Assembly (NCBI GenBank): GCA_020060765.1
Contig: JAGUZQ010000034.1
Span: forward strand, 62,001 to 126,000
Length of the DNA: 64,000 bases
Direction of reading: 5' to 3'
Source of the DNA: Planctomycetota bacterium
GTDB lineage: Bacteria; Planctomycetota; SZUA-567
The notes beneath the pieces are model-generated. The model saw nothing but the letters and a program-made list of their open reading frames with translations, made no database searches and had not been told where the DNA came from. Within the stretch, counting starts at the first letter, position 1; the number at the start of each line of letters is the position of its first letter. A program made the position numbers and the translations under genes. Below are positions 1-64,000 of the stretch, one piece after another.

Positions 1-281
1 AACCGAATTCAGAATTCGCGTCGCTTACCCCGTTACCGGTTTTCCACCTAGGATATAGGGGGGGATTAACGGTTTGCCGCGATGACAGGTTAGTCTCGGC
101 GGCACGGGCGCATATTTTTTACCACGCCAACCTGCGCCGAGCCTGTATATGTGCCAAGTGCCGACTCCGCAAATTGCGCGGAGGTCGGAATCCGCACGCA
201 AGAAAATTCTTTACGATTACAAGCAGGCACGGGTAGATGTCCTCTCCGTGCCGTGGGTTTCGTCTACCACGTTCACTCGCG
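1..281. other. Left-edge non-coding stretch
   Basis: No gene is supported here. A 66-codon open frame at 151-351 runs into the repeat element at 282-468, has no convincing ribosome binding site and resembles nothing I know. The stretch may hold the end of a gene lying outside the window, but no long frame enters from the left edge. Confidence 0.5.
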
Positions 282-468
282 GGTGGCGCAGACGTTTATG
301 TCTGCGTGCGTAGCACAAGAGGAACTGCCTGTGTGTACGGATTCCAAATAATTACCGGCACGACCGGTGCGTAATGTCATAGGCGTATTGCGGGAGGCTT
401 GACTTACGACCGGTTAAGGATTTTCCGCTTGCGGCTTCCGCCGCGCGGTCGTAAACGTCTGCGCCACC
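282..468. repeat. MITE-like element with GGTGGCGCAGACGTTTA ends, copy 1
   Basis: The 17 bases at 282-298 (GGTGGCGCAGACGTTTA) recur as an exact inverted copy at 452-468, bounding 187 bp. The sequence just inside each arm is also shared with the second copy at 25909-26054, where the two arm types occur in the opposite order, so that copy is inserted in the reverse orientation. No coding potential is evident. The right end lies 7 bp from the stop codon of the membrane protein at 475-1227. Confidence 0.7.
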
Positions 469-474
469 GCGAGT

Positions 475-1227
475 TCAGGCAGTTTCCGTCTGGGGCGGCG
501 TTACTCCCAGCCACTCCCGCAGCGTTTCCGAACTGGCGGGGTCGAATTTATACTGCAGGTCTCCGAGCGGGTACTTGATTTTCATGGCGATTTTTTTCGC
601 CTCCGGCTTTTCGATCAGGCTCAGCAATTCTTCCCCGGTGGCCTGGTAAGCGGTGCGCAGGTCGCGATGCACCAGGAAAAATCCGTCCTCCAGGCGGCGA
701 AGGCGGCATTGTTTATTGGCCGTCTGTAACAGTTCCGGCTCGTCCTTGGGTTTCAGTTTCCAGATGCCCTTGCAGATAGCCTTGGCATTTTTCACTTCCT
801 CGGCGGTAAGGTCGGCGACAGCTTGTTTCAGATAAGACAGTTTTAGATAGCGGGATAAAATGCCGATGGCGAAAATCGCCGTCCAGAACAGCCCTCCGTT
901 CGGTTCCATTTTGCCAGTTATCTTGAAATTGTACCAGAGTACGAAGATATTCCACCCCAGCAGCAGAAACGCGACCGCCGCCTCCAGCAGCAGCGTGTTC
1001 AGCCGGGGCACGATCAGCGCGTAAATTCCCGCCCCCATCATCAGCACTCCCAGCAGCAGCACGCAGACGTTGATCGCGGCCTGCTGCATGAAAACTATGC
1101 CGAGGCCGATATTGATGACGCCCCAGATAATGCCGCCAATGCCGATGGCGCGAATCTGATGGCGTACGCCGATAGCCAACAGTTGCCGGTTTTCTTCCCG
1201 ATCGAACAATTCCGCATAATTTCCCAT
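475..1227 (-). CDS. Hypothetical four-TM membrane protein
   Basis: I do not recognise this 250-residue protein. Counting from the chosen start it has a short polar N-terminus, then about four hydrophobic segments in the first 130 residues (around residues 25-45, 52-70, 80-100 and 110-130), followed by a soluble C-terminal half rich in Lys and Glu. A longer start at 1302 exists, but GGAG sits six bases before the ATG at 1227, so the shorter form is preferred. A TTGACA-type promoter lies about 85 bp upstream. It is transcribed alone, divergently from the toroid protein at 1515. The function is unknown; the architecture suggests an inner-membrane protein with a cytoplasmic tail. Confidence 0.75.
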   Translation of the reverse strand: MGNYAELFDREENRQLLAIGVRHQIRAIGIGGIIWGVINIGLGIVFMQQAAINVCVLLLGVLMMGAGIYALIVPRLNTLLLEAAVAFLLLGWNIFVLWYNFKITGKMEPNGGLFWTAIFAIGILSRYLKLSYLKQAVADLTAEEVKNAKAICKGIWKLKPKDEPELLQTANKQCRLRRLEDGFFLVHRDLRTAYQATGEELLSLIEKPEAKKIAMKIKYPLGDLQYKFDPASSETLREWLGVTPPQTETA

Positions 1228-1309
1228 TCGCATCTCCAATCGTAGCCTGCCAGAGCTATTCCGAAAATACCGGGTACAAAGAGTACTTGAATAAGCCAGC
1301 ACACGGATA

Positions 1310-1337
1310 GTTTTATCAAAACCGACCCGGGTGTCAA
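1310..1337 (-). promoter_or_regulatory. Sigma70-type promoter for the membrane protein
   Basis: On the minus strand TTGACA (1337-1332) is followed after 16 bp by TAAAAC (1315-1310). The -35 box is a perfect match; the -10 box is weak. It faces the gene starting at 1227. Confidence 0.45.
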
Positions 1338-1390
1338 TCTAAAACCGACAACGGTCTCTGCATGCAATAATGGTGCAAGCCGGTTTTGGC

Positions 1391-1419
1391 TTGTAATCCT
1401 GATCAAAGAATTTTATAGT
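1391..1419 (+). promoter_or_regulatory. Sigma70-type promoter for the toroid protein
   Basis: TTGTAA (1391-1396) and TATAGT (1414-1419) are separated by 17 bp, about 95 bp before the start at 1515. Four and five of six positions match consensus. Confidence 0.45.
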
Positions 1420-1514
1420 GCATTCGCTGGAAAAAACCGATTTCACTAAACCGTTTATCCGCGCCCGACGCTTATCAAGTAGCAAGAGCGTGTCGAAAAG
1501 GCCAGGAGGAAACC

Positions 1515-2807
1515 ATGTCTGAGCAAAATGAAATTATCGCTGATTACTTGGCCGGGGTGCTTTCGCCAGAGCGCAGGCGTCAGTTCGAACAGTCGCTGGA
1601 AAACAACCGCGAGTTACAAGCGCAAGTAGCTGCGATGCAAACTCTTATCGGGCAAATGAAAGCCGCGCCCCAGGAACAGATGCCGCGTGACCTGACCGCC
1701 GACGTGATGGAAAAAATCAGGCGGGAAAATGTCGTCCCCTTCCCGCTACGGATCAGGATGGTGTTGAAACATTTCCCCGCCGCTGCCGCCGCCGCGCTGG
1801 TGTTGTGGCTGACCCTGTTCTCGACCTCTCCAATAAATGAGAAAAACGGGAATAACGGGAGTAATGGCCAGCAAAAAAAAGCAACGCACGTGGCCTCGGC
1901 GACAGAGAATCATCAACAAATGGCATTGCAGTGGCTGGCTGCGAAGCAGCAGAGCGACGGTTCCTGGGATGTGGCGGCGTACGGCGGACAGCAAATCCAC
2001 ACCGTCGGTATCTCCTCGCTGGCGTTGATGGCGCTGTTGGAAAAAGGTGCGGAATATCGCGAAAACGTGGCGAAAAGCGTGCAGTTTGTTCGTGATAATC
2101 AGTCTCCCGACGGTCGCTTCGGCCCGGCCTGCTCCACCTCCATGTACAACCACGGCATCGCGACCGTGGCGCTACTCAAAGCGTATAAAGACAATGGCAA
2201 TAATGATTTACGTTATTCGCTCGCTTGCGCTTTATCATATATCATCCGCGCGCAGGCGAAATCCGGCGGTTGGGGGTATCTGGGCAGGAGTGATGAAATG
2301 CCTAACACCGCAGTGACGGCGTGGCAGATTCATGCGTTAAGTCTCGCCACTGCAATGGGTTGGGATGAAGCCCGCGTGGCGCTGGACCGGGGTTCGCGCT
2401 ATGTCGCCAGTTTTGTCGACGCCGCGGGCAAAGTCGGCTACGGCAACGCAAGTCCTTCCGCGCCAGTCACTTCCGCGTTGACGGCAATGGGCGCTTACGC
2501 GCTTCTGACCGCTGAAACCGAAACTTCCCGCACCCAAGGCAGGCAGATTCTCGCGGCAGTGGCGGAGCAGGTTTCGCAAAGGAAAAACGCTTCCTGCGAC
2601 CCTTATTTCGCCTATTTCTTCGTGCAGGCGGCGCGAGCGGCGGGGGGGGATGAATATGCGCAAAATCTGCGGCGCGACCGGGACTTGCTGGGGCAGACGC
2701 AGGCTGCCATCGGAGCAGAGGCAGGCAGTTTTCCCGTTTCGATCACGCCCCACGCGCAGGCCGGCGGACAGATTTACGCAACCGCCATAGCGGCTCTTAC
2801 CCTGTGA
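1515..2807 (+). CDS. Anti-sigma-like N-terminus fused to alpha/alpha-toroid (prenyltransferase/squalene-cyclase-like) domain
   Basis: The 430-residue protein has three parts. Residues 1-75 resemble the N-terminal region of anti-sigma factors (DYLAGVLSPERRRQFE), but without the Cys/His zinc ligands of zf-HC2. One transmembrane helix lies at about residues 86-105. Residues 130-430 carry repeats of the squalene-cyclase/prenyltransferase toroid type, with motifs QQSDGSW, SPDGRFG and GGWGY. Such fusions are common in PVC bacteria, where the toroid is thought to be a periplasmic binding or scaffold domain. AGGAGG lies seven bases before the ATG. No sigma-factor gene sits beside it, which is unusual for an anti-sigma protein, so regulation of a sigma factor is only inferred. 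A bidirectional terminator follows. Confidence 0.8.
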   Translation: MSEQNEIIADYLAGVLSPERRRQFEQSLENNRELQAQVAAMQTLIGQMKAAPQEQMPRDLTADVMEKIRRENVVPFPLRIRMVLKHFPAAAAAALVLWLTLFSTSPINEKNGNNGSNGQQKKATHVASATENHQQMALQWLAAKQQSDGSWDVAAYGGQQIHTVGISSLALMALLEKGAEYRENVAKSVQFVRDNQSPDGRFGPACSTSMYNHGIATVALLKAYKDNGNNDLRYSLACALSYIIRAQAKSGGWGYLGRSDEMPNTAVTAWQIHALSLATAMGWDEARVALDRGSRYVASFVDAAGKVGYGNASPSAPVTSALTAMGAYALLTAETETSRTQGRQILAAVAEQVSQRKNASCDPYFAYFFVQAARAAGGDEYAQNLRRDRDLLGQTQAAIGAEAGSFPVSITPHAQAGGQIYATAIAALTL

Positions 2808-2828
2808 TTATTGAAATTTATGCACAAA

Positions 2829-2858
2829 AAAAACGCCGACCATAAAGGTCGGCGTTTT
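2829..2858. terminator. Bidirectional intrinsic terminator
   Basis: AACGCCGACC and GGTCGGCGTT form a 10-bp stem with loop ATAAA, flanked by an A-run on the left and a T-run on the right. It can terminate both the toroid gene (plus) and rpsI (minus), which converge on it. Confidence 0.9.
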
Positions 2859-2878
2859 GAATTGGTGTTGGCGCAGGT

Positions 2879-3277
2879 TTAGCGCTTGGAGAACTGGAAG
2901 CTCTTGCGGGCTCCGGGCTTGCCCGGCTTCTTGCGCTCGACCATGCGGCTGTCGCGGGAGAGGAAGCCCTGGTCGCGAAGTTCGCGTTCGTTTTCGGGTT
3001 CCGCCTTGATCAGCGCGCGTCCCAGACCCATCATCAGCGCTCCGGCCTGGCCGTTGGGGCCGCCGCCGCGCACGTTGACGTTGACATCATACAGGCTGCG
3101 TTTCTTGATATGGTTCAGCGGGCCGATGACGGCGCTACGCAGGCGCTGGGTGGGGAAATAATCCTTGTAATCCCGGCCGTTAACCGTGATCTGGCCGGTG
3201 CCCTTGCTCAGGCGGACGCTTGCGACCGCACACTTGCGTCGACCTGTGCCCCATTCATATCCATTCTTGTCAGGCAC
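2879..3277 (-). CDS. rpsI: 30S ribosomal protein S9
   Basis: This 132-residue protein is S9 of the small ribosomal subunit, whose basic C-terminal tail reaches the P-site tRNA. Diagnostic features are GTGRRKCAVA near residue 10, a glycine-rich GGGPNGQAGA stretch in the middle and the C-terminus KSFQFSKR, matching the QFSKR ending typical of S9. It begins one base after the rplM stop codon, so the two are translated as a coupled rplM-rpsI unit, the standard bacterial order. Length is normal for the family. Confidence 0.97.
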   Translation of the reverse strand: MPDKNGYEWGTGRRKCAVASVRLSKGTGQITVNGRDYKDYFPTQRLRSAVIGPLNHIKKRSLYDVNVNVRGGGPNGQAGALMMGLGRALIKAEPENERELRDQGFLSRDSRMVERKKPGKPGARKSFQFSKR

Positions 3278-3278
3278 C

Positions 3279-3722
3279 TTATTTCCTCCTTGCGTTGATC
3301 GTCAGTTCTTTGGGATTCTGGGCGGCGTGGGGATGCTCCGCGCCGGAATAGATTTTCAATTTCAGCAGCATGGCGTCGGCGAGTTTGGTTTTCGGCAACA
3401 TGCGCTGCACGGCTTTGCGCAAAATCCGGTCGGGATGCTTGGCTAGCACCTCGCCCGCCGTCTCCTCCACCAGTCCGCCTATGTGGCCGGTGTGGCGACG
3501 ATAAACCTTGTCTTCCCACTTGCGGCCGGTAAAGACCACCTTTTCGCAGTTGGTCACTACGACGAAGTCGCCGCAGTCGACATGCGGGGTATAGATAGGC
3601 TTATGCTTGCCCATCAGCATCATCGCGAGCCGCACGGCCAACCGCCCGACGACCTGGCCGTCGCCATCGACATGATACCAGTCGCGCTGGACGGTTTCCT
3701 TTTTAGCAATTGTCGTTTTCAT
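3279..3722 (-). CDS. rplM: 50S ribosomal protein L13
   Basis: This is L13, an early-assembling protein of the large ribosomal subunit. The 147 residues include WYHVDGDGQVVGRLA at the N-terminus, the MLMGKHKPIYTPHVDCGD core and KIYSGAEHPHAAQNP near the C-terminus, all hallmarks of the family. It is first in a two-gene operon with rpsI. A good TTGACA promoter lies about 85 bp upstream on the same strand. No special leader structure was recognised. Confidence 0.97.
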   Translation of the reverse strand: MKTTIAKKETVQRDWYHVDGDGQVVGRLAVRLAMMLMGKHKPIYTPHVDCGDFVVVTNCEKVVFTGRKWEDKVYRRHTGHIGGLVEETAGEVLAKHPDRILRKAVQRMLPKTKLADAMLLKLKIYSGAEHPHAAQNPKELTINARRK

Positions 3723-3805
3723 TTACGGGTTTTCCTGCAAATAATCAATACGCTCCGCGCCGGGCACGCACACGCGCTTCCCCGAGCCACTTTTGGAAAG
3801 AGAAT

Positions 3806-3834
3806 ACAATACCTTGCGATCGGACGCTTGTCAA
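3806..3834 (-). promoter_or_regulatory. Promoter of rplM-rpsI
   Basis: On the minus strand a perfect TTGACA (3834-3829), a 17-bp spacer and TATTGT (3811-3806) stand about 85 bp upstream of rplM, in the right direction for a ribosomal protein operon. Confidence 0.65.
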
Positions 3835-4002
3835 TCGCTTTTTTAAGCGAAATCTTGCGATATTCCAAAAAAATCACAAATCCCGCTGCACAGATTATTG
3901 CAATCGGGTTGGCGGATAGGTATCCTTGCGGGTCGAAAAACGATCCAAATTAGGCTTTCATATAAATATCATCGCAAGTATTACGCAAGGAAAACGCAGA
4001 AA

Positions 4003-4461
4003 ATGTCTGAAAAACTAAATGTGTTCCTGGCCGGCATTATCCAGGGGTCTTTGCCTGACACGATTCACTCCCAAAATTACCGCACGGAAATCGCCGCCCT
4101 GGTCAAGCAGCACCTGCCCGACGCCGAGGTCTACGACCCCTTTGCCGAGCATCCTGACAGTCTGAAATATAATCCCGAGCACGGGCGCGACGTCTTTTTC
4201 GAATTGATGGATCACGCCGGACGGGTGGATGTGCTGCTGGCGTTCGTGCCTGAGGCCAGCATGGGTACGGCGATTGAAATGTGGAACGCCTTCCACGCGG
4301 GGGCGGCGATAGTCTGCGTTTCGCCGCTGACAGAAAACTGGGTGGTGCGGTTTCTGGCCGATGCCGTGCTGCCCGATATCGGGGCGCTGCGCCAATTCCT
4401 TGAAACCGGCAGGCTGGAAAAACTGCTGGAGGAAAAAATCGGCTACGAAGACGGCTATTAA
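4003..4461 (+). CDS. Nucleoside 2-deoxyribosyltransferase-like protein
   Basis: The 152-residue product resembles the nucleoside 2-deoxyribosyltransferase fold, which cleaves or transfers N-glycosidic bonds of (deoxy)nucleosides or nucleotides. Visible features are an N-terminal beta strand with FLAGIIQG, an aspartate-rich VYDPFAEHP segment, the VDVLLAFVPE strand and SMGTAIEMWNAF, where the glutamate after GTA is the probable catalytic residue by analogy with the family. The frame extends upstream to 3898, but AAGGA before the ATG at 4003 and the family alignment favour this start. It is monocistronic and followed by a repeat island. The substrate cannot be told from sequence. Confidence 0.72.
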   Translation: MSEKLNVFLAGIIQGSLPDTIHSQNYRTEIAALVKQHLPDAEVYDPFAEHPDSLKYNPEHGRDVFFELMDHAGRVDVLLAFVPEASMGTAIEMWNAFHAGAAIVCVSPLTENWVVRFLADAVLPDIGALRQFLETGRLEKLLEEKIGYEDGY

Positions 4462-4497
4462 ATACAGATCCCCGCAAACAAGGGGGCAAAACGTACA

Positions 4498-4857
4498 AGG
4501 GACTAAGGCTCTAAGGCTCTAAGGGACTAGGGGACTAAGACTCTGGGCGAAGATTTCCCCGGTTACCGCAAGTTTTTCGCAATCGGGGTTATCGGCTCCG
4601 AGCCTGCAAAAAAATCTTAGAACCTGTTTTCAATAAAGTCCTTTTTTGAACCAATCAGAGGTTAGATAAAAGAAAAAACTTGTACCGTAATTTCTGCGAA
4701 GGCAGGAATCCAGGAGGTGTTGCGTACGGTTTCCCCACTGGATTCCCGCCTTCGCGGGAATGACGATTCGTACGCCTGGTTCTTTTAAACATTGTGCCAG
4801 TAAAACGGGGGTTAATTGAAAACAGGTTCTTAGTCCCCTAGTCCCTCAGTCCCTAAA
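4498..4857. repeat. Island bounded by inverted GGGACTAAG / CTTAGTCCC short-period repeats (island E1)
   Basis: The left arm (4498-4545) is a run of units such as GGGACTAAG and GCTCTAAG. The right arm (4829-4857) is a run of the inverse units CTTAGTCCC and CAGTCCCT. The inner sequence 4540-4620 aligns with the reverse complement of the interior of the island at 49321-49470, so the two are copies in opposite orientation. This copy is interrupted by an inserted element (4616-4833). The island fills almost the whole gap between the deoxyribosyltransferase-like gene and rlmN. Confidence 0.75.
4616..4833. mobile_element. Small non-autonomous element with AACCTGTTTTCAAT terminal inverted repeats, inserted in island E1
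   Basis: AACCTGTTTTCAAT (4621-4634) and its exact inverse (4815-4828) bound the element. CTTAG stands directly outside both ends (4616-4620 and 4829-4833), as expected of a 5-bp target duplication. Removing the element and one CTTAG restores an uninterrupted CTTAGTCCC right arm of the host island. Inside are an imperfect and a perfect ATTCCCGC-type palindrome (4687-4713 and 4738-4764) in inverted orientation. It encodes no transposase, so it is a MITE-like element. Confidence 0.65.
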
Positions 4858-4894
4858 CCGATTTGCCCCCTTTTATCGTGAGGCATGGTACTAA

Positions 4895-5962
4895 ATGAAA
4901 CCCCGATTGCTGGATTTGACCAAGGACGCCCTGGAAGAATGGTTGCTGAAATCCGGGGAGAAAAAATTCCGCGCCAAACAGGTTTGGGAGTGGCTGCACG
5001 TCAAACGGGCTTCGACTTTCGACGAGATGTCTAATGTCTCCAAGGAATTGCGCGCCAAACTGGCCGACTCGTTCGATCTGCGGACTCTCGGCGTGGAGGA
5101 CACCCGCGTTTCCGCCGATGGCCTGACGGAGAAATGGCTTTACTCCGCTTTGCTGGACGGCGGAGAAAAAAGTTTTTTTGAAACCGTGCTGATCCGCGAG
5201 AAACGCGAAAAACGCCGTACCGTCTGCGTCTCCAGCCAGATCGGCTGCGCCATGGCCTGTTGCTTCTGCGCCAGCGGCTACGGCGGTTTCGACCGCAACC
5301 TCGAAACCGGGGAAATTCTCGAACAGGTTTACCGCGCCGACGACGCCTGCCGCGAAGCAGGCGAGACACGTGGCTTGACCAATATCGTGTTCATGGGCAT
5401 GGGCGAACCGCTGCTGAATTACGACGCGGTGCTGGCGGCGGCGAAACTGCTGGCCTCGGAAGACGGCTTTAATCTCGGCGGGCGTCACCTCACCATCTCC
5501 ACCGTCGGGGTGCCTTCCGGCATTTTGCGCCTGGCCGGGGAAGGCGTGAATTTCCGCCTGGCGCTGTCGCTGCACGCGCCTGACCAGGAGACCCGCGAGA
5601 AAATCATTCCCGCCGCGAAAAACTGGAAACTGTCGGAAGTGATGTCGGCGGTGCGCGAGTTCGCCTATTCCGCCAGCCGCGACGTGACGATGGAATACTG
5701 CCTTATCCATAACGTCAACGACGGCAAGGAACACGCACGCAAACTCGTGGGGCTGCTGGAAGGCTTGCCATGCAAGGTGAATCTCATCCCGCTGAACCCG
5801 GTAGATCATTACGACGGTTGCCCGCCACCGCCGGATCGGGTGCGGGCGTTCCAGGAGGTGCTGGAAAAAGCCGGTCTTGACGCGCCGCTGCGCGCGGAAA
5901 AAGGCCAGGACATCGACGCCGCCTGCGGCCAGCTTCGCGCCCGGAAACGCGCGGGGCTTTGA
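4895..5962 (+). CDS. rlmN: 23S rRNA A2503 / tRNA A37 C2-methyltransferase RlmN
   Basis: RlmN is a radical SAM enzyme that methylates C2 of adenosine 2503 in 23S rRNA and A37 in some tRNAs. The 355 residues show an N-terminal RNA-binding region with FRAKQVWEWL, the radical SAM cysteines C118, C122 and C125 in CAMACCFC, the SAM motif MGMGEPLLNY, the TISTVG and ALSLHAP strands, and the C-terminal cysteine near residue 344 in DIDAACGQL that carries the methyl group transiently. Length is normal. The true RlmN motif MGMGEP and both catalytic cysteines argue against Cfr. It is monocistronic; the right arm of island E1 ends 37 bp before the start. Confidence 0.95.
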   Translation: MKPRLLDLTKDALEEWLLKSGEKKFRAKQVWEWLHVKRASTFDEMSNVSKELRAKLADSFDLRTLGVEDTRVSADGLTEKWLYSALLDGGEKSFFETVLIREKREKRRTVCVSSQIGCAMACCFCASGYGGFDRNLETGEILEQVYRADDACREAGETRGLTNIVFMGMGEPLLNYDAVLAAAKLLASEDGFNLGGRHLTISTVGVPSGILRLAGEGVNFRLALSLHAPDQETREKIIPAAKNWKLSEVMSAVREFAYSASRDVTMEYCLIHNVNDGKEHARKLVGLLEGLPCKVNLIPLNPVDHYDGCPPPPDRVRAFQEVLEKAGLDAPLRAEKGQDIDAACGQLRARKRAGL

Positions 5963-6031
5963 CATACATACGATTGGATCAAGTTAATTACGACCACCAC
6001 TAACTTGAATTGCTATTAAAAAACTTGTACC

Positions 6032-6109
6032 GTCATTCCCGCGCAGGCGGGAATCCAGGAGATGTTGCGGACGATTTCCCCACTGGATTCCCGCCTGCGC
6101 GGGAATGAC
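6032..6109. repeat. Inverted pair of ATTCCCGC...GCGGGAAT palindromes
   Basis: The 27 bases at 6032-6058 and 6083-6109 are exact inverted copies; each arm is itself a palindrome of the form GTCATTCCCGC...GCGGGAAT. Related copies stand at 4687-4764, 23288-23314 and 60223-60248. The pattern resembles the widely dispersed dRS3-type repeats (ATTCCC-N8-GGGAAT) known from Neisseria and many other bacteria. It sits between rlmN and the converging membrane-protein gene. Confidence 0.75.
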
Positions 6110-6178
6110 GCGCGTAACTTTATTTGCACAACAGAAAGTTTATCTCCCCAAACTGAGAACCGCAGTGAGTTTTGACGT

Positions 6179-8599
6179 TTACTTTTTCGTTTCAGCAGGC
6201 AGGGGAAACAATTCGTACGGCGCCTGCGCGTAACGTCCCGCCGGAAGGCCGCCGGGGAAAAGCAGCGGCAGATTGTCAGCCAGTTTTTTCACATAGGGGC
6301 GACTGTCGCGCACTCTCCCGAACGGCCACGGCGGCGACAGATTTTCGTAACCGCACGAGGTCAGCAATTCCCGCAGGCGCGCCTGCCCGTCCCGATCCAG
6401 CCGGTACGCCTCGAAATAAGTCGAATGCAGCCGCGCCAGTTCCGACCAGTTTATATAGATATGCGTAATGCCGCGCGCGCGTAAAGACTGGTGGACGTCT
6501 TCCGCGCTTTTGCTTTTCTGCAGCAGTTCCCACAGCGGATGATTGGAAAAAACCATCGCGTATTCCACGTTTGACGGCAGCCAGAACGGGTCGGCGCTTC
6601 CCAGCAGCAGCACTTTCGCGTCCGGCGGCAAGGCGTTCAGCATTTTTTCGCGCAGGCTCCAGGGCATGTAATACGCCGCCAGCATTTTTTCCGGCGGCTC
6701 GACTCCGAGGAGGGTTTTCACCGGCGTGATTCCGTTCTGGTCACCAAACCAGTTCGTGCCGACAAATGCGGCTTGCGAAACCACGCAGAACAACAGCGCC
6801 CACACTCCCGCCGCCAGCCCCAGGCCGCGCGCGACGCCGCCGGATTGGCTCGCCTCTTTCCGCAGAAACGCGAACCCGCAGCCAGAGAGAACGCAGCCGA
6901 GCAGGAAAACCTGGTGGTAAAACCTTTCCAGCCGGTGGGTCAGGAAAAACCACAACAGAAAACCGCCGACATACCAGCCCAGCACGGCGAGGATTTTTCC
7001 TCTTCCGTCAGTCCGGCGCAGGCAGAGCAGTCCCGGGAGAAAAACCAGTCCCAAGACGCTGAGCGCGCTGCCCGACGCCCAACCCGGCCAATCGCCGCCG
7101 AGGCCGACGCGCACGAATTGTTTCGCCATCTCGACCGCGCCGAAACCGGTCGCGTGATGCGCCTGATAGAAACGCTGTTCCTGTTGCGCGCTCCAGTTTT
7201 CGACAGAGAATGCCTGGTTCCACAGCGGATAAAACGGGTTGCCGGCCTCGGCGAAATTCCGCAGCAGCCACGGCGACAGCGTCAGCCAGCAGACCGCGCC
7301 CAGCGCCAGCGCGCCCTTGACTCTCGCGCTTCGCGGAATCCCTTCGACCGGCGTCAGCAGCGCCAGCAGGAACAGCGGGCCGCCGACAAAGATCAGTCCC
7401 GTATATTTGCAGCACGCCGCCGCGCCGGAAAATATTCCCGCCAGCGCGCACAACGCCAGAAAGTTCTCGCGTTTTTCCGTCCACGCAATTGCCAGGCACA
7501 GCAGCGCCAGCAGCAGGTAAGCGCCCAGCCCTAACTCCACGTAAAGTTTCATCGCCAGCGCGTCGGTCTGCAGGCAAGCCAGCGCCAGCGCGCAGGCCAG
7601 CATCCCTCCCGTCGTGCCGGACTTTGCTCCCGCCAGCCGCCGCACGCAGAGAAAAATCGCCAGCAGCAATAGCGGCAAAAATGCGAGGTTCAGCAGTTTC
7701 GCCACCCAGATTCCGTGCGACGCCGCCAGCGGAATGCCGTGATAACCGCCGGTCAGCATGAACGCCAGCAGGGTCAGCATCTCCATGCCCAGCGGGAAAC
7801 CGGAAAAGGCGTTGTGCGGCAAAACCCGGATCCTGCCCAGGTCGAAATATTCGCGCGGCAACTGAATATGATATTCCAGCACGTCGTAATCCAGCGGCGG
7901 GAAAAACGCGCCCGGCAGCAGAAACACCAGCCCCGCCAAGACAAATCCCAGCGCGCACCAGCCGAGTGCGGGAGATTCTTCACACTGGGCGAAAAACTCG
8001 CTGACCGCCTCTCGCAGCAACCGCCACGCGCGCCGCCCTCCCGCCGCGACACATACCGCCAGAATTCCCGCCGCCGCGCCTTGGGTAATCATACCCGCTA
8101 CGCCAGCCGCGAAGGTGGCGAATGACAGCATAAGCAATCCCAGTCCCGCCGCGATTGCCAGCCGCTCCAGCGGCGAGAAGGGAATGATTTTTACCGAAAG
8201 TTTTTCCGCTAACGCCAGGAACGCGCTTCCCGCCGACAAGGCGGCGAAAAGAATAATCAGCGTCACCGTTCCGCAAAACAACCGGGGTGGAATCAGCTCC
8301 TCATTAACCCCGGCCAGCGCGGCGCAGGCGGAGAAAGCCGGTATCAGGAAAAAAATCCGGGTGGCGCGCGGGCGCGAGGCGGCTTGCAGCTTCACCAACA
8401 GCGCGGGAATGAAAGTCATGAGCAGCAGCGGCAGCGCGATCTGCCCGTAAGCCACCGCCAGCAGGAACAACGACACCGGTTCCTCCGGGCGGGAGGAATA
8501 CAGCCGCCCCTGGCTGGAATAATAGGCCCAGAACGCCGCCGCCGTAAGCGCCAGCGCCAGCGGCAGGCGTACCCGGGAGGTCGTGGTCGCGTCATTCAT
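6179..8599 (-). CDS. Large multi-spanning membrane protein, GT-C glycosyltransferase-like
   Basis: This 806-residue protein has roughly 15 hydrophobic segments through residue 600 and a soluble C-terminal tail. After about 220 residues the motif PPLDYDVLEYHIQLPREYF appears, resembling the first periplasmic loop of GT-C enzymes (PMT/ArnT-like, lipid-linked sugar donors), in which an aspartate near the end of the first helix is catalytic. Proteins of this kind in PVC and delta-type bacteria are annotated as membrane glycosyltransferases of unknown substrate. Its ATG overlaps the pilT stop codon by four bases (ATGA), so the two genes are probably translationally coupled. The enzyme activity is an inference; a large unknown membrane protein is the safe call. 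Confidence 0.65.
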   Translation of the reverse strand: MNDATTTSRVRLPLALALTAAAFWAYYSSQGRLYSSRPEEPVSLFLLAVAYGQIALPLLLMTFIPALLVKLQAASRPRATRIFFLIPAFSACAALAGVNEELIPPRLFCGTVTLIILFAALSAGSAFLALAEKLSVKIIPFSPLERLAIAAGLGLLMLSFATFAAGVAGMITQGAAAGILAVCVAAGGRRAWRLLREAVSEFFAQCEESPALGWCALGFVLAGLVFLLPGAFFPPLDYDVLEYHIQLPREYFDLGRIRVLPHNAFSGFPLGMEMLTLLAFMLTGGYHGIPLAASHGIWVAKLLNLAFLPLLLLAIFLCVRRLAGAKSGTTGGMLACALALACLQTDALAMKLYVELGLGAYLLLALLCLAIAWTEKRENFLALCALAGIFSGAAACCKYTGLIFVGGPLFLLALLTPVEGIPRSARVKGALALGAVCWLTLSPWLLRNFAEAGNPFYPLWNQAFSVENWSAQQEQRFYQAHHATGFGAVEMAKQFVRVGLGGDWPGWASGSALSVLGLVFLPGLLCLRRTDGRGKILAVLGWYVGGFLLWFFLTHRLERFYHQVFLLGCVLSGCGFAFLRKEASQSGGVARGLGLAAGVWALLFCVVSQAAFVGTNWFGDQNGITPVKTLLGVEPPEKMLAAYYMPWSLREKMLNALPPDAKVLLLGSADPFWLPSNVEYAMVFSNHPLWELLQKSKSAEDVHQSLRARGITHIYINWSELARLHSTYFEAYRLDRDGQARLRELLTSCGYENLSPPWPFGRVRDSRPYVKKLADNLPLLFPGGLPAGRYAQAPYELFPLPAETKK

Positions 8600-9690
8600 G
8601 AGAGGGTCTGCGCGTCGGAATTGAGCACCATCCCCTTGAACTGCATGGCGAGCTGTTCGGGGTTGAGGCTGCGGGAGAGGGCGACTTCCTCGGAGACGTA
8701 GCCGTTTTTCACCAGGTGGTAAAAACTCATGTTGAAGTCCTGCATCCCGTCACGGGCGCTGGCGCGGATGGCGTCGGGAATCTTCAGATCCTGCCCGTCG
8801 GAAATATGCTTGCGGATCACCGGGTCGACAAACATCAGCTCCACCGCTGGGACGCGCGGGAATTCCTTTTTCAACCCCGGCAGCAGTCGCTGCGCCACCA
8901 CCGCCCGGAGGGTGTAGCTCAAGACCTGCCGGTTTCCGGCCTGGCGTTCGGGGGGGAAGAATTCGAGAATGCGGCTGATGGTCTGCAGGGCGTTGGTGGC
9001 GTGCAAGGTGCCAAAGACCAGGTGGCCGGTCTCCGCCGCCGCCAGCGCGGTTTCGACAGTTTCCTCGTCGCGCATCTCGCCGACCAGGATCACGTCCGGG
9101 TCCTGCCTGAGGGCGTAGCGCAAAGCCTGGCGAAAATCGGGCGCGTCAATTCCGATCTCGCGCTGGTTGACGAAAGACTTGCCGTCGCGGTACACATATT
9201 CGATCGGGTCTTCGATGGTCAGGATGTGCGTGCGGCGGGTCTGGTTGATTTCGTTGATAATCGCCGCGAGGGTGGTGCTTTTGCCCGAACCGGTCATCCC
9301 CACCACCAGCGCCAGCCCGTCCTCGTATTGCGGTATTCTCCTGATCGCCTCGGGCAGCATCAGCTTTTCAAACGGCGGGATTTCGGAATTCACCCGTCGC
9401 GCGCAAAAGCTGACCGCGCCGCGCTGACGAAATACATTCACCCGGAACCGCCCCACCCCGGCCAGCCCGTAGGCGAAATCGACCGAACCGGCGGCGGCGA
9501 AATTCTTGCCCTGCTCCTCGGTAAGGATTTCCAGAATGATTTCCCGCGCCTGCTCGAAATCGAGCGGGTCGCCCTTGATTCTCTGCGGGCTGCCGTTTAC
9601 GCGGTAAATGGGAGGGCTGCCGACCTTGAGGTGCAGGTCGCTGGCTCCAACCTTTTCCATGTTTGCCAGCAGTTTTTCGATTTCTTTCAT
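8596..9690 (-). CDS. pilT: PilT/PilU-family twitching motility ATPase
   Basis: PilT hexamers power retraction of type IV pili at the inner-membrane base. The 364-residue protein starts with KIGASDLHL-type sequence (here KVGASDLHLKVG) and carries the Walker A motif GMTGSGKST, the Asp box around EDPIEY, Walker B ILVGEMRD and the His box GTLHATNALQ. The C-terminal AIRNLIRE motif of PilT is only partly kept (AIRASARDG), so a PilU-like or divergent paralogue is possible. A start ten codons upstream exists; the ATG at 9690 has a GGGGA ribosome site and matches the family's N-terminus. It overlaps the downstream membrane-protein gene by four bases. Confidence 0.88.
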   Translation of the reverse strand: MKEIEKLLANMEKVGASDLHLKVGSPPIYRVNGSPQRIKGDPLDFEQAREIILEILTEEQGKNFAAAGSVDFAYGLAGVGRFRVNVFRQRGAVSFCARRVNSEIPPFEKLMLPEAIRRIPQYEDGLALVVGMTGSGKSTTLAAIINEINQTRRTHILTIEDPIEYVYRDGKSFVNQREIGIDAPDFRQALRYALRQDPDVILVGEMRDEETVETALAAAETGHLVFGTLHATNALQTISRILEFFPPERQAGNRQVLSYTLRAVVAQRLLPGLKKEFPRVPAVELMFVDPVIRKHISDGQDLKIPDAIRASARDGMQDFNMSFYHLVKNGYVSEEVALSRSLNPEQLAMQFKGMVLNSDAQTLS

Positions 9691-9745
9691 TAGTGTCCCC
9701 GCAGTAATACAGTCCCCCATTTCCTGATTTGCTTACCTATCCCTG

Positions 9746-9916
9746 AGTTCGAGTTTCGCTTTTTTTTCTTTCGCATATGTAACCTGTACGATCTATGTAT
9801 ATTTTCGCACGGTACGGTTAATTGCCAGAGTCGCGAAAAATATCTCCCTCCCCCTGGGGAGAGGGGACTTGGCTTCCGGCTTGCAACGGTTTCCGGAAAA
9901 ATGCGAAACTCGAACT
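9746..9916. repeat. 171-bp element with AGTTCGAGTTTCGC inverted ends
   Basis: AGTTCGAGTTTCGC at 9746-9759 recurs as an exact inverse at 9903-9916. The interior contains a CCCTCCCCCTGGGGAGAGGG hairpin (about 9846-9865). It fills the gap between pilT and the HEAT-repeat gene; no coding frame is evident. Confidence 0.6.
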
Positions 9917-9935
9917 GCGGAGCTGTAGCAACAAA

Positions 9936-11522
9936 TTACAAGCCGCCCAGACGCCGGAGTTTTTCCCGCTGGCTGGCGTAGTGTCTGCGCCAGACTCTGG
10001 GGTCGGTTTCCGTGGCGCGCAGGTTCATTATTTGCTGAAGTTGCAGCAGCGCCACGTCCTGGATCAGGGTCTTGGCCTCGTCCGTCCGGCGGGGCGAGCC
10101 GGGGAGTTCCCGTTTATTCTCCAGCAAGACCAGGAGTTCCTCAAAAGCGCCTGTTGCCTCGTCGGAACTGAACTTTGCGGCAATCGCGCCCAAGCCTCTT
10201 ACCGCGGCGAGTATGATTTCGTATTCCTCCCGTAGCGCCTTGGCGTCGGAGGTGTAGCTGTGGAACCTGGAAAGGGTAACCAGCGCCTTGACCGCCTCGA
10301 CGTCGCCGATTTCACCCAGCGCGCGCGCAAGCATGATCTGCCCGCCCGCGCTTTCCCCGCCTTGCAACAGGCGCTTGGCGAGAACGACCGTGACGGCGGG
10401 ATTGGCGGTCGCGCCCAGGCAATCGTAGGCGGCGGAGCGTACCACGTCGTTTTTTTGCGTGATAAGCTTCAGACCCGCTTCCTTGGCGAACTCCAGCAGC
10501 CTGCGGTCGGAAACCACCTTGCGTTCCCGCCAGGCGACCTCCGCCTCCTTTTCCTTCAAACGTCTGATTTTCGGCAGCTCCGCCAGGTGTTCCTCGATTT
10601 CCTCCCGCGCCAGGCGGCACAGTACGGCGCTGCATTTCAGCGCGGCTTCGTTGACGTAGGGGCGGGGCACCTCGGTCGCGTAGCGCAAATGCGCCACGAC
10701 GTATTCCGTCCCCTCCGCGCCGATGTCGGACAGCAGCCTGCACGCCATCGCCTGCAACCGGTTGATTTCCCCCTGCACCGGTGACTCGAACCGCAATCCG
10801 TCGGCTTTCCACTGCTCGGCCCATTCCTCGGGAGTGTCCCCCAGAGGGCGACCGCAGAAATAGATCAGCGACTTCTGCATTTTCACGCCGACTTTTTTCG
10901 AGGAAAGGTTTTCGATCGCGGTGCCGATCGGATCGAGCTGGCTGGCAAGACCAGCCGTAACAGAGGTACGGATCTGATCCCGCACGGGATCGAAGGCGTT
11001 GTTGCTGTCGCGCATCGGCGGCTGGCGCAGCACCCGGCAAAGGCGGTCGGTCATGCCGTAGGTCTCCCGCTCAGCCATGTCGATCACCTCGCGGTGGAGT
11101 TTGCCGTAACTGGCGGCAAGGAAAGTCGTCAGCGCCCGCATGATCCGCAATCGCAGGTCGGGAAACCCATCGTGTTGAAGCTGTTCGACCAGGATGGGGA
11201 TGGTGTCGGCGGAGCCCAGGCGCGCCAGCACATCCACCGTCCCTTCCCGGATCTGCGGATTGCGCGACTGGATGGCCGCCGCCAGCAGTTCAATGGTCAT
11301 CTCCCTGCCGTCTCCGGCGGCTTCCTCCACCAGCGCTTCGACATACTGCATCCTGACGTCGACCGGGCTGTCCAGCCCGCGAACCATCTGCGAAACGCGA
11401 AGCTGCTGACGGTGGTGAAGCGACCGCTCCCAGTCTTCCTCCTCGCCCGCAACTGCTGCCGTCCTGCCGATCAGGCAGGAGAGAACCAGAAAGCACAGCG
11501 TCGTTTTCACGGTAGGAATCAT
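9936..11522 (-). CDS. Exported HEAT-repeat protein
   Basis: The 528-residue product begins with a signal peptide (MIPTVKTTLCFLVLSC...) and continues as alpha-helical repeats of about 35-40 residues of HEAT type, for example IREGTVDVLARLGSADTI and AALKCSAVLCRLA. HEAT solenoids bind proteins; the partner is unknown. A frame runs on upstream, but the ATG at 11522 overlaps the stop codon of the SpoIIE phosphatase by four bases and is followed by a secretion signal, which fixes the start. It is the last gene of a three-gene unit with the phosphatase and the lipoprotein at 12844-13794. Confidence 0.75.
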   Translation of the reverse strand: MIPTVKTTLCFLVLSCLIGRTAAVAGEEEDWERSLHHRQQLRVSQMVRGLDSPVDVRMQYVEALVEEAAGDGREMTIELLAAAIQSRNPQIREGTVDVLARLGSADTIPILVEQLQHDGFPDLRLRIMRALTTFLAASYGKLHREVIDMAERETYGMTDRLCRVLRQPPMRDSNNAFDPVRDQIRTSVTAGLASQLDPIGTAIENLSSKKVGVKMQKSLIYFCGRPLGDTPEEWAEQWKADGLRFESPVQGEINRLQAMACRLLSDIGAEGTEYVVAHLRYATEVPRPYVNEAALKCSAVLCRLAREEIEEHLAELPKIRRLKEKEAEVAWRERKVVSDRRLLEFAKEAGLKLITQKNDVVRSAAYDCLGATANPAVTVVLAKRLLQGGESAGGQIMLARALGEIGDVEAVKALVTLSRFHSYTSDAKALREEYEIILAAVRGLGAIAAKFSSDEATGAFEELLVLLENKRELPGSPRRTDEAKTLIQDVALLQLQQIMNLRATETDPRVWRRHYASQREKLRRLGGL

Positions 11523-12844
11523 GCCGGTTTCCTGGACAAAGCGGCAAGGGTAATGTCGTCGTAACAGGCCGCGCCTTCGGTGAATTGCGACACGCCCGCC
11601 CTGACGCCGGGAATTATGCTGGCACCTTGGGGAGCCAGTGCCGCGAAACACTCGCGCAGCCTGGCCAAACCGAAATCATCGCCTGCCCGGTTTTTCGCCT
11701 CGGTAACGCCGTCGCTGTAGACCAGCAAAGCGCCGCCGTCAGGCAGGCTGATTTCGACCGAACCGTAAACCTGTTTGGGCAGCGCTCCCAGCGGCAAAAC
11801 CGGTTCGGATTCAACTTGGCTGACGTTCCCGGCGGCGAACAGCAGCGGCGGCGGGTGCCCGGCGTTGACCACGGTCACGCAGCTTCCATCCCGGGCAATG
11901 ACCAGCATCAGCAGGGTGGCGAAAGCGCCGTTGCGGGAGCGGGAATACATGGTATCGTTCAGCCGCTCCAGCGCCGCGCGCGGTTCGGTCAGGAATTCCA
12001 GCGCCAGGTGCAGTTCCGAATGCAGGCAGGCGGCATAGAGGCTGGCCGACGGCCCCTTGCCGGAGACGTCCCCGACCACTACGCACGCGCGCCCGTCGCG
12101 CAAAGTGAAAGCATCGTAAAAATCCCCGCCGACGTGAAACGCGGGAATAGTTATTGCCTCTATCAGCAGACCCGGCAGGCTGGGGAATTTCGTCGGCAGC
12201 AGCGATTCCTGGATCTGCCGCGCGACGTTCATTTCCTGCTCCAGCTTCCGGCGCGCAATCGATTCCTCGTGCAGCCTGGCGTTGGCGATGGAGACGGACG
12301 CCATGTCGGCGAAAGCTTGGAACAGGAACATGTCGTCCTCGCCGAAGGTTTTCTCGTCCTTGCGGTTCAGCACCTGCGCCACTCCGATCAGCCCTTCCTC
12401 CCGGGTCTTCAGCGGCACGCAGAGAATGTTGCGGGTCTGGAAACCGGTGTGCCGGTCGGCTTCCTCGCAGAAATTGGCGTCGTCGTAAGGGTTATTTGTG
12501 AAATAAGGCTCCCCGGTCTGGACGACATGACCGGCAATGCCTTTGCCGCGCGGCAGGAAATGTTTCTCCCGCAGCAGTTCTCCTACCGGCGACAGCGCGA
12601 CCTCGTAGACCAGTCCCCCGGTCTCCCGCTCCAGGAACAGCAGCGAGCACGCCTCCGCCTCCATCACCTCGCGCGCCTTTTCCATTACCGTGCGCAGCAG
12701 GTTGGAGAGGTCGAGGCTGGAGTTCAGTTCCGACGCCAGATCCACCAGCGCCCCCAGGAGCTGCCGCGTTTCCGACGCTCCGCTGAGGCTGGCATGCGGC
12801 CCCAGCCGACTGGTATTGTTGTTAAGGGGCTTGCGTTCCGGCAT
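11519..12844 (-). CDS. GAF-domain SpoIIE-type serine phosphatase (PP2C)
   Basis: This 441-residue protein has a GAF sensor domain at about residues 25-180 (NPYDDANFCEEADRHTGFQT, LCVPL, GVAQVLNRKD), a short coiled linker (ARRKLEQEMNVARQIQESLLP) and a PP2C-type SpoIIE domain to the end. Metal-binding aspartates are visible in GGDFYDAF, VVVGDVSGKG and LVYSDGVTEA. Such RsbU-like proteins dephosphorylate anti-anti-sigma factors in partner-switching pathways; no partner STAS or RsbW-type gene lies in this window. The start at 12844 overlaps the preceding lipoprotein stop by one base (TAATG), and the HEAT gene overlaps its own stop, so the three genes form a tightly coupled operon. Confidence 0.88.
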   Translation of the reverse strand: MPERKPLNNNTSRLGPHASLSGASETRQLLGALVDLASELNSSLDLSNLLRTVMEKAREVMEAEACSLLFLERETGGLVYEVALSPVGELLREKHFLPRGKGIAGHVVQTGEPYFTNNPYDDANFCEEADRHTGFQTRNILCVPLKTREEGLIGVAQVLNRKDEKTFGEDDMFLFQAFADMASVSIANARLHEESIARRKLEQEMNVARQIQESLLPTKFPSLPGLLIEAITIPAFHVGGDFYDAFTLRDGRACVVVGDVSGKGPSASLYAACLHSELHLALEFLTEPRAALERLNDTMYSRSRNGAFATLLMLVIARDGSCVTVVNAGHPPPLLFAAGNVSQVESEPVLPLGALPKQVYGSVEISLPDGGALLVYSDGVTEAKNRAGDDFGLARLRECFAALAPQGASIIPGVRAGVSQFTEGAACYDDITLAALSRKPA

Positions 12845-13794
12845 TATTCTTCCTGTCCCATTTTGTTCACGATCAACGCCAGCATGGCTTCGCCTTTGTC
12901 GTAGGTCTGCGGGCGCAAGACCCCGATCAGGAATTTGCGGTAAACCGTGCAGATCACCCGACCCTGATCCGGATCGCGCGCCCACCAGATCACCCGCCCG
13001 CGCCGCGAACCCTTGATGGTGTAATCCTTGCCGTTGATTTCGAGATAAGTCCGGTAGTTGTTTCCGGTCTCTTGCGCGTCCTTCTCGTCGAGATGGCCGA
13101 TCAGAAAAACCTCGGAGATGTCGCCTGCGCCGGGAGCTTTGGCGAAAATGCCGGTGGGCAGGAAGTCGCAATTAAACGTATAGCCCGCCGTCACCCGCGC
13201 GGTACTGGGGTCGACGCCGGGAACCTCCAGATAGCTGAAGCCCTTGGGCGGTTCCTTGCCGCCAGGCAGCTTGGCCGACACCGCCCGCGCCAGCGTAGCC
13301 AGGTCAGGCACCGGGTCCTTGCCGCTGTAGATCAGCTTGACGAAGTGGCTCTGTTTGTAGAAATACAAGTTGCGCCGCTCGCGTCCGGCGTCGCACACGC
13401 CCTGCGTCCCGGCGTCGACCGGCACTCCGTCCTGGCCCAGTTTGCGTCCGCGGTAAAAATGGAAAATCCCCGCCGCCGCCACGTCATCGTCCATCTCGTA
13501 ATCCTCGATGGTGACTGTGCGCTCCGGTATCTGCAGATAATAGTCGCCCGCGCTCAGGCTCTTGGCGCCGTAGCGTGCGAACATCGTCGCCTGCTTGCCC
13601 AGCGGATCGATCATGGCGTCGCCCTTGTAGTGGCGGGGTTTCGCCAGCGCGTGCAACCCTTCGATCTCGCCTTCCTTGGGCAGGCAACTGCCGGGATTGA
13701 CGAAGGTCGGCTTGGGAATGCGCGAGACAATCGCCTCCCCCATCCCGCAGCCGGAAAGAATAAAGAGTAAAGCTATGGCCGTGAACAGACGCAT
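12844..13794 (-). CDS. Lipoprotein, DUF6599-like
   Basis: The 316-residue protein starts with a lipoprotein signal (MRLFTAIALLFILSGC, lipobox LSGC) and should be anchored in a membrane facing the periplasm. The body reads ATMFARYGAKSLSAGDY, RTVTIEDYEMDDDVAAAGIFHFYRGRK, a pattern resembling the DUF6599 family, of unknown function. The longer frame upstream to 13872 lacks a signal and is rejected. It is the first gene of the operon with the SpoIIE phosphatase and the HEAT protein, so it may be the extracytoplasmic member of that signalling unit; this is inference. Confidence 0.7.
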   Translation of the reverse strand: MRLFTAIALLFILSGCGMGEAIVSRIPKPTFVNPGSCLPKEGEIEGLHALAKPRHYKGDAMIDPLGKQATMFARYGAKSLSAGDYYLQIPERTVTIEDYEMDDDVAAAGIFHFYRGRKLGQDGVPVDAGTQGVCDAGRERRNLYFYKQSHFVKLIYSGKDPVPDLATLARAVSAKLPGGKEPPKGFSYLEVPGVDPSTARVTAGYTFNCDFLPTGIFAKAPGAGDISEVFLIGHLDEKDAQETGNNYRTYLEINGKDYTIKGSRRGRVIWWARDPDQGRVICTVYRKFLIGVLRPQTYDKGEAMLALIVNKMGQEE

Positions 13795-14072
13795 TATGGG
13801 AATCCCTCCTGAGAAATCTCCGCAGTATAATGTCACATATATAAGGATATCCTTCCGCAAGCGAAGGGTCAAGCCCGCCGGAAGCGGCTATTGTAACATT
13901 GGCGATAATCCGCGCAAGCGTTAATCCCGAACCTGCCGTATTCCAGATCTCTTTCCCCCTGAATCTGCCGGTCTTATCAACTTTAATCAAAAAAAAACAT
14001 CTGGTAAATTCTCCGCAAACCACTCTTTGGTAAGCTGTCCTTCGAATTCATTCAGAATGAGAGGGAAAAACC

Positions 14073-14747
14073 GTGCAAAAACCCAGGGTTCTGGTTGTGG
14101 AAGACGAAGACGCGATTCTCGAGCTGATCGAACACATCCTGGCTGATAACGGCTATGTGGTTGATACCGCCATGTGCGGCGATTCAGGGATGAAAAAATC
14201 GTCGGAAGGGGAGTATGATCTGATCGTCCTCGACCTGATGCTGCCAGGCATGAATGGCCTGGACATCTGTCGCAGGCTCCGAAGCGAAGGCAACAGCACG
14301 CCGATCATGATCGTAACCGCCAGGAGCAGCGAGGAAAGCATGTTGGAAGGGCTTGCCGCCGGCGCGGACGAATATCTTTACAAGCCCTTCCGGGTACGCG
14401 AGTTCCTGTCCCGCGCCGGCATCCTGGTCAACCGGCGCAAGGAAGTGACGGAACAGGTGGAAACCAATCTTGCTATCCTGCTGCGGGGAGGAATTGCCCA
14501 TCATTTCAACCAGCCGCTGACGGTGCTGAATACCAATCTGAACTTGCTGGATAAAATCACCACGGAGAACCGCGACAATCCGGAACTGCAGGCCATGGCC
14601 AAGGCCGCCATCTGGGACTGCCGCCAGGCAGTGAAAAAAATCATTACCCTGCTGGAGGTGATAAAGGAGATGCCTGGCCTCAAACAGGAAACCTATCCGG
14701 AAAACAGTCGTATCATGAGCCTGTCGGGGGCGGTGGAAGGCAATTGA
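14073..14747 (+). CDS. Response-regulator receiver fused to a kinase DHp helix pair, no ATPase domain
   Basis: The 224-residue protein begins with GTG after a GAGGG site. Residues 1-118 are a receiver domain with the acidic pocket at E10-D13, phosphoacceptor D54, T82 and K104. Residues about 135-200 look like a histidine-kinase dimerisation domain: GGIAHHFNQPL contains the H-box histidine near residue 143, followed by a second helix. The catalytic ATP-binding domain that should follow is missing; only 20 residues remain. It may work as a phosphotransfer protein accepting phosphate from, or passing it to, the neighbouring receivers, or may be a dimerising output. The frame is intact, so it is not an obvious truncation. 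It converges on the solute-binding gene with an 18-bp gap. Confidence 0.8.
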   Translation: MQKPRVLVVEDEDAILELIEHILADNGYVVDTAMCGDSGMKKSSEGEYDLIVLDLMLPGMNGLDICRRLRSEGNSTPIMIVTARSSEESMLEGLAAGADEYLYKPFRVREFLSRAGILVNRRKEVTEQVETNLAILLRGGIAHHFNQPLTVLNTNLNLLDKITTENRDNPELQAMAKAAIWDCRQAVKKIITLLEVIKEMPGLKQETYPENSRIMSLSGAVEGN

Positions 14748-14765
14748 AAACCCGGCACCAGCGCA

Positions 14766-15884
14766 TCACAGATCAAAATTATTTCTCGCCCATTCCATCG
14801 CCGGTTCCCAGCGTTTGGCCACTTCGTCCCAGTCGGCGGGGAAGGGGCGGGCGGTCTGGGGAGTGGCGCAACGGGGCAGGAAATCCTCGCCTGGCTTAAG
14901 CGCGGGATTCACCGGTATCTGCGCGGCGGGGCCATTGGCCAACTGGATTTCGATTTCCGGCGACAGCAGGTATTCGACTAATTTCTTCGCGTTTTCCTGA
15001 TGCGGACAGTTGGCGATTAACGAAAGCGTGTTGGGGAAGAACAACGTGCCCGAACCATCGGGCGCGCTGTCGAGATAGACGATTTTTACAGGTTTACCGC
15101 TTTCCTTTTCGCCTAGGGCGTCGTCGGTGTCGGTGAAGGCCAGCGGCAGGTCGCCGCCTGACACCGCCTGCGCGGTCTGCTTGTTGCCGCCGAGGATTTT
15201 AAGCTTTTGCTTTTCCACCAATTTCTGCAACACGGCAAACTGGCTGTCGGTAGCATCAGGTTTCTGTCCCTGCTTCAAAGCATCTTCCCGCTGCTGCATC
15301 CGCGCGAGGTCTTCGGTGTAGATAGTCGCTACCCAGGTTGCGGTGGAACCGAACAGCGGCTTGGCAATGCCGATTTTCCCCTGCCATTTCGGGTCAAGCA
15401 GGTCGGACAGTTTCGCGGGTGTTTCCTCTTCCTTCACCAGTTCCGTGTTGACAATCAGCACTCGTGCGCGCGCCGCGAAGCCGGTCCACTTGCCGTCCCG
15501 GTCGCGGAATTCCGGCGGAAAGTTCTGCGCCGCCTGCGGACGGTATTCGGTCAGAACACCTTTGTGTTTCAGGCGGACGGTATTGACGATTTCGTTGTTC
15601 CAGAACACGTCGCAGCGCGGGCGTTCCTGTTCCTGCAGCAGGCGGTTGACCAAACCGACAGTCTTGGTGCTTTCCGCGTCGTATACGGCCTGGACTTTTA
15701 TGCCTGTGCGCTTTTCGAATTCCCGCAGGATCGGCTCGGAGAACTCCCGGTCGTGCGCCACGTAACAGACCACTACCTTGTCGTCGGCCTGCGCGCTGTC
15801 GCGACTTTCTTCTTTTTTCGTGGCCAGAAACAATCCCGCCAGCAGCACGATAATAAACGAAATAATCCCGATCAGTTTGCCCAT
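14766..15884 (-). CDS. Iron(III)-type ABC transporter substrate-binding protein
   Basis: This 372-residue protein is a periplasmic-binding-fold solute receptor of the FutA/FbpA type, which delivers ferric iron to an ABC permease. Residues 1-25 form a signal or membrane anchor without a lipobox. Family signatures include VVCYVAHDREFSEPIL, a hinge region FWNNEIVNT, WVATIYTEDLA and LFFPNTLSLIAN. No permease or ATPase gene is adjacent, so it is an orphan receptor here. In the signalling island it might feed a sensor, but specificity for iron rests only on family resemblance; spermidine or other binders of the same fold are possible. Confidence 0.82.
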   Translation of the reverse strand: MGKLIGIISFIIVLLAGLFLATKKEESRDSAQADDKVVVCYVAHDREFSEPILREFEKRTGIKVQAVYDAESTKTVGLVNRLLQEQERPRCDVFWNNEIVNTVRLKHKGVLTEYRPQAAQNFPPEFRDRDGKWTGFAARARVLIVNTELVKEEETPAKLSDLLDPKWQGKIGIAKPLFGSTATWVATIYTEDLARMQQREDALKQGQKPDATDSQFAVLQKLVEKQKLKILGGNKQTAQAVSGGDLPLAFTDTDDALGEKESGKPVKIVYLDSAPDGSGTLFFPNTLSLIANCPHQENAKKLVEYLLSPEIEIQLANGPAAQIPVNPALKPGEDFLPRCATPQTARPFPADWDEVAKRWEPAMEWARNNFDL

Positions 15885-15994
15885 GACTCACCCCTCCCTT
15901 TCTTTGCAGAATAATCCCGATAGCCGAAATTTGCATTTGCGGACAGTTGAACGAATAGCATATTTATGATAAGCGCCCATTTGCGGTGAAGGGT

Positions 15995-17149
15995 TCAGTT
16001 GGTTGAAGATTTTTCCGGCGGTGCGGGCTGCGATTTCAGTTTGACGATAAAAGTGCTGCCCACGTCGGGTTTGCTTTTGATCTCGGTCTCCCCGCCGTAG
16101 AGGCCGGCGACTTTTTTCACGATGGACAGCCCCAGGCCGCTGCCGAGAATCTTGTGGGTCTTGCTGTTTTTGATCCTGACGAATTCGCCGAAGAGGCGTG
16201 CTACTTCTTCCTCGCCCATGCCGATGCCGGTGTCGGAGACGGCTATGGTCACGACCTCGCCTTCGCGCACGGCGCGCACGTCCACCTTGCCGCCGTCGCG
16301 GTTGTATTTGACGGCGTTGGAGACAAAATTGTTGAACACAATCAGCAACTCGTCGGGGTCGGCGTTCATCAGCACCGGTTGCTCCTCATGCACGGTGACG
16401 GTGATGCCGCGACTCTCCGCTTCCGTCTCCACCAGTTCCGCCGACTCGCGCGCCACGGCGAGCACGTCGACGTTTTCCCTGATCTGGCGGCGCTTGTGCC
16501 CGGACTCGATGCGGGTCATGTCCAGCAGGTCGGCGATGAGTTTCCGCATGTGGATGATTCTCACCTGCGAACGCTTGATGACGGTTTCGTAGGCCGGGTC
16601 GATCGCCCCCAGCGACTGCTCTTCCAGGATATTGAGATACCCTTCCACGGCGTTAAGCGGAGCCTTCAGTTCGTGGCCGAGGATGCGGACGAACTCGAAC
16701 CGCACCTGCCGCTTTTCCTCCGCGAGCTTCCGCGCCTGGCGGGTCAGCATCAGGCGGGTGGCTGCTTTTTTCACTGTGCGTTTCAGTTCGTTGGGAGTAA
16801 AAGGCTTGGGGAGAAAATCGTAGGCGCCGCGCTTGGTCGCGAGCACCGCCGTTTCGATAGAGGAATAGGCGGTAATCATGACGGTCAGCATTTTGTCGGA
16901 ATAGTCGCCCAGCTTTTCCAGCAGATCCAGGCCGCTCATTCCCGGCAGTTTGCAGTCCAGCAGCAGGATGTCAGGCGTCGACTGGCGGATGGCTTCCAGC
17001 CCTTCCTCGGCGCTACCGAGGTCTTCCACGTAAAAACCGACCGGCATTTCCAGTTCCTTGATTTCCACGGTGAAGTTCCGGAGCGCGCGCGACACACCTA
17101 CCCGCATTCCCGGCTCGTCGTCGATAATCAGGACTTTCAGATTTTCCAT
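15995..17149 (-). CDS. Receiver-histidine kinase hybrid
   Basis: The 384-residue protein carries an N-terminal receiver (acidic pair D10-D11, phosphoacceptor D65, T93, K115) followed directly by a cytoplasmic kinase: H-box histidine H159 in ILGHELKAPLN, N-box NNFVSNAVKYN, G1 box VSDTGIGM and G2 box GSGLGLSIVKK. There is no transmembrane segment, so it is a soluble kinase whose activity could be set by phosphorylation of its own receiver. It is third in the operon with the Cache kinase (12 bp upstream) and the receiver-lactate dehydrogenase fusion. All motifs look intact. Confidence 0.92.
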   Translation of the reverse strand: MENLKVLIIDDEPGMRVGVSRALRNFTVEIKELEMPVGFYVEDLGSAEEGLEAIRQSTPDILLLDCKLPGMSGLDLLEKLGDYSDKMLTVMITAYSSIETAVLATKRGAYDFLPKPFTPNELKRTVKKAATRLMLTRQARKLAEEKRQVRFEFVRILGHELKAPLNAVEGYLNILEEQSLGAIDPAYETVIKRSQVRIIHMRKLIADLLDMTRIESGHKRRQIRENVDVLAVARESAELVETEAESRGITVTVHEEQPVLMNADPDELLIVFNNFVSNAVKYNRDGGKVDVRAVREGEVVTIAVSDTGIGMGEEEVARLFGEFVRIKNSKTHKILGSGLGLSIVKKVAGLYGGETEIKSKPDVGSTFIVKLKSQPAPPEKSSTN

Positions 17150-17161
17150 GCGCGGTTCCTT

Positions 17162-19003
17162 CTACTTTAAAAGCGTGAAACTGAAACAGGCGTATTCCCC
17201 TTCCTTGGAATCCACCCAGACTTCGCCGCCGTGTTGCTCGACGATCTGCCGCACCAGGAACAGGCCTACCCCGGTGCCGCTCTTGCCTTCCTTCTCCTCC
17301 ACGTCGAAATGCTGGAATTTCTGGAACAGTTTCGGAATCACGTCGACGGCGATTCCATGCCCCTCGTTCCAGACCGTGAGGATGTGGCGGCTGTCTTCCT
17401 CCGTGCTTTCCAGCACGATCCTCCCGCCGGGACGGCCGAACTTGACGGCGTTAGTGAGCAAGTTCTGGTAAACCACCCGCAGCAGGGTGACGTCGGCGGC
17501 GACGGTGGCGGCGGGGTCGATGCGGCATTCGACCGTAATGCCGTTGCGTTCCAGCCGGGTTTTCAATCCCTCCAGCACCGGCGGAATCACGTCGCGGTTG
17601 ATGCACACCTCGGTGCGGTTGATGACGATGCGTCCTTCCTCGATGCGGGAGAGTTGCAGGTAATTAAGCGTGATGTCGTTCAGGTGATTGAGCGTCGCGC
17701 CGACCAGATGCACGCCTTCGCTCTGATCGGCGTCCAGCTCCCCGAAGGAGCCTTCCTTCAGCAGCTGCACGTTGAAAATCGCCGCCGCGAGGCTGCTGCG
17801 CAGTTCGTGGGTGACAAAACTGAGCAGGTCGATATAACTGCGGTTGGCTTCCTCGATTTTCTGCTGCTGTTCGAGAATGCGGTTGCGGTTCTTCTCCAGC
17901 CGTTCGGCCATGTGATTGAAGGAGCGGGCGAGATTGCCGATTTCATCGTTGGTGGTATCGGTAGTAACCCGGGCGGAAAAATCGTCGTTGGCAAAGGCGC
18001 GGGTGGAATGTTCCAGCGAATAGATCTGCGCCAGGATACGGTTGGCCATGAAGGTGCTGACCCAGAAGGCGATCAGCATCACCCCCGCAATCGCGCCCAG
18101 CCCGATCAGCAGCGTGCGGTATTTGGTGTCGATGTAAATCTGTTCCAGCACGCCGATGTAGAGCATCCCGATGATTTTCCCCTTGGGGTCGCGGATGGGG
18201 TCGTAGTGGGAGATGTACCAGTTGTCCACCACTTCCGCGCGACCGGTCCAGGGAATGCCTTTTTCCAGCACCTGCTCCTGCACTTCGCGGGAGACGCGGG
18301 TGCCGGTGGCGCGCTCGCCGTTTTGCAGCAGAACGGTGGTGGCGATGCGTATGTCGTCCAGGAAAATGGTGGCGGTGCCTACCCGGTTGCCGTGATAGTA
18401 TTCGTCCCTGAAGATGTCGTTCTGGATTTCGTCGGCAAGGTCGGTGTCGTTGTTGAGCAGCATACCTGCGATCAGGGTTCCCCCGTTTGACAGGGGAGCG
18501 GCGGCGAAAACCACCATTGCGGGCAGAGGCTGGCCGTTAATCAGCGCGTGCTGGCGGAAAGCCTCTTTTTCCTTCGCCAGCACCTCGGTCGGAATTTTGA
18601 CAAAGCCCGAAACCGGTTCCTCAAGCTGTTGGGGCAGGAAATTCCGGCAGACATATTCACCGGCGGGATTGGTGCCGGTGAGTTCCAGCCAGTTCACCGT
18701 GGAGAGAAAATCCAGTTGCCATTCGTTGCGGTTTTTGCGTAGTATCTCGCGACTGCTTGTTTTCGGCAAATGCTGGTCGCAACTCCGGTCAGCCGATTCC
18801 GCCAGCAGTTGCACCACGGTGGCCAGTCGCTGGCGGCGGTAATTCAGCATGTGCCAGGCGCCGGTGATGTTCTGCTCCATCCGGTTGGAGGCCTGGTTGA
18901 TGATGAGGGTGTCGATCCAGTGTATCTGCAGCAGCGACAACACCAGCGTCAGCAACGAGATGCTGATAAAACCGAGCAGGTAGAATTTTTTTCGCAAAGT
19001 CAT
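17162..19003 (-). CDS. Membrane histidine kinase with Cache sensor and HAMP domain
   Basis: In this 613-residue sensor, TM1 spans about residues 8-28, a periplasmic Cache-type domain follows (signature ATIFLDDIRIATT, GERATGTRVS, Y-HYDPIRD near 265-273), TM2 lies at about 298-319, HAMP at 320-375, the H-box histidine is H399 in FVTHELRSSL, and the ATPase domain ends the protein. Cache domains usually bind small organic acids or amino acids outside the cell. The G1 box reads NEGHGI, with Asn where most kinases have Asp, a substitution seen in some active kinases. The gene starts 27 bp after the receiver-lactate dehydrogenase gene, and both probably share one transcript with the kinase at 15995. 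Confidence 0.92.
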   Translation of the reverse strand: MTLRKKFYLLGFISISLLTLVLSLLQIHWIDTLIINQASNRMEQNITGAWHMLNYRRQRLATVVQLLAESADRSCDQHLPKTSSREILRKNRNEWQLDFLSTVNWLELTGTNPAGEYVCRNFLPQQLEEPVSGFVKIPTEVLAKEKEAFRQHALINGQPLPAMVVFAAAPLSNGGTLIAGMLLNNDTDLADEIQNDIFRDEYYHGNRVGTATIFLDDIRIATTVLLQNGERATGTRVSREVQEQVLEKGIPWTGRAEVVDNWYISHYDPIRDPKGKIIGMLYIGVLEQIYIDTKYRTLLIGLGAIAGVMLIAFWVSTFMANRILAQIYSLEHSTRAFANDDFSARVTTDTTNDEIGNLARSFNHMAERLEKNRNRILEQQQKIEEANRSYIDLLSFVTHELRSSLAAAIFNVQLLKEGSFGELDADQSEGVHLVGATLNHLNDITLNYLQLSRIEEGRIVINRTEVCINRDVIPPVLEGLKTRLERNGITVECRIDPAATVAADVTLLRVVYQNLLTNAVKFGRPGGRIVLESTEEDSRHILTVWNEGHGIAVDVIPKLFQKFQHFDVEEKEGKSGTGVGLFLVRQIVEQHGGEVWVDSKEGEYACFSFTLLK

Positions 19004-19030
19004 GCTGCTGTCTCGCTCATGGGGACGGCT

Positions 19031-20428
19031 TTATTTCTGGATAACCTCAGCGGAAACCGCATTAGCGCAATTGCCATTTTCCGCAAATTCCGCGATATTG
19101 GCAAGCGTTATCTCGGCAATATTGTTCAGCGCGTCCTCGGTGAAATACCCCTGGTGCCCGGTGATGATCACATTGGGGAAAGTCTGCAGGCGGCTGAACA
19201 CGTCATCCTGGATGACCTTGCCGGATAAGTCCTCGAAAAACAGATCCGCTTCCTCTTCATAAACGTCCAATCCCAGCAAGCCGATTTTGCCGCTTTTCAA
19301 GGCGTCTATAACTGCTGGCGTGTCGATCAAGGCGCCGCGGCTGGTGTTGATCAGCATGACCCCGCGCTTCATCTGGTCGATAGACTGCTTGTCGATCAGG
19401 TGGCGCGTTTGCGGCGTCAACGGGCAGTGCAGCGAAATGATGTCGCTTTCCGCCAGCAAGCGCGGCAGATCCATATACTCGACTCCGCGCGCCACCAGAT
19501 CCTGGTTTACCGTAGGATCATATGCCAGAATACGGCAACCGAAACCATGCAAGATATTAGCGGTTTTTTGCCCGATTTTGCCAGTCCCAATCAATCCGGC
19601 AGTGCGTCCGTGCATGTCGAAACCGAGCAAACCTTCCAGTGAGAAGTTTCCCTCACGCACGCGGGCGTGGGCGCGGTGAATCTTGCGGTTAAGCGCCAAC
19701 ATTAGACCAATGGTGTGTTCTGCCACCGCGTAAGGTGAATATGCCGGTACACGGACGACGCTAATACCCAGTTCCGCTGCTTTTTTCAGATCAACGTTGT
19801 TATAGCCCGCGCAGCGCAAAGCGATCAGCCGGGTGCCGCGACGGTGGAGAGATTCCAGCACTGCTCCATCAAGTACATCATTCACAAAGGCGCAGACGAC
19901 CTCGAAACCATTGGCCAACAAGGCAGTATGTGAATTGAGCTGGGTTTCGAAATAACGCAGCTCATGGTTGAACTGTTCATTGGCGGTTTCGAAGTGGCAA
20001 CGGTCGTAAGGACGCGTGCTGAATACCGCGACTCTGGCGGCAGGCGACATGTCGCCCCGCAACGCGGTGCCAAGAGTTGCCAGTAACTTCTCGCGGTTAA
20101 AGGGTTTTTGAAAAACTCCGCTCAGGCCCAGCGACGCGCAATCGATTTCTTCCTGCAATCTGCTTCCAACCGCACTGAGCAGGTAAACAGGAGTGTCGCA
20201 ATTGGCTTTCTTCAGTTCCAGCGAAAAATTTGTGCCTGAATCCGCGGCATCCATAATCAGGTCGATGATGACGCAATCAGGGCGAAACGCGTCAAATTTC
20301 GCTTTTCCCTCGCGTTCGTTGGTAGCAGTTTCAACGACATAACTGTCGCTTTCCAACACTTTGCGCAGGTGTTCGAGCGCATTTGTGTCGTCGTCGACAC
20401 AGAGTATTACGTGTTTTCCGTTTAGCAT
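19031..20428 (-). CDS. Receiver domain fused to D-lactate dehydrogenase (LdhA-like)
   Basis: A single open frame of 465 residues encodes two complete domains. Residues 1-118 are a response-regulator receiver with acidic residues D12-D14, phosphoacceptor D56, S85 and K108. Residues about 132-465 are a full-length NAD-dependent D-lactate dehydrogenase of the LdhA type (about 330 residues): [11 protein letters not shown] at its start, the Rossmann loop GLIGTGKIG (281-286), and the catalytic R364 (NTSRGALID), E391 (DVYE) and H425 (TGHQ). It would interconvert pyruvate and D-lactate. All catalytic and phosphorelay residues are present, so activity may be controlled by phosphorylation, or the dehydrogenase may sense NADH or pyruvate. 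It heads an operon with two histidine kinases. I know of no described enzyme with this fusion. Confidence 0.93.
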
Positions 20429-20563
20429 GTTTTTCGCCTTTGCAATCGTAAATGCTTATCCATAAAAATATTGTGGAAGAAGATAATTTTTCATTCCATG
20501 AACGTTCACTTTTCTAGATTTTTAACTAGCAAATGTCATGCAACGTGGTAAACTTCGAGTTTA

Positions 20564-20603
20564 TCAGCCTCTTGCATATTACGCAAAAGGTATTTGAGGC
20601 TGA
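20564..20603. promoter_or_regulatory. Nested inverted repeat in divergent intergenic region
   Basis: TCAGCCTC (20564-20571) pairs with GAGGCTGA (20596-20603), and TTGC/GCAA pairs inside it. It stands about midway in the 385-bp gap between the receiver-dehydrogenase operon (minus) and the PAS hybrid kinase (plus). No T-run follows, so it is more likely an operator or other regulatory structure than a terminator. Nothing else was recognised in this gap apart from the promoter at 20700. Confidence 0.4.
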
Positions 20604-20699
20604 AACACGCAACACCATATTTAATTGCTTTGCATCCTTGACATTAGTTCATCCCACAGCGTATTCTGTTTTGTGATAAGCAGAAACATGGCTTCGGCT

Positions 20700-20729
20700 T
20701 GTCATGTTTCGTGCTATTTGCATATAATG
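20700..20729 (+). promoter_or_regulatory. Promoter of PAS hybrid kinase
   Basis: TTGTCA (20700-20705) and a perfect TATAAT (20724-20729) are 18 bp apart, about 85 bp before the kinase start at 20814. Confidence 0.6.
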
Positions 20730-20813
20730 AGTAAAGCGTATGTAGAATCTGGCGTCGCACTTTAAGTTTCTGGTTATGCGACGGATTATTTTTTCAGGCA
20801 AAGAAGAACAGTC

Positions 20814-23252
20814 ATGGAAGCAGTGTCGGAAAATACCGACAACGATAATCTGTCTGGATTGATTTCCGCACTCGGGCAGATAGCGGACATGTTGACCATC
20901 GGTGACACCCGGGAACCGGATTACCAGCAGATCATGGCGGTAATAGGCCAATCCTGCGGCGCGCGCGGCGCGTACCTGACGGTACACAACGAGAGTTTCC
21001 AAACCGACCGGATGGGACAGAATCTGCCGGGGAAATTTTTCTGGTCGGAAAACGGCGCTGCCACACCGGTATGCCGGAAGGTTTTTGATGATTTCCTCTT
21101 TACTGAAAAAAGACTGACCGAAGAAAAACCGTTTGCTTTTTTCCCGTTGTCCGCCGTTCCTTCATCCCAACGCCGGATAATGCAGGCCTGCGGGGTCGAG
21201 TCCCTGGCAGTGGCGGCAATCTTTGAAAACAACACGCCTTGCTGCTGCCTGATGCTGGAATTCAGCCGCGCGGAAGTAAAGCCTCATGCCCAGTGCCTGA
21301 ATCTCCTGTTGTCCATTCTCAGGATCATGCGAGTGGCGATATGCAACCATACCTACCATTCCACGATCAAACAACTGGAAGAGAGGTACAGCAAAATAAT
21401 CGCCGAGCAGGCTGCCTGCGTCTGTCGCATGCTGCCCGATACCACCATACTTTTCGTGAATGAGGAATGCGCGCTACTGGCAGGCAAACATCCCGAGGAA
21501 TTGAAAGGCGTCAAGTCGGAAATATTCCTGCCTCCGGAAATCCGCGAGGAAATTGTCGGCAAACTCAATTCCATTACGCTCGACAACCCGGTGGAATGCC
21601 ATGAGCAATATCTGTTTCAGCCGGACGGGAAAAAAATCTGGCAGCAATGGTTTAATCGGGGTATCTTCGATGCGGGCGGCAAGCTGCTGGAGATTCAGTC
21701 GGTGGGCTTCAACATCACCGAACGCAAGCTGGCGGAAGAAGCGCTGCGCCGGAGCGAAGAGCGTTTCCGGATCATGGCGGATTACACCTATGATTGGGAA
21801 TACTGGCTGGGGCCAGACGGCACATACAAATATATCTCCCCGTCCTGCGAACGCATCACCGGTTACACCCCGGAGGAATTCACCCGGCAACTGGGGCTGC
21901 TGATTACAATCACTCATCCGGAAGACAGGCCGAAAATCGCCGAGCATATTTTCCAAATGCCGGAACTGCAGGAGGAGCACTCCACCAATTTCCGCATCAT
22001 TACCAAAAGCGGCAACACGCGCTGGATTTCCCATCACTGCTGCCCCATCTTCGACAGCGAGCACCGCTGGCTGGGACAGCGCGCCAGCAACCGCGACATT
22101 ACCGAACGGCGCAAGCTGGAGGAGAAACTCCGCCAGTCGGAGAAACTGCGCGTCGTCGGCCAGTTAGCCGGGGGAATCGCCCATGATTTCAATAACCAGC
22201 TTGCCGGTATCATGGGCTATGCCGACCTGTTGCTGCACCGGTGCGAGGATCCGACGGTGCGGAATTTCGCCGGACAGATCGCCAAGGCCTGCAACCGTTC
22301 CGCCAATCTGGTCTCGCAACTGCTCGCTTTCGCCCAGAAAGGCAAATACGTCTCTGTTTCTCTCGACGTCAATTCCATTATCCGGGACGCGGGTAGCCTG
22401 CTGGCCGAACGCATCGGCGATGGAATCAGAATCATTTTCCACCTCTGCGAAACGGAACTGATCGTGAGAGGCGACCCCTCGCAGCTCCAAGCCGCCCTGG
22501 TAAACATCGGCCTGAACGCCTGCGAGGCAATGCCTGACGGAGGCGAGCTTGAATTCGGCAGCCGCGAAGTCGTTTTCTCCGAGACCGACAACCGCCCCGA
22601 AGGACTGACCCCCGGACACTACGTCGAGGTGCGCGTCTCCGACACCGGCGTGGGCATGGACGAAGACACCTACCGGCGCGTCTTCGAGCCGTTTTTTACC
22701 ACCAAGGATTTCTTCAGCTACACCGGCATGGGTCTGCCAGCCGCCTATGGCACCGCCAAGAGCCACGGCGGGGCGATCAAGCTGATAAGCCGCCTGCACG
22801 AAGGCACCGAAGCGCTGATCTATCTCCCCTGCGCCAGCCAAGAGCAGGAACCAGAGCCGGAATATGCCAGCACGGTCAAACGCAGCAGCAGCCGCACCGT
22901 CCTGCTGGTGGACGACGAGGAAGTGGTCAGAGCCACTCTTTCCGATCTGCTGGAGGAAATGGGTTACAAGGTGATAGCCTGCGCCGGGGGCGGGGAGGCG
23001 GTGGATATTTACAGCAATGCCTTCGCGGAGATTGATTTTGTCATCGTCGACATGGTGATGAACGGCCTGGACGGCGAGGAAACCATCGATGCCCTGCGCC
23101 GGATCAATCCCGGTCTCAGGGCAATCATCTCTTCCGGCTACGGGGTGGACGGCAAAGTGGAGTTGCTGCTCAAATCCCGGAACATCGCCTTTATCAAGAA
23201 GCCCTACCGCCTGGCGGGACTGAGCGCGGTAATCAAGCAGTTGCTGGACTGA
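20814..23252 (+). CDS. GAF/PAS sensor hybrid histidine kinase with C-terminal receiver
   Basis: This 812-residue soluble kinase starts with a GAF-like region (residues 30-180), then two PAS domains (about 190-305 and 315-430, each ending in the ITERK/ITERRK signature), a DHp helix with H457 in [11 protein letters not shown], an ATPase domain ([32 protein letters not shown]) and a C-terminal receiver with phosphoacceptor D746 in VIVDMVM and the lysine in KKPY. It has a cysteine-rich patch in the GAF-like part (TPCCCL). It is transcribed divergently from the receiver-dehydrogenase operon, so it may share regulation and pass phosphate to it; no DNA-binding response regulator is nearby. Confidence 0.92.
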
Positions 23253-23287
23253 TCGCAACTCGGCTCATTTTAGCGGGGCTTCCCCGC

Positions 23288-23314
23288 CTGGATTCCTGCC
23301 TTCGCAGGAATGAC
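23288..23314. repeat. Single ATTCCTGC...GCAGGAAT palindrome
   Basis: A half copy of the palindrome family at 6032-6109 (CTGGATTCC... to ...GGAATGAC), just after the hybrid kinase gene. It could act as a transcript-end hairpin. Confidence 0.6.
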
Positions 23315-23433
23315 GAGCGTAGCTTGTTTTGTAAAACAGAAAAATTGCTTGCCGAACCATATCGAGGATAAATCTTACCCCGAAATATTACGAAGAACCA
23401 AAGTAAAAACGGGGGAGAACTATTCTCCCCCAA

Positions 23434-23573
23434 GGCTATCGCATTAAAATAGCTGTATTTTGTGAATTATACGCCCAAGTGGCATCCATAATTTACCGTG
23501 AAAGCTTCACTGAAGGGCAAAATAAGTTCCCTCTCCCCTTGTAAGGGGCGAGGGGGATTTTAATGCGATAGCC
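23434..23573. repeat. 140-bp element with GGCTATCGCATTAAAAT inverted ends
   Basis: GGCTATCGCATTAAAAT (23434-23450) is repeated exactly in inverse at 23557-23573. Just outside lies a GGGGGAGA...TCTCCCCC hairpin (23411-23431), and inside is a CCCCTTGTAAGGGG hairpin. Together with the palindrome at 23288 it explains most of the 370-bp gap between the hybrid kinase and degQ. No coding frame is evident. Confidence 0.65.
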
Positions 23574-23621
23574 CTGTATTCTCCCCCGTCTTTACTGCCG
23601 GATTGTGCCGCTGAAATTGCG

Positions 23622-25124
23622 CTATTTTTCCTGTTCGAATTTCAGTACGACGAAGCGGTTGGCTCCGTCCTGGCGGAACAGCGCCAGCGCGCTTTTCCTG
23701 TCTTTCAGGGACTTGGCCACTTCCGCGAAATCCTTGGCCGACTTCACCGGCTTCTGGTCGAGTTCGATCAGCAGCGCCCCGGCGCGGATGCCTGCCTCCC
23801 CCGCGGAGCCGTCGGGATCGACTTCCGTCACCAGCACGCCTTCCTCGTCCTTGGGCAGGCGGAACTGTTCGCGCAAATCGTCGGTGAGGTCTTTCACCTC
23901 GATGCCCAGCAGTTCGTTTTCCTCCTGCTCGGCTTCGCCCGCGTTATCTCCGTCATTTTCGCCACCCATCGCCGCCAGGTTTTCCGGCTGACGACCGAGT
24001 TTGACGTTGACGGTCATTTTCTCGCCACGGCGGATAATTCCCATCTTCACCTCATCGTCGGGGCTGCGCTCGGCAACCAGCGCCTGCAGCATCCGCGCAT
24101 CCTCGAGTTTTTCCCCGTCGAACGTGACCAGCACGTCGCCACGCTGGAACCCGGCCTTGCCGGCGGGGGTATCGGGGTAAACGTCGCTGACCAGCACGCC
24201 GCCCTCGACGTTTGTCATGGTCGCGGCCATTTCCGGATCAATGTCCTGGATGCCGATGCCGAGCCACCCGCGTGTCACCTTGCCGTGCTTGATGAGCTGC
24301 TCCAGCACCTTGCGCGCCTGGTTGACCGGCACCGCGAAGCCTACCCCCACCGAGCCGCCGGTGCGGGTCTGGATCAGGGTGTTGATGCCGACCACCTCGC
24401 CGTCGAGGTTGACCAGCGGCCCGCCGGAATTGCCGGGATTGATGCTGGCGTCGGTCTGGATGAAGTTCTCGTACATGGTCATGCCGATGGCGCGGTGCTT
24501 GGCCGAGACGATGCCGGCGGTCACGGTCTGCATCAGCCCGAAGGGATTGCCGATAGCAATGACGATGTTGCCGACGCGGAGTTTGTCGCTGTCTCCGAGC
24601 TTCGCCACCGGCAGTTCGCCCTTGAAATTCTTCAGCTTGACAATGGCGATGTCGGTCTTAGGGTCGGTGCCGACGACTTCGGCGTCGTATTCGGTCTTGT
24701 CGGCCATCTGCACGGTGAGTTTTTCCGCATCTTCCACTACGTGGTTATTGGTCAGGATATGACCCTCGGCGTCGATAATGACGCCGCTGCCCTGGCCGGG
24801 GGCGCGGTATTCGCGTTTCTTCTGGTTCTTTTTAGGCGTCTGGTTGCGCCGGGGAAGGTCGCGGTCGAAGAAGCGGCGCATCAGATCCTCGGGATTGTTG
24901 AACAACTGCATGTCGCCGCTTTCGGCCATGGTGACTTTCCTGACGCTCTTGATACCGACCACGGCGGGGCTGACTTTTTCGGCGATGTCGGCGTAGGTTT
25001 CGGAGATGGCTTTGGTCAGTTCAAGCGATTCCTTCGGTTTTTCTGCCGCGAAGGTGGCGTTGGCGCCGAACATGGCCAAGAAAAGAAGGGCCAGTGCGAG
25101 TTTGCAGGTTGTGATAGTCTTCAT
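23622..25124 (-). CDS. degQ: Periplasmic serine protease DegQ/HtrA with two PDZ domains
   Basis: HtrA proteases degrade or refold damaged periplasmic proteins. The 500-residue protein has a signal peptide (residues 1-27, cleavage near AFA-like TFAAE), a trypsin-like domain with the triad H128 (TNNHVV), D158 (KTDIAIVK) and S233 (GNSGGP), and two PDZ domains (about 285-385 and 410-495) separated by an acidic linker rich in Glu, Asp and Asn. The arrangement matches DegP/DegQ/MucD. GGAGG precedes the ATG. An inverted repeat (25181-25200) lies in its leader. No regulator gene is adjacent. It is divergent from fliS. Confidence 0.95.
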   Translation of the reverse strand: MKTITTCKLALALLFLAMFGANATFAAEKPKESLELTKAISETYADIAEKVSPAVVGIKSVRKVTMAESGDMQLFNNPEDLMRRFFDRDLPRRNQTPKKNQKKREYRAPGQGSGVIIDAEGHILTNNHVVEDAEKLTVQMADKTEYDAEVVGTDPKTDIAIVKLKNFKGELPVAKLGDSDKLRVGNIVIAIGNPFGLMQTVTAGIVSAKHRAIGMTMYENFIQTDASINPGNSGGPLVNLDGEVVGINTLIQTRTGGSVGVGFAVPVNQARKVLEQLIKHGKVTRGWLGIGIQDIDPEMAATMTNVEGGVLVSDVYPDTPAGKAGFQRGDVLVTFDGEKLEDARMLQALVAERSPDDEVKMGIIRRGEKMTVNVKLGRQPENLAAMGGENDGDNAGEAEQEENELLGIEVKDLTDDLREQFRLPKDEEGVLVTEVDPDGSAGEAGIRAGALLIELDQKPVKSAKDFAEVAKSLKDRKSALALFRQDGANRFVVLKFEQEK

Positions 25125-25180
25125 TTCAGTGTCCTCCAGTAAAAAAGGTTTTCTTTCCGTAAGGTTAATGTCAGCGAATA

Positions 25181-25200
25181 GGAGATATCCTTTTATCTCC
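25181..25200. promoter_or_regulatory. Inverted repeat upstream of degQ
   Basis: GGAGATA (25181-25187) and TATCTCC (25194-25200) form a 7-bp inverted repeat with a 6-bp centre, 57 bp upstream of degQ. It may be an operator or a leader hairpin. Confidence 0.35.
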
Positions 25201-25239
25201 CAAAAAAAATGTTTCGGAGCTGAAATCCGCCCGGGTATT

Positions 25240-25268
25240 TTGCTTAATATACGATACTGATCTATAAT
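25240..25268 (+). promoter_or_regulatory. Candidate promoter of fliS
   Basis: TTGCTT (25240-25245), 17-bp spacer and a perfect TATAAT (25263-25268), about 108 bp before fliS. The -35 box is a poor match. Confidence 0.4.
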
Positions 25269-25375
25269 GAAGATACAAGGGTGGTGGGGAAAGTTTTGTC
25301 TTATATCTTGAGTGAGGCTAAAGCGGGTCGCCTGCGTGACCGATAATTAAACAGGAAGAGCCTAAAGGGTTTGCC

Positions 25376-25903
25376 ATGACCAACGCCAAGCAGCGGCAGC
25401 AGTATCTCGCCACCCAGATCCAGACCGCCAGCAAGGAGCAGCTGGTGCTGATGCTGATGAACGGGGTGATCCGGTTTGGCGAAAAAGGCAAAAAAGCCAT
25501 CGAAAGCGGCGATATCGAGGTTGCGCACGAAGCCCTGACCCGCACCCAGGCCATTATCCTGGAGCTGTTCTATTGCCTCGACCGGGAAGCGGGAGGGGAA
25601 ATCGCGGAAAATCTCGCCAGGCTTTATACCTATTCCTTCCAGAAACTGATTGAAGCCAACATGCGGAAAAATATCCAGAGCGTGGAAGAGGTGCAGAAGA
25701 TATTCCGCGAGCTGTCTGAAGGCTGGAGCGGTGCCATGAGCCAGGTCAAGACGGAGGCCGCGACAGCCATCGAAACGACCAGCCAGGACACGTTTACGCA
25801 TTCAAAACCCGCATCGGCAGCGCAGAACCCCGCGCCGCGCCCGAAAATCCCCGCCCCGGCGGTCGCGCCGGAAAACCGCCCCCGCCTGAGTATTCAGGGT
25901 TGA
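25376..25903 (+). CDS. fliS: Flagellar export chaperone FliS
   Basis: FliS binds flagellin in the cytoplasm, stopping it from polymerising before export. The 175-residue protein shows the family pattern: YLATQIQTASKEQLVLMLMNGVIRF at the N-terminus, a helix with ALTRTQAIILELFYCLDREAGGEIAENLARLYTYS (motif positions about residues 57-95), and then a Pro/Ala-rich tail of about 45 residues that is longer than in typical FliS (about 130 residues). It stands alone between degQ and obg, with no fliD or flagellin gene near, so flagellar genes must lie elsewhere. A repeat element begins five bases after its stop codon. Confidence 0.85.
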   Translation: MTNAKQRQQYLATQIQTASKEQLVLMLMNGVIRFGEKGKKAIESGDIEVAHEALTRTQAIILELFYCLDREAGGEIAENLARLYTYSFQKLIEANMRKNIQSVEEVQKIFRELSEGWSGAMSQVKTEAATAIETTSQDTFTHSKPASAAQNPAPRPKIPAPAVAPENRPRLSIQG

Positions 25904-25908
25904 TGGGC

Positions 25909-26054
25909 TGGCGCAGGCGTTTACGTCTGCGCGTCGGAGCCGCAAGAGGAAATCCCTTCACCGTTCGGAATTCGCTAATCTCGTAATTGCCCTTGCTACC
26001 ACGCACAGGCCATGCCTCTCATGCTGGCGCACGCAGACGTAAACGCCTGCGCCA
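25909..26054. repeat. MITE-like element with TGGCGCAGGCGTTTACG ends, copy 2
   Basis: The 23 bases at 25909-25931 are repeated as an exact inverse at 26032-26054, bounding 146 bp. Arms and inner flanks match copy 1 (282-468) in reversed order. It fills most of the gap between fliS and obg. Confidence 0.7.
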
Positions 26055-26151
26055 CCCCGTCCACCCGTATAATCATTGCTTTTTCCCGCCCCGGCAGTTA
26101 CAGTATCTGCTCGTCCTGAAGCGCAACATTTTTCTTGCAAGGTAATCTGCC

Positions 26152-27147
26152 GTGAAATTTGTCGACGCCACCACTATCCAGATCCGCTCCGGACGGGGCG
26201 GAGACGGTTGCCTCTCCTTTAAACGGGCGAAAAACCTTCCTTTCGGCGGCCCCGACGGCGGTCCCGGCGGCGATGGCGGCAACATAGTCGTTTTCGCCAG
26301 TGAAAACACCGATACGCTGTTGACCGTGGCGCGTGAGCAAAGCTATGCCGCCCGTAACGGCGAACCCGGCGGCGGCAGGCAGCGCAAAGGCAAGACCGCC
26401 GACGATGTCGTGATCAAGGTGCCGATCGGGACAGTGGTTTATTGCAGCGGTGAAGAAGTCGCCGACCTGGTGGAGGATGGGCAGACTTATCTCGCGGCCA
26501 GAGGAGGCAAGGGCGGTCTGGGGAATAAATTTTTCGCCTCGGCTGTGAACCAGACTCCCCAGGAATTCACCTACGGAGAGGAAGGAGAGGAAAAAAAGCT
26601 GCGGCTGGAATTGAAACTGATCGCCGATGTTGGACTGGTGGGATTTCCCAATGCGGGGAAAAGCACGCTGCTTTCGCGGTTGTCGGCGGCGCGTCCGAAA
26701 ATCGCCGACTATCCCTTCACCACCATGCAGCCGCAACTGGGCATTGTCTCGGACGGCTACATCCACGAACTGGTGATGGCAGACATTCCCGGCATTATCG
26801 AGGGCGCGGCCGAGGGCGCAGGCATGGGGGTGGATTTTCTCCGGCATGTGGAACGGTGCCGTTTTTTGCTGCATCTGGTAAATTTGTGTCCTATCGACGG
26901 CACTTATTCGCTGGATAATTATCACGCCATCAACCGCGAGCTGCATAAGTTCTCCCCCGTCCTAGCGCAGAAACCACAGATCGCGGTAGGAAACAAGCTT
27001 GACCTGACCGGTTCGGAAGACAGCCTGCAATGGCTGCGCGAAGAGTTAAAAATTCCGGTAATCGGTATCAGCGCCGTGACCGGAGAAGGCCTTAAAGAAC
27101 TGAGAATCGCACTTTTCGAGTTGCTCAAACAGTATCCCCGCACCTAA
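26152..27147 (+). CDS. obg: GTPase Obg/CgtA
   Basis: Obg is an essential GTPase linked to 50S subunit assembly and stress control. The 331-residue protein starts with GTG, followed by the Obg fold with glycine-rich turns (MKFVDATTIQIRSGRGGDGC, GGPGGDGG, ARGGKGGLGN), then the G domain with GFPNAGKST, the DYPFTT switch, DIPGIIEG, GNKLDL and ISAVTGEGL. It lacks the variable C-terminal OCT domain, as many bacteria do. The usual partners rplU and rpmA are not next to it. AAGG lies about nine bases before the start. Confidence 0.95.
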   Translation: MKFVDATTIQIRSGRGGDGCLSFKRAKNLPFGGPDGGPGGDGGNIVVFASENTDTLLTVAREQSYAARNGEPGGGRQRKGKTADDVVIKVPIGTVVYCSGEEVADLVEDGQTYLAARGGKGGLGNKFFASAVNQTPQEFTYGEEGEEKKLRLELKLIADVGLVGFPNAGKSTLLSRLSAARPKIADYPFTTMQPQLGIVSDGYIHELVMADIPGIIEGAAEGAGMGVDFLRHVERCRFLLHLVNLCPIDGTYSLDNYHAINRELHKFSPVLAQKPQIAVGNKLDLTGSEDSLQWLREELKIPVIGISAVTGEGLKELRIALFELLKQYPRT

Positions 27148-27209
27148 GACGCACTTCATTTTGCATAAAATGCAAAATGAGTTTCCCCATAAATTCGCTT
27201 ATTTTAAAT

Positions 27210-27238
27210 TTGACACAAGATGCTTCAGCATGTATAAT
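27210..27238 (+). promoter_or_regulatory. Perfect-consensus sigma70 promoter
   Basis: TTGACA (27210-27215), 17-bp spacer and TATAAT (27233-27238): both boxes and spacing are optimal. It drives the kinase at 27353 with a leader of about 108 bases. Such a strong promoter is unusual for a kinase gene. Confidence 0.85.
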
Positions 27239-27352
27239 GTTCTTGTTGCGGTAACTGTTATTTATCACTACAAGCGGTTTTTTGCCGGAAAATCCGTCTA
27301 GATGGCGGTTTTTGCGTTTTATGTATACTTAATGGTTTGCGGAATATTATAT

Positions 27353-28525
27353 ATGCTTGATCCTATCAAATCCGAGTGTGGGGAAGAGCTTGATTTTCTA
27401 TCGAAACAACCTTGCGTATCCCTGGAAAGCCAGCTTGAGATGGCGCAATTCATGGAATCCGTGGGAACGCTGGCGTGTGGACTGGTGCACGATTTCAACA
27501 ACGTTTTGACTGTTATCATGGGGCAGGCGCAGATTATCGAGCTTGAGCTGCAGGAAAAGGCGGCAGAGCGGATAGAGAAAATCATTTTTGCTTCCCAGCG
27601 CGCGGCAAGAATCGCCCGGAGTCTGCTGGATATCTCACATCGCTCCACATCGCCCGACATCGTTACTTGCATTGCTCCGCTGTTAAGGGAATCGGTGCGG
27701 CTGCTTGGTTCCGCTTTTCAGAATCGCGCGGTGTTTTCCCTCCATATCAGAAACGAAACCCTTTCGTGCCGGGCTGGACCCACGATTTTGCACCAGATCA
27801 TCCTCAACCTCTGCATTAACGCGGTGGAAGCCATGGACAAGAAGGAACGGGTGGATATTTTCCTGGGCGATTGCGTGGCGGAGGATAATAAGCCAATGGC
27901 CGAACTGATCGTGAAGGATCGCGGCAAAGGCATAAGTCCGGAACTCCAGGACAAAATCTTTACGCCCTTTTTCTCCACCAAGCAAAACGGCCACGGTCTG
28001 GGGTTGAGCATGGTAAACCAGTTGGTCAAACGATACGGCGGCAGTATTTCGCTCGAATCCATTGTGGGGGAGGGCAGTACTTTCCGGATTCTCCTGCCTA
28101 AGGCAGAGACAATCGGAACCACGGCACTCGGTAAATTAGCCCTGCCGCGCGGCCATGGCGAAATAGTGGCGGTGATGGATCCTGACCGCGAGGTAGCCAA
28201 TACCATGGTCGATCTACTGAACACTTACGGTTACAGGGGGGTTGTGATACCCGGTTTCGAGGCATGGAAGCAATATCTCGGCTTTAAAGGCAACCGTGTC
28301 GATCTCCTGATCGCGGAAGCGTCATTGTTGAAAAACTGGCCCGATACGCCGGTGGAATATCTGCATAAGGCACGCGCCTCCACCAGGATCATTATTATAG
28401 GCAGCGGTGAGGAAAACACGCGCAACGCTGATCAGGCCATATTCGAAGGCTTGGCTCAGGCTTATCTCCCAAAGCCGATCATTGCTGAAAACATGCTCCC
28501 TGCCCTGGAAAATGCCTTGCGCTGA
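27353..28525 (+). CDS. Soluble histidine kinase with degenerate C-terminal receiver
   Basis: From the preferred start the protein has 390 residues. The H-box histidine is near residue 46 in GLVHDFNNVLTV; the ATPase domain shows LNLCINAVEAMD, VKDRGKGI and GHGLGLSMVN. After it, residues about 265-390 have the length and pattern of a receiver, with MDPD at the acidic pocket, but the phosphoacceptor strand reads LLIAEASL, lacking the aspartate, while the KP dipeptide is kept. It is therefore probably a pseudo-receiver. There is no sensor domain beyond a short N-terminus. A start at 27302 would add a hydrophobic 17-residue segment but has no ribosome site; I prefer 27353, where GCGGAA precedes the ATG. 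Both remain possible. Confidence 0.85.
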   Translation: MLDPIKSECGEELDFLSKQPCVSLESQLEMAQFMESVGTLACGLVHDFNNVLTVIMGQAQIIELELQEKAAERIEKIIFASQRAARIARSLLDISHRSTSPDIVTCIAPLLRESVRLLGSAFQNRAVFSLHIRNETLSCRAGPTILHQIILNLCINAVEAMDKKERVDIFLGDCVAEDNKPMAELIVKDRGKGISPELQDKIFTPFFSTKQNGHGLGLSMVNQLVKRYGGSISLESIVGEGSTFRILLPKAETIGTTALGKLALPRGHGEIVAVMDPDREVANTMVDLLNTYGYRGVVIPGFEAWKQYLGFKGNRVDLLIAEASLLKNWPDTPVEYLHKARASTRIIIIGSGEENTRNADQAIFEGLAQAYLPKPIIAENMLPALENALR

Positions 28526-28783
28526 CCCTGGCTTCTCCTCTCCGTTATATTACAGGATATTTTGCAAACATCTTCATTTCGTTACACCAATCAAATCGCA
28601 AATTGAAGAAAAAATTTACCCGCCAAAAAAATTCGCTGTTAACTTTTATCAGCGAAAGAGTTATATTTTCAAGCAAGATGGTTGTCGGAAATCGACGGGT
28701 GGAACAAGGATTGTTGTGTTACTGACAGATGCTTGTCCGCAAGTGCGGCGGATAATTCGGACATTATTATGAAGGGTAAAGGC

Positions 28784-29188
28784 ATGGAACTGTTTTTCCG
28801 AGGCGCGTCTTTCAGGGCAGGCCGGGGAATGACCCTGATCGAGTTGATGATCGCCATGGCGTTGCTGGCAGTCATCTTCACCGGCCTGGGCGTGACAGTG
28901 CTGCGCGCCGACCGCAACAACGTTTACAACAACGACCGCGCCATCGCCCACAAAGCCGCGCAGGAAGTGCTGGAAGTAATTCACAACGAAAGCATCGACG
29001 ACACCGTCGCCCGGGACGGCACGACTTTCGACGTGCTGGGGCTTTCCACCGACGGCACCAACGCGGGAACGATTACGGTCAGCGACCTGGGGTGGGATTC
29101 CAGCTCCGCGCAGGCGTATCTGGTTACTATCAACGTCGGCACCGCGCAGGAGATTTTCGCACGGGTGCATAGCGTAAGGACAAGGTAA
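28784..29188 (+). CDS. Prepilin-like protein (PilV/GspI type)
   Basis: The 134-residue protein carries a class III prepilin signal: a basic leader ending RAGRG, then MTLIELMIAMALLAVIFTG, with Glu at +5 of the mature protein and a hydrophobic helix. Prepilin peptidase would cut after the glycine. The short globular part with GLSTDGTNAGTITVSDLGW is typical of minor pilins or type II secretion pseudopilins. An ATG five codons upstream (28769) is possible; AAGGG at 28772-28776 favours 28784. It is the first gene of the cluster with 29288, 30152 and perhaps 31919. The 258-bp region before it holds a small inverted repeat TTCGCTG/CAGCGAA at 28632-28656 and nothing else recognised. Confidence 0.82.
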   Translation: MELFFRGASFRAGRGMTLIELMIAMALLAVIFTGLGVTVLRADRNNVYNNDRAIAHKAAQEVLEVIHNESIDDTVARDGTTFDVLGLSTDGTNAGTITVSDLGWDSSSAQAYLVTINVGTAQEIFARVHSVRTR

Positions 29189-29214
29189 GTGCGTGCCGCA
29201 CCGGCATATTTCGC
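29189..29214 (+). repeat. Post-stop hairpin repeat GTGCGTGCCGCAC, copy 1
   Basis: GTGCG-TGC-CGCAC (29189-29201) followed by CGGCATATTTCGC begins at the base right after the TAA of the prepilin gene. Copies in the same orientation relative to the upstream gene follow the stop codons at 60344 and 61761 and lie 78 bp after ssb. Confidence 0.65.
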
Positions 29215-29287
29215 AAGCGGAATCTAACGCATATAATTTTCGCGCGGTCTTCGCCCGCGATAGGGATATAAGCCAAGGGAAATCGCC

Positions 29288-30046
29288 ATGAGCATCATGA
29301 AACTAAAACGCTGTTATACCCTGCTGGAAATCATGATCGTGACCGCGTTGCTGTCGGTGGCGCTGATTCTGGCAATGGAGTTCATGACCCGCACCTCCGA
29401 CGAGATTTCGATCATCTCGCACGAGGCCTGGCTGCAAAGCGCTATCCAGAACGCGATTGACGAAGTCACTACCCAGGTGCAGGAAAGCTCCGCCGACCAC
29501 ATGACCTTGTTTCGCTTCACCGACCCGGCAAGCGGCACGATCGAACTGCCTGATGGCTCCACTATCAGTTCCACCCAGGTGGCGATCTGCTATCCCACCC
29601 CGCGCGACGTCAACGGCACTTTCGTATTCACTACCGGTACCGGTGCCAACGTCACTATCTCGGCCGAACCGGTTTGGCAGGGAGTAACGGTGCTGGCGTA
29701 TTTCAACGCTGAGTTGTGGCAGTACACCGATTACAACAGCCACACTTTCAACGACCAGAACCCGATTACCATCACGGCTGTGAGCGCGACCACCATCACC
29801 CTCAGCGACGGCACCACCTTCAATCGCGCGAGCACGGCGGGAAGCAACCAGACTATCCGGCGCCTGATGATAGACCTCGCGCAGGTGGAAGTGCCGAACT
29901 TCGTTTCCGGCACCCAGGTCAGCAGCCTGCCCATGCAGATCCAGATTACCGCGCAGAAACGCGTGACTGGCGGAACTTTCAACCAGGGTTCGAGAATGGT
30001 AAGCGCCTCGCTCATGACCGACGTGCTGACGAGGAACAAGAATTAG
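29288..30046 (+). CDS. Prepilin-like protein (PilW/GspJ type) with cysteine before the cleavage site
   Basis: This 252-residue protein has a prepilin signal: MSIMKLKRC, then YTLLEIMIVTALLSVALILAM. The residue before the expected cut is Cys where nearly all prepilins have Gly. The globular part is beta-rich with Thr-, Ser- and Asn-rich segments, as in PilW/GspJ minor pilins. It lies about 100 bp after the first prepilin gene and about 105 bp before the PilX-like gene. A run of GTCTCCAGT repeats starts at its stop codon. Confidence 0.8.
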   Translation: MSIMKLKRCYTLLEIMIVTALLSVALILAMEFMTRTSDEISIISHEAWLQSAIQNAIDEVTTQVQESSADHMTLFRFTDPASGTIELPDGSTISSTQVAICYPTPRDVNGTFVFTTGTGANVTISAEPVWQGVTVLAYFNAELWQYTDYNSHTFNDQNPITITAVSATTITLSDGTTFNRASTAGSNQTIRRLMIDLAQVEVPNFVSGTQVSSLPMQIQITAQKRVTGGTFNQGSRMVSASLMTDVLTRNKN

Positions 30047-30100
30047 TCTCCAGTCACCGGTTGACAGTCTCCAGTGCCGGTTTCCGGAGACTACTGGAAA
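30046..30100. repeat. Compact TCCAGT short-period repeat (island E5b)
   Basis: GTCTCCAGT occurs at 30046-30054 and 30067-30075, and GTTTCC...GGAAAC forms an inverted pair at the right end. The unit matches the arms of the island at 44081-44214. It starts on the stop codon of the PilW-like gene. Confidence 0.6.
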
Positions 30101-30151
30101 CTTAAAGTTTTCGCTTCAAGAAGTGAAACCTTTTTTGCAGGAGGGACAACC

Positions 30152-31771
30152 ATGTATACCTATCCCGAAAGACAGCAGGGAAGCGCCCTGATCGTGACGA
30201 TCACGGTGATGACGGTGATGGGGCTGATGGTGGTGGGGTTGCTGATGGCGGTGGGCGCGCGCGACGACATCGAGCGTTTCTCCAGCCAGAACGAAATCCT
30301 GGCTTACGCGGCAGAGACCGGCGTCAGCCGCGCCAAGTTCATGGTCGCGCGCCACACCGACGAGGAGACGGGCGAAAACTGGCTCAAGCACTGGGCCGGC
30401 ACCGGCGGCACTCCGCCTTTCGTCGCCAACACCCCCGGCAGCATGAAGCCTATCACCTGGGACGACGGCAACGATTATTTCGACATCGGCGACGATTATA
30501 GCGGCACCGCGCGCGTGCGCGTGTTCGTGCTCGACACCGCGCCTGCCTCCACCGACGCTTTCCGCACCTGGTACATCGTGATTGCCCGCGCGGAGATGGG
30601 CGAGGCCAGTTCCTCCATCGCCATGTCCATGCGTCCGCGTGACCTGTTCAGCCGCTACGCCCGCTTCGTCAGCAACACTACCCTCAGCATCGGCGCCGAC
30701 GCCTCCTACCACGGCGAAGTCCATTCCAACGCCGATATAAGCCTGGGCGGCGCCAATATAAAATTCCACGAGCGCACCACCTGCGCGGGAAGCTTCAACG
30801 GTTCGTATTACGATTCCAGCAACACCAAGGGCGCGCCTTATACCAAGTTTCTCAAGGATCACCAGGATCACGTCGGCACCATCCAGTTGCCGGAAGCTTC
30901 CGAGATCGAGGATCTGGGCGCCAACCCGCCTGCCGACGCCGTAATGTATGACGCGCGCAACATCGATTTCAAAAACAAGTGCAACGACGAGACCGGCTAC
31001 ACTCCCGCTTCCACCGACAAGGTCAACGTGGATTTCTTCTGGAAGAACGACAAGATGGACACCGTGGTAAAGGTCTACAATTCTTCCGGCACTCTAAAGG
31101 CAAGCTTTACCGAAACCGACGCGAATATTCCTCTTAACAGTATGCTGTACGTGAACGGCAACGCCTCGTGCAAGGGCAACTTCTCCTCCCGCGCGTCAAT
31201 CATCTGCACCAAGAGCGTCACCTTCGACGGCCCGGTGCGCTATGTCAACGACAGCGGCGATCCCCAGTATACCTTGTATAAAAACGGCTCAACCGGCGGT
31301 TTCAACGCCACCTATAACGAATGGTCGGATACCTGTTCGTGGAAAGGATCGGAATTCGACTACCGCCAGACCGACGGCTGGAGCAAGCCTTCCCACGGCA
31401 ACAATCCTTGCCTGGGAGTCGTCTCCAGCAACGACATCTACATCGATACCATGTACCGCAACGCGGAGATCCATGCGTTCCTGTTCTCCTCCAACGGGGT
31501 AGTGACCCCGACCGGCAGCTACGGCACGCAGGACTACAACCTCTACTGTCTGGGCGGGCTGATCACTACCGGCACCAATCCGCTTTCCGGGACGTTCAAA
31601 TACCGGCAGTACGTTTACGACAAAAACGTGATGAGCAATCCGCCACCGTATTTCCCCACCGCGCCTACGCCGTCATTCAAGAACTGGCACGTGGTCGGGA
31701 GCGACGCGGTCGACATCGCCAGCAGCGAATACAAACTCACGTTGTCCAATGTGGAAGACCTGTTCTTTTAA
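30152..31771 (+). CDS. PilX-like pilus assembly protein
   Basis: The 539-residue protein has a short N-terminus followed by a single hydrophobic helix, QQGSALIVTITVMTVMGLMVVGLLM (key residues at about 8-32), matching the PilX_N pattern in which G-SAL replaces the usual prepilin FTLIE. The rest is a large exported beta-rich domain with many Tyr, Asn, Ser and Thr. Proteins of this type, with a C-terminal region rich in SIGADASYHGEVHSN-like turns, are common beside minor pilins in PVC genomes. AGGAGGG before the ATG at 30152 fixes the start and rejects an extension to 30074. A minor pilin or adhesin at the pilus tip is the likely role. Confidence 0.75.
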   Translation: MYTYPERQQGSALIVTITVMTVMGLMVVGLLMAVGARDDIERFSSQNEILAYAAETGVSRAKFMVARHTDEETGENWLKHWAGTGGTPPFVANTPGSMKPITWDDGNDYFDIGDDYSGTARVRVFVLDTAPASTDAFRTWYIVIARAEMGEASSSIAMSMRPRDLFSRYARFVSNTTLSIGADASYHGEVHSNADISLGGANIKFHERTTCAGSFNGSYYDSSNTKGAPYTKFLKDHQDHVGTIQLPEASEIEDLGANPPADAVMYDARNIDFKNKCNDETGYTPASTDKVNVDFFWKNDKMDTVVKVYNSSGTLKASFTETDANIPLNSMLYVNGNASCKGNFSSRASIICTKSVTFDGPVRYVNDSGDPQYTLYKNGSTGGFNATYNEWSDTCSWKGSEFDYRQTDGWSKPSHGNNPCLGVVSSNDIYIDTMYRNAEIHAFLFSSNGVVTPTGSYGTQDYNLYCLGGLITTGTNPLSGTFKYRQYVYDKNVMSNPPPYFPTAPTPSFKNWHVVGSDAVDIASSEYKLTLSNVEDLFF

Positions 31772-31880
31772 GGGACTGAGGGATCAGGGGAAGGGGCGGT
31801 GCCGGTTTGCTTATTTTCGCGATTCGTTTTCGGGGGGAGCGGAGTTTTCGGAAATGGCAAACCCAGTCCCTCAGTCCTTA
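31771..31880. repeat. Island bounded by GGGACTGAG / CAGTCCCT repeats (island E3)
   Basis: The left arm (31771-31790, AGGGACTGAGGGATCAGGGG) begins at the last base of the PilX-like stop codon; the right arm (31862-31880) is the inverse. The interior (CCGGTT...TTTTCGCGATTCG) partly matches island E1. It fills the gap to the next gene. Confidence 0.6.
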
Positions 31881-31918
31881 TTTACAGTACGAAAGTGGCA
31901 TTAATCATAGGAGTGCGC

Positions 31919-32320
31919 ATGGCTCGAAAAGTGATTATCAACAAGGAAGCGAATGAACAGATTGCCCGCGAGGACGCGCAGAAATTTCGCCTGACCGTGG
32001 CGGCGCTGCTGGTGGTGATTGTCCTGATGGGCGGGGGTTATCTCTGGCTGAAAAGCTCCGGGCATGAAGCACAGGCACGCCGCACCGCTATAGTAAAGCC
32101 TGAAGATGTCACATTCCGGGAACAGGATCCGAAGAAAGACTTGGACTCGCCGGTCGACCCCGTCCTGCGCACTACGCGAACGGTGCGGATAAATAAGTCC
32201 CCGCTCGCCCTGAAGCGCGAACAGGAACAGCGCGAAGCTTTGCGGGCGGAAGCCGCCAACAAAAAAACCAGCCCCTTTGCCGAAGATGAAGCGCCCAAGG
32301 AGGAAATCATCACGGAGTAG
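31919..32320 (+). CDS. Hypothetical bitopic membrane protein
   Basis: I do not recognise this 133-residue protein. A basic N-terminus of about 23 residues is followed by one transmembrane helix (LTVAALLVVIVLMGGGYLWL, about residues 25-44) and a charged, probably disordered periplasmic tail rich in Lys, Glu and Arg. TAGGAG lies eight bases before the ATG. The upstream frame from 31799 runs through a repeat island and is rejected. It may belong with the pilin cluster, but a repeat island separates them. A terminator follows. Confidence 0.7.
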   Translation: MARKVIINKEANEQIAREDAQKFRLTVAALLVVIVLMGGGYLWLKSSGHEAQARRTAIVKPEDVTFREQDPKKDLDSPVDPVLRTTRTVRINKSPLALKREQEQREALRAEAANKKTSPFAEDEAPKEEIITE

Positions 32321-32360
32321 CCCTATTTTCCTGTTCCATTGAATCTTCTACCGTTTTATA

Positions 32361-32386
32361 ATCCCCTAAAGGCAGGGGATTTTTTT
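32361..32386 (+). terminator. Intrinsic terminator
   Basis: ATCCCCT and AGGGGAT form a 7-bp stem with loop AAAGGC, followed by a T-run (32381-32386). It ends the transcript of the gene at 31919, with the ribosome site of the C39 gene right after it. Confidence 0.75.
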
Positions 32387-32397
32387 GGGAGAGGTCG

Positions 32398-33225
32398 ATG
32401 GGCGAGGTCATCGGGGTAACCATTTTCGGAGCGGTCGGCGTAGGTCTAGGCTGGCTGCTGTCGAAAATCAAGAATGAGGCGTGGGCGCTCGGTTTTCTCG
32501 TGCCGCTGCTGTTTATCGTCGTGATCGCCATGGCGCGCCGCGCGCCGATCATTTCCTTCAATCCGCTGGTGGCGCTGCTGATGCGGGGGCGGGTGGAATA
32601 CGCGCTGATGGGGTTCTTTCTGGCGGTGATGTTCACTACTCCGGCGCTGAAACTGAAACGCGGTTTCCTGCAGGTGTTTACTTTTATCTTCATGGCCGGA
32701 GTATTCTGGTTTTACTCGGTCATGCCGTTCCTGGAGCCGGAACTGATCCGCGACCGGTTGGCGGCGATGAAAACTCGCTACGACAAGGACGGGGTCTGTA
32801 TGCAGAATACCGAATACACCTGCGGCCCGGCCTCGGCGGTGAGCGGTTTACGGTATCTGGGGTTCGAGGCGGAGGAAGGGGAAATCGCGATTCTGGCCAA
32901 GACCAGTTCCTGCGCCGGCACTCCTCCAGACATGCTGTGCGCGGCGCTGCAAAACCGCTATGCCGACGAGGGGCTTGACTGTAGCTACAAGGTTTTTAAG
33001 TCCTACGACGAGTTGAAACAGGCGGGGGTAGTGCTGGCGGAAATGAAATACGGCACCTTCGTGGGCCACTGGATTGCGGTGTTGTCGGCCAAGGACGACG
33101 AGGTGATTATCGCCGATCCCTGTGGCGGCAAGCGTTACGCCAAGCCGCAGGAGTTTATCAAGAAGTGGCGCTTTAATGGCGTCGTTCTGCGTAAGCGACC
33201 CTATTATAAAAGCAAAAAGAAATGA
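32398..33225 (+). CDS. Membrane-anchored C39-family cysteine peptidase
   Basis: The 275-residue protein has three or four hydrophobic segments in its first 112 residues, then a C39 peptidase domain. The catalytic cysteine is C142 in YTCGPASA, preceded by the oxyanion glutamine Q136; the histidine is H224 in GHWIAV and the aspartate D240 in ADPCGG. C39 peptidases cut leader peptides after double-glycine motifs, usually as the N-terminal domain of an ABC exporter; here no ATPase is attached. GGAGAGG precedes the ATG. Its last four bases overlap the start of the radical SAM gene, so the two are co-translated, a pairing that could serve peptide maturation. No precursor peptide was recognised. Confidence 0.83.
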   Translation: MGEVIGVTIFGAVGVGLGWLLSKIKNEAWALGFLVPLLFIVVIAMARRAPIISFNPLVALLMRGRVEYALMGFFLAVMFTTPALKLKRGFLQVFTFIFMAGVFWFYSVMPFLEPELIRDRLAAMKTRYDKDGVCMQNTEYTCGPASAVSGLRYLGFEAEEGEIAILAKTSSCAGTPPDMLCAALQNRYADEGLDCSYKVFKSYDELKQAGVVLAEMKYGTFVGHWIAVLSAKDDEVIIADPCGGKRYAKPQEFIKKWRFNGVVLRKRPYYKSKKK

Positions 33226-34412
33226 TTTTATCCCTCGCCAAAAGAATGCTGACGGAAATAGACGCGCGGCTGCTGGCGAAATTCCTCTATACTTTCGGCT
33301 GGAAAAGCATTGGCGCGGTTCGGCGCTTCGAGCGTCGGCGCGCGCGGGGAGCGATTTTTCCCGCCTTCATGTTTCTGTCCGTAACCAACCGTTGCAATCT
33401 GAACTGCCAGGGCTGCTGGGTCGACGTAAACGGTGCGCCGGAGGAATTGACGCTGGCGGAAGCGGATCGCGTGATCGACGCCTGCAAAAAACAGGGCGGC
33501 TTTTTTTTCGGTATTCTCGGCGGCGAGCCGCTGCTGTGGCAACCGCTGCTGGAATTGTTCAGGAAACACCGCGACTGTTATTTCCAGCTTTTCACCAACG
33601 GCACTTTGCTGGACAGGGATTTCGCGGCGGCTCTGCGCAAGCTGGGCAATGTTACGCCTCTTATCAGCGTCGAGGGACTGGAGCAAAGCGGCGACGCGCG
33701 CCGGGGCGGCGAAGGCGTTTTCAGACAGGCGATGGGGGCTGTTGAAAATTGTCGCCAGGAAAAACTTGTCATCGGCGCGGCCAGCAGCATCTGCCAAAGC
33801 AATTTTGCTGAATTGGTATGCGAAAAGTTTCTCGACGACCTGATCGCGCGCGGCGTGCATTACATGTGGTATTACATCTACCGCCCGTCCGGCGCGAATC
33901 CCTGCCCGGAACTCGCGCTTGACGAAGATCAGATCCTGCGATTGCGCGAATTCATGGTCGAGATGCGCGACCGGAAAAATATCGCGCTGATCGACGCCTA
34001 CTGGGACGCCGACGGTAACGCGCTCTGCCCGGCGGTGACTGGCATCAGTTATCACGTTTCCCCTAGCGGGCGGATCGAGCCTTGTCCGCCGGTGCAGTTT
34101 GCTTGTGAAAATATACGGGACGGCGGCGACTTGTGCAAAACTGTTTCCGAATCGGAATTTCTGGCCGCGTTCCGGAAAAGAATCGGCGCGAGTTCTCGAG
34201 GTTGCGTGCTGCTGGAGAATCCGGAATTGCTGATCGACCTCATCGGCGAGTGCGGCGCGAAACATACGACCTCACGCGACGGGCTGGCGGAATTACAGGC
34301 GCTGGGAAAGCTGCCGTGCCACCATCTGCCGGGAAAAAATATTCCGGAAAAAAACTGGGCTTACCGCTTCGCCAAGAAAAATTGGTTTTTCGGTTTTGGC
34401 GCTTACGGCTGA
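33222..34412 (+). CDS. Radical SAM protein
   Basis: The 396-residue enzyme has a basic amphipathic N-terminus (residues 1-45), then the radical SAM cluster motif C58-NLN-C62-QG-C65, the GGEPLLW motif that binds SAM, and LFTNGTLL. A C-terminal region contains several more cysteines (around ALCPAVTG, EPCPPVQFAC, RGCVLL and LPCHHLP) that may bind an auxiliary cluster, as in SPASM/twitch enzymes. The substrate is unknown. The gene is coupled to the C39 peptidase by a four-base overlap. It converges with the ferredoxin-like gene, the two sharing ten bases at their ends. Confidence 0.88.
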   Translation: MILSLAKRMLTEIDARLLAKFLYTFGWKSIGAVRRFERRRARGAIFPAFMFLSVTNRCNLNCQGCWVDVNGAPEELTLAEADRVIDACKKQGGFFFGILGGEPLLWQPLLELFRKHRDCYFQLFTNGTLLDRDFAAALRKLGNVTPLISVEGLEQSGDARRGGEGVFRQAMGAVENCRQEKLVIGAASSICQSNFAELVCEKFLDDLIARGVHYMWYYIYRPSGANPCPELALDEDQILRLREFMVEMRDRKNIALIDAYWDADGNALCPAVTGISYHVSPSGRIEPCPPVQFACENIRDGGDLCKTVSESEFLAAFRKRIGASSRGCVLLENPELLIDLIGECGAKHTTSRDGLAELQALGKLPCHHLPGKNIPEKNWAYRFAKKNWFFGFGAYG

Positions 34413-35149
34413 TTGTTTTCCAGTTTTTCCAATTCATCAATCAGGTCGTCAAACTCATCGCCACCAGTTTGTTCGCTGGAATCGGTTTTACTTTCATAAA
34501 CACGCAGATGCTCGGCGGCGAAGGCGCGCGCGGCGGTTATATCTCCTCCAGGCAGCGCGCCTTGCTCCGCTCCCGCCACCGCTTCGTCGGTGCGGCAGCG
34601 GGGAAAGATGATTGCGCCAGCCGGGCAGACCCGCGCACAGGCGGGACAGCCGGGTTTGCAGTTGTCGGGATTGCCGACAAAGACAGTGCCGTCATCTTTT
34701 TTGCCGTAAACGCCGAAGATGCAGAATTCGCGGCATTGTCCGCAACCGGCGCACCGGTCGTAATCCAGCACCGGATACCAGCGTTCGGGCAATTCCTGCG
34801 AAAAAATCAACGCCTGGGATTTGCCTGGATAAAGCGGTAACGATGCCAGAAGTTTTCCCGCTGTTTCGTGTGCCGAAAAATTCTGCCGGGAATCAAACGC
34901 CTTGATGGAAGCCCTCACGCCCAGCGAATGCAGAATCCACTTCGCCGCGCGGGGGTGATGCGGCGCCAGCAACGCGAGGGCGGAAGTCTGCTGGCGCAAG
35001 GCGAGAGCGGCGGGATGGTCGCGGGTCAGATTATAAATATCAGGCAGCAGGATAATTCCGTGTGAGGTACACGCTTCCAGGAAAGCGATAACCTCGTTTT
35101 CCTTCGCCTGATTTCCGCCGACTGGCAGACTGATGACAAAAGCGGGCAC
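34403..35149 (-). CDS. Protein with C-terminal 2[4Fe-4S] ferredoxin domain
   Basis: This 248-residue protein has an N-terminal region of about 125 residues that I do not recognise, then two iron-sulphur motifs: CAGCGQCREFC (C-x2-C-x2-C-x3-C, near residue 134) and CKPGCPACARVCP (C-x3-C-x2-C-x3-C, near residue 164), each suited to a [4Fe-4S] cluster. The tail is acidic (DEFDDLIDELEK). It may supply electrons, and the converging radical SAM gene is a candidate partner, but the genes are on opposite strands. The start at 35149 follows a stretch with no clear ribosome site. Confidence 0.75.
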   Translation of the reverse strand: MPAFVISLPVGGNQAKENEVIAFLEACTSHGIILLPDIYNLTRDHPAALALRQQTSALALLAPHHPRAAKWILHSLGVRASIKAFDSRQNFSAHETAGKLLASLPLYPGKSQALIFSQELPERWYPVLDYDRCAGCGQCREFCIFGVYGKKDDGTVFVGNPDNCKPGCPACARVCPAGAIIFPRCRTDEAVAGAEQGALPGGDITAARAFAAEHLRVYESKTDSSEQTGGDEFDDLIDELEKLENNQP

Positions 35150-35386
35150 GGATATCCTCAGGCCAAACCGGCTTTACAAACAAGAGTCGAAATTATAGCG
35201 GCAATCAGCCGGAACATCCCTTATGATAAAGATGAAACGCGCACGAAGTAAATGAAAATCTGTTTTTTCTTGCTCCCTGGTTTGGTTCTTGGGTAAAATA
35301 GCTTGGGGAGCGGTGTTTGTCCTGTCGTTACGAAAGCCGACCGGTTGCGGGCAATCAGTCCGTGCCACAAACAGGGGAGGAAGATC

Positions 35387-36487
35387 ATGGCATTCTGGGA
35401 TAAGATTAAAAGCCAGTTCATCGACGTTATCGAATGGGCCGATTCCACCCATGACACGCTGGTCTGGAAATTTCCCCATTACGACAACGCCATCAAGAAC
35501 GGCGCGCAACTGGTCGTACGCGAGGGACAGGCGGCGGCGTTCCTGTTCGAGGGGCAACTCGGCGACGTTTTCAAGGCCGGGCGGCACGTGCTGACCACCA
35601 GCAATATTCCGATCCTGACCACTTTGAAAAACTGGAAATACGCCTTTAACGAACCGTTCAAGTGCGACGTGTTTTTCGTCAGCACGCGCCAGTTCACCGG
35701 CTTGAAGTGGGGCACGCCTAACCCGATCATGCTGCGCGATCCGGAATTCGGCCCCATCCGTCTGCGGGCATTCGGCAGCTACTGCATCCAGGTAAAGGAG
35801 CCGGGCGCGTTTATCCGGCAGATTTCCGGCACCAACACCGGTTTCGAGACCGCCGATATTTCCAACTATCTGCGCGATCTGCTGGTGAGCCGCTTTGCCG
35901 ATGCGCTGGGAGAATCGAAAATCGCCGCCCTCGATCTCGCTGCCAATTACACCGAGCTGGGCGGGGAAATCAACCAGAAGCTCCAGCCCGAATTCGAGGA
36001 GTATGGCCTGACCCTGACGAAATTCCTGGTGGAGAATATCTCTTTCCCGCCGGAAGTGGAAGCCGCGCTCGACCAGCGCTCGAAGATGGGCGTGCTGGGC
36101 AACATGCAGCAATACACCCAGATGAAGACCGCCGAGGCTATCGGCGACATGGCCAACAATCCCGGCTCCGGCGGCGGGATGATGGGCATGATCGGCGGCA
36201 TGAACATGGGAGGTATTGTTGGCGGGGCGATGCAGGCGGGAATGCAGAACCAGCAGTCCGCGCCAGTCGCTCCTCCTCCGCTGCCGGGAGCGGCGCAATT
36301 TTTCGCCGCTATCAACAGCCAACAGGCCGGGCCGTTTGACCTGAACGCCTTGAAGGGGCAGGCGGTGGGCGGCAACCTGACGCGCGAGACCCTGGTCTGG
36401 AAACAGGGCATGGCCAACTGGCTTCCGGCTGGGCAGGTACCGGAACTGGCGGGAGTGTTTTCCGCCCCGCCGCCGCTGCCTGCTTGA
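35387..36487 (+). CDS. SPFH-domain protein (YdjI/virion core-like) with C-terminal GYF_2 domain
   Basis: The 366-residue protein resembles Bacillus YdjI: ADSTHDTLVWKFPHYDNAIKNG at the start, then VREGQAAAFLFEG and FKAGRHVLTT, an SPFH (stomatin/flotillin-like) core with LRAFGSYCIQV, and ALDQRSKMGVL. A Met/Gly-rich linker (about residues 255-300) leads to a GYF_2 (DUF4339) domain with AGPFDLNAL and LVWKQGMANW. SPFH proteins scaffold membranes; GYF_2 domains bind proline-rich peptides. GGAGG lies before the ATG at 35387; an upstream extension is rejected. An island of CTGAG repeats follows two bases after its stop. Confidence 0.85.
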   Translation: MAFWDKIKSQFIDVIEWADSTHDTLVWKFPHYDNAIKNGAQLVVREGQAAAFLFEGQLGDVFKAGRHVLTTSNIPILTTLKNWKYAFNEPFKCDVFFVSTRQFTGLKWGTPNPIMLRDPEFGPIRLRAFGSYCIQVKEPGAFIRQISGTNTGFETADISNYLRDLLVSRFADALGESKIAALDLAANYTELGGEINQKLQPEFEEYGLTLTKFLVENISFPPEVEAALDQRSKMGVLGNMQQYTQMKTAEAIGDMANNPGSGGGMMGMIGGMNMGGIVGGAMQAGMQNQQSAPVAPPPLPGAAQFFAAINSQQAGPFDLNALKGQAVGGNLTRETLVWKQGMANWLPAGQVPELAGVFSAPPPLPA

Positions 36488-36489
36488 AG

Positions 36490-36731
36490 TGCTGAGTTAT
36501 TTAGTTGCTGAGAGGGCGAAGGTGGCTAGTTATAAGGAGCTGACCGTATGGCAGAAATCTATCGCTTTGGTTAAGCATATTTACCTGGCAACTGAGGATT
36601 TTCCCTCCAAGGAAATGTACGGGCTAACATGCTGGAAGCATTGCTTCGCAAAGTAAAGGCGCAAAAATGAACTCTCGACTCAACAGGCTCAGTAACTCAG
36701 CAACTCAGTAACTCAGCAACTCAGCAACTAA
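36490..36731. repeat. Island bounded by inverted CTGAGTTA / CAACTCAG short-period repeats (island E4)
   Basis: The left arm (36490-36511) has CTGAGTTATTTAGTTGCTGAG. The right arm (36688-36731) has five or more units of the inverse, AACTCAG with CA or TA between them. The core carries the decayed four-helix-bundle gene at 36522-36670. The right-arm units are direct repeats of about 8 bp with no spacers, so this is not CRISPR. Confidence 0.75.
36522..36670 (+). pseudogene. Decayed four-helix-bundle gene (23S rRNA intervening-sequence protein, S23 family)
   Basis: Reading from GTG at 36522 gives ASYKELTVWQKSIALVKHIY, then LATEDFPSKEMYGLT, closely matching the N-terminus of the TIGR02436/S23 four-helix-bundle family (KELTVWQKS, FP-E-YGLT). 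The frame then ends at a TAA (36654). In the +2-shifted frame MLEALLRKVKAQK with a stop at 36668-36670 looks like the family's C-terminus. The central 60-70 residues that should hold the SIPSNIAEG motif are missing. This is therefore an internally deleted, out-of-frame remnant. Such genes were first seen in intervening sequences of 23S rRNA genes; here it is inside a repeat-bounded intergenic island. Confidence 0.8.
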
Positions 36732-36766
36732 ATGCTTCACTTATTTTACCCATAAACCGGGCAATT

Positions 36767-38485
36767 ATGTCGATACTCAGCATTCCGCGCACGCTCAACA
36801 GCATGAAACGGCTGCGCCAGATCGCGACCATTCTGGCGCGGCATGGCTTTTCCCATTTCGTCAGCCGTCTGCACCTGTCGGAGCACATCCCCGGCCTGGG
36901 CAGGCTGATGCTGCATACCGAATTCTCTGCCGGGTCGGAGGAACTGTCTGCCGCTAAACGGCTGGCGCGGGTGTTTGAGGAACTCGGCGCGACCTTTATC
37001 AAATTCGGCCAACTTCTCTCTACCCGCCCCGATCTCGTGCGCGAGGATTTTCTCGCCGCATTTGCCCAGTTGCAGGATTCCGTCGACCCCTTGCCGGCGG
37101 AGCTGATGCGCAAAACCGTACGCGAACACCTGGGGATTGACGCTGAGGAAATTTTCCGGGAGTTCGAAGACAAGCCTATCGCCAGCGGATCCATCGGCCA
37201 AGTTCACAAGGCGACGCTGGCCGACGGCACGCCGGTCGTAATCAAAATCAAGCGCCCCGACACCGACACGCGCGTCCGCGACGACCTGGAACTGCTGGAA
37301 ATACTGGCGGGCTTGATAGAGAAATATCTGCCCGAACTGAAGGTGCTGCGCCCGCGTATGGTGGTGGAGGAATTTTCCCGCTGCATGGAGCGCGAACTGG
37401 ATTTCGTGGGCGAAGCTTCCTATACCGAAAAATTCTCCGCCCTGCTCACGGCGGAGGAAAATATCAAGTGTCCGCTGGTTTATTGGGACTTCGTCACCCG
37501 CGACACCCTGGTGCTGGAGCGGATCGAGGGCACGTCGCTGGGAAAGCTGAACAGTCTTCCCGCCGGGGCGGTTGATCGGGAAGAACTGGCGGGCGTGGTC
37601 GGGCGCTGTTTCATGCGGCAGTTTTTCGTCACCGGTTTTTTTCACGCCGACCCGCATCCGGGCAATATGCTGCTGACGCCGGAGGGGCGGCTGGCGCTGA
37701 TCGATTTCGGACAGATGGGGCATCTCTCCGATGACATGCGTCGGCAGCTTGGCGTGTCGCTGCTGGCGCTTTCGCAAGGTGATACTGACATCATAGTCGA
37801 CATCTATGCCGACCTCGGGGGATTTACGGAAAAGACCGATCTGCGCGAATTCCGGCTGGAGCTGCGCGCGCTGATCGACCGTTATTACGGCGTGCCGATT
37901 GACCGGCTGGATCTGGCGCAGGCGTTCCAGGACAGTCTGGCGGTGGCGCGCAATAATGGCCTGCTGCTCCCGCGCGATTTCGTGCTGCTGGGAAAAAGTT
38001 TCGTCACGGTGATGGGCGTGGTGCGCGCGCTGGACAATAGCTTCCGGATAGACGAAGCGCTCAAGCCGTTTTCCCGAAAGATTCTCGGCGATCTTTTTTC
38101 GCCCGGCTCCTCCGCGCGCAAGTTCGGCTTTTTCCTGTACCGGCTGATTTCGCTGATCCGCCGCGCACCGGAAGACATGCGCGATATTCTCGAACGCATC
38201 AAGACCGGTCGCCTGCGCATCATCTACCGGCACGAAGGGTTGGAAGACCTGACCACGCAGATCGAACGCGCCTCCAACCGCCTCACTTTCGGCCTGATTA
38301 TCGTTGGCGTCACTATCGGCAGTTCCATCGTCCTTACCGCCGGTAGCAATACCTTGGGACACAGAAGCCTGCCCGTTATCGGCGAGACTCCGCTGTCGGT
38401 TCTGTTTAGCGGCCTCGGTTTCGGTGTCGCCACCGTCATGGGCTTGTGGCTGGCGTGGTCGATTCTGCGGGGGAAACGTTTCTGA
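36767..38485 (+). CDS. ubiB: UbiB/AarF (ABC1)-family atypical kinase
   Basis: The 572-residue protein belongs to the UbiB family, atypical membrane kinases/ATPases needed for ubiquinone synthesis or lipid trafficking. Visible motifs are KFGQLLSTRPDLV (the KxGQ motif), ASGSIGQVHKA in place of the glycine-rich loop, VIKIKRP with the lysine, ERELDF, HADPHPGNML and IDFGQMG. Two hydrophobic helices lie at the C-terminus (about residues 505-570), as in UbiB. The frame starts just after the repeat island. Its stop codon overlaps the start of the next gene by one base, so it heads an operon with two lipoproteins and probably the 926-residue protein. Confidence 0.9.
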   Translation: MSILSIPRTLNSMKRLRQIATILARHGFSHFVSRLHLSEHIPGLGRLMLHTEFSAGSEELSAAKRLARVFEELGATFIKFGQLLSTRPDLVREDFLAAFAQLQDSVDPLPAELMRKTVREHLGIDAEEIFREFEDKPIASGSIGQVHKATLADGTPVVIKIKRPDTDTRVRDDLELLEILAGLIEKYLPELKVLRPRMVVEEFSRCMERELDFVGEASYTEKFSALLTAEENIKCPLVYWDFVTRDTLVLERIEGTSLGKLNSLPAGAVDREELAGVVGRCFMRQFFVTGFFHADPHPGNMLLTPEGRLALIDFGQMGHLSDDMRRQLGVSLLALSQGDTDIIVDIYADLGGFTEKTDLREFRLELRALIDRYYGVPIDRLDLAQAFQDSLAVARNNGLLLPRDFVLLGKSFVTVMGVVRALDNSFRIDEALKPFSRKILGDLFSPGSSARKFGFFLYRLISLIRRAPEDMRDILERIKTGRLRIIYRHEGLEDLTTQIERASNRLTFGLIIVGVTIGSSIVLTAGSNTLGHRSLPVIGETPLSVLFSGLGFGVATVMGLWLAWSILRGKRF

Positions 38486-39255
38486 TGCGCCGACTTTTTT
38501 TCGTCCTTGCTTCGCTAGTGCTTTTTTCCTCCGCCGGTTGCCTCTGGCCAAACCAGGCGCCCGAGCCGATTCCCGCGGCGGACAGTCTGCGTAAATTCGC
38601 GCTGTTGCAGTCCGCCGATCGCGGCGTCATCGCTCTGGTGTTCGTGCCGCACCCGCTTTCGCCTCCGGCTCCGCCGTGCGGCGTGCAACAGGCGTTGCAG
38701 AAAGCCTTGCCTACCGCCCCGTGCAGCGCCGCGGTTTTCCTTTATTCTGAAACTACCCAGGCGGAAAGCTGGCTCGCGACACAATGTGAGTTGAGAGAAA
38801 AAAGCGGCCTGCCGCCTCGGGTGATGCTGGCAGGGCATTCCTGGGGAGCCACCGCCGCGGGGGAATTCGCGCAGCGCATACTTCAGAAAAATCCCCGCGT
38901 CATCATCCAGCTATTGGCGACGGTGGACGCGGTCAAATCCAGCACGGTCGGCACCACCACCGGCATCACTTCGACCGTGCTGACCCTGGGCAACCCTATT
39001 CCGGGCAAGAACGTTTACTTTATCGCCTACGACGGCACGCCCCGGGTCGACGGCAAGAGGCTGCTTGCGCATACCAATTATTACCAGCTTGAGACCACCC
39101 TTTACCACGGCGGCCCGATCGGGGGCAAGGTCGAGAACATGCGCATCCGCACCAGTCCTTCCTCCGCCGTCAACCACGGCAACGTGGACGATTACGCCAT
39201 GCCGTTCCTGACCGCCGATTTTATCGCCGCCATCAGGGAAGGAGCAGGCAAGTGA
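38485..39255 (+). CDS. Lipoprotein with alpha/beta-hydrolase (lipase-like) motif
   Basis: This 256-residue protein has a lipoprotein signal (MRRLFFVLASLVLFSSAGC). The motif AGHSWGATAAGEFA, near residue 117, is a classic nucleophile elbow (GHSWG) of lipases and esterases. Downstream VNHGNVDDYAMPF holds a candidate catalytic histidine, and Asp residues are available. No clear close family was recognised. It overlaps the ubiB stop by one base (TGATG) and the next gene's start (GTGA), so the three are translationally coupled. A membrane-lipid or phospholipid role beside a UbiB kinase is plausible but inferred. Confidence 0.72.
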   Translation: MRRLFFVLASLVLFSSAGCLWPNQAPEPIPAADSLRKFALLQSADRGVIALVFVPHPLSPPAPPCGVQQALQKALPTAPCSAAVFLYSETTQAESWLATQCELREKSGLPPRVMLAGHSWGATAAGEFAQRILQKNPRVIIQLLATVDAVKSSTVGTTTGITSTVLTLGNPIPGKNVYFIAYDGTPRVDGKRLLAHTNYYQLETTLYHGGPIGGKVENMRIRTSPSSAVNHGNVDDYAMPFLTADFIAAIREGAGK

Positions 39256-39995
39256 AAAGCTTTCTTCCAATTGCATTTCTCGCCGCAGTGCTGCTGCTGA
39301 CCGGTTGCGAACGCAGGGTATTCTGGAGCTACCGCGACGACCCCTATTTGCATAATTATGCCGTCGGCGGGGAAAAGATCTGCGTCGAATCGCTGGGCAG
39401 CCTGTATCTCGACGACCGGCAGGTGGCTCTTCGGGTGCTGGCGGAGAATTCGGCGCGCGCACGCGCGGCAGGCGACGTCGCCCAGGCCGACCGGCTGCTG
39501 GAACTGATTTTGCGACGGTACAAAAAAGACCGGTCTGCGGAAATCCGGAGCTGCATAATTTCCCTCTGCCTGCCGGTCTGCGGTTGCGGGAGCAAGGAAG
39601 CTCGCGACTTTCTTTGCCAGCTTCTGGCCGGAGGCGCGTGGTCGGAGCCTGCGGCAATCGCGCTTGCGTCCATAACGCCGGAGCAGGCGTTTCCGCTGCT
39701 GGAGCCGATGACCAAGCACCCCAGTCCGCTCGTACGCTACGAAGCCGCTATGGCGCTGACGGTGCTGGGCGACGAACGCGGCGAGGCAATCGTACGGGAT
39801 ATTATCGCTGAGATGGCTTCCAATACGTGGCCGCAGAGTATTCACGACCTGCCCAAGTCACTCGCCGCCGCGACTCTATCTGCGCGCGCCGACCGCGCCT
39901 GGAGGCGCCACGGCAAGGCGCTGCCGTTGCTTCCGGAAAAAAAAGATAAAACGCCGGAAGCCGCTTCCCCCTATCCGCCGTTTCGGCTGGAATAA
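39252..39995 (+). CDS. Lipoprotein with HEAT-like repeats
   Basis: The 247-residue protein starts with GTG overlapping the previous stop codon, has a lipoprotein signal (MKSFLPIAFLAAVLLLTGC) and an alpha-helical body with HEAT-like pieces such as PLVRYEAAMALTVLGDERG. The middle has a cysteine cluster (CIISLCLPVCGCG). The Lys-rich C-terminus ends in prolines. The partner is unknown. It shares the operon of ubiB and the hydrolase lipoprotein, so the three products may act at the same membrane. Confidence 0.7.
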   Translation: MKSFLPIAFLAAVLLLTGCERRVFWSYRDDPYLHNYAVGGEKICVESLGSLYLDDRQVALRVLAENSARARAAGDVAQADRLLELILRRYKKDRSAEIRSCIISLCLPVCGCGSKEARDFLCQLLAGGAWSEPAAIALASITPEQAFPLLEPMTKHPSPLVRYEAAMALTVLGDERGEAIVRDIIAEMASNTWPQSIHDLPKSLAAATLSARADRAWRRHGKALPLLPEKKDKTPEAASPYPPFRLE

Positions 39996-39999
39996 TCAA

Positions 40000-42780
40000 A
40001 TGGTTCTGTTTCGCGCCAGCTTATTCCTGCCTGTCTGTTTTCTGTTACCGCTGTGCCTGTCGGCCGGCGAACTATCCCGACGTGTCGACATGGCCTGCCT
40101 GATTCTGCCGCCTGCGTTGCTGTCACCTTTGGTCGATGGCGACGGTTCTGATCTGGCGTGGCGCGCGCCATCGGCGCAATGCCCGCCTTTTAACGGGGCG
40201 CTGTCTGAAAATATCTCGGCAAAAATTTCGGCTGACGATGTTGGTATTTTCCTCTTGTTTGAAAATCGCGCTTTAAACGCCGGAGAAACTCTTACGATAG
40301 AAATCGGCAGCGCGCCTTGGTTGACGCGACAGGTGCGCCTGCGCCTGGGAAAGGAGCCGGAGGAATCCGCCTGGGACGGGTTGCGCTGGGAAGACGCGCC
40401 TCCCGTCTTCGTAATACGGGAAAAGCTGGAAAACGCCTCCCGGATGATCGAACTTTATCTGCCGTTTACCGCTTTTGCGCCGACGGGGAGTTTTGATCTG
40501 GTCATGCGCGCGGTTCTCGCTGAGGGAACGCGCCTGGCCGTCCTCGACTTGTCGCGGCGCGGCGGGATAAAGGTGTTCAAGCATTGCGCGCCGCTGTTTT
40601 TCGAATGGTCTGCCGCCAATCGGCAGTCGCTCAAAATCGGTTGGCAGAATTGGCAGGAGGAAAACACCGCGTCACTTACTCTGCTCCGGGGTGACAAATG
40701 CCAGCGGCTCAAGGTTGAAAAAGTTCTTCCTGGCAAGTACGAGCAGACTGTCGCGCTACCGGATGAATTCGTTAGCCTCTTCGCACAGGGAAAGTTTCCT
40801 GCCTGTGCTTTCGCGGCCGAAGGGCAAAGTCTGCTGGTTTTTCCCGGAACCGTCGGAGAAGCGCCTGCCGCGACTGAAAGCGCCGCCGCTTTCCCCGCCG
40901 GGCCGGATGACGCGCAAGTCGATCGGTTGCAGGATACTTTGCTTTCCGGCTGCTACGACGTGGATGGAATTCCGGACTGGTTGGAGTTGCAGAAAATGGC
41001 CGGGCGGTATCAATATGCCCGCGCCGCTTTTATCAACGCTTTATGCTTCCTGCCTGTGGAAAAAATCCTGCGGGACAAGACCGAAGCTGAACGCGCGCAA
41101 GTGGCCGGGAAGATGCTGGAGCAGTGGCGGGACTATTCCTCTTCCTTGCCAGCGTTTGATTCGCCCTATTTGCACCCGGCCTGGCGCCCCGACATCGCCG
41201 CCGTGCGCGCGCGCGTGCTTTCCCTGTTGCCCGGAGTCAGGGAAGAAGAAATTTCACAGACTCGTGACGCCGCGCTCAACGCCTTGCTCGCAAGCGGGTG
41301 CGCCACAGCATTTTCTCCAGAAACCTGCCTGAATCTCGCCGCCACCGTTAAAGGAAACACCAGCCCCGCCTGTAATTCACTGCTGAAATATGCGTCTTCG
41401 CTCCAACTGCGCGCGCACCTCAACCCCGACGGTTCGCCCCGGCTGGCAGACGGTTCTGCAGTGGCGGTGCTGGCGAGTTTGCTGCAACTAGAAAATCTCG
41501 CGCCTTCGCCACCGGGCGAGGAATTCTCTTTGCCAGGATTTTCCATACGCCTTGCTCCTGCGGAAAAACTGCTGCACTATCTGGCGTATCGAGTCATGCC
41601 CGATGCCCGCGCCTGCCGCTTCCTGCTGCCGCCCGGTTTCGCGGAAGACAATCTGTCCAGGTGGAGCGAGAAATATTTTCCGCAAAATCTGTCGCTGAAA
41701 CTTTTCCTGCCGGAAGGACAGGCTGCCGCCGCGCTGGAGAATACTCCTGTCGCCAATCCGCCGGAGCCTGAGTACGGCGGACTGTACCTCCTGCGCGGCG
41801 GTTCGCTTTCGGCCACGGTATTCGCTCCCGCTAACCTTCCCGGCAGCGAAAAAGTTTACGGCGCGGTCTCGCTCGCCACGCCTTTGCACAACCTATTGCT
41901 GGAGGAGATTGGTTCCACGGGAAAAGCGCCGGTATTGATTGACGGTTTTTGCCCAACCGCGCTGCCGCCGCTTAACCAACCTTTGCCGCATCGCTTCATG
42001 CAGGGCAATCTGTTTGATGCGCTGACCTGCAACTGGCTGATTCCCGGCGGCAAACCGGCTTCGGCCTCGCGCACGGTCATGCTGGTTAAGACATATGCCA
42101 AGCGGGATTATCTGCTGGTCAGCGACGCGGTTGAGATGGCAAGCGATTCCTGCCGACTGGAGCAATCTTTCCGCGTTGAGGAAAAGAATCCGGGCGAACT
42201 GGCGTACACGCATCTGGGACAGACAAAAGTCCTGCGGAGAATAAACGAAGCAGGCGTTTTGTTTTTCGCCAATGCGCTGCAAGGCAAGGGCGCAGCCGAA
42301 GTTATTTTCCATGCCGGAAATGCCGGCGACAAGGAACCCCTGGTGATTTCGCCCCTTGGGGAAAGATTCACGACCGGCGGCGGTTGCGTTGAAGCTGGCC
42401 TGCCTGGGGGCATGCGCGATATCCTGGTCAGCAATCCCGCCCTCGCTGTCGCGGAGACAGGTTTCCCCCAAGGAAAGATTTTACTCGCTGGCAGATTTGC
42501 CCTGTTCCGCCTGGGAAAAATGGGGCTGGCGGCAGCCGGATTTTTCCAGACGACGCAAGCCGAAATGGATTGCGGCCCCCGCTGGCGGTTTGGCTTTTCC
42601 GCTCCAGTAGACGCGGAAATGGTGGTCAGACCCAACGGCTCCTACGCCCTTACCCTGGTCGCCGCCGAGACTTCTCCGGTTGAGGTTACGATAAAGCTTT
42701 TTCCTCTGGGAGGAGGCGAAACCCGCCAGGCCACAGTGTTCGCACTGCCGCGGAAAACCGTGGTTTTCCGGCTGCTTTAA
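40000..42780 (+). CDS. Large exported protein, possible carbohydrate-binding or lyase-type architecture
   Basis: The 926-residue protein begins with a signal peptide (residues 1-22). The next 180 residues look like a beta-sandwich carbohydrate-binding domain (LVDGDGSDLAWR, ISADDVGIFLLFENRAL, RMIELYLPFTAF), similar in pattern to the DOMON/CBM9-like domains common in PVC glycan enzymes. The centre (about 330-500) is helical, and the C-terminal third is beta-rich with VMLVKTYAKRDYLLVSDAVE, reminiscent of the C-terminal sandwich of heparinase II/III-type lyases. I see no catalytic motif I can name. It starts four bases after the HEAT lipoprotein stop and is followed by a GH1-like gene. Confidence 0.6.
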   Translation: MVLFRASLFLPVCFLLPLCLSAGELSRRVDMACLILPPALLSPLVDGDGSDLAWRAPSAQCPPFNGALSENISAKISADDVGIFLLFENRALNAGETLTIEIGSAPWLTRQVRLRLGKEPEESAWDGLRWEDAPPVFVIREKLENASRMIELYLPFTAFAPTGSFDLVMRAVLAEGTRLAVLDLSRRGGIKVFKHCAPLFFEWSAANRQSLKIGWQNWQEENTASLTLLRGDKCQRLKVEKVLPGKYEQTVALPDEFVSLFAQGKFPACAFAAEGQSLLVFPGTVGEAPAATESAAAFPAGPDDAQVDRLQDTLLSGCYDVDGIPDWLELQKMAGRYQYARAAFINALCFLPVEKILRDKTEAERAQVAGKMLEQWRDYSSSLPAFDSPYLHPAWRPDIAAVRARVLSLLPGVREEEISQTRDAALNALLASGCATAFSPETCLNLAATVKGNTSPACNSLLKYASSLQLRAHLNPDGSPRLADGSAVAVLASLLQLENLAPSPPGEEFSLPGFSIRLAPAEKLLHYLAYRVMPDARACRFLLPPGFAEDNLSRWSEKYFPQNLSLKLFLPEGQAAAALENTPVANPPEPEYGGLYLLRGGSLSATVFAPANLPGSEKVYGAVSLATPLHNLLLEEIGSTGKAPVLIDGFCPTALPPLNQPLPHRFMQGNLFDALTCNWLIPGGKPASASRTVMLVKTYAKRDYLLVSDAVEMASDSCRLEQSFRVEEKNPGELAYTHLGQTKVLRRINEAGVLFFANALQGKGAAEVIFHAGNAGDKEPLVISPLGERFTTGGGCVEAGLPGGMRDILVSNPALAVAETGFPQGKILLAGRFALFRLGKMGLAAAGFFQTTQAEMDCGPRWRFGFSAPVDAEMVVRPNGSYALTLVAAETSPVEVTIKLFPLGGGETRQATVFALPRKTVVFRLL

Positions 42781-42791
42781 CTGCTCATGGC

Positions 42792-42819
42792 TTGAACTTT
42801 GCCACCATACATCTATAAT
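42792..42819 (+). promoter_or_regulatory. Promoter of the GH1-like gene
   Basis: TTGAAC (42792-42797), 16-bp spacer and perfect TATAAT (42814-42819), about 40 bp before the TTG start at 42860. The GH1-like gene can therefore be transcribed apart from the ubiB operon. Confidence 0.55.
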
Positions 42820-42859
42820 CATGTAATTACATCCTGAACCCGCAACGAGGAGCGCTGTC

Positions 42860-44038
42860 TTGTCCGATGCCGAAAAAATGCAACAGGCCTTGCCTGAAAA
42901 TTTCCTCTGGGGCTGCGCCACCAGCCCGCTCCAGGTGGAGGGAGATACTGTCAATGAATGGCGCGGTTTCTCCGCCGCCGATGGTTCCACCCCAGACGAC
43001 GGCCCCAACCACTGGCGACGCTATCGCTATGATCTCCACGCCGCCGCCGAGTTGAACCTGGGTGCGTTTCGGCTCGGTTTCGATTGGGGACGGCTTCAGC
43101 CAGGCCCCAAGGAGCCTTTCGACCGGGAAACGTCATTGCGCTACCTGGAGATGTTGGCGGAACTGCGTTCGCTTCGTATCGAGCCGTTTCTGACGTTGTT
43201 TCACTTCTGCTGTCCGGAGTGGCTGGCGGAACTGGGCGGCTGGAAACACAAGGCTGCGCCGGAACTGTTCGCAGATTTCGCGCAAAAAATGGCGACGATG
43301 CTTGACGGCGAAGCGCGCAACTGGATCACCATCAGCAACCCCTCAGCCTACGCGATGCTGGGCTACGGCACCGGCGTCTACCCGCCCTGCGAAAAGGGCG
43401 GAGCCGGGGCGGCGAAAAAAGTGCTGACCAATCTCCGCCGGGGGCATACCCTCGCCTATAACGCCGTCAAGGAAATCCAGCCTGAAGCGGCGGTCGGCCT
43501 CTCCGCTCACTTTTATCAGCCCCGTCCCGGTCGGGAAACCGCCGAGGTGGCGGGAGTCGAGGAAGACAGCCTTGGTTCATTCCTGGGTCTGGATTCTTTC
43601 GCGCCATTCCTTTCGTTCCGCAATAAGCCCACAGCCGATTTCGTCATGTTGGATATTCACCTGGCGGGCGAGGCCGCCCCCGACGGATTCTGGCGGCAGG
43701 ACTGCGCCTATGCCGAAAACGTCCTGCGGGAAACCGCGAAGACCGCCGCCGTTCCCCTCTACGTGACCGGCAATGGCATGGAAGCAACCGACCCGGAAAA
43801 ACACAGCCAGCATCTGCGCGAACACCTGCAGCTATGTCGCAACGCCCTCGCCGACGGCGTTGACCTGCGAGGTTTTTTCTATGGTTCACTGTTGGACGGT
43901 TTCGAATTTACGGAAGGAACCGGCAAACGCTATGGCTTGCTGGCGGTTAATTTCGAAGATGCAATGCGCCGGAGAAACATCCGCCCCTCGGGGCGCTTTT
44001 ACGGTGAACTCGCCAGAAAAAACGGGGCGTGCGAATGA
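42860..44038 (+). CDS. Glycoside hydrolase family 1 homologue lacking both catalytic glutamates
   Basis: The 392-residue protein starts with TTG behind GAGGAG. It has the GH1 frame: FLWGCATSPLQVEG at the start, FRLGFDWGRLQP, FLTLFHFCCPEWL and the C-terminal GSLLDGFEFTEGTGKRYGL. At the acid/base site, where active enzymes read T-x-NEP, it has TISNP (N160 in place of Glu). At the nucleophile site, where they read TENG, it has TGNG (G304 in place of Glu). Both catalytic residues are therefore lost while the scaffold and the frame remain intact, pointing to a pseudo-enzyme, perhaps a sugar-binding or regulatory protein. It is somewhat shorter than usual (about 450). No signal peptide is seen, so it is likely cytoplasmic. 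Confidence 0.85.
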   Translation: MSDAEKMQQALPENFLWGCATSPLQVEGDTVNEWRGFSAADGSTPDDGPNHWRRYRYDLHAAAELNLGAFRLGFDWGRLQPGPKEPFDRETSLRYLEMLAELRSLRIEPFLTLFHFCCPEWLAELGGWKHKAAPELFADFAQKMATMLDGEARNWITISNPSAYAMLGYGTGVYPPCEKGGAGAAKKVLTNLRRGHTLAYNAVKEIQPEAAVGLSAHFYQPRPGRETAEVAGVEEDSLGSFLGLDSFAPFLSFRNKPTADFVMLDIHLAGEAAPDGFWRQDCAYAENVLRETAKTAAVPLYVTGNGMEATDPEKHSQHLREHLQLCRNALADGVDLRGFFYGSLLDGFEFTEGTGKRYGLLAVNFEDAMRRRNIRPSGRFYGELARKNGACE

Positions 44039-44080
44039 GAAAAAGTTCTTTGGATTAAGCCGGGATAGAACTTTGTGTTA

Positions 44081-44214
44081 GTCTCCAGTTTGCAGTCGCC
44101 AGTCTCCAGTATTTGTTATGCCGACGTTCAGACTTGAGAAGCAGCGAGATAGCTTTGCCTTCTACTCTGAAACACGCTTTCGCATTCCAATACTGGAGAC
44201 TGTCAACTGGAGAC
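44081..44214. repeat. Island bounded by inverted GTCTCCAGT / ACTGGAGAC repeats (island E5a)
   Basis: The left arm (44081-44110) has GTCTCCAGT twice; the right arm (44192-44214) has the inverse ACTGGAGAC twice. The 80-bp interior has no intact gene. It lies between the GH1-like gene and the end of rplI, and shares its unit with 30046-30100. Confidence 0.7.
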
Positions 44215-44221
44215 TTGAATC

Positions 44222-44689
44222 TCAGGCTTCCGCTTCGACCTTGTGTTCCACCACCCAAACTTTCAACTCGGCCTCGACGCTCTTGTGCAGCCTGATATTG
44301 ACGCGGTGTACGCCTAGGGTCTTGATCGGCTCTTCCATCTGCACCATGTCCTCGTCGATCTTGATGCCTTCGTCCGCCAGGGAGGAGACGATTTCCTTGG
44401 CGGAAATGGCGCCGTACAGGTTGTCGCCGGAGGCCACCCGCTCGCGCAGGGTGATGTCGGTAGCCTGAATGCGTTCGCCCAAGGCGGCGAGATCCTTGAC
44501 GTGTTCCAACTCGTTGGCGGCGCGGCGGCGCTTTTCCGCTTCAATCTGCGCGAGGTTCGCGTCGGTGGCAGGCACGGCCATCCGGTTAGGGATCAGGTAA
44601 TTGCGACCATAGCCGTCGGAGACCTTGACGATGTCCCCGGTGATGCCCAGGTTTTTTACATCCATTCTGAGTAACAGCTTCATGCTCAT
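44222..44689 (-). CDS. rplI: 50S ribosomal protein L9
   Basis: L9 has two globular domains joined by a long helix and binds 23S rRNA. The 155 residues show KLLLRMDVKNLG, GDIVKVSDGYGRNYLIP, the long charged helix and a C-terminal domain with LYGAISAKEIVSSL. GAGAGG lies seven bases before the first ATG, two codons before a second. It is the last gene of the glmU-like-to-rplI operon, 54 bp after rpsR. Confidence 0.97.
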   Translation of the reverse strand: MSMKLLLRMDVKNLGITGDIVKVSDGYGRNYLIPNRMAVPATDANLAQIEAEKRRRAANELEHVKDLAALGERIQATDITLRERVASGDNLYGAISAKEIVSSLADEGIKIDEDMVQMEEPIKTLGVHRVNIRLHKSVEAELKVWVVEHKVEAEA

Positions 44690-44743
44690 GAAATATCCTC
44701 TCGATCAGCCGGCGCGCGCGCGCGACCGGGCGTTGTTAAAACC

Positions 44744-44968
44744 TTACTGTCCCACGTAACGGAGCAGAGACAGGAACCGAGCCTGCTTGATGGCTTTGGC
44801 CACGCCGCGCTGATGACGCGCGCAGGTTCCCAGGCGCTTGCGGTCGTACAGCTTTCCCTGGGGGCTGCAGAATTTCTGCAGGGTATTGACATCCTTGTAA
44901 TCGATGGCCGGCGCATCCTTGGCGCAGAACCGGCACTGGGTGATGACTGGCACAAATTCTTTCGACAT
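44744..44968 (-). CDS. rpsR: 30S ribosomal protein S18
   Basis: S18 binds next to S6 on the platform of the small subunit. The 74-residue protein contains the family core DYKDVNTLQKFCSPQGKL and the basic C-terminal helix RHQRGVAKAIKQARFLSLL. Four cysteines (C12, C15, C34 and C49, in CRFC, KFCS and GTCA) suggest a zinc-binding C+ form of S18. A longer frame runs to 45307, but AGGAG before the ATG at 44968 and family length fix the start. Confidence 0.96.
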   Translation of the reverse strand: MSKEFVPVITQCRFCAKDAPAIDYKDVNTLQKFCSPQGKLYDRKRLGTCARHQRGVAKAIKQARFLSLLRYVGQ

Positions 44969-45092
44969 TGTTATACTCCTATGAAAAAATGTAACCGTTG
45001 CTTCGCGAACAAAAGGGGCGCCTGCTGGCGTTTGCGCAAGCGACCTCAGAAAGCGAAAGCCTTGCGCCGCCCGAACCTCTTGCCTCATGCCC

Positions 45093-45105
45093 GTGCGGCA
45101 CGCAC
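45093..45105 (-). repeat. Hairpin repeat GTGCGTGCCGCAC, copy 4
   Basis: On the minus strand the same 13 bases as at 29189, with a related flank, lie 78 bp after the ssb stop, in the 214-bp gap between ssb and rpsR. In this operon the hairpin would be in the transcript leading to rpsR. Confidence 0.55.
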
Positions 45106-45182
45106 CGTTTGCAAAAACTGTCAGCGGCGACACGCCGCCACCTAAAAAATAAGAAAACCTATGGTTCCGCTGCCGGTCACGT

Positions 45183-45629
45183 TCAGAACGGGATATCGTC
45201 CCCGCCTGAAAAATCATCCAGCGGCGGCTCTTCCTTGGGGGAGGGCCGCGAGGAGGGCGCGGTAGTGCGTTGGCTGCCGGAGCTGGAGGAGCCGCTGCCG
45301 CCGACAAACTGCACGTTCTGCGCTACGACCTTGATCTTCCGGCGTTTCTGCCCGGAGTCGCGGTCTTCCCATTCGTCCTGTACCATCCGCCCCTCGATCA
45401 GCACCTGGCGCCCCTTGGTGAGGTATTCGCTGCAAATCTCCGCGGTTTTGTCCCACACCGTCACGTCGATAAACAGGGTGTCTTCCTTCTTTTCGGTGCC
45501 ACGCCCGCCGCGCACCGTGTTTACGGCCAGACCCAGGTCGGCCACAGCCGTACCCTGCGGAGTGTAGCGCAATTCCGGATCCCGCGTCAGGTTGCCCATC
45601 AGGATCACCTTGTTAAAACCGGCAGCCAT
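45183..45629 (-). CDS. ssb: Single-stranded DNA-binding protein
   Basis: SSB coats single-stranded DNA in replication and repair. The 148-residue protein has an OB fold (NKVILMGNLTRDPELRYTPQGTAVADLGLAVN, LFIDVTVWDKTAEICSEYLTKGRQVLIEGRM) at residues 6-105 and a Ser/Gly-rich linker ending in the acidic tip DDIPF that recruits partner proteins. It sits in the common rpsF-ssb-rpsR order. Confidence 0.97.
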   Translation of the reverse strand: MAAGFNKVILMGNLTRDPELRYTPQGTAVADLGLAVNTVRGGRGTEKKEDTLFIDVTVWDKTAEICSEYLTKGRQVLIEGRMVQDEWEDRDSGQKRRKIKVVAQNVQFVGGSGSSSSGSQRTTAPSSRPSPKEEPPLDDFSGGDDIPF

Positions 45630-45691
45630 GTTTTTCCCCTTTCAGTATGCGGTGCGGATTTTCCGCACGCCGACACCTAGTCGCTTTCTGG

Positions 45692-46069
45692 TCAATCCGC
45701 TTCCGCGTTGCCGACCCGGGCCACTTCGCCCTCCTCGCCGACGCCCCGGGCGCGCACGTCGCCGGTGACGGTTTCGACTCCGTCGGTGTCAACGGTGATC
45801 AGCACTCGCAGGATGTTTTCGTTGAGCTGGCACTGGCGCTCGACCTTGGCCACGACTGGGCCTTCCGCTTCGAAGTGGACGAGAATGTAGGTGCCCCGAC
45901 GGCACTTTTCAATCTCGTAGCACAGGCGGCGGTCATCCCACTTGATCGACTTCACTATCTCCCCGCCGTGACGGGTGATGGTTTCCAGACAGACTGCCTC
46001 GGCCTTTTCGTAATCATCCTTGGCCTTGCTGCTGTCGACGATGAACATCGCTTCGTACAATTTTTTCAC
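45692..46069 (-). CDS. rpsF: 30S ribosomal protein S6
   Basis: S6 pairs with S18 on the small subunit. The gene starts with GTG, the second of two adjacent GTG codons, seven bases after GGAGG; the listed longer frame is an out-of-gene extension. The 125 residues match S6: KKLYEAMFIVDSS, GGEIVKSIKWDDRRLCYEIEKCRRGTYILVHF, QCQLNENILRVLITVD. It is followed by a Glu/Val-rich C-terminus. It lies between pth and ssb in the operon. Confidence 0.94.
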   Translation of the reverse strand: MKKLYEAMFIVDSSKAKDDYEKAEAVCLETITRHGGEIVKSIKWDDRRLCYEIEKCRRGTYILVHFEAEGPVVAKVERQCQLNENILRVLITVDTDGVETVTGDVRARGVGEEGEVARVGNAEAD

Positions 46070-46104
46070 CACTAATCCTCCATCTAAGGTTTTTAAAACT
46101 GCTT

Positions 46105-46689
46105 TTACTTTTTGTCGTCTGGCGCGACCGCCGCCGGAGTCCAGGCGTTGAACCTGGCCTGGCTGGTCTCCAGGTCGGTCTCCAGCCAGAGCAGAACCGC
46201 CTCCGCCGCCGTACCGATCACTTCCGGCAGGATTGTCTCCTCCCATTCGGAAAACCGACCCAGCACGAACTCGATCAGGTCGTCGGCTTCCGCAATGTTT
46301 CCCACCCCGATCCGGAGCCGGGCGTATTCGTCCGAACCCAGCGCCTGTTCGATGCTGGCCAGGCCGTTGTGACCGCCGCAGGAACCCCGCGCCCGCAGGC
46401 GCAATTTTCCCAGCGGCAGGTTTACGTCGTCGGCGATGACGATAATTTCCGGTTTCTCCCCGTCCATCTCGTCCAGCAGATTTCCCAGCGCCTCTCCCGA
46501 GCGGTTCATGAAGGTCAGGGGTTTGAGCAGCCTGCTGTCGCCGGTCGTGGCCAGGAGGAAATTCCCGCGCGGCAGAAATCCCACTCCGCCCAGTTTTTCC
46601 GCCAGCGCGTCCACCACCCGAAACCCCAGGTTGTGCCGCGTACCAGCATATTCCTCCCCCGGATTTCCCAGACCCACCACGATCTTCAT
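46105..46689 (-). CDS. pth: Peptidyl-tRNA hydrolase
   Basis: Pth frees tRNA from peptides dropped by stalled ribosomes. The 194-residue protein has the hallmarks VGLGNPGEEYAGTRHNLGF with the catalytic histidine (RHN), LLKPLTFMNRSGEA, and DDVNLPLGKLRLRARGSCGGHNGLAS. Length is normal. It follows rplY, the usual neighbour, in the same operon. Confidence 0.97.
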   Translation of the reverse strand: MKIVVGLGNPGEEYAGTRHNLGFRVVDALAEKLGGVGFLPRGNFLLATTGDSRLLKPLTFMNRSGEALGNLLDEMDGEKPEIIVIADDVNLPLGKLRLRARGSCGGHNGLASIEQALGSDEYARLRIGVGNIAEADDLIEFVLGRFSEWEETILPEVIGTAAEAVLLWLETDLETSQARFNAWTPAAVAPDDKK

Positions 46690-46704
46690 AGCGATTCCGC
46701 GAAA

Positions 46705-47346
46705 TTAGTCTTTCTCTTTTTCGGCGCGGTCTTTCTCGCCGATAACCTCGGGTTCGTTGCCTTCGCCCTCTTCCCCGCCTTCGCCTTCTTCCTTCTCGGC
46801 GGCCGGTGCGTGGCAACTGATGACGACCTCGTCGCCTTCGGCGTCATAGGTTACGCCTTCCAGCTTCGGCAGGTCGGATACGTGCATCACGTCGTTCAGC
46901 TTGAGGTTGCTGACGTCCAGAACGATCTTGTTGATAATGTTTTTCGGCAGGCATTCCACGCCCACGTGGAACATGATCTGGTCGAGAATCCCGCCCTCGG
47001 CCACGCCAAGGGCGTCGCCGGTCAGTTCGATTTCGACTTCGACGTTGACCGGCTTGGTCGCGTCGATGGCGAAAAAGTCTGCGTGCATGATCTGATGCTC
47101 GAAGGTGCCGTACTGCACCTGCTTGATCAGCACGGTCACGTGTTTCCCTTCCATCTGCAGATCGAGCAGGCGGTCGCCGCCGTCAAGCAGTCCCACGAAT
47201 TCCTTGAGAGGAACCGACACGGGGACGTTTTTCTCGATATTATACCCGTACAGGACGCCCGGGAGCTTTCCCTGCTTGCGCAGATCGAAGGCGACGTACT
47301 TGCCCGTGCCCTCACGTTTTTCCGCAATCAAATTTGCCACGTTCAC
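46705..47346 (-). CDS. rplY: 50S ribosomal protein L25/general stress protein Ctc
   Basis: L25/TL5/CTC binds 5S rRNA. The 213-residue long form has the L25 N-terminal domain (EKREGTGKYVAFDLRKQGKLPGVLYG) and the CTC-type C-terminal domain (GILDQIMFHVGVECLPKNI) followed by an acidic, Glu/Gly-rich tail of about 40 residues. It lies between prs and pth, the arrangement of many bacteria. Confidence 0.96.
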   Translation of the reverse strand: MNVANLIAEKREGTGKYVAFDLRKQGKLPGVLYGYNIEKNVPVSVPLKEFVGLLDGGDRLLDLQMEGKHVTVLIKQVQYGTFEHQIMHADFFAIDATKPVNVEVEIELTGDALGVAEGGILDQIMFHVGVECLPKNIINKIVLDVSNLKLNDVMHVSDLPKLEGVTYDAEGDEVVISCHAPAAEKEEGEGGEEGEGNEPEVIGEKDRAEKEKD

Positions 47347-47392
47347 CTCCTGTTAATTGTTAAAATCGCAAACTTTCCGATAATTCTCGGAT

Positions 47393-48319
47393 TTATAAAA
47401 ACAACACACTCACGCTCTTGTTGCGGTGGATGCGGTTGACCGCCTCCCCGAGCAGTTCCGACACGCTCAGCACGGTGAGGTTGATGCCCTCCGGCTTGAT
47501 TTTCTGCGGCACGGTATCGGTCACGATGACTTCGTCCGCATTGGCCGCGCGCAGCCGCTCGAAGGCGGGTCCGGCGAACAGGCCGTGCGTCGCAAGCACG
47601 GTGACCGTCGCCGCCGAATTTTCTTTCGCCACGTTGATGGCGCTCGCCATGCTGCCGGCGGAGGTTATCATGTCGTCGACGATAATGACGTTGCGGTTTT
47701 TAATCTCGCCGATAACGTGGCCGGTTTCGACCTGGGCATCGTTCAGCCGACGCTTTTCCACCACCGCCAGGGAACCGCCCAGCCGCTTGGCGAAAGAATG
47801 AGCCATCTTGATGCTGCCGATGTCGGGGCTCATCACCACGGGGGCTTCGATCTTTTTCTTGTGAAGGTATTCGATCAGCACCGGCGAAGCATAGATATGA
47901 TCCAGGGGAATGTCGAAAAATCCCTGTATCTGGGTGGCGTGCAAATCCATGCACAGCAGCCGGTCAACCCCGGCGGTGGCGAACATGTTGGCCACCAGTT
48001 TCGCCGTGATCGGCACCCGCCCTTCGTGCTTGCGATCCTGCCGCGCGTAGCCGTAATACGGCACCACCGCCGTGATCCGACCCGCCGAGGCGCGCCGCGC
48101 GGCGTCGGCCATAATCAGCAGTTCCATCAGATGCTCGTTGGCGGGGGGGCAGGTGGGCTGGATAATAAACACCTCCAGGCCGCGTACGTCGTCGAGGATC
48201 CGCACCTTGGTCTCGCCGTCGGGAAAACGCCCCACCTCGCACCGCCCGGGTTCCGTGCCCAGGTAGGTGCAGATGGCTTCTCCCAAGCCGGGGTTGGCGT
48301 TGCCGCTGAAAATACGCAT
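47393..48319 (-). CDS. prs: Ribose-phosphate pyrophosphokinase
   Basis: PRPP synthetase makes 5-phosphoribosyl 1-diphosphate from ribose 5-phosphate and ATP for purine, pyrimidine, NAD and amino acid synthesis. The 308-residue protein shows RFPDGETKVRI, the flexible loop YARQDRKHEGRVPITAK, DLHATQIQGFF and the PRPP-binding loop VIIVDDMITSAGS. It is the second gene of the operon, after the glmU-like gene and before rplY. Confidence 0.97.
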   Translation of the reverse strand: MRIFSGNANPGLGEAICTYLGTEPGRCEVGRFPDGETKVRILDDVRGLEVFIIQPTCPPANEHLMELLIMADAARRASAGRITAVVPYYGYARQDRKHEGRVPITAKLVANMFATAGVDRLLCMDLHATQIQGFFDIPLDHIYASPVLIEYLHKKKIEAPVVMSPDIGSIKMAHSFAKRLGGSLAVVEKRRLNDAQVETGHVIGEIKNRNVIIVDDMITSAGSMASAINVAKENSAATVTVLATHGLFAGPAFERLRAANADEVIVTDTVPQKIKPEGINLTVLSVSELLGEAVNRIHRNKSVSVLFL

Positions 48320-48382
48320 GATCCCGTCCTTCTGTTTTTTACCGCTCGATAAAATTCGGAAGCCAACCGGCGCGCCTCTGCG

Positions 48383-49120
48383 TCAGCCGTTTTTCTCCCG
48401 CAAGGATTTTTCCACTTGTGCCAGGTCTTCCGGAGTATTTACGCCCAGCGCCTCGTCCGGATTCTCGCACACATGCGCGACTACCTTTTTTCCTGAAGCA
48501 ATCAAAATACCGATTACGTCAGTCAGGTAATACTCCCCCTGCGCGTTTTCGTTTTTCACCAGATCCAGCGCATCCCACAAATCGTCCGCGCGGAAGCACA
48601 TCACGCCGGTGTTGCCCTGGTCGATGGCGCGTTCCTCTTCGGTCGCGTCTTTGTATTCGACGATCCGCAGGACGTTGCCCGCGCCATCGCGCACGATCCG
48701 GCCAAAACGGCTGTCAGGCGGAATCCGCACCGTCAGCAGCGCGCAAGCCGCGTTTTCCCGTTCTCGCAGTTCCGCGATTTTCCGGAAGCTGCCGGTCGAC
48801 AACAGCGGCATATCCCCGCAGGTCACGAGGACTGGAGCATCATTTCCCTGAAACGCAACGCGGGCACACATCACTGCATGCCCGGTCCCAAGTTGAGGCG
48901 ACTGCTCAACCCAGCGAACTCCGGTCGGCAGAGCGGAGACGACTTCATCTTTCCTGAAGCCGACTACCGCGACGACGTCTCTGACGTCTGCTGCCGAGAG
49001 TGCTTTCAGGCACCATTCGATCAGGGGTTTCCCGCCCGCTTCGAACAATACCTTGGGTCGGTCGCCTCCCATCCGCGTGCCCTTGCCGGCGGCAAGAACA
49101 CAGGCGCGAGGGGCTTTCAT
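48383..49120 (-). CDS. GlmU-like UDP-N-acetylglucosamine pyrophosphorylase domain protein
   Basis: The 245-residue protein is a nucleotidyltransferase matching the uridyltransferase half of GlmU: CVLAAGKGTRMGGDRPKVLF, SPQLGTGHAV, VTCGDMPLLS, FGRIVRDGAGNVLRIVEYKDA, and QGNTGVMCF. The acetyltransferase left-handed beta helix of full GlmU (another 200 residues) is absent, so only the UTP-dependent step, or another sugar 1-phosphate nucleotidyl transfer, is likely. AGGAG lies eight bases before the ATG at 49120; the frame extends further up without a site. It heads the operon with prs. Confidence 0.85.
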   Translation of the reverse strand: MKAPRACVLAAGKGTRMGGDRPKVLFEAGGKPLIEWCLKALSAADVRDVVAVVGFRKDEVVSALPTGVRWVEQSPQLGTGHAVMCARVAFQGNDAPVLVTCGDMPLLSTGSFRKIAELRERENAACALLTVRIPPDSRFGRIVRDGAGNVLRIVEYKDATEEERAIDQGNTGVMCFRADDLWDALDLVKNENAQGEYYLTDVIGILIASGKKVVAHVCENPDEALGVNTPEDLAQVEKSLREKNG

Positions 49121-49320
49121 CCGACATCTCCTAGCCTTGCGGCTGGCGCACACTTCGGAACCGGTTCGATCACAATAAACGATACCCGCACCATGGCGCA
49201 GGCATCTATGTCAAGCCGTATAGGATAATGCCAAATTTCCCTAACGCAACTGTTTCTTTCCGAATTTTCACGTTTTTTCCAGGAATGTTTTTGCGGGATC
49301 AATATAATATAAGTTTTATC

Positions 49321-49470
49321 GGAGGGACTAAGGCTCTAAGGGACTGAGGGACTAAGAAAATCTTTTTGCGGATGCGGTGTCGATAACCCTCGATTGAGAA
49401 AATTTTTTGGCAAATAGGGAAGCCTTCGACCAGAGTCTTAGTCCCTTAGTCCCTTAGCGCCTTAGTCCCT
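49321..49470. repeat. Island bounded by GGGACTAAG / CTTAGTCCC repeats (island E2)
   Basis: The left arm (49321-49357) and right arm (49436-49470) are inverse arrays of the same unit as in island E1. In reverse complement the interior aligns with E1 along most of its length (CTAAGACTCTGG, TTCCC, GGGTTATCG, TGCAAAAA). This copy has no inserted element. It occupies most of the 370-bp gap between the glmU-like operon and the alcohol dehydrogenase gene, whose ribosome site lies about 10 bp beyond; the remainder carries no other recognised feature. Confidence 0.75.
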
Positions 49471-49490
49471 GATATATATTAAGGAAACAT

Positions 49491-50615
49491 ATGACTACCT
49501 TCCAAACCCCGCGCACCGTCGTTTTCGGCACCGGCTGTTTCGAAGAAATAGGCAAATACGCCGCGCCGCTGGGCAGGAAATGCCTGATCGTGACCGGCGC
49601 CAAAGCCATGATCGAACACGGCTTTATCGGCCAGGCGGTGGAACTGCTGGAACAGGAAGGCGTCGAATCCGTCGTCTGCACCGGCGTGGAGCACGACCCT
49701 TCGGTCGAAACAGTCGACCAGATCAGGCAGCTTTTCCGGGAAAAGGAATGCGACTTTGTCTGCGCCATCGGCGGTGGCAGCTCCATCGACGCGGCCAAGG
49801 CTGCCGCCGCGTTCAGTTCCTCGCCTGAACCGGCGCGCGACTTTTTTCACGGCAAAAACATTCCCGGCAGTACCGTGCCGATCATCGCCGTCCCTTCCAC
49901 TTTCGGCACCGGCACTGAAGCCACCCGCATCGCGGTGCTGTCCGACCCTGCTGCAAAAATGAAAAAAGGCCTTCGCCACGACTGCATGTTGCCGACCGTG
50001 GCGCTGGTCGATCCGCTGCTGGGGCAGTCCGCCCCGCCCCGCCTGACCGCCGCCTGCGGGTTGGACGCCCTTACCCAGGCGATTGAAAGTTATCTCTCGA
50101 TTAACGCCAGCGACCTGTCCCAAGCCATGAGTTTCAACGCCGCTATTCTGTTAGCCGACGGCTTGCCGAAAGTCTACGCCGACGCCACAGACCTCGACGC
50201 GCGCAAGAACTGCGCCAACGGCTCGCTGATGGCAGGCATTGCTTTGCACAACGCCAACCTCGGCCTCGTCCACGGGATGGCGCACCCGCTTGGCATCCGC
50301 TACGGCATCGCGCACGGGGAAATCTGCGGTATTCTTCTACCGCACGTGCTGCGCTTCAACCGCGAGGCGGCAGGCGAACGCTACGAACTCCTGTCCACCA
50401 TTTTCGGCCAGGACGCGGCGGATTTCTGCGAAAACTTATTGCGTAAATTCGGTCTTCCTGTCGATCTGCGCGGGTTTGATATTCCTGAAGCGGATTTTGA
50501 AAAAATCGCGGAAGACACCCTGCCTTCCGGTTCCACCGCCGCCAATCCCCGCCCGGTCGAGGCAAAAGACGTTGTCCTGCTGCTGCGCAATCTTTGCGGG
50601 AGCGGCGAAGCTTGA
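49491..50615 (+). CDS. Iron-containing alcohol dehydrogenase
   Basis: This 374-residue protein belongs to the Fe-ADH family (group III), which oxidises alcohols or reduces aldehydes with NAD(P) and iron. Motifs include the nucleotide loop GGGSSIDAAKA, VPSTFGTGTEAT, and the metal-binding region with D-A-L-T-QAIES, HGMAHPLG and HGEICGILLPHVLRFN. The substrate is not known. AAGGA precedes the ATG by seven bases. It overlaps the start of the VTT membrane protein. Confidence 0.93.
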   Translation: MTTFQTPRTVVFGTGCFEEIGKYAAPLGRKCLIVTGAKAMIEHGFIGQAVELLEQEGVESVVCTGVEHDPSVETVDQIRQLFREKECDFVCAIGGGSSIDAAKAAAAFSSSPEPARDFFHGKNIPGSTVPIIAVPSTFGTGTEATRIAVLSDPAAKMKKGLRHDCMLPTVALVDPLLGQSAPPRLTAACGLDALTQAIESYLSINASDLSQAMSFNAAILLADGLPKVYADATDLDARKNCANGSLMAGIALHNANLGLVHGMAHPLGIRYGIAHGEICGILLPHVLRFNREAAGERYELLSTIFGQDAADFCENLLRKFGLPVDLRGFDIPEADFEKIAEDTLPSGSTAANPRPVEAKDVVLLLRNLCGSGEA

Positions 50616-51256
50616 AAAGAATGCTGCTCATCGCTGTTTGCCTGCTGGCGGTGTTCTCCTCCATGTTCATCGTCGCCGATCATTTCGGCTATACCGACGA
50701 GAAATACGCGCAAGCCGAACTGGAAAAACTCCACGCTTCGGAAAACGGCCAGTATCTAGCCGCCGCTGTGATTGTCGGCCTGCTGGCGATAGACCTGCTG
50801 TTGCCGGTGCCGTCGTCGATTGTCATGTCGGTCAGCGGCATGATGTTCGGCGCGGCGCTGGGAACGCTGATCGGTTTCGCCGGTTCGATGCTGGCGGCGG
50901 GGCTGGGGTTTTACGCTTGCCGCTGGGGAGGCAGAAGAGCTTTTCAGAAACTAATCGGCTCCGACGACATCACCGCCATCGACGCCTGGTTCCAGGATTA
51001 CGGCGTCTACGCCATCGTCCTCAGCCGCCCGGTGCCGATGATGACCGAGATTCTCAGTTGCCTCGCGGGTCTGACCGACATTCCCGCGCGTACGTTTTTC
51101 CTCGCCTCCGCGCTGGGGCATCTTCCCGTCTGCCTGATCTACGCCTGGTTCGGCAGCGTAAGTTCGATCGCCAACCCCTGGCCCGCCGCCTGCGTGGCTC
51201 TGCTGATTCCGGCGCTGGGATGGGTTGTGGTCAGACGGATCAAGCGACAAGCATAA
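50612..51256 (+). CDS. VTT/DedA-family (TVP38/TMEM64-like) membrane protein
   Basis: VTT-domain proteins are polytopic membrane proteins involved in lipid flipping and membrane homeostasis. The 214-residue form starts with TTG at 50612, overlapping the TGA of the dehydrogenase gene, nine bases after GGGAG; an ATG at 50621 would be an alternative. Hydrophobic segments follow, with the signatures LLPVPSSIVMSVSGMMFGAALGT and VLSRPVPMMTEILSCLAGLTDIP, close to the FRPxP-type motif of the family. The role in this unit with an alcohol dehydrogenase is unknown. Confidence 0.85.
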   Translation: MKRMLLIAVCLLAVFSSMFIVADHFGYTDEKYAQAELEKLHASENGQYLAAAVIVGLLAIDLLLPVPSSIVMSVSGMMFGAALGTLIGFAGSMLAAGLGFYACRWGGRRAFQKLIGSDDITAIDAWFQDYGVYAIVLSRPVPMMTEILSCLAGLTDIPARTFFLASALGHLPVCLIYAWFGSVSSIANPWPAACVALLIPALGWVVVRRIKRQA

Positions 51257-51308
51257 AGTTCTCCCCCTCCCAGGTGAGGAAATATTATTACTTTATACCA
51301 CGCGTTAC

Positions 51309-52442
51309 TCAAAGCCTGACCACTTCCCCCGTCTCGCGGCTTTTAATCGCGGCGTGGCACAGTTGACTGGCCACGAACCCGTCCCGCGCCGACGCCGCTT
51401 CCGGCAGCCGGTTTTCCTGAATGCACTGCGCGAAATGGTCGATCAACCCCAGCCAACCCTTGTCCACCATGTAATTCCAGTGCGGCGCGTGTTCGTTCAT
51501 GTAGGTTTCAATTTCCGCGTCGCAGCCTGAGTCCCCGCCGTTTTCCTGTTGGTGCAAGTATTCCCATCCCATGCGACGGAAGGCATACAGCCCTTCCGCG
51601 CCTAGCGTGGAAAAGATATGCTTGTGCGCGAACTCGCGGTCGGGATGGGTATGGCCGGCGAAACGCTGCATCGGCGCGACCCCGGGATAGCCGAAAGCGC
51701 GCAACTCCACGAATTCCTCCACCGTCACCGAACCGCACCGTGAAATCGCTTCCAGCCGTTCCTTGGTAAAATCGCGCGTGGCATAACCGCTGTTGAGAAT
51801 AGTCGCCACGCAGCCGGACGCGAATTTCATGGTGTAAATTTCATCGTCGGGGCGGGAGCAGGCGCAATAGATCGAAGCCGCTTCGCTACCGACAATCCAG
51901 CGCAACGCGTCGAAGATGTGGCAGACCTCGTGGATCACGCGCACGCCGGGCGGATTGCCCTTGCCCCAGCGCCAGTATTCGTCGCTGATGCGGTAATAGA
52001 TATTCTGCGCGCCGCCGTCGGCGTTGAGCAATTCCCGCGCGCGGAGATAGGACGGAGCCCGCCTTCGGTTAAATCCCACCACGACGAATTTACCCGCCCG
52101 ACGCTGCGCCTCCACCACTTCCTCGCATTCCTCCACCGTGGCCGCCAACGGTTTTTCCACATAGACGTGCTTGCCCGCCGCCAGCGCGCGGATGGTGAGT
52201 TTGGCCTGCATGTCCTCGCGCGTGGCAACCACAACGCCTTCGATTTCCGGATCGGCCAGCAGGTCGTCAACCTCGGCGGTGGCGTTGGGCACCCGGTATT
52301 TTTCCCGCATCCGCGCCAGCAGTTCCTCGTTCTTGTCGCAGACAGTTTTCAGATACACGTGCGGCGCGCGCATGAGATTGGGCAGATGCTGCGACTGGGA
52401 AATGCCGCCGGTGCCGATCAGGCCTAACACGGTTTTACGCAT
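51309..52442 (-). CDS. Gfo/Idh/MocA-family oxidoreductase
   Basis: The 377-residue protein has a Rossmann domain (LIGTGGISQSQHLPN) and the EKP motif (VYVEKPLAATVEEC) of the family, with a C-terminal alpha/beta domain containing H-E-x-C-H-I-F-D-A-L (VRVIHEVCHIFDALRW) with the usual catalytic histidine region. Such NAD(P)-dependent dehydrogenases oxidise sugars, inositols or modified glycans. It is last in a four-gene operon after the pseudopilin, GntR regulator and glycosidase-like gene; gaps are 11-25 bp. The sugar substrate is not known. Confidence 0.93.
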   Translation of the reverse strand: MRKTVLGLIGTGGISQSQHLPNLMRAPHVYLKTVCDKNEELLARMREKYRVPNATAEVDDLLADPEIEGVVVATREDMQAKLTIRALAAGKHVYVEKPLAATVEECEEVVEAQRRAGKFVVVGFNRRRAPSYLRARELLNADGGAQNIYYRISDEYWRWGKGNPPGVRVIHEVCHIFDALRWIVGSEAASIYCACSRPDDEIYTMKFASGCVATILNSGYATRDFTKERLEAISRCGSVTVEEFVELRAFGYPGVAPMQRFAGHTHPDREFAHKHIFSTLGAEGLYAFRRMGWEYLHQQENGGDSGCDAEIETYMNEHAPHWNYMVDKGWLGLIDHFAQCIQENRLPEAASARDGFVASQLCHAAIKSRETGEVVRL

Positions 52443-52467
52443 GGGATGTCCTTTTCATAAATGGGGG

Positions 52468-53223
52468 TTATTTTTGCAGTTTCCAGTCCTGGTTGAATTC
52501 TGCGGTGCCGTCGGTGGTATTGGTGGGCGCGTACTTGCGCAAAGTCACGTGCTGGTCGGCGAACAGCCAGTTCATGCCGCCCTTGTGGCAGGGAGAAATC
52601 AGGTTGCCGTACCAGTAGGCGCCGCCTTCAGAAGAAGCGGTGGTAGCCAGCCGCCAGCCGGTCGAACCCCCGCCGGAGTCTGGCAGGGAATCCGTGGCCA
52701 GTGCGGTGCCGGAGGCGTTGCGAATCGCGCCCAGGCGCTTGGGATAGTATTTGGCATTTGTACTATATGTCACTCCGCCGTGATTGTACGCCTCGGTCCA
52801 GCCGCCGGTGGTGGCGAGGCACGTGAAGGCAATGCCATATTGCGTGGAGGTGGGATAATTGGCCAGATTGCTGCGGCAGACAAAGGGGCTTCCCTGCCAG
52901 ATATAGCCTTGATAAGAGCCGTAGAGTTTGGCTTCCGGCGCTATATAGGGCAGCAGCAAATCGGCGAAAGTCCACCAGTGTCCGCCGAGGGAATAGCCGG
53001 TGGAAACCTGCGGCAGATAATCCCGGTTACCGTCGGCGTAGAGCGTCATCGCCACGTGCATCTGCCGGAAATTGTTCATACATTCCATCTGGTGCGCGCT
53101 TTCGATCGCGGCGCGCAGGGTCGGCAGCAGCAGTCCCGCCAGGATCGACAGGATCGCTATCACCACCAGCAGTTCCACCAGGGTAAACCGCCGCCCCTTC
53201 CGGGAATTGTCTGAAAGTTGCAT
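52468..53223 (-). CDS. Prepilin-type N-terminal cleavage protein (PVC type)
   Basis: This 251-residue protein carries the PVC-style signal SRKGRRFTLVELLVVIAILSILAG, with Arg rather than Gly just before FTLVE, a feature common in Lentisphaerota proteins, followed by MNNFRQMHVAMTLYADGNRDYLP and a C-terminal part with FADQHVTLRKY, typical of the H-X9-DG type. These proteins are numerous in Lentisphaerota and Planctomycetota genomes and of unknown role, often beside sugar regulators and hydrolases. GGGAGG lies seven bases before the ATG at 53223, which rejects the longer upstream frame. It is in the carbohydrate operon. Confidence 0.85.
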   Translation of the reverse strand: MQLSDNSRKGRRFTLVELLVVIAILSILAGLLLPTLRAAIESAHQMECMNNFRQMHVAMTLYADGNRDYLPQVSTGYSLGGHWWTFADLLLPYIAPEAKLYGSYQGYIWQGSPFVCRSNLANYPTSTQYGIAFTCLATTGGWTEAYNHGGVTYSTNAKYYPKRLGAIRNASGTALATDSLPDSGGGSTGWRLATTASSEGGAYWYGNLISPCHKGGMNWLFADQHVTLRKYAPTNTTDGTAEFNQDWKLQK

Positions 53224-53246
53224 GGCCTGCCTCCCTGTTTCCGATG

Positions 53247-54278
53247 CTAACGCCTGCCTGACGCCGGTCTGGTAGCTGTACAATCCAACAATTGCGCGCG
53301 CTGCTCGAACTGCGGGTTTTCCACCAGATCCGCCAGCAGCCGCAACGCCCTGCCTCCGACGTCGGCGTGAGGCAGATGGCAGAAATACACTTGTTGTTGC
53401 AGGGTTGCCACCTCCCGGCTTTCGTTGAAAAAGCCAAGCGGCAAACTGTTGCCGTTCCCTTGCAGCCACGCCCACGCCACCAGATTGAACATGCTGCCGC
53501 CGGTCACCAGCAAAGCGTCGACCTGCGGCGCTAGTTCTTCCAAGACTTCGACCACCAGATGCGGCGTAAGCTTCATCACGTGTGGCGTCAGGTCACGCGA
53601 AAGCTGCTCCGCCATGTCGGCACCCACCACCTCCCGGTAGCCTTCGCGACACAGGTTATGGTTGCGCCAGGCAAAGGTGCCGATAATGCCGATCCGGCGG
53701 AAGCCGTCTTCCCGCAGCAGCCGGGTCAGAGCCGCCGCGCCGCCGCGCCGGTCTTCGTTGGCGTAACCGTTGGCTTCGGGCTCCTCTTCCCCGGCCACCA
53801 CCCACGGCAGGCCGCAGTCGCGGATAGCCTTGCGGGGAAAACCCGGCGTGTGCCCGCCCAGGCGAAGCACGCCCTGGCATTGCAACGCGCTCAGTTCCTT
53901 GCGTCCTATCTTCGTTCCTTCCTCCAGCGACAGCAGGCGCACGCGGATATCCCGCGCTTCCGCTTCCTGCAACACCCCGTCCAGGTATTCCATCAACTGC
54001 GGCGTATAGCGGCTTTCCGCCGCGTCCAGCGGCACGGCGACGGTTCGCAGTTTCCGGCTGATGTCGCGGACAAAGGTGCCTTGCCGCACGCGCCTTTCCA
54101 CCAGCCCGTCCTGCTCCAGTTCCCTCAGCGCGCGGTTGGAAGTGATGGAACTGACCGCGAACATGCGCGCCAGTTCGGTGTGGCCGGGCAGTTTTTCTCC
54201 GGGCACGAACCGCCGGTCGCGGATCATCTCCCGCAACTGGCTGGCGATGGTTTCGTAAAGCGGCGGCGAAGAAGTCAT
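53247..54278 (-). CDS. GntR-family regulator with LacI-type ligand-binding domain
   Basis: Residues 1-72 form a GntR winged helix (YETIASQLREMI, GEKLPGHTELARMFAVSSITSNRALRELEQDGLVERR, GTFVRD); residues 80-343 form a periplasmic-binding-protein-like sugar domain with RRIGIIGTFAWRNH. This AraR-like arrangement is the standard sugar-responsive repressor of Lentisphaerota. It follows the glycosidase-like gene by 11 bp, so it is probably autoregulated; the palindrome at 57765 upstream of the operon is a candidate binding site. Confidence 0.92.
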   Translation of the reverse strand: MTSSPPLYETIASQLREMIRDRRFVPGEKLPGHTELARMFAVSSITSNRALRELEQDGLVERRVRQGTFVRDISRKLRTVAVPLDAAESRYTPQLMEYLDGVLQEAEARDIRVRLLSLEEGTKIGRKELSALQCQGVLRLGGHTPGFPRKAIRDCGLPWVVAGEEEPEANGYANEDRRGGAAALTRLLREDGFRRIGIIGTFAWRNHNLCREGYREVVGADMAEQLSRDLTPHVMKLTPHLVVEVLEELAPQVDALLVTGGSMFNLVAWAWLQGNGNSLPLGFFNESREVATLQQQVYFCHLPHADVGGRALRLLADLVENPQFEQRAQLLDCTATRPASGRR

Positions 54279-54289
54279 GCGAATTATCC

Positions 54290-57200
54290 TTATTGCACCG
54301 GGGCGAACTTAGTCTCGCGCAGCGGCAGCCAGAGCGAAATCCGGTCGGCCTTCCTGTCCCAGACCGCTATTTGCAGATTTTCCGCCGACCCGCCGCGCAG
54401 AATGCGCCCATCGGCTAGCGTAACCTCCAGCCTTATGTTGCGACAGCGAACGGTAGCCGCTCCCTGCGGGCGCAATACTTCCAGGCGATTGCCCCATTGC
54501 AGTCTCGCCACGTTTTCCGGCGTCAATTCCTGCGTTAAGGTTTCCCACTGGTTGGCTTTGTTAAAGGAAAGTTGCGCCACTGTCGCGCCGTTCAGCGTAA
54601 GTTCCGGTGTCGGCGTCTGTTCCTTTTCCGGATTCAAGGCATATTCCAGCGTCAGCTTCGCGCCGGTTGCCGCTCCGGCCGCGGGGAAGGCTGTCTCCAA
54701 CGGAGGAGCAACCGTAAAGTCGCAGGAACCCAGCTCCAGTCCGGCGGTGGAACTGCGGTGTTCCTGCGGCTGGAGCGAGGAAAAAACGCGTGTGCCGTCG
54801 GCGAGCAGCAACTCCAGGCAGACATTGCGTATGCCGTAATAATCGACGCCGGGATTTTGCAAAGCCAGCGTATTAGTCTGGCGAATAAGCGGGAAAGACT
54901 CTGGCGGAATCTCGACCTTCGTCACCGCCCAGTCGGGAAACTCTGCGTTACACCGCGCGAGCTTGGCGATCTCCCGCCCATTCAGCAGAATCGGCTTGGC
55001 GTATTTCCCGTCGCCGGAACCGGTAGCCTCGCATTTAAACCAGGCGCGCGCGATTTTCCCCAATTCCTCCTCCGCCTGCAAAGCCTGGGATAGAATTTCC
55101 ACCTTCGCTTCTCGACTGGCGTCGCCGACACTGACGCGCAAACTGGCAATCCCCCGCCGCCCCGCCGTCAGGCTCAACGTCTGTTCGCTTTCGCTCCGCG
55201 CCGACAGCGTGAGGGGAATGCTCTCCAGCAGCGCGCCGTCTTCTTCCAGCAGCAGTTGCTCCTGCCGCCAGTAAGCCAGATTAGTGATCCGCGCCGTGAG
55301 GGTGAATTGCTTCCCCGCCTCGACTTTAACCGGCGCATCGACCAAAGACAAAACCAGCGGCTGGCGCAGCAGCACCGCCGAAGTTTCCCGCACCGTCAGA
55401 TTGTCGGCGGTAAAGACCAGCGTGACCGGAACAAACTCCGCGCCCCGCGCCCAGGCGTCAGCAGTGTCGATCTGCACCGGAATAGAACGACTCTCTCCCG
55501 CCGCCGCCTCGCAGGGTAAGGAAACCTGTTTGTTGGCATATTCCACCGTCAGCGTACCACGCAGATTCCCGGCAGTGAGGTTGTCCAACGACACGACGAC
55601 TTCCTGCTTGCCCGGCGCAAATGACAGGCAGCTTTCCGCTGTCAAGGCGAGATGCGCGCCGGTCTTCTCGAAATTCACCACCGTGGCGCTGCGATGAACC
55701 GGCAGGGTGAGGCGGTAGGCGCCTTGCTCCGGCGCGCAGTTCAGCTTCATCTTTCCCGGCCAGGCGGGGCTGGTCAGGTATATTGCTTTATATGAATTAT
55801 CGTCGAAGCGAGCCGTTATTTTGCGGTTGTACAATTCGCCAGCCTGATCGCTGTAGGAGGCGTCCCATGTCACCAGCGTCACGATTCCCCGCCCCTGCGG
55901 ATCGACAAAGATATTGCCTTCCAGCTCTGCCGGTGTCTCCAGCGCGTTTTCCGTCAGCACCCAGCGTTTCCCGCGCAACTGGCGGAAAAACGGACGATAA
56001 GCGTCGCCAGCGTCGAGAATCCGGCGGCGCTCCTGTTTCCAGTCCAGTGTGTTGGGGTATTTGAATTTCCGCACCACCGAGGGCTGCACTCCGGAAATCA
56101 GGGAACGTTTAAGCACCTTCTCCCAGCCCTTTGCTCCTTCCTTTTCCGAGATACCGGTCAGAATGCAGACCGGCTTGCCCAAGATGCCGAGAAACCGGCT
56201 GCGCTCCATCCCGGCGCTGCCGCCCTCTGCCATGATGCCGTCGAAATACCGCCCCACGTCGACCGTATAACAGCCGTTGCCCCAGAGCGAAAGATTTTTC
56301 GGGTGCAGCTTTTCCACCACCTTGGGCGTAAAGTCGATATAGCCAAAACGGTTATTGTAGACCGGCACGCCCTGCACCATGCTGATGCCATCCTGCCGCG
56401 CGTAGTCGTAATGGAAGTAACAGACCTGGTCGTTGAAAATGCCGTCCAGTTCGGGATAGGTGGCGATGATCTTATCAACCTGATCCAGAATATATTTACT
56501 CCAGTTGTTCTGGGGGTCAACCGCCATCAGGATGCAGGTGTCTTCGTATTGAATCCACGGGTCGCCCTGGGTGTTTTTCGTACCGATTGCCTCGGGATAT
56601 TCCGCGCGCGCGAAATCGGTCCAGCAGTCGTTCTGGTTCCAATAGATAAGAGCCTGGGCGTTTACCCCGTGCAGGCGGCGGATAAAGTCGCGCACCTGTT
56701 CGTGGGTCTGGTCGGGCTCGCCCAGTTCCTCCACGCTCTTGCCCGGCTTCCCTTGCGCCCGCAAATTCGTATACCGGTCGCTTTGCGCCCAGTGGTAGGG
56801 TTCGGTTTCGGAAACGTATTTGCCGTAAAACGGGTAGGTGCCATGCACTTCCCACCAGGTCAGGTCCTGCGCCGCGCAATCCTGCAACTCGTCGTCCTCG
56901 ATCGGACGCCAGCTCGACATGGGGCCGTCGGTTTCCAGCGCCTTGGGTAACGAGAGTTCCAGCCAGTCCCGGTACTTGTCCGCGAACCAGCGCACCGCGC
57001 AGCGCCAGTCGCCGCCGTGAAAAAAGACGAAATAGGTGAACTTCCTCGCCACTCCCGGCTTCATCCAGATATTCCTGGCTTCCATAGTCAACTGCCCGTC
57101 AGGCTGGACAATGAATTTCTGCTGGGTGATTTTTTCCGCCGGATCGCGCACCACGGAAATGCCGCCGACGTGCTGGCGATAGGCAGTCCACATCGGAAAC

Positions 57201-57709
57201 GCCATCAGCGGATAGCCCGCCTCCAGCGGTTCATGCAAGCTGTCGAAGGCGTGATGGTTTTCCTCGTCAGTGAGGAAAATGGAAGTTCCCGCCAGCGCCA
57301 ACGGCAAATTCCAGGCGACAGTGGCGCCGAAATCCTTTTCACCTTTATAGGTAAATTCCACGCTGAAAACCAGATGGTCGCCTGCGTTACGGTATTCCAG
57401 CTTTCCGGCAAATTCCTCGCCTGTCAGTTGATAACTCGCGCTTTCGGCAGTGTTGGCGGCGTCGGCGGTAACCGCGAGAACGAATTCACGTTTCGCATTC
57501 ATCTCGTCCTTGATGCTGAGGCCGGTTTCCGCGCTCAACCAGGAGGTTTCGCCTTGCCGCAATTTGCTCAACATGCCGGTCTGGGGGTTGATTTCGTATT
57601 GCATGGCAGACTCCACTTCCCCTGCCCCAGACCAGGCCGCAGTCAGCAAAAACACGAGATTTGCCAGCGCCACCCTGAATAATAATGATCTGCGTGAAGT
57701 CTGCGGCAT
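54290..57709 (-). CDS. Large exported glycoside hydrolase-like protein
   Basis: The 1139-residue protein has a signal peptide (about residues 1-30, RRSLLFRVALANLVFLL). The N-terminal 250 residues look like a beta-sandwich; residues about 250-650 read like a (beta/alpha)8 barrel (YWNQNDCWTDFARAEYPEA, YPELDGIFNDQVCYFHYDYAR, IMAEGGSAG), with Asp and Glu at strand ends that could be catalytic. The C-terminal half is a chain of beta-rich modules. I do not recognise the exact family; the pattern suggests a retaining glycosidase related to GH36/GH31-like clans. AAAGG lies before the ATG at 57709; a start 16 codons upstream at 57757 is less likely. It heads the operon with the GntR regulator. Confidence 0.72.
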   Translation of the reverse strand: MPQTSRRSLLFRVALANLVFLLTAAWSGAGEVESAMQYEINPQTGMLSKLRQGETSWLSAETGLSIKDEMNAKREFVLAVTADAANTAESASYQLTGEEFAGKLEYRNAGDHLVFSVEFTYKGEKDFGATVAWNLPLALAGTSIFLTDEENHHAFDSLHEPLEAGYPLMAFPMWTAYRQHVGGISVVRDPAEKITQQKFIVQPDGQLTMEARNIWMKPGVARKFTYFVFFHGGDWRCAVRWFADKYRDWLELSLPKALETDGPMSSWRPIEDDELQDCAAQDLTWWEVHGTYPFYGKYVSETEPYHWAQSDRYTNLRAQGKPGKSVEELGEPDQTHEQVRDFIRRLHGVNAQALIYWNQNDCWTDFARAEYPEAIGTKNTQGDPWIQYEDTCILMAVDPQNNWSKYILDQVDKIIATYPELDGIFNDQVCYFHYDYARQDGISMVQGVPVYNNRFGYIDFTPKVVEKLHPKNLSLWGNGCYTVDVGRYFDGIMAEGGSAGMERSRFLGILGKPVCILTGISEKEGAKGWEKVLKRSLISGVQPSVVRKFKYPNTLDWKQERRRILDAGDAYRPFFRQLRGKRWVLTENALETPAELEGNIFVDPQGRGIVTLVTWDASYSDQAGELYNRKITARFDDNSYKAIYLTSPAWPGKMKLNCAPEQGAYRLTLPVHRSATVVNFEKTGAHLALTAESCLSFAPGKQEVVVSLDNLTAGNLRGTLTVEYANKQVSLPCEAAAGESRSIPVQIDTADAWARGAEFVPVTLVFTADNLTVRETSAVLLRQPLVLSLVDAPVKVEAGKQFTLTARITNLAYWRQEQLLLEEDGALLESIPLTLSARSESEQTLSLTAGRRGIASLRVSVGDASREAKVEILSQALQAEEELGKIARAWFKCEATGSGDGKYAKPILLNGREIAKLARCNAEFPDWAVTKVEIPPESFPLIRQTNTLALQNPGVDYYGIRNVCLELLLADGTRVFSSLQPQEHRSSTAGLELGSCDFTVAPPLETAFPAAGAATGAKLTLEYALNPEKEQTPTPELTLNGATVAQLSFNKANQWETLTQELTPENVARLQWGNRLEVLRPQGAATVRCRNIRLEVTLADGRILRGGSAENLQIAVWDRKADRISLWLPLRETKFAPVQ

Positions 57710-57764
57710 AACTTGCCTTTCTTGTCCAAAGCCGTGAAAAGTGGAACTGTTTTTCAAAACCCAT

Positions 57765-57778
57765 CTGTATATATACAG
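57765..57778. promoter_or_regulatory. Candidate operator CTGTATATATACAG
   Basis: A perfect 14-bp palindrome 55 bp upstream of the glycosidase-like start. TGTA-N4-TACA resembles the TTGTACGTACAA-type sites of AraR-like GntR regulators, and such a regulator is encoded second in the operon. The rest of the 306-bp gap to 58015 shows nothing else recognisable. Confidence 0.5.
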
Positions 57779-58015
57779 CAGGTTTTGCGTTAGTCAAATT
57801 CTTGTTTCCAAATATTTGCAGAAATTTTTTACGCTTCAGGAGGTAAGGGAGCAGGAAAACAAGCTCTCTTTCTGGGACGGGGATTTGGGAATGAGGTTCA
57901 GGTAAGACCAATATAGCCAGCGCAATAAGTTAAACTTCTGTCAGTCATGGCATATACAAGCCTTTGATAAATAAAAAGATAAGATCATTCGAAGCGTTAT
58001 ATACGCATACACAGG

Positions 58016-59707
58016 CTACGCCAGAGCCGGTTTCGCGCCATGCCCCGGTTGCTGGCGGCGAAAGGTTTCCTCTGCTACGCGCTTACGCGCCAACATCATG
58101 TCCAGCATCCCCACCGGCTTATGCCCATCGCCTTTAGCTACTACCGGCATCTGGTCGATTTTCAGTTCCCGCATCCGCCGCATCACCTCCAGCAGCGACT
58201 CCTCCGGCGTGGTCTGGTCTGTCGCAGGCAGCATCACATCAGAGGCAATGATCCAGTCCCACGACGACTGGTCGGCCAGCAGCGCCTTCATCCCCCCGAG
58301 GGAAAAGATACCAGACAAGCTGCCGTCGGCCTTCACTACCGGATAGACCAGGTAATCATGTTCCACCAGCGTGCGCATGGCCGCCACCAGCGGCGTGCTT
58401 TCGGGAATAGCGACCACATCCTTGTCCATGGCGTCTGAAACTTTCCAGCTCGCTTCCACATCCTCCTCCGTGATGTTGCGTCCGATTTCGCCCGCCAGCT
58501 TGACCGCCAGCTTGACCATCGGCGGCCCGATAAGCTGAACCACCAGCGTTGTCGCCGTCACGGCAAAGATGATGGCGTCGCCCAGGGACAGCCCCGGCGT
58601 GGCGGAAATTCCGGCGAGGTGGTGGCTGGCCATGATTGACAAGCCGATCGCCACGCCGCCCTGCGCGAAAATGCCCATGCCCAGGTATTTGCGCACCGCC
58701 GGATCGCTGCCGGTCAGTTTCGCCCCCAGCCACGCTCCCGCCATTTTTCCGCCGCTGCGACCGACGATATAAACCGCGACAATCGCCCACAGCCAGCCCG
58801 GCATTCCCGACACTGTCAGCCGCGCGCCGACCAACACGAAAAAAATCACGTAAATCGGGATGGAAAATCCGCGCATGATCTTGAACAAGTCCTCGCTGCG
58901 GCGCGGTGCCAGGTTGATCAACGCGAACCCCAGGGTCATCGCCGCGAGAATCACGTCCATCCCCGCGTATTCGGAAATGCTGATCAGCAGCATGATCATG
59001 CCAATAGAGATGGCCAGCGCCTTTTCCGGCTGCGGCAGCCAACGCAACAGGAACCGCAAAAGCAAGGCAAAGACCAGACCCAGCGCCGCCGCGCCGCCCA
59101 GTTCCAGCGCGATTTTGCCCAGTTCCGCCACGAACGAACCGGAGGACTGCGTCAGGAATTCCGCCGCGCTGGTGCCCAGTCCGTAGAGGGTCATGGCCAG
59201 CGCGTCGTCCAGCGCCACGATGGCGGTGATGGAGGTGGTGAGCACCCCCCGCGCGCGGTATTCCCAGAGCACGTCGATGGTCGAGGCAGGGTCGGTGGCA
59301 GAGGCTATGGCACCGAAAACGATTCCCGCCGCCGCCGCGACCGAGATGCTGCCCGAGACATGGTACATGATCAATCCCGACGCCGCGCCTACCAGAATAA
59401 ACGCACCCAACCCCTCGCCCAGCAGGATGGCGACGAATTGCCGCATGTATTTCCGGAACGTGTCGATCTTCAGCTCGCCGCCGACCAGGAAACCGATCAC
59501 ACCCAGCGCGAACAGGTTCAGCGGCCGCAGGGCGACGATGTCGGGAATCCGGATCAGCTGCAAGCCGCTTTCGCCCAGCAGCAGGCCGATAGCGATATAA
59601 CCGACCACCTGCGGAATGCGCAGCCGCTGGAACAGCCACGCCCCCAACATGCCCCCGAACACGCCCATGCCCAGAATAAATAGCACGCCCAGTTTTATTT
59701 CGTTCAT
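58016..59707 (-). CDS. CPA2-type cation:proton antiporter with CBS domains
   Basis: The 563-residue protein has about 12 transmembrane segments (residues 1-400) of the Na+/H+ or K+/H+ exchanger type, with the motifs SATDPASTIDVL and VALDDALAMTLYG holding the ion-binding aspartates, and then two CBS domains (about 430-550), which bind adenine nucleotides and gate the transporter: VVAIPESTPLVAAMRTLVEHDYLVYPVV and MLPATDQTTPEESLLEVMRRM. No TrkA-N domain is fused. It lies alone on the minus strand. Confidence 0.9.
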   Translation of the reverse strand: MNEIKLGVLFILGMGVFGGMLGAWLFQRLRIPQVVGYIAIGLLLGESGLQLIRIPDIVALRPLNLFALGVIGFLVGGELKIDTFRKYMRQFVAILLGEGLGAFILVGAASGLIMYHVSGSISVAAAAGIVFGAIASATDPASTIDVLWEYRARGVLTTSITAIVALDDALAMTLYGLGTSAAEFLTQSSGSFVAELGKIALELGGAAALGLVFALLLRFLLRWLPQPEKALAISIGMIMLLISISEYAGMDVILAAMTLGFALINLAPRRSEDLFKIMRGFSIPIYVIFFVLVGARLTVSGMPGWLWAIVAVYIVGRSGGKMAGAWLGAKLTGSDPAVRKYLGMGIFAQGGVAIGLSIMASHHLAGISATPGLSLGDAIIFAVTATTLVVQLIGPPMVKLAVKLAGEIGRNITEEDVEASWKVSDAMDKDVVAIPESTPLVAAMRTLVEHDYLVYPVVKADGSLSGIFSLGGMKALLADQSSWDWIIASDVMLPATDQTTPEESLLEVMRRMRELKIDQMPVVAKGDGHKPVGMLDMMLARKRVAEETFRRQQPGHGAKPALA

Positions 59708-59791
59708 TTTCGTCTCCTCCCGCAGCGCGGGAATAGATGGGAAAAAATGGCAAAGTTGGCAGAACCACAGGTTAGCGGCGGGAGCGAAGTG

Positions 59792-60094
59792 TCAGATCAA
59801 CAGATGCGTGACCGAGAGGCATTGCACTAACTGGTCGATAAAGGAGAAATACCGTCGCGTGGCACCAGCACCAGGGAAAAGGTTTCTTTGAAGCGGGTTT
59901 GACGCAAGCAGGGGTAGCCGGTTTTCCCACGCCGCCCATTTCTCAATGTCTTCGTCACCCGCCTCGTAATCGTCAGCATGTCGCAGAAGACATGCGGCCT
60001 TGTGCGAGACAAAGGATTTTGCCGAAGACGGTTGCGCTTCCACGGAGGAGGTGGAGATCAGCAACAAGGCGGTCAAGGCGAAGCGCGGCAGCAT
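59792..60094 (-). CDS. Small exported hypothetical protein
   Basis: The 100-residue product has a signal peptide (MLPRFALTALLLISTSSVEA) and a polar mature part with two cysteines. GAGGT lies six bases before the ATG. I recognise no family. It follows the gene region of the antiporter on the same strand with an 84-bp gap. Real, on balance, because of the signal peptide and ribosome site. Confidence 0.5.
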   Translation of the reverse strand: MLPRFALTALLLISTSSVEAQPSSAKSFVSHKAACLLRHADDYEAGDEDIEKWAAWENRLPLLASNPLQRNLFPGAGATRRYFSFIDQLVQCLSVTHLLI

Positions 60095-60222
60095 GGCGAT
60101 ACCTCATATACGCACGAAAGGTAAATGTCTCAGCGTAACAGGCGAAACGCGTTTTGTCAAGTTTGGGGTTTGCGCGGGAGGCGGGCTTGCCAAAGCGATC
60201 ACATTAAAAAAAACCTGTGGTT

Positions 60223-60248
60223 GTCATTCCCGCGGAGGCGGGAATGAC
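60223..60248. repeat. Single GTCATTCCCGC...GCGGGAATGAC palindrome
   Basis: An 11-bp perfect inverted repeat with a GGAG centre; same family as 6032-6109. It lies in the gap between the small exported protein and gcvH. Confidence 0.65.
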
Positions 60249-60318
60249 GTTCGCACGATAACAGTTTATCGCTAAAGAAAGGAGCGCGACAGTCTTGCGC
60301 TCGCAGAAGCGCGATAAC

Positions 60319-60342
60319 GAAATATGCGCGTGCGGCACGCAC
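60319..60342 (-). repeat. Post-stop hairpin repeat GTGCGTGCCGCAC, copy 2
   Basis: On the minus strand, one base after the gcvH stop, GTGCGTGCCGCAC is followed by GCGCATATTTCG, as after the prepilin gene at 29189. Confidence 0.65.
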
Positions 60343-60343
60343 C

Positions 60344-60730
60344 TCAGGCTTCGGCGATGAACTCTTCGTATTCCTCGGCGCTCATGAGATTGTCCAGGTC
60401 GGACTTGTCGCTCATTTCGACCTTGAAAATCCAGCCCGAGTCGTAGGGGTCGTGGTTGATGTTTTCCGGAGTGTCCTCCAGGTCGGGGTTGACTTCGATA
60501 ATCACGCCGCCGACAGGAGAGAACACGGGGGAAGCCGCCTTGACCGACTCGATATTGGCCGCTTCATCGCCGGCGTTGATCTCGGTGTCGTCTTCAGGCA
60601 GTTCGACAAAGGTGATGTCGCCAAGTTCACTCTGGGCGTGGTCGGAAATGCCGATGGTGGCGACATTCTCCTCGACCAGAACCCATTCATGGGTCTTCGC
60701 GAAAAACAGGTCTACCGGTACGTTACTCAT
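60344..60730 (-). CDS. gcvH: Glycine cleavage system H protein
   Basis: GcvH carries the lipoyl arm that shuttles the aminomethyl group between P, T and L proteins of the glycine cleavage system. The 128 residues have the family pattern THEWVLVEENVATIGISDHAQSELGDITFVELPE and the lipoyl-lysine K64 in ESVKAAS, with NHDPYDSGWIFKV near the end. gcvT and gcvP are not in the window. A GTGCG hairpin follows the stop immediately. Confidence 0.95.
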   Translation of the reverse strand: MSNVPVDLFFAKTHEWVLVEENVATIGISDHAQSELGDITFVELPEDDTEINAGDEAANIESVKAASPVFSPVGGVIIEVNPDLEDTPENINHDPYDSGWIFKVEMSDKSDLDNLMSAEEYEEFIAEA

Positions 60731-60838
60731 GCTGGCCTCTCCTTATCCGTCTGGAACTGGCGAATTTCCGCAAGCTGATGGCTGAAAATCATGCCTAATC
60801 TGATACCCGCAAGCGGCGGGGTTTGTCAATAGTTATAA

Positions 60839-61471
60839 TCATTTTTTTTCGTATCTTTTTGACGATGAATCAGCCCCGGCCATTTTCTCCAGAAAAGTCT
60901 CCAGCAATACCGGTTCGCCTCCGGGCTTTTCCCGGCGGACGGTGACCGCGACGGGGTATATTTTTATCTTGCCCTGTTCCGCATTATCGCCTGATGTCCA
61001 CTCGCACAAACGATAGATGCCATAGTTGAAATTAGTCAAAATGCAAACGGGAGTGGTATGCAAATCGGAGTCGCTTTTATCATTCAGCAATAACAGATAG
61101 ACCCCGTTGATTTCCAGCGGCAGGGGCGATTGGGAGATGTAGCGGCACAGTTCCGTGGGAACGGTATTGTCCTCGCCGCCGCTTTGCAGATACATGCCCA
61201 CGGGAATGGAAATTTCTTGTCCTGCGGCAAGTTTGCCCTTGTAGGTTGCGCCGATTTTTATGGTAGCTGAATATACAAAGCAAAGGGAGTTTTTGATCTT
61301 ACATTCATCCCGATGAAAGCCGATCACTCGGCCTGTCACTGCCGCCTCGCATTTGCCGAAGATAACTTCCGGCGGTTCGTCCGCGCAGTTTTCAGGCAGA
61401 TATGCCAGCGCCGCGCCCGAGACCGCCAGCAGAGCCAGCAGTGCAAACGCGCTTTTGCGTAATGAAAACAT
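60839..61471 (-). CDS. Exported hypothetical protein
   Basis: The 210-residue protein has a signal peptide (MFSLRKSAFALLALLAVSGAALA) and a polar beta-rich mature part with cysteines at C-A-D-E, G-K-C-E, DECKIKNSLCF, TELCRY, PVCIL and YRLCEW, suggesting disulphides. I recognise no family. AGGAGG lies five bases before the ATG at 61471; an upstream start five codons earlier is less likely. It stands alone. Confidence 0.65.
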   Translation of the reverse strand: MFSLRKSAFALLALLAVSGAALAYLPENCADEPPEVIFGKCEAAVTGRVIGFHRDECKIKNSLCFVYSATIKIGATYKGKLAAGQEISIPVGMYLQSGGEDNTVPTELCRYISQSPLPLEINGVYLLLLNDKSDSDLHTTPVCILTNFNYGIYRLCEWTSGDNAEQGKIKIYPVAVTVRREKPGGEPVLLETFLEKMAGADSSSKRYEKK

Positions 61472-61731
61472 GCCACCTCCTATCATATTAGCTCGATAAC
61501 TTTCCGCTTCGAAATTATCAAAAAAACTTCGACCTAATTATCCCAACCAGGCAGATGCGTGGGAGCAGCCGGAGGCGATGCTGGCACCGACGCGGTTTAG
61601 TCGGTGTTTAGCATCGTTGGAGGCGCGACTACGCAGATGCCGGACGGATAAGCTGTTGCCGAAAATCTCCTGTCGCCTTAATACCGCGAACGAAGGGAGC
61701 GCGGAAGCTTGGAACCTGCGCAAACGCGCCA

Positions 61732-61757
61732 GCGAAGTATGCGCGTGCGGCACGCAC
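61732..61757 (-). repeat. Post-stop hairpin repeat GTGCGTGCCGCAC, copy 3
   Basis: On the minus strand, three bases after the esterase stop, GTGCGTGCCGCAC and GCGCATACTTCGC occur. Same orientation as copies 1 and 2 relative to the upstream gene. Confidence 0.65.
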
Positions 61758-61760
61758 TGC

Positions 61761-63146
61761 TTACATCCAGCTTGCAGCCGGCAGTTTCTTCGCCTTTTCC
61801 TTCAAATCCTTGAAATTGAATTCGTTTTTATTGGTGAACTGGTACAACCATTCCGCCGCCTTGATAAAAATATCGTTAGGCGGCATGTGCCCGCAGTCCA
61901 ATTCGTGGTATTCGTAGTTCGCGCCCAGAGCCTTCATCTTCTGGTCTGCCTTTCTGCCCCATTCCACCGGCACCGTCGTGTCTTTGGAGCCGTGGATGAT
62001 GAAGATCGGCAGCCCTGCCGCGCCCTCGATCGGCAGCGGTTCCCACCACGCCGCGCTCGGGCTGCAACCGGCGAACATTTCCGGAAAACGGCAGGCGAAA
62101 TGCCAGGCGCCGTGCCCGCCCATGGACGAACCCATGATATAAATCCGCGTCCGGTCGACCCGCCAGCGGCGCATCACCTCGCGGATGGTGTCCAGCACGT
62201 ATTCCGTTTCCGTGGGAGCCGACCACCAGGTATTGATATGGTTGGGAAACAGCGCGATGCTTTTCTGAAACAGCGGTATCACCTGGTGCAGGGCGACGAT
62301 GTTCTCGGCCGTCCCCGCGCCCTTCGCGCCGCCGTGGAGATAGATAAACAGGGGCAGGCCGCTCTTCTTCGGATCGTAATGCTTGGAGACGTAAACGTGA
62401 TGCCAGGCGGTTTCCTGGTCATAGCCGGGGGTCTTCTGTTTCTGGAGCAGGCCGGTGGGACTTTTCAGCCATTGGGTAAACGGGTCAAGCACCTCTTTGG
62501 CCGGAGAGTAACCGGCGTCTTTCAGTTGCTTGAGATATTCGTCCTGTTGTTCTTTTTCCATGGCGCAATATTGCAGCGCAACGTCGTCTGCCTTGAGCCA
62601 CTTATCATCCAGCTTCACCACGTAACCCAGCGCCTTGCGTGCGTCTGGCTGTTCGGGGTCGGTTTCGAGAATTTTCGCGCCGAGTTCGCTCATCTGCGCG
62701 GAGAGGGAATTCTTCTCGCACCATTTCAACAGTTCCAGCCTCGCGGTCGCATCGTTTTCCGGCAAGGCGTTTTTCCTGGTTTCGTATTCCGCCACAAGAG
62801 CTTCTGTTTCCAGCACTTCCGCCTTGCCTGCAAGCTTTTCTTTTTTGCACCATTTAATCAGTTTGCTGTAACCATCGGGCGAGGGTTTATCCTTCAGCTT
62901 GGCATATTTTTCCTGATATTCCGCCTCGGTGATAAGCCCCTCCACTTCCTTTTCCTGGCGGGAGAGACGTTGTTTCTTGCACCACTTGGCCAGCTTTTTC
63001 AGTTCCTTAGCGTCGCTCTTGTCGACTTCTGCCAGTTTTTTGGCATACTCAACCAGCTGGGGACTGTCCTGATTGGCCGCGTGGACAATCGCATTGTACG
63101 CGAAAAAAATCATACCGGAAAAAGCCAGTATTCTGACAGCGACCAT
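61761..63146 (-). CDS. Exported esterase (CE1/PHB depolymerase-like) with N-terminal WCKK repeats
   Basis: The 461-residue protein has a signal peptide (about residues 1-23), then three helical repeats of about 43 residues around the cores LAKWCKK (residues 53-58), LIKWCKK (97-102) and LLKWCEK (139-144), and a C-terminal alpha/beta hydrolase domain. The nucleophile is in GSSMGGHGAW, the aspartate in HGSKDTTVP and the histidine in CGHMPP. The repeat type is known from planctomycete-like proteins of unknown role; the hydrolase could deacetylate or de-feruloylate polysaccharides. Confidence 0.82.
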   Translation of the reverse strand: MVAVRILAFSGMIFFAYNAIVHAANQDSPQLVEYAKKLAEVDKSDAKELKKLAKWCKKQRLSRQEKEVEGLITEAEYQEKYAKLKDKPSPDGYSKLIKWCKKEKLAGKAEVLETEALVAEYETRKNALPENDATARLELLKWCEKNSLSAQMSELGAKILETDPEQPDARKALGYVVKLDDKWLKADDVALQYCAMEKEQQDEYLKQLKDAGYSPAKEVLDPFTQWLKSPTGLLQKQKTPGYDQETAWHHVYVSKHYDPKKSGLPLFIYLHGGAKGAGTAENIVALHQVIPLFQKSIALFPNHINTWWSAPTETEYVLDTIREVMRRWRVDRTRIYIMGSSMGGHGAWHFACRFPEMFAGCSPSAAWWEPLPIEGAAGLPIFIIHGSKDTTVPVEWGRKADQKMKALGANYEYHELDCGHMPPNDIFIKAAEWLYQFTNKNEFNFKDLKEKAKKLPAASWM

Positions 63147-63179
63147 CGGTTTCTCCTGTAACCATAAACCTGAAGTTTG

Positions 63180-64000
63180 TTACGGCGCATATGGGCATCC
63201 GCGACAGATATCCGGGCAGTTCAAATTCGCTATATCGTGCCGCATCTGCTTGATTTGTTCACTATTCCAAAGCGCGTAAAAGCCTTTATCAAATACGTTG
63301 CCAAGAGTGAACTGAGAGGCAAAAGGCCGTCCACAGCAAGGCGTAAGTTCACCTTGCCAGGTGATAAACGGATGCTGCCAGAGGTACCGGCAGTTCACCT
63401 TTTTTTTGTCTTGCGCAACATATTGCGGGGTAAATCCCACGGTAACGCCACGCTCCGCGCCCGTCTCCTTGGCCTTATCCACCGCCGTCATCATCAGTTC
63501 CTTGTCTTGCGGCAAAAGACGGTCGAGCCATTTTTCTAGGAAAGATATGTTTAATTCACTAATATCAAGCGTCTTCACGCCCTGTTTTGCGGCGAACGCG
63601 ACGATATCATCCAGATATTTGTAGTTATCCCCCACGATACAGGTATGAAAAAGAATTTCCACAGGCTTTGCCGAGGAACGGACGGCGTCAATAATCGCCG
63701 CCACATTGTCCTGATAATGTTCGATATTCAGGTTTTCCCGTACGCCGTCGTCATAGCGCATGTTGACGGCATCGCAGGAAAAGGTTAGAAGATCCGGCGG
63801 GCATTCTTTCAGCCCCGCCAGCATCTTGTCGTTGACGACAGCCGCCGAAGTGGAAAAAGCGGTAAATATCCTTGACTGCCGTGCCTCGGCCAGGAACTCG
63901 AAAATATGGGGGTAGATCAAGGGCTCGCCATATCCCTGGAAAGCTATGCGTCTGACCCCGCGCAGGGAACGGATAAGTTCCAGCCCCTTGGCGCGATCCA
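63180..64000 (-). CDS. Radical SAM protein with SPASM-like C-terminus, 5' end outside the window
   Basis: The frame continues past the right edge, so only the last 273 residues are present; the cluster-binding CxxxCxxC lies outside. Reading from the edge gives AKGLELIRSLRGVRRIAFQG, then YGEPLIYP, which is the SAM-binding GEP motif. An internal TTG at 63920 is not the real start. The C-terminus holds VNCRYLWQHPFITWQGELTP, CCGRPF, NVFDKGFYALWNS and CPDICRGCPY, cysteines typical of a SPASM auxiliary cluster domain. The substrate is unknown. Confidence 0.85.
   Translation of the reverse strand, partial: DRAKGLELIRSLRGVRRIAFQGYGEPLIYPHIFEFLAEARQSRIFTAFSTSAAVVNDKMLAGLKECPPDLLTFSCDAVNMRYDDGVRENLNIEHYQDNVAAIIDAVRSSAKPVEILFHTCIVGDNYKYLDDIVAFAAKQGVKTLDISELNISFLEKWLDRLLPQDKELMMTAVDKAKETGAERGVTVGFTPQYVAQDKKKVNCRYLWQHPFITWQGELTPCCGRPFASQFTLGNVFDKGFYALWNSEQIKQMRHDIANLNCPDICRGCPYAP

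Follow-up and report, generated by a model that had tools for sequence, protein, structure and literature searches.

Array-bounded islands in gene spacers as probable gene-less derivatives of an IVS-like mobile cassette

We analysed a 64,000-nt stretch of DNA (the window) together with the 4.78-Mb draft genome to which it belongs, and observed that a homologous core of ~80 nt, enclosed by convergent arms of short repeated units, is dispersed over this genome by insertion into the spacers between genes. The same bracket geometry goes with the genes of IVP (S23) in several phyla. IVP, the 23S rRNA intervening-sequence protein, is a four-helix bundle. We consider it probable that an IVS-like mobile cassette gave rise to the islands, which would be its gene-less forms. 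Beyond what an earlier note on this DNA had described, the outer ends of one island (E1) belong to a second MITE family, the arms are the feature common to all islands, and the same geometry encloses IVP/S23 genes elsewhere.

Two islands of the window, E1 and E2, had been described as diverged copies in opposite orientation, and alignment of their cores bore this out. The E1 core gave a local score of 55 against the reverse complement of the E2 core, with the alignment spanning the whole core; 1000 shuffles averaged 12.5 and never exceeded 23, and the score in the wrong orientation was 16. Copies are numerous elsewhere in the genome. A search with E2 gave 91 matches, and a covariance model found ~50 core copies at E below 1e-7 in 4.78 Mb, together with further ones having weaker or different interiors. 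The island total is ~65, and the ~80-nt core stands between convergent GGGACTAAG arrays ~50 times; these counts rest on searches and on individually read stretches of the draft genome, whose assembly breaks at repeats, so that copy numbers are lower bounds. The core was detected neither by blastn among plasmids nor as an exact pattern among viral contigs. Among 98 related genomes, neither the core, nor arrays of the island unit, nor GGGACTNN triple arrays were found, except for two single matches at the control level.

The arms consist mostly of 2–5 units. The unit is 8 bp long (GGGACTAA, with the variants GGCTCTAA and GGGACTAG), and not 9–10 bp as first proposed. GGGACTRAGG occurs 199 times in the genome against 21 for the reversed control; for the triple-unit pattern the counts are 56 and 0. 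The arms had correctly been recognized as inverse to each other: array pairs within 400 bp are convergent in 52 cases and divergent in 1. Copies are 98–99% identical in the innermost arm 9-mers and 71% in the core, with core subfamilies reaching 95%. Most of the extracted interiors (55 of 63) form one homology cluster and the other 8 are mutually unrelated; it is the arms, not the interior, that are common to all islands.

Upstream of rlmN, E1 is a nested composite. The left target-site copy and both arms were read directly from the sequence (the left arm also from the unit table), and the core was assigned by BLAST, by the covariance-model family of ~50 copies and by the homology test. Its parts are as follows.

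4459–4461, TAA, the left target-site copy of the composite, which also ends the upstream ORF (3898–4461) as its stop codon
4462–4498, plus strand, outer terminal repeat of the second MITE family (ATACAGATCCCCGCAAACAAGGGGGCAAAAC...), which has solitary copies elsewhere with other interiors
4499–4539, plus strand, left arm of five 8-bp units (GGGACTAA, GGCTCTAA, GGCTCTAA, GGGACTAG, GGGACTAAG)
4540–4616, plus strand, core, ~77 nt
4620–4829, plus strand, third MITE, with ends GAACCTGTTTTCAA/TTGAAAACAGGTTC and TTA on both sides (4617–4619 and 4830–4832)
4660–4772, abundant REP-like palindrome within the third MITE
4829–4853, minus strand, right arm of three units, inverse of the left arm
4854–4891, minus strand, right outer terminal repeat of the second MITE
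4892–4894, right target-site copy TAA, abutting the ATG of rlmN (4895–5962)

Thus, the arms and core lie within the second MITE, and the core-arm junction is broken by the third. That E1 carries a MITE had been seen before; this element has 14-bp inverted ends with TTA (or CTTAG) flanking on each side, and it recurs with both ends in two more copies and with the right end alone in another. Its REP-like palindrome was scored 40 times from 273 first-look candidates in the genome. Excision of E1 in silico between the TAA duplications gives GGCTATTAA|ATGAAACCC, which joins the stop codon directly to the start of rlmN.

Apart from E1, the window holds E2, E3 and brackets of two other types.

49324–49356, plus strand, four-unit arm of E2 on the side away from the core start
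49357–49436, minus strand, E2 core, in the orientation opposite to E1
49437–49469, minus strand, four-unit arm of E2 next to the core start, ending ~20 nt short of the ATG (49491) of an Fe-alcohol-dehydrogenase gene
31772–31879, E3, degenerate convergent arms in a gene spacer, interior not demonstrably related
36481–36729, second bracket type, with arms (TTGCTGAG)n at 36481–36512 and (CTCAGCAA)n at 36688–36729, enclosing a truncated IVP/S23 ORF (~36522–36629)
44080–44215, third bracket type, gene-less, with (AGTCTCC)-type arms at 44080–44110 and 44192–44215

E3 was not supported as a core copy. The partial match of its interior, claimed in the earlier note, gave P values of 0.1–0.7 in most homology tests, with one 13-nt patch at P 0.001. 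The gene upstream of the second bracket type (35387–36487) terminates within the left arm. In the third type (AGTCTCC / GGAGACT) the C-rich strand comes first, unlike in the GGGACTAAG brackets. A long inverted repeat of another palindromic family (GGGGGAGAACTATTCTCCCCCAAGGCTATCGCATT...) occupies a spacer at 23402–23628.

The islands are insertions, since the pheS-pheT spacers of relatives are short and removal of E1 restores TAA|ATG. In the window genome the pheS-pheT spacer measures 238 nt including a 211-nt island, leaving 27 nt without it. Among the same-family relatives read at this locus, eight have spacers of 17–50 nt and three have 170–180 nt of other sequence. The islands are located in spacers between protein genes and not inside a 23S rRNA gene. 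They had been said to fill intergenic spaces almost to the limits of the genes. Where both neighbours run in the same direction (50 islands), the spacer that is left has a median length of 50 nt, with 6.5 nt on the stop side and 38 nt on the start side, the gene starts being those of a simple home-made caller. The view of the earlier note that the islands are a mobile family is upheld by the ~50 dispersed copies, by the short spacers in relatives and by the TAA duplication of E1; the membership of the E3 interior in this family is not. At the arm ends themselves, exact matches of lengths 2 to 9 are not in excess over shuffled pairs. No target duplication was seen there; E1 has TAA at its outer ends, and the solitary copies of the second MITE have TNA.

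The solitary copies of the second MITE have other interiors and TTA/TGA duplications (e.g. L165, L166, L169, L176 and L189). In the stretches read (L164–L190) the family has ends GTACARCGCCCCGCAAA, TNA duplications and an interior of CTCCCCCTTCCAGGGGGAG palindromes, and its end motif has ~30 matches per strand. The closest core pairs (94–95% identity) are copies bearing the ends of this MITE, because of which the newest island copies were probably carried by this MITE, which makes 3-bp TNA duplications. In 50 of the 65 islands no trace of these ends was found, and therefore the second MITE does not account for most copies.

These data bear on a rival view, in which the islands are ordinary MITEs whose terminal repeats happen to be tandem arrays. 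A DDE or HUH transposase acting in trans would move them, IVP being unrelated and its place in brackets a matter of similar repeats or chance. The homologous core, the subfamilies of up to 95% identity, the inverted ends and the insertion into spacers would all be expected of such a family, as would the TNA-duplicating MITE ends on the closest core pairs. However, the arm ends show no target duplication, and the unit changes from genome to genome, yet the geometry and the association with IVP persist. No transposase with island-type ends was seen in the loci examined. A REP/RAYT system was considered and rejected: the genome has a single IS200-like Y1 gene, the only Y1 transposase found, and no such arrays lie near it. 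Taken together, we regard the ordinary MITE as rather unlikely.

Folding of the E2 transcript, as the earlier note had suggested, predicts a long stem of −73 kcal/mol compared to −37 for shuffled sequences. Such a very stable predicted hairpin, and the location of islands just after stop codons, would suit a cis-acting RNA element whose arms form a long mRNA stem selected for termination, processing or stability. On the other hand, arms of the same island pair no better than arms taken from different islands (P 0.995), the orientation of the core relative to the genes is not significant (22 opposite, 11 same), covariation in the core is little and no Rfam family was found in the window. We therefore hold selection as an RNA element to be improbable, and return to the mobile cassette.

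Brackets of similar build are present in other lineages. A pattern scan of genome contigs gave four matches to similar arrays, including some in Acidobacterial genomes. In two Acidobacteriaceae genomes, (GGGACTNN)n array pairs are convergent 23 to 1, and the interiors of these brackets are nearly all mutually unrelated. At the tRNA-Trp/rpmG spacer ~18 of 29 members of this family, counted by eye, have a bracket and several have only 3–37 nt; the units vary by genome (TAGCTNNN, GGTAATTTG, GTGGTTAGT, GGGTTTAG and others). Some of these genomes hold several brackets per 3 kb, so ancestral retention at this site is not required. Up to five brackets were seen in 3 kb of this region (L261, within L246–L274). 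In a same-family relative of the window genome, a bracket of AACAATTA-type unit stands directly after a stop codon, upstream of pheS (L243:1360–1487). For Xanthomonas, a published study gives 70 and 75 pairs of GGGAATC type, always in convergent orientation (PMC4692102).

Brackets with unrelated interiors could also arise if telomerase-like templated synthesis extended the two ends of a broken spacer with a genome-specific unit, arbitrary filler coming to lie in the middle. The use of one unit genome-wide, the inward-pointing strands, the missing target duplication and the unrelated interiors in some genomes would fit, and a preprint (PMC12632851) describes tandem-repeat DNA made by bacterial reverse transcriptases. 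Against it stands the conserved core of the window genome. We know of no case in which tandem-repeat DNA made by a reverse transcriptase is integrated into a genome, and we consider templated addition the least probable of the explanations weighed here.

The preferred reading, derivation from a mobile cassette, draws on the IVP/S23 genes (PF05635). In the window genome, an intact IVP gene (L130:1590–1958; PF05635, E 1e-36) ends inside a GGGACTAAG array, and an additional island lies between this gene and the outer arm. An IVP pseudogene (L131) stands within a bracket of the AGTCTCC unit, the same unit as that of the gene-less bracket at 44080–44215. Together with the truncated ORF in the bracket at 36481–36729 (PF05635, E 6e-7), three IVP genes or remnants of this genome are thus in or beside brackets. 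In the Acidobacteriaceae genome G100, an intact IVP gene (L201) is enclosed by a GGGACTNN bracket that closely follows a stop codon.

We compared the 5' flank of IVP genes with their own inverted 3' flank. Of 25 loci (23 from plasmids, one from IMG/VR, and L130), 18 were above the 95% level of cross-locus pairs (permutation P<1e-4), related plasmids among them (e.g. L312 and L313) being not fully independent. In a second set of 21 loci, made up of IMG/VR viral-contig loci and L201, 16 were above the 99% level (permutation P<1e-4). One contig is common to both sets, and the viral-contig loci may be of bacterial origin; the comparison is not affected by either point. As a control, 126 other short genes had a flank-match median of 17 and a 95% value of 23, like random segments; the sole high value among them came from a gene situated between two islands. 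The array units at IVP loci are 7–9 nt long and differ from genome to genome. In several cases the cassette separates two genes that are partners in an operon (nrdB/nrdA, cas6/cas4 twice, and cas10/cmr3), and the IVP genes on Nostoc plasmids sit in heptamer (STRR-like) arrays. Some IVP loci have no arrays or have direct ones (L299, L302, L314 and L319). In L299, a Pseudanabaena plasmid, the IVP gene lies between cas6 and cas4, and the long AAAAGCT/AAAAGCC arrays are direct and not inverted.

The nature of the units is also relevant to the proposal, made for Xanthomonas GGGAATC repeats (PMC4692102), that G-rich microsatellites grow by slippage and are kept for G-quadruplex formation. The 8-bp G-rich units in variable number are in keeping with it, as are the four-unit arrays common in Acidobacteriaceae. 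However, a four-tract G3 motif is missing from both arms in 50 of 65 islands, many of the units that flank IVP genes are not of the G-tract kind, and slippage leaves the inverted pairs, the common cores and the insertion unexplained. The homologous cores, and the shortness of the spacers in relatives, refute slippage as a full explanation, and we consider G-quadruplex-driven retention highly improbable for the islands.

On the cassette explanation, the full element would consist of two convergent arrays of a genome-specific 7–9 bp unit enclosing an IVP (S23) gene. E1, E2 and most islands of the window genome would be gene-less, MITE-like and, in the simplest view, non-autonomous forms in which the arrays act as terminal inverted repeats, one version with the ~80-nt core having multiplied to ~50 copies. 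The insertion target would be the short spacers between operon genes. The gene-less islands may descend from IVP cassettes or be moved by them. Because no core-bearing island, E1 and E2 included, holds an IVP gene, we infer this descent from the geometry and the unit that they have in common. We know of no recombinase activity of IVP, which counts against this explanation, as do the arm ends that show no target duplication, the unrelated interiors, the IVP loci with no or direct arrays and the additional island in L130. The protein bAvd, which is related to IVP, works with a reverse transcriptase. By analogy to rRNA IVSs, RNase III may cut the long stem once transcribed, and a host operon would thereby tolerate the island.

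A wider proposal can be put forward tentatively. IVP/S23 might be what moves or maintains cassettes of a widespread class, so far undescribed, whose end units are rewritten in each genome, and the unexplained convergent short-repeat pairs of Acidobacteriota, Cyanobacteriota, Xanthomonas and the window lineage might be its gene-less copies. If this were true, the role of S23/IVP, and the puzzle of where the convergent short tandem repeats of spacers come from, would become one testable question, and it would offer a way to spot a large class of small insertions that enter operons without breaking them. The association of IVP with arrays may already have been described elsewhere, as the literature consulted was that under open licence.

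Among known systems, the cyanobacterial STRR sequences and small dispersed repeats resemble the islands in having heptamer arrays in spacers and nested repeats. A bracket around IVP is, to our knowledge, absent from the descriptions of STRR sequences. With MITEs and REP/REPIN elements (PMC3116915, PMC3733652) the islands share that they are gene-less, dispersed, palindromic, intergenic and present in many copies; unlike them, they show no target duplication at the arm ends and have no adjoining RAYT, and their terminal repeats are arrays of variable number. The GGGAATC and GGGGA(C/T)T repeats of Xanthomonas and Nostoc (Rehm et al. 2015, PMC4692102) are likewise intergenic G-rich short arrays near stop codons, with convergent pairs in Xanthomonas. 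They differ in the unit, which is 7 bp compared to 8 bp in the islands, and in the G-quadruplex role, which is not supported for the islands; a core, insertion or association with IVP was not found for them in the parts of PMC4692102 consulted. A further parallel is the IVS of 23S rRNA, as in Coxiella burnetii, where the element is described as selfish, measures 428 nt, has an S23 ORF and a terminal stem of 28 bp, and is excised by RNase III (PMC4990558). Like this IVS, the islands are small selfish insertions of sporadic distribution with stem-forming terminal inverted repeats and, in the full form, an S23/IVP ORF. Unlike it, they lie in the spacers of protein genes, their arms repeat a unit peculiar to the genome in tandem, and the ORF is missing from most copies. 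Since the brackets lie between genes and are armed with arrays, we term them IVS-like and not IVSs.

Follow-up and report, generated by a model that had tools for sequence, protein, structure and literature searches.

The S23 protein, a four-helix bundle whose structure has been described as a toroidal pentamer (PMC4990558), is encoded in intervening sequences (IVSs) of the 23S rRNA genes of Coxiella, Leptospira and others. The complementary ends of these IVSs form a stem that is cut by RNase III, insertion into the transcribed gene is tolerated, and the S23 open reading frame (ORF) decays while the insert stays (PMC4990558). A separate body of work concerns heptameric repeats, the commonest long simple repeats, for which a slippage origin has been proposed (Mrazek 2007, as cited in PMC4679880). 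They include TAACTGA arrays upstream of start codons in Beggiatoaceae, for which the relevant passages give no mechanism (PMC4679880), 186 GGGAATC arrays with 70 convergent inverted pairs in Xanthomonas campestris, transcribed arrays of Xanthomonas and Nostoc that form G-quadruplexes (G4s) in vitro (PMC4692102), and the heptanucleotide GGGACCG elements of Geobacter metallireducens (PMC2700814). The explanations offered in the passages on these repeats are polymerase slippage, G4 formation and translational control (PMC4679880, PMC4692102, PMC2700814), and the same passages leave the repeats unconnected to S23. A term search of PMC4679880 and PMC4692102 returned neither 'S23' nor 'four-helix-bundle', and no paper linking S23 genes with heptamer arms was found in the open-licence literature; subscription papers were outside the search, so priority is not certain.

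Within the window (the whole stretch of 64,000 nucleotides that was analysed), positions 36490–36731 hold a broken S23 (TIGR02436/PF05635) gene with its centre deleted and inverted CTGAGTTR octamer arms on either side. The left arm (36490–36513, plus strand) consists of two to three degenerate units of the (CTGAGTTR)n type, GTGCTGAGTTATTTAGTTGCTGAG, and aligns to an intact S23 cassette, equipped with the same arms, on contig C9 of the same genome. It is followed on the plus strand by an N-terminal gene fragment with a GTG start (36522–36628), a deletion junction (36628/36629) at which the frame shifts and approximately 210 nt of the S23 centre are absent relative to the C9 copy, and a C-terminal fragment, MLEALLRKVKAQK and a stop codon, in a different frame (36629–36670). 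The right arm (36686–36731, minus strand) comprises approximately five AACTCAGY octamer units, the inverse of the left arm, with which it forms a stem. Allowing up to two mismatches, GTTRCTGAGTTRCTGAG occurred five times in the window, always inside this island, against 0.02 occurrences expected.

The N-terminal frame, spanning approximately the first 36 S23 residues (SYKELTVWQKS...EMYGLT), matched PF05635 (E=6e-7) and NF008911 (E=1.5e-10), while its match to TIGR02436 (E=2e-4, 21 bits) was slightly below the 24-bit cut-off because the frame is a fragment. The C-terminal fragment corresponds to the last 13 residues and stop, and 12 of the 13 residues are identical to the end of the C9 S23 protein. 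Over 238 aligned positions, arms included, the island and the C9 cassette were 78% identical with a single central gap of approximately 210 nt. Based on this alignment, the island is a decayed relative of the C9 cassette and, since its centre is deleted and its ends lie in different frames, a pseudogene of the S23 family. The first-pass annotation, which had proposed a decayed S23 gene in an inverted-repeat island, with its two termini in different frames and its centre lost, was thus borne out by the profile matches, the arms and the C9 alignment. Its description of short-period inverse arms also stood, with corrections: the unit spans 8 nt, and the island consists entirely of the coding remnant with its arms. 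Folded as RNA, the arms gave a long paired stem (-76.7 kcal/mol, z=-2.5), as do the complementary ends of the rRNA IVSs. The neighbouring genes encode an SPFH/virion-core-like protein and UbiB, placing the island among protein genes and not inside an rRNA gene. It is very probably a decayed member of a family of S23-associated elements armed with short repeats. These elements resemble the IVSs in having an S23 ORF in an insert with pairing ends, in being tolerated within transcribed genes and in losing the ORF while the insert persists. They differ in that the arms are built of tandem units of 7 or 8 nt, that the unit varies with the locus, and that many islands without S23 have such arms.

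A TIGR02436 profile search of the source genome identified S23 genes on contigs C9 (intact; 124-codon open frame, 129.5 bits), C16 (intact; 120.7 bits) and C55 (broken by a frameshift). All three were flanked by inverted short-period arms, with units of CTGAGTTG (8 nt), GGGACTAR (8 nt) and CAGTCTC (7 nt), respectively; full-length S23 genes lacking arms, which would have counted against the original proposal, did not occur. The genome contains three arm families, each with an S23 member. A further match on C15 (26.7 bits) was rejected as an S23 gene, as this frame lies among flagellar operon genes and has no arms.

Based on pattern searches and sampled regions, the arms were far commoner in this genome than the S23 gene. 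At up to two mismatches, GGGACTARGGGACTA gave 359 matches compared to 11 for the reversed control pattern, and forward matches were often followed by a reverse match within approximately 100 bp. CTGAGTTR arms surrounded about 12 islands with other cores, one of these cores occurring three times on C9, and also one coreless hairpin. Two further islands in the window, of the same build as 36490–36731, have GGGACTAR arms and non-S23 cores. The first (4497–4854, unstranded) includes a nested palindromic element, AGAACCTGTTTTCAAT...ATTGAAAACAGGTTCT, in which 16-bp ends, AGAACCTGTTTTCAAT, surround a dRS3-like palindrome, GGATTCCCGCCTTCGCGGGAATGAC, and which interrupts the core. The second (49323–49470, unstranded) has a short core; there are perhaps 100 GGGACTAR-armed islands of this type without S23 in the genome. 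Locus L036 contains three CTGAGTTR-armed islands within 6 kb (1346–1500, 4871–4990 and 7026–7145) that have a common core, TTTGCGCGCGGAGGATT...GCTTGCGCAGCTCTTG. Since most arm-bounded islands carry no S23, it is the arms and not the gene that define the element.

The association was then followed through 159 S23 loci, 80 from named species genomes and the others from the window's phylum and viral contigs. The named species spanned Acidobacteriota, Bacteroidota, Chloroflexota, Pseudomonadota, Planctomycetota, CPR, ANME-1 archaea and others, and the sample was biased towards relatives of the C9 protein. A tandem array of 7 or 8 nt was present within 200 bp of the S23 gene at 133 of the 159 loci, compared to nine of 159 windows located 800–1000 bp away (p=4e-50); the thresholded array detector found no arms at the other 26. 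The period was 7 at 112 and 8 at 21 of the 141 loci with any array; the unit of the window island has 8 nt, and that of the short tandemly repeated repetitive sequences (STRRs) and LSSRs has 7 nt. Inverted matches of at least 11 nt between the two flanks were found at 94 of 157 loci (60%) compared to 37 of 1500 mismatched-flank pairs (2.5%). The inverted arms look alike from both strands, and their orientation relative to the S23 gene is therefore uninformative; only polarity towards the core counts. Where AGK (AGG or AGT) was present on one strand only, it pointed to the core at 88 loci and away from it at five, a polarity that random microsatellites would not keep. No convincing 23S rRNA motif was found near any of the 159 loci, setting them apart from the IVSs, for which RNase III excision has been demonstrated in rRNA only; a location within 23S rRNA was rejected, the only hits being chance matches to a 17-nt motif.

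Twelve plasmid loci (ten cyanobacterial, the others from Gemmatirosa and Azospirillum) were read by eye, and 11 had arrays, for example, TAGGGAG, AGGGAAC, CAGAAGT and TAGGGTG; L341 had none. At L344 (Pseudanabaena galeata pPg_01), where the S23 island lies between cas6 and cas4, the arms were direct rather than inverted. The island of L343 (Nostoc edaphicum pNe_5) lies between nrdB and nrdA. In a Bacteroides genome (L119, 3449–3823), a second, different S23-like ORF, MSKQLMRSGTSVGANITEAFDGQS, which resembles the 2rld branch, was seen 1.1 kb downstream of the first. The cyanobacterial plasmid loci are flanked by heptamers like the STRRs of that phylum. The arrays share with cyanobacterial STRRs and the Xanthomonas, TAACTGA and Geobacter repeats a unit of 7, intergenic location, convergent inverted pairs and dozens to hundreds of copies per genome, and differ from them as published in being tied to S23 genes. 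X. campestris, a species with GGGAATC arrays, itself encodes an S23 protein (XCC0516, PDB 2gsc), which was matched by the S23 alignment at E=5e-37.

Occupancy was compared in random 20-kb samples from six S23-rich and eight S23-free genomes of one phylum. There were 19 period-7 arrays in 860 kb from the S23-rich genomes and none in 955 kb from the S23-free genomes, while arrays of other periods did not differ (18 and 13, respectively). As arrays cluster by genome, the contrast was counted per genome, giving three of six S23-rich against none of eight S23-free genomes with period-7 arrays (p=0.055), which is suggestive of S23 presence going with heptamer arrays. In a pair from the same genus, nine period-7 arrays were found in the genome with 11 S23 genes (G024) and none in the genome without S23 (G020).

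All ten S23 loci inspected for arms in G024 were armed, with differing units, and in G039 each of the ten inspected loci was flanked by an array on one side or both. Among ten S23-less arrays of G024, four had a unit exactly equal to that of a resident S23 gene, two of the four being rotations of one unit; none of 3000 draws of equally many units from foreign loci reached four of ten. Islands without S23 were found to use the units of resident S23 genes in two genomes. Identity of the arm units rose only above approximately 60% S23 protein identity, and many such pairs were syntenic. Coupling between S23 sequence and arm unit was accordingly rejected as evidence of recognition, since the unit tracks S23 only in close, often syntenic relatives, for which common descent suffices.

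The alternative that survives best, although we consider it unlikely, is a passive origin in which slippage and template switching in hairpins both make the arms and keep them alike, with S23 merely carried along. As slippage predicts, the unit changes between loci and the length of the arms varies; in many islands the arms enclose unrelated cores or REP-like inserts, and coreless hairpins exist (L036 near 8627; L171). Slippage alone, however, leaves the tie to S23 at 84% of loci unexplained and gives no reason for the fixed inward polarity of AGK, for the missing period-7 arrays in the S23-free samples, or for the units that S23-less islands share with resident S23 genes.

A mover other than S23, either a REP-associated Y1 transposase or, by analogy with Avd, a reverse transcriptase, with S23 as an accessory or passenger, appears less probable again. 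Avd, an accessory of the reverse transcriptase of diversity-generating retroelements, has a fold related to S23. REP-like palindromes do occur within islands, and transposase targets typically have inverted ends with a fixed polarity. The elements also recall MITEs and the REPINs that accompany RAYTs, in being small, palindromic and high-copy, mostly gene-less with rarer gene-bearing members, but their ends are short tandem arrays and not unique sequences, and their gene encodes a four-helix bundle for which we know of no nuclease activity. Unlike REPINs, the islands appear not to require a Y1 transposase for their presence: G002 (88% complete) has dozens of islands and no Y1_Tnp match, whereas the S23-free genomes G020, G037 and G067 have 5–13 Y1_Tnp matches and no heptamer arrays. 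The source genome has a single Y1 match. A RAYT/Y1 transposase was rejected as the mover, as the distribution of Y1_Tnp does not track the islands.

Filled and unoccupied sites, which the first-pass annotation had suggested comparing in close relatives, were found at two positions. Both G013 and G002 carry an AATTCAC-armed S23 island that starts directly downstream of the groES stop and terminates ahead of groEL. The same junction is a plain spacer of approximately 50–70 bp with neither S23 nor AATTCAC arms in G012, G014, G003 and G007, and holds a coreless hairpin of another heptamer in G005. Dozens of further islands with AATTCAC arms were present in G002. The second position is inside the gene for a DNA methylase in a single genus: an S23 island was present in G167 and others, and G124, G141, G217 and G209 had other short inserts or none. 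The difference in occupancy at this site may reflect gain or loss. The elements thus have multiple copies together with filled and unoccupied sites in relatives, as expected of MITE-like sequences. At the window locus itself, ubiB was found in 16 relatives, none with a recognized SPFH neighbour, and no comparable empty site was available because this neighbourhood is not conserved among them. A genus-level search at G102 returned unrelated repeats only. Neither a target-site duplication nor a circle was observed; the flanks of the compared genomes had diverged too far to place the insertion point to the base.

The congeners G009 and G005 (L162/L163), whose genes are approximately 95% identical, had wholly different content at four consecutive intergenic junctions, and intergenic turnover between them is therefore very fast. 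The inserts at these junctions include palindromes of the GGCTTTAGCCC type. At one junction with AATTAAC arms in both genomes, the arms enclose a short core in G009 and a decayed S23 C-terminus in G005, and the G005 remnant matches the window island in its state. The earlier idea that decayed islands are left behind thus extends to a second genome. The associated idea, that S23 genes move as repeat-bounded cassettes outside rRNA genes, was supported with the amendments that most arm-bounded islands lack S23 and that movement is deduced from presence or absence and copy number. That the arrays are instead host control elements (G4 formers, translation signals or terminators) through which S23 is regulated as an ordinary gene is the least probable alternative: it draws on the G4 formation and transcription described in the passages on Xanthomonas and Nostoc heptamers (PMC4692102) and on the position of TAACTGA arrays before start codons in those on Beggiatoaceae (PMC4679880), but some units are not G-rich (AATTCAC, AGTTTTT and AGTAAAC all occur among S23 arms), the arms stand in inverse orientation on both sides of unrelated cores, and islands at one junction differ between relatives as close as G009 and G005.

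Fourteen loci have the S23 gene embedded in a long reading frame of a host gene, open from one end of the element to the other. The hosts were pglX of BREX-1, with two different sites (L151, L129, L152, L108, L083, L123 and L210), DNA methylases of type III or CcrM-like (L218, L219 and L222–L224), a DNA polymerase III alpha/error-prone (DnaE-type) polymerase (L209) and an Ig-domain protein (L079). In all 11 cases where both genes are on the same strand, the host is read in the +2 frame with respect to S23 and has no stop codon along the S23 gene, compared to seven of 145 other loci (p=1e-12, a value that ignores shared descent); these cases represent approximately five independent insertions. 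Since the host frame is stop-free across S23, the element can be a double-coding insert. Rickettsia palindromic elements likewise insert in frame into protein genes, but here the inserted sequence specifies a second, conserved protein in a different frame.

The explanation that we favour by a modest margin is that these are widespread selfish hairpin elements with short-tandem-repeat ends, in which S23 is the gene of the coding members and its pentamer aids their spread. Their ends consist of inverted arrays in which a unit of 7 or 8 nt, with the general form NAGKNNN(N), is directed to the core on both strands. Coding members have a single gene, for the S23 four-helix-bundle protein, and the far more numerous other members have a short non-coding core or none. 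To our knowledge, no nuclease or polymerase activity has been ascribed to S23. Most likely, the toroidal pentamer would bind the repeated units of its own arms, either as an RNA stem or as single-stranded DNA; a five-subunit ring facing a run of near-identical units of 7–8 nt would be a natural fit. An action of S23 on the arms seems to us about as likely as not. By analogy with an autonomous element that serves MITEs, S23 may help arm-bounded sequences to copy to new sites in trans and so drive the spread of the armed elements, with a nucleic acid as the presumed intermediate.

Insertion would be tolerated for two reasons: the elements land in spacers or join surface loops in frame, and paired arms may be cut from transcripts in the way that RNase III removes the S23-bearing IVSs of 23S rRNA. 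Such RNase III-like cutting could render intergenic and operon insertions harmless. Once a site has no further need of its S23 gene, the gene would decay by internal deletion and leave the arms behind, as in the window island.

More tentatively, the elements may form a distinct class of prokaryotic mobile element with inverted ends whose unit of 7 or 8 nt drifts between elements but keeps AGK directed inward. Its only gene would be that of S23, a non-nuclease pentamer that reads the repeat register instead of a fixed sequence and mobilizes S23-less copies in trans. The cyanobacterial, Xanthomonas and other heptamers would then be non-coding members and the rRNA IVSs a special case, and some copies would be double-coding and read through by host genes such as pglX and dnaE in the +2 frame.

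The tie between S23 and heptamers connects a protein of unknown function with bacterial repeats that have gone unexplained for many years. Two old puzzles, the role of the S23 protein and the reason why 7-nt tandem repeats, often in convergent pairs, are the most frequent long simple repeats of many bacterial genomes, become one testable question. If the repeats are indeed due to S23, this would account for many small intergenic insertions and would provide an example of a gene that has entered other genes without closing either reading frame.
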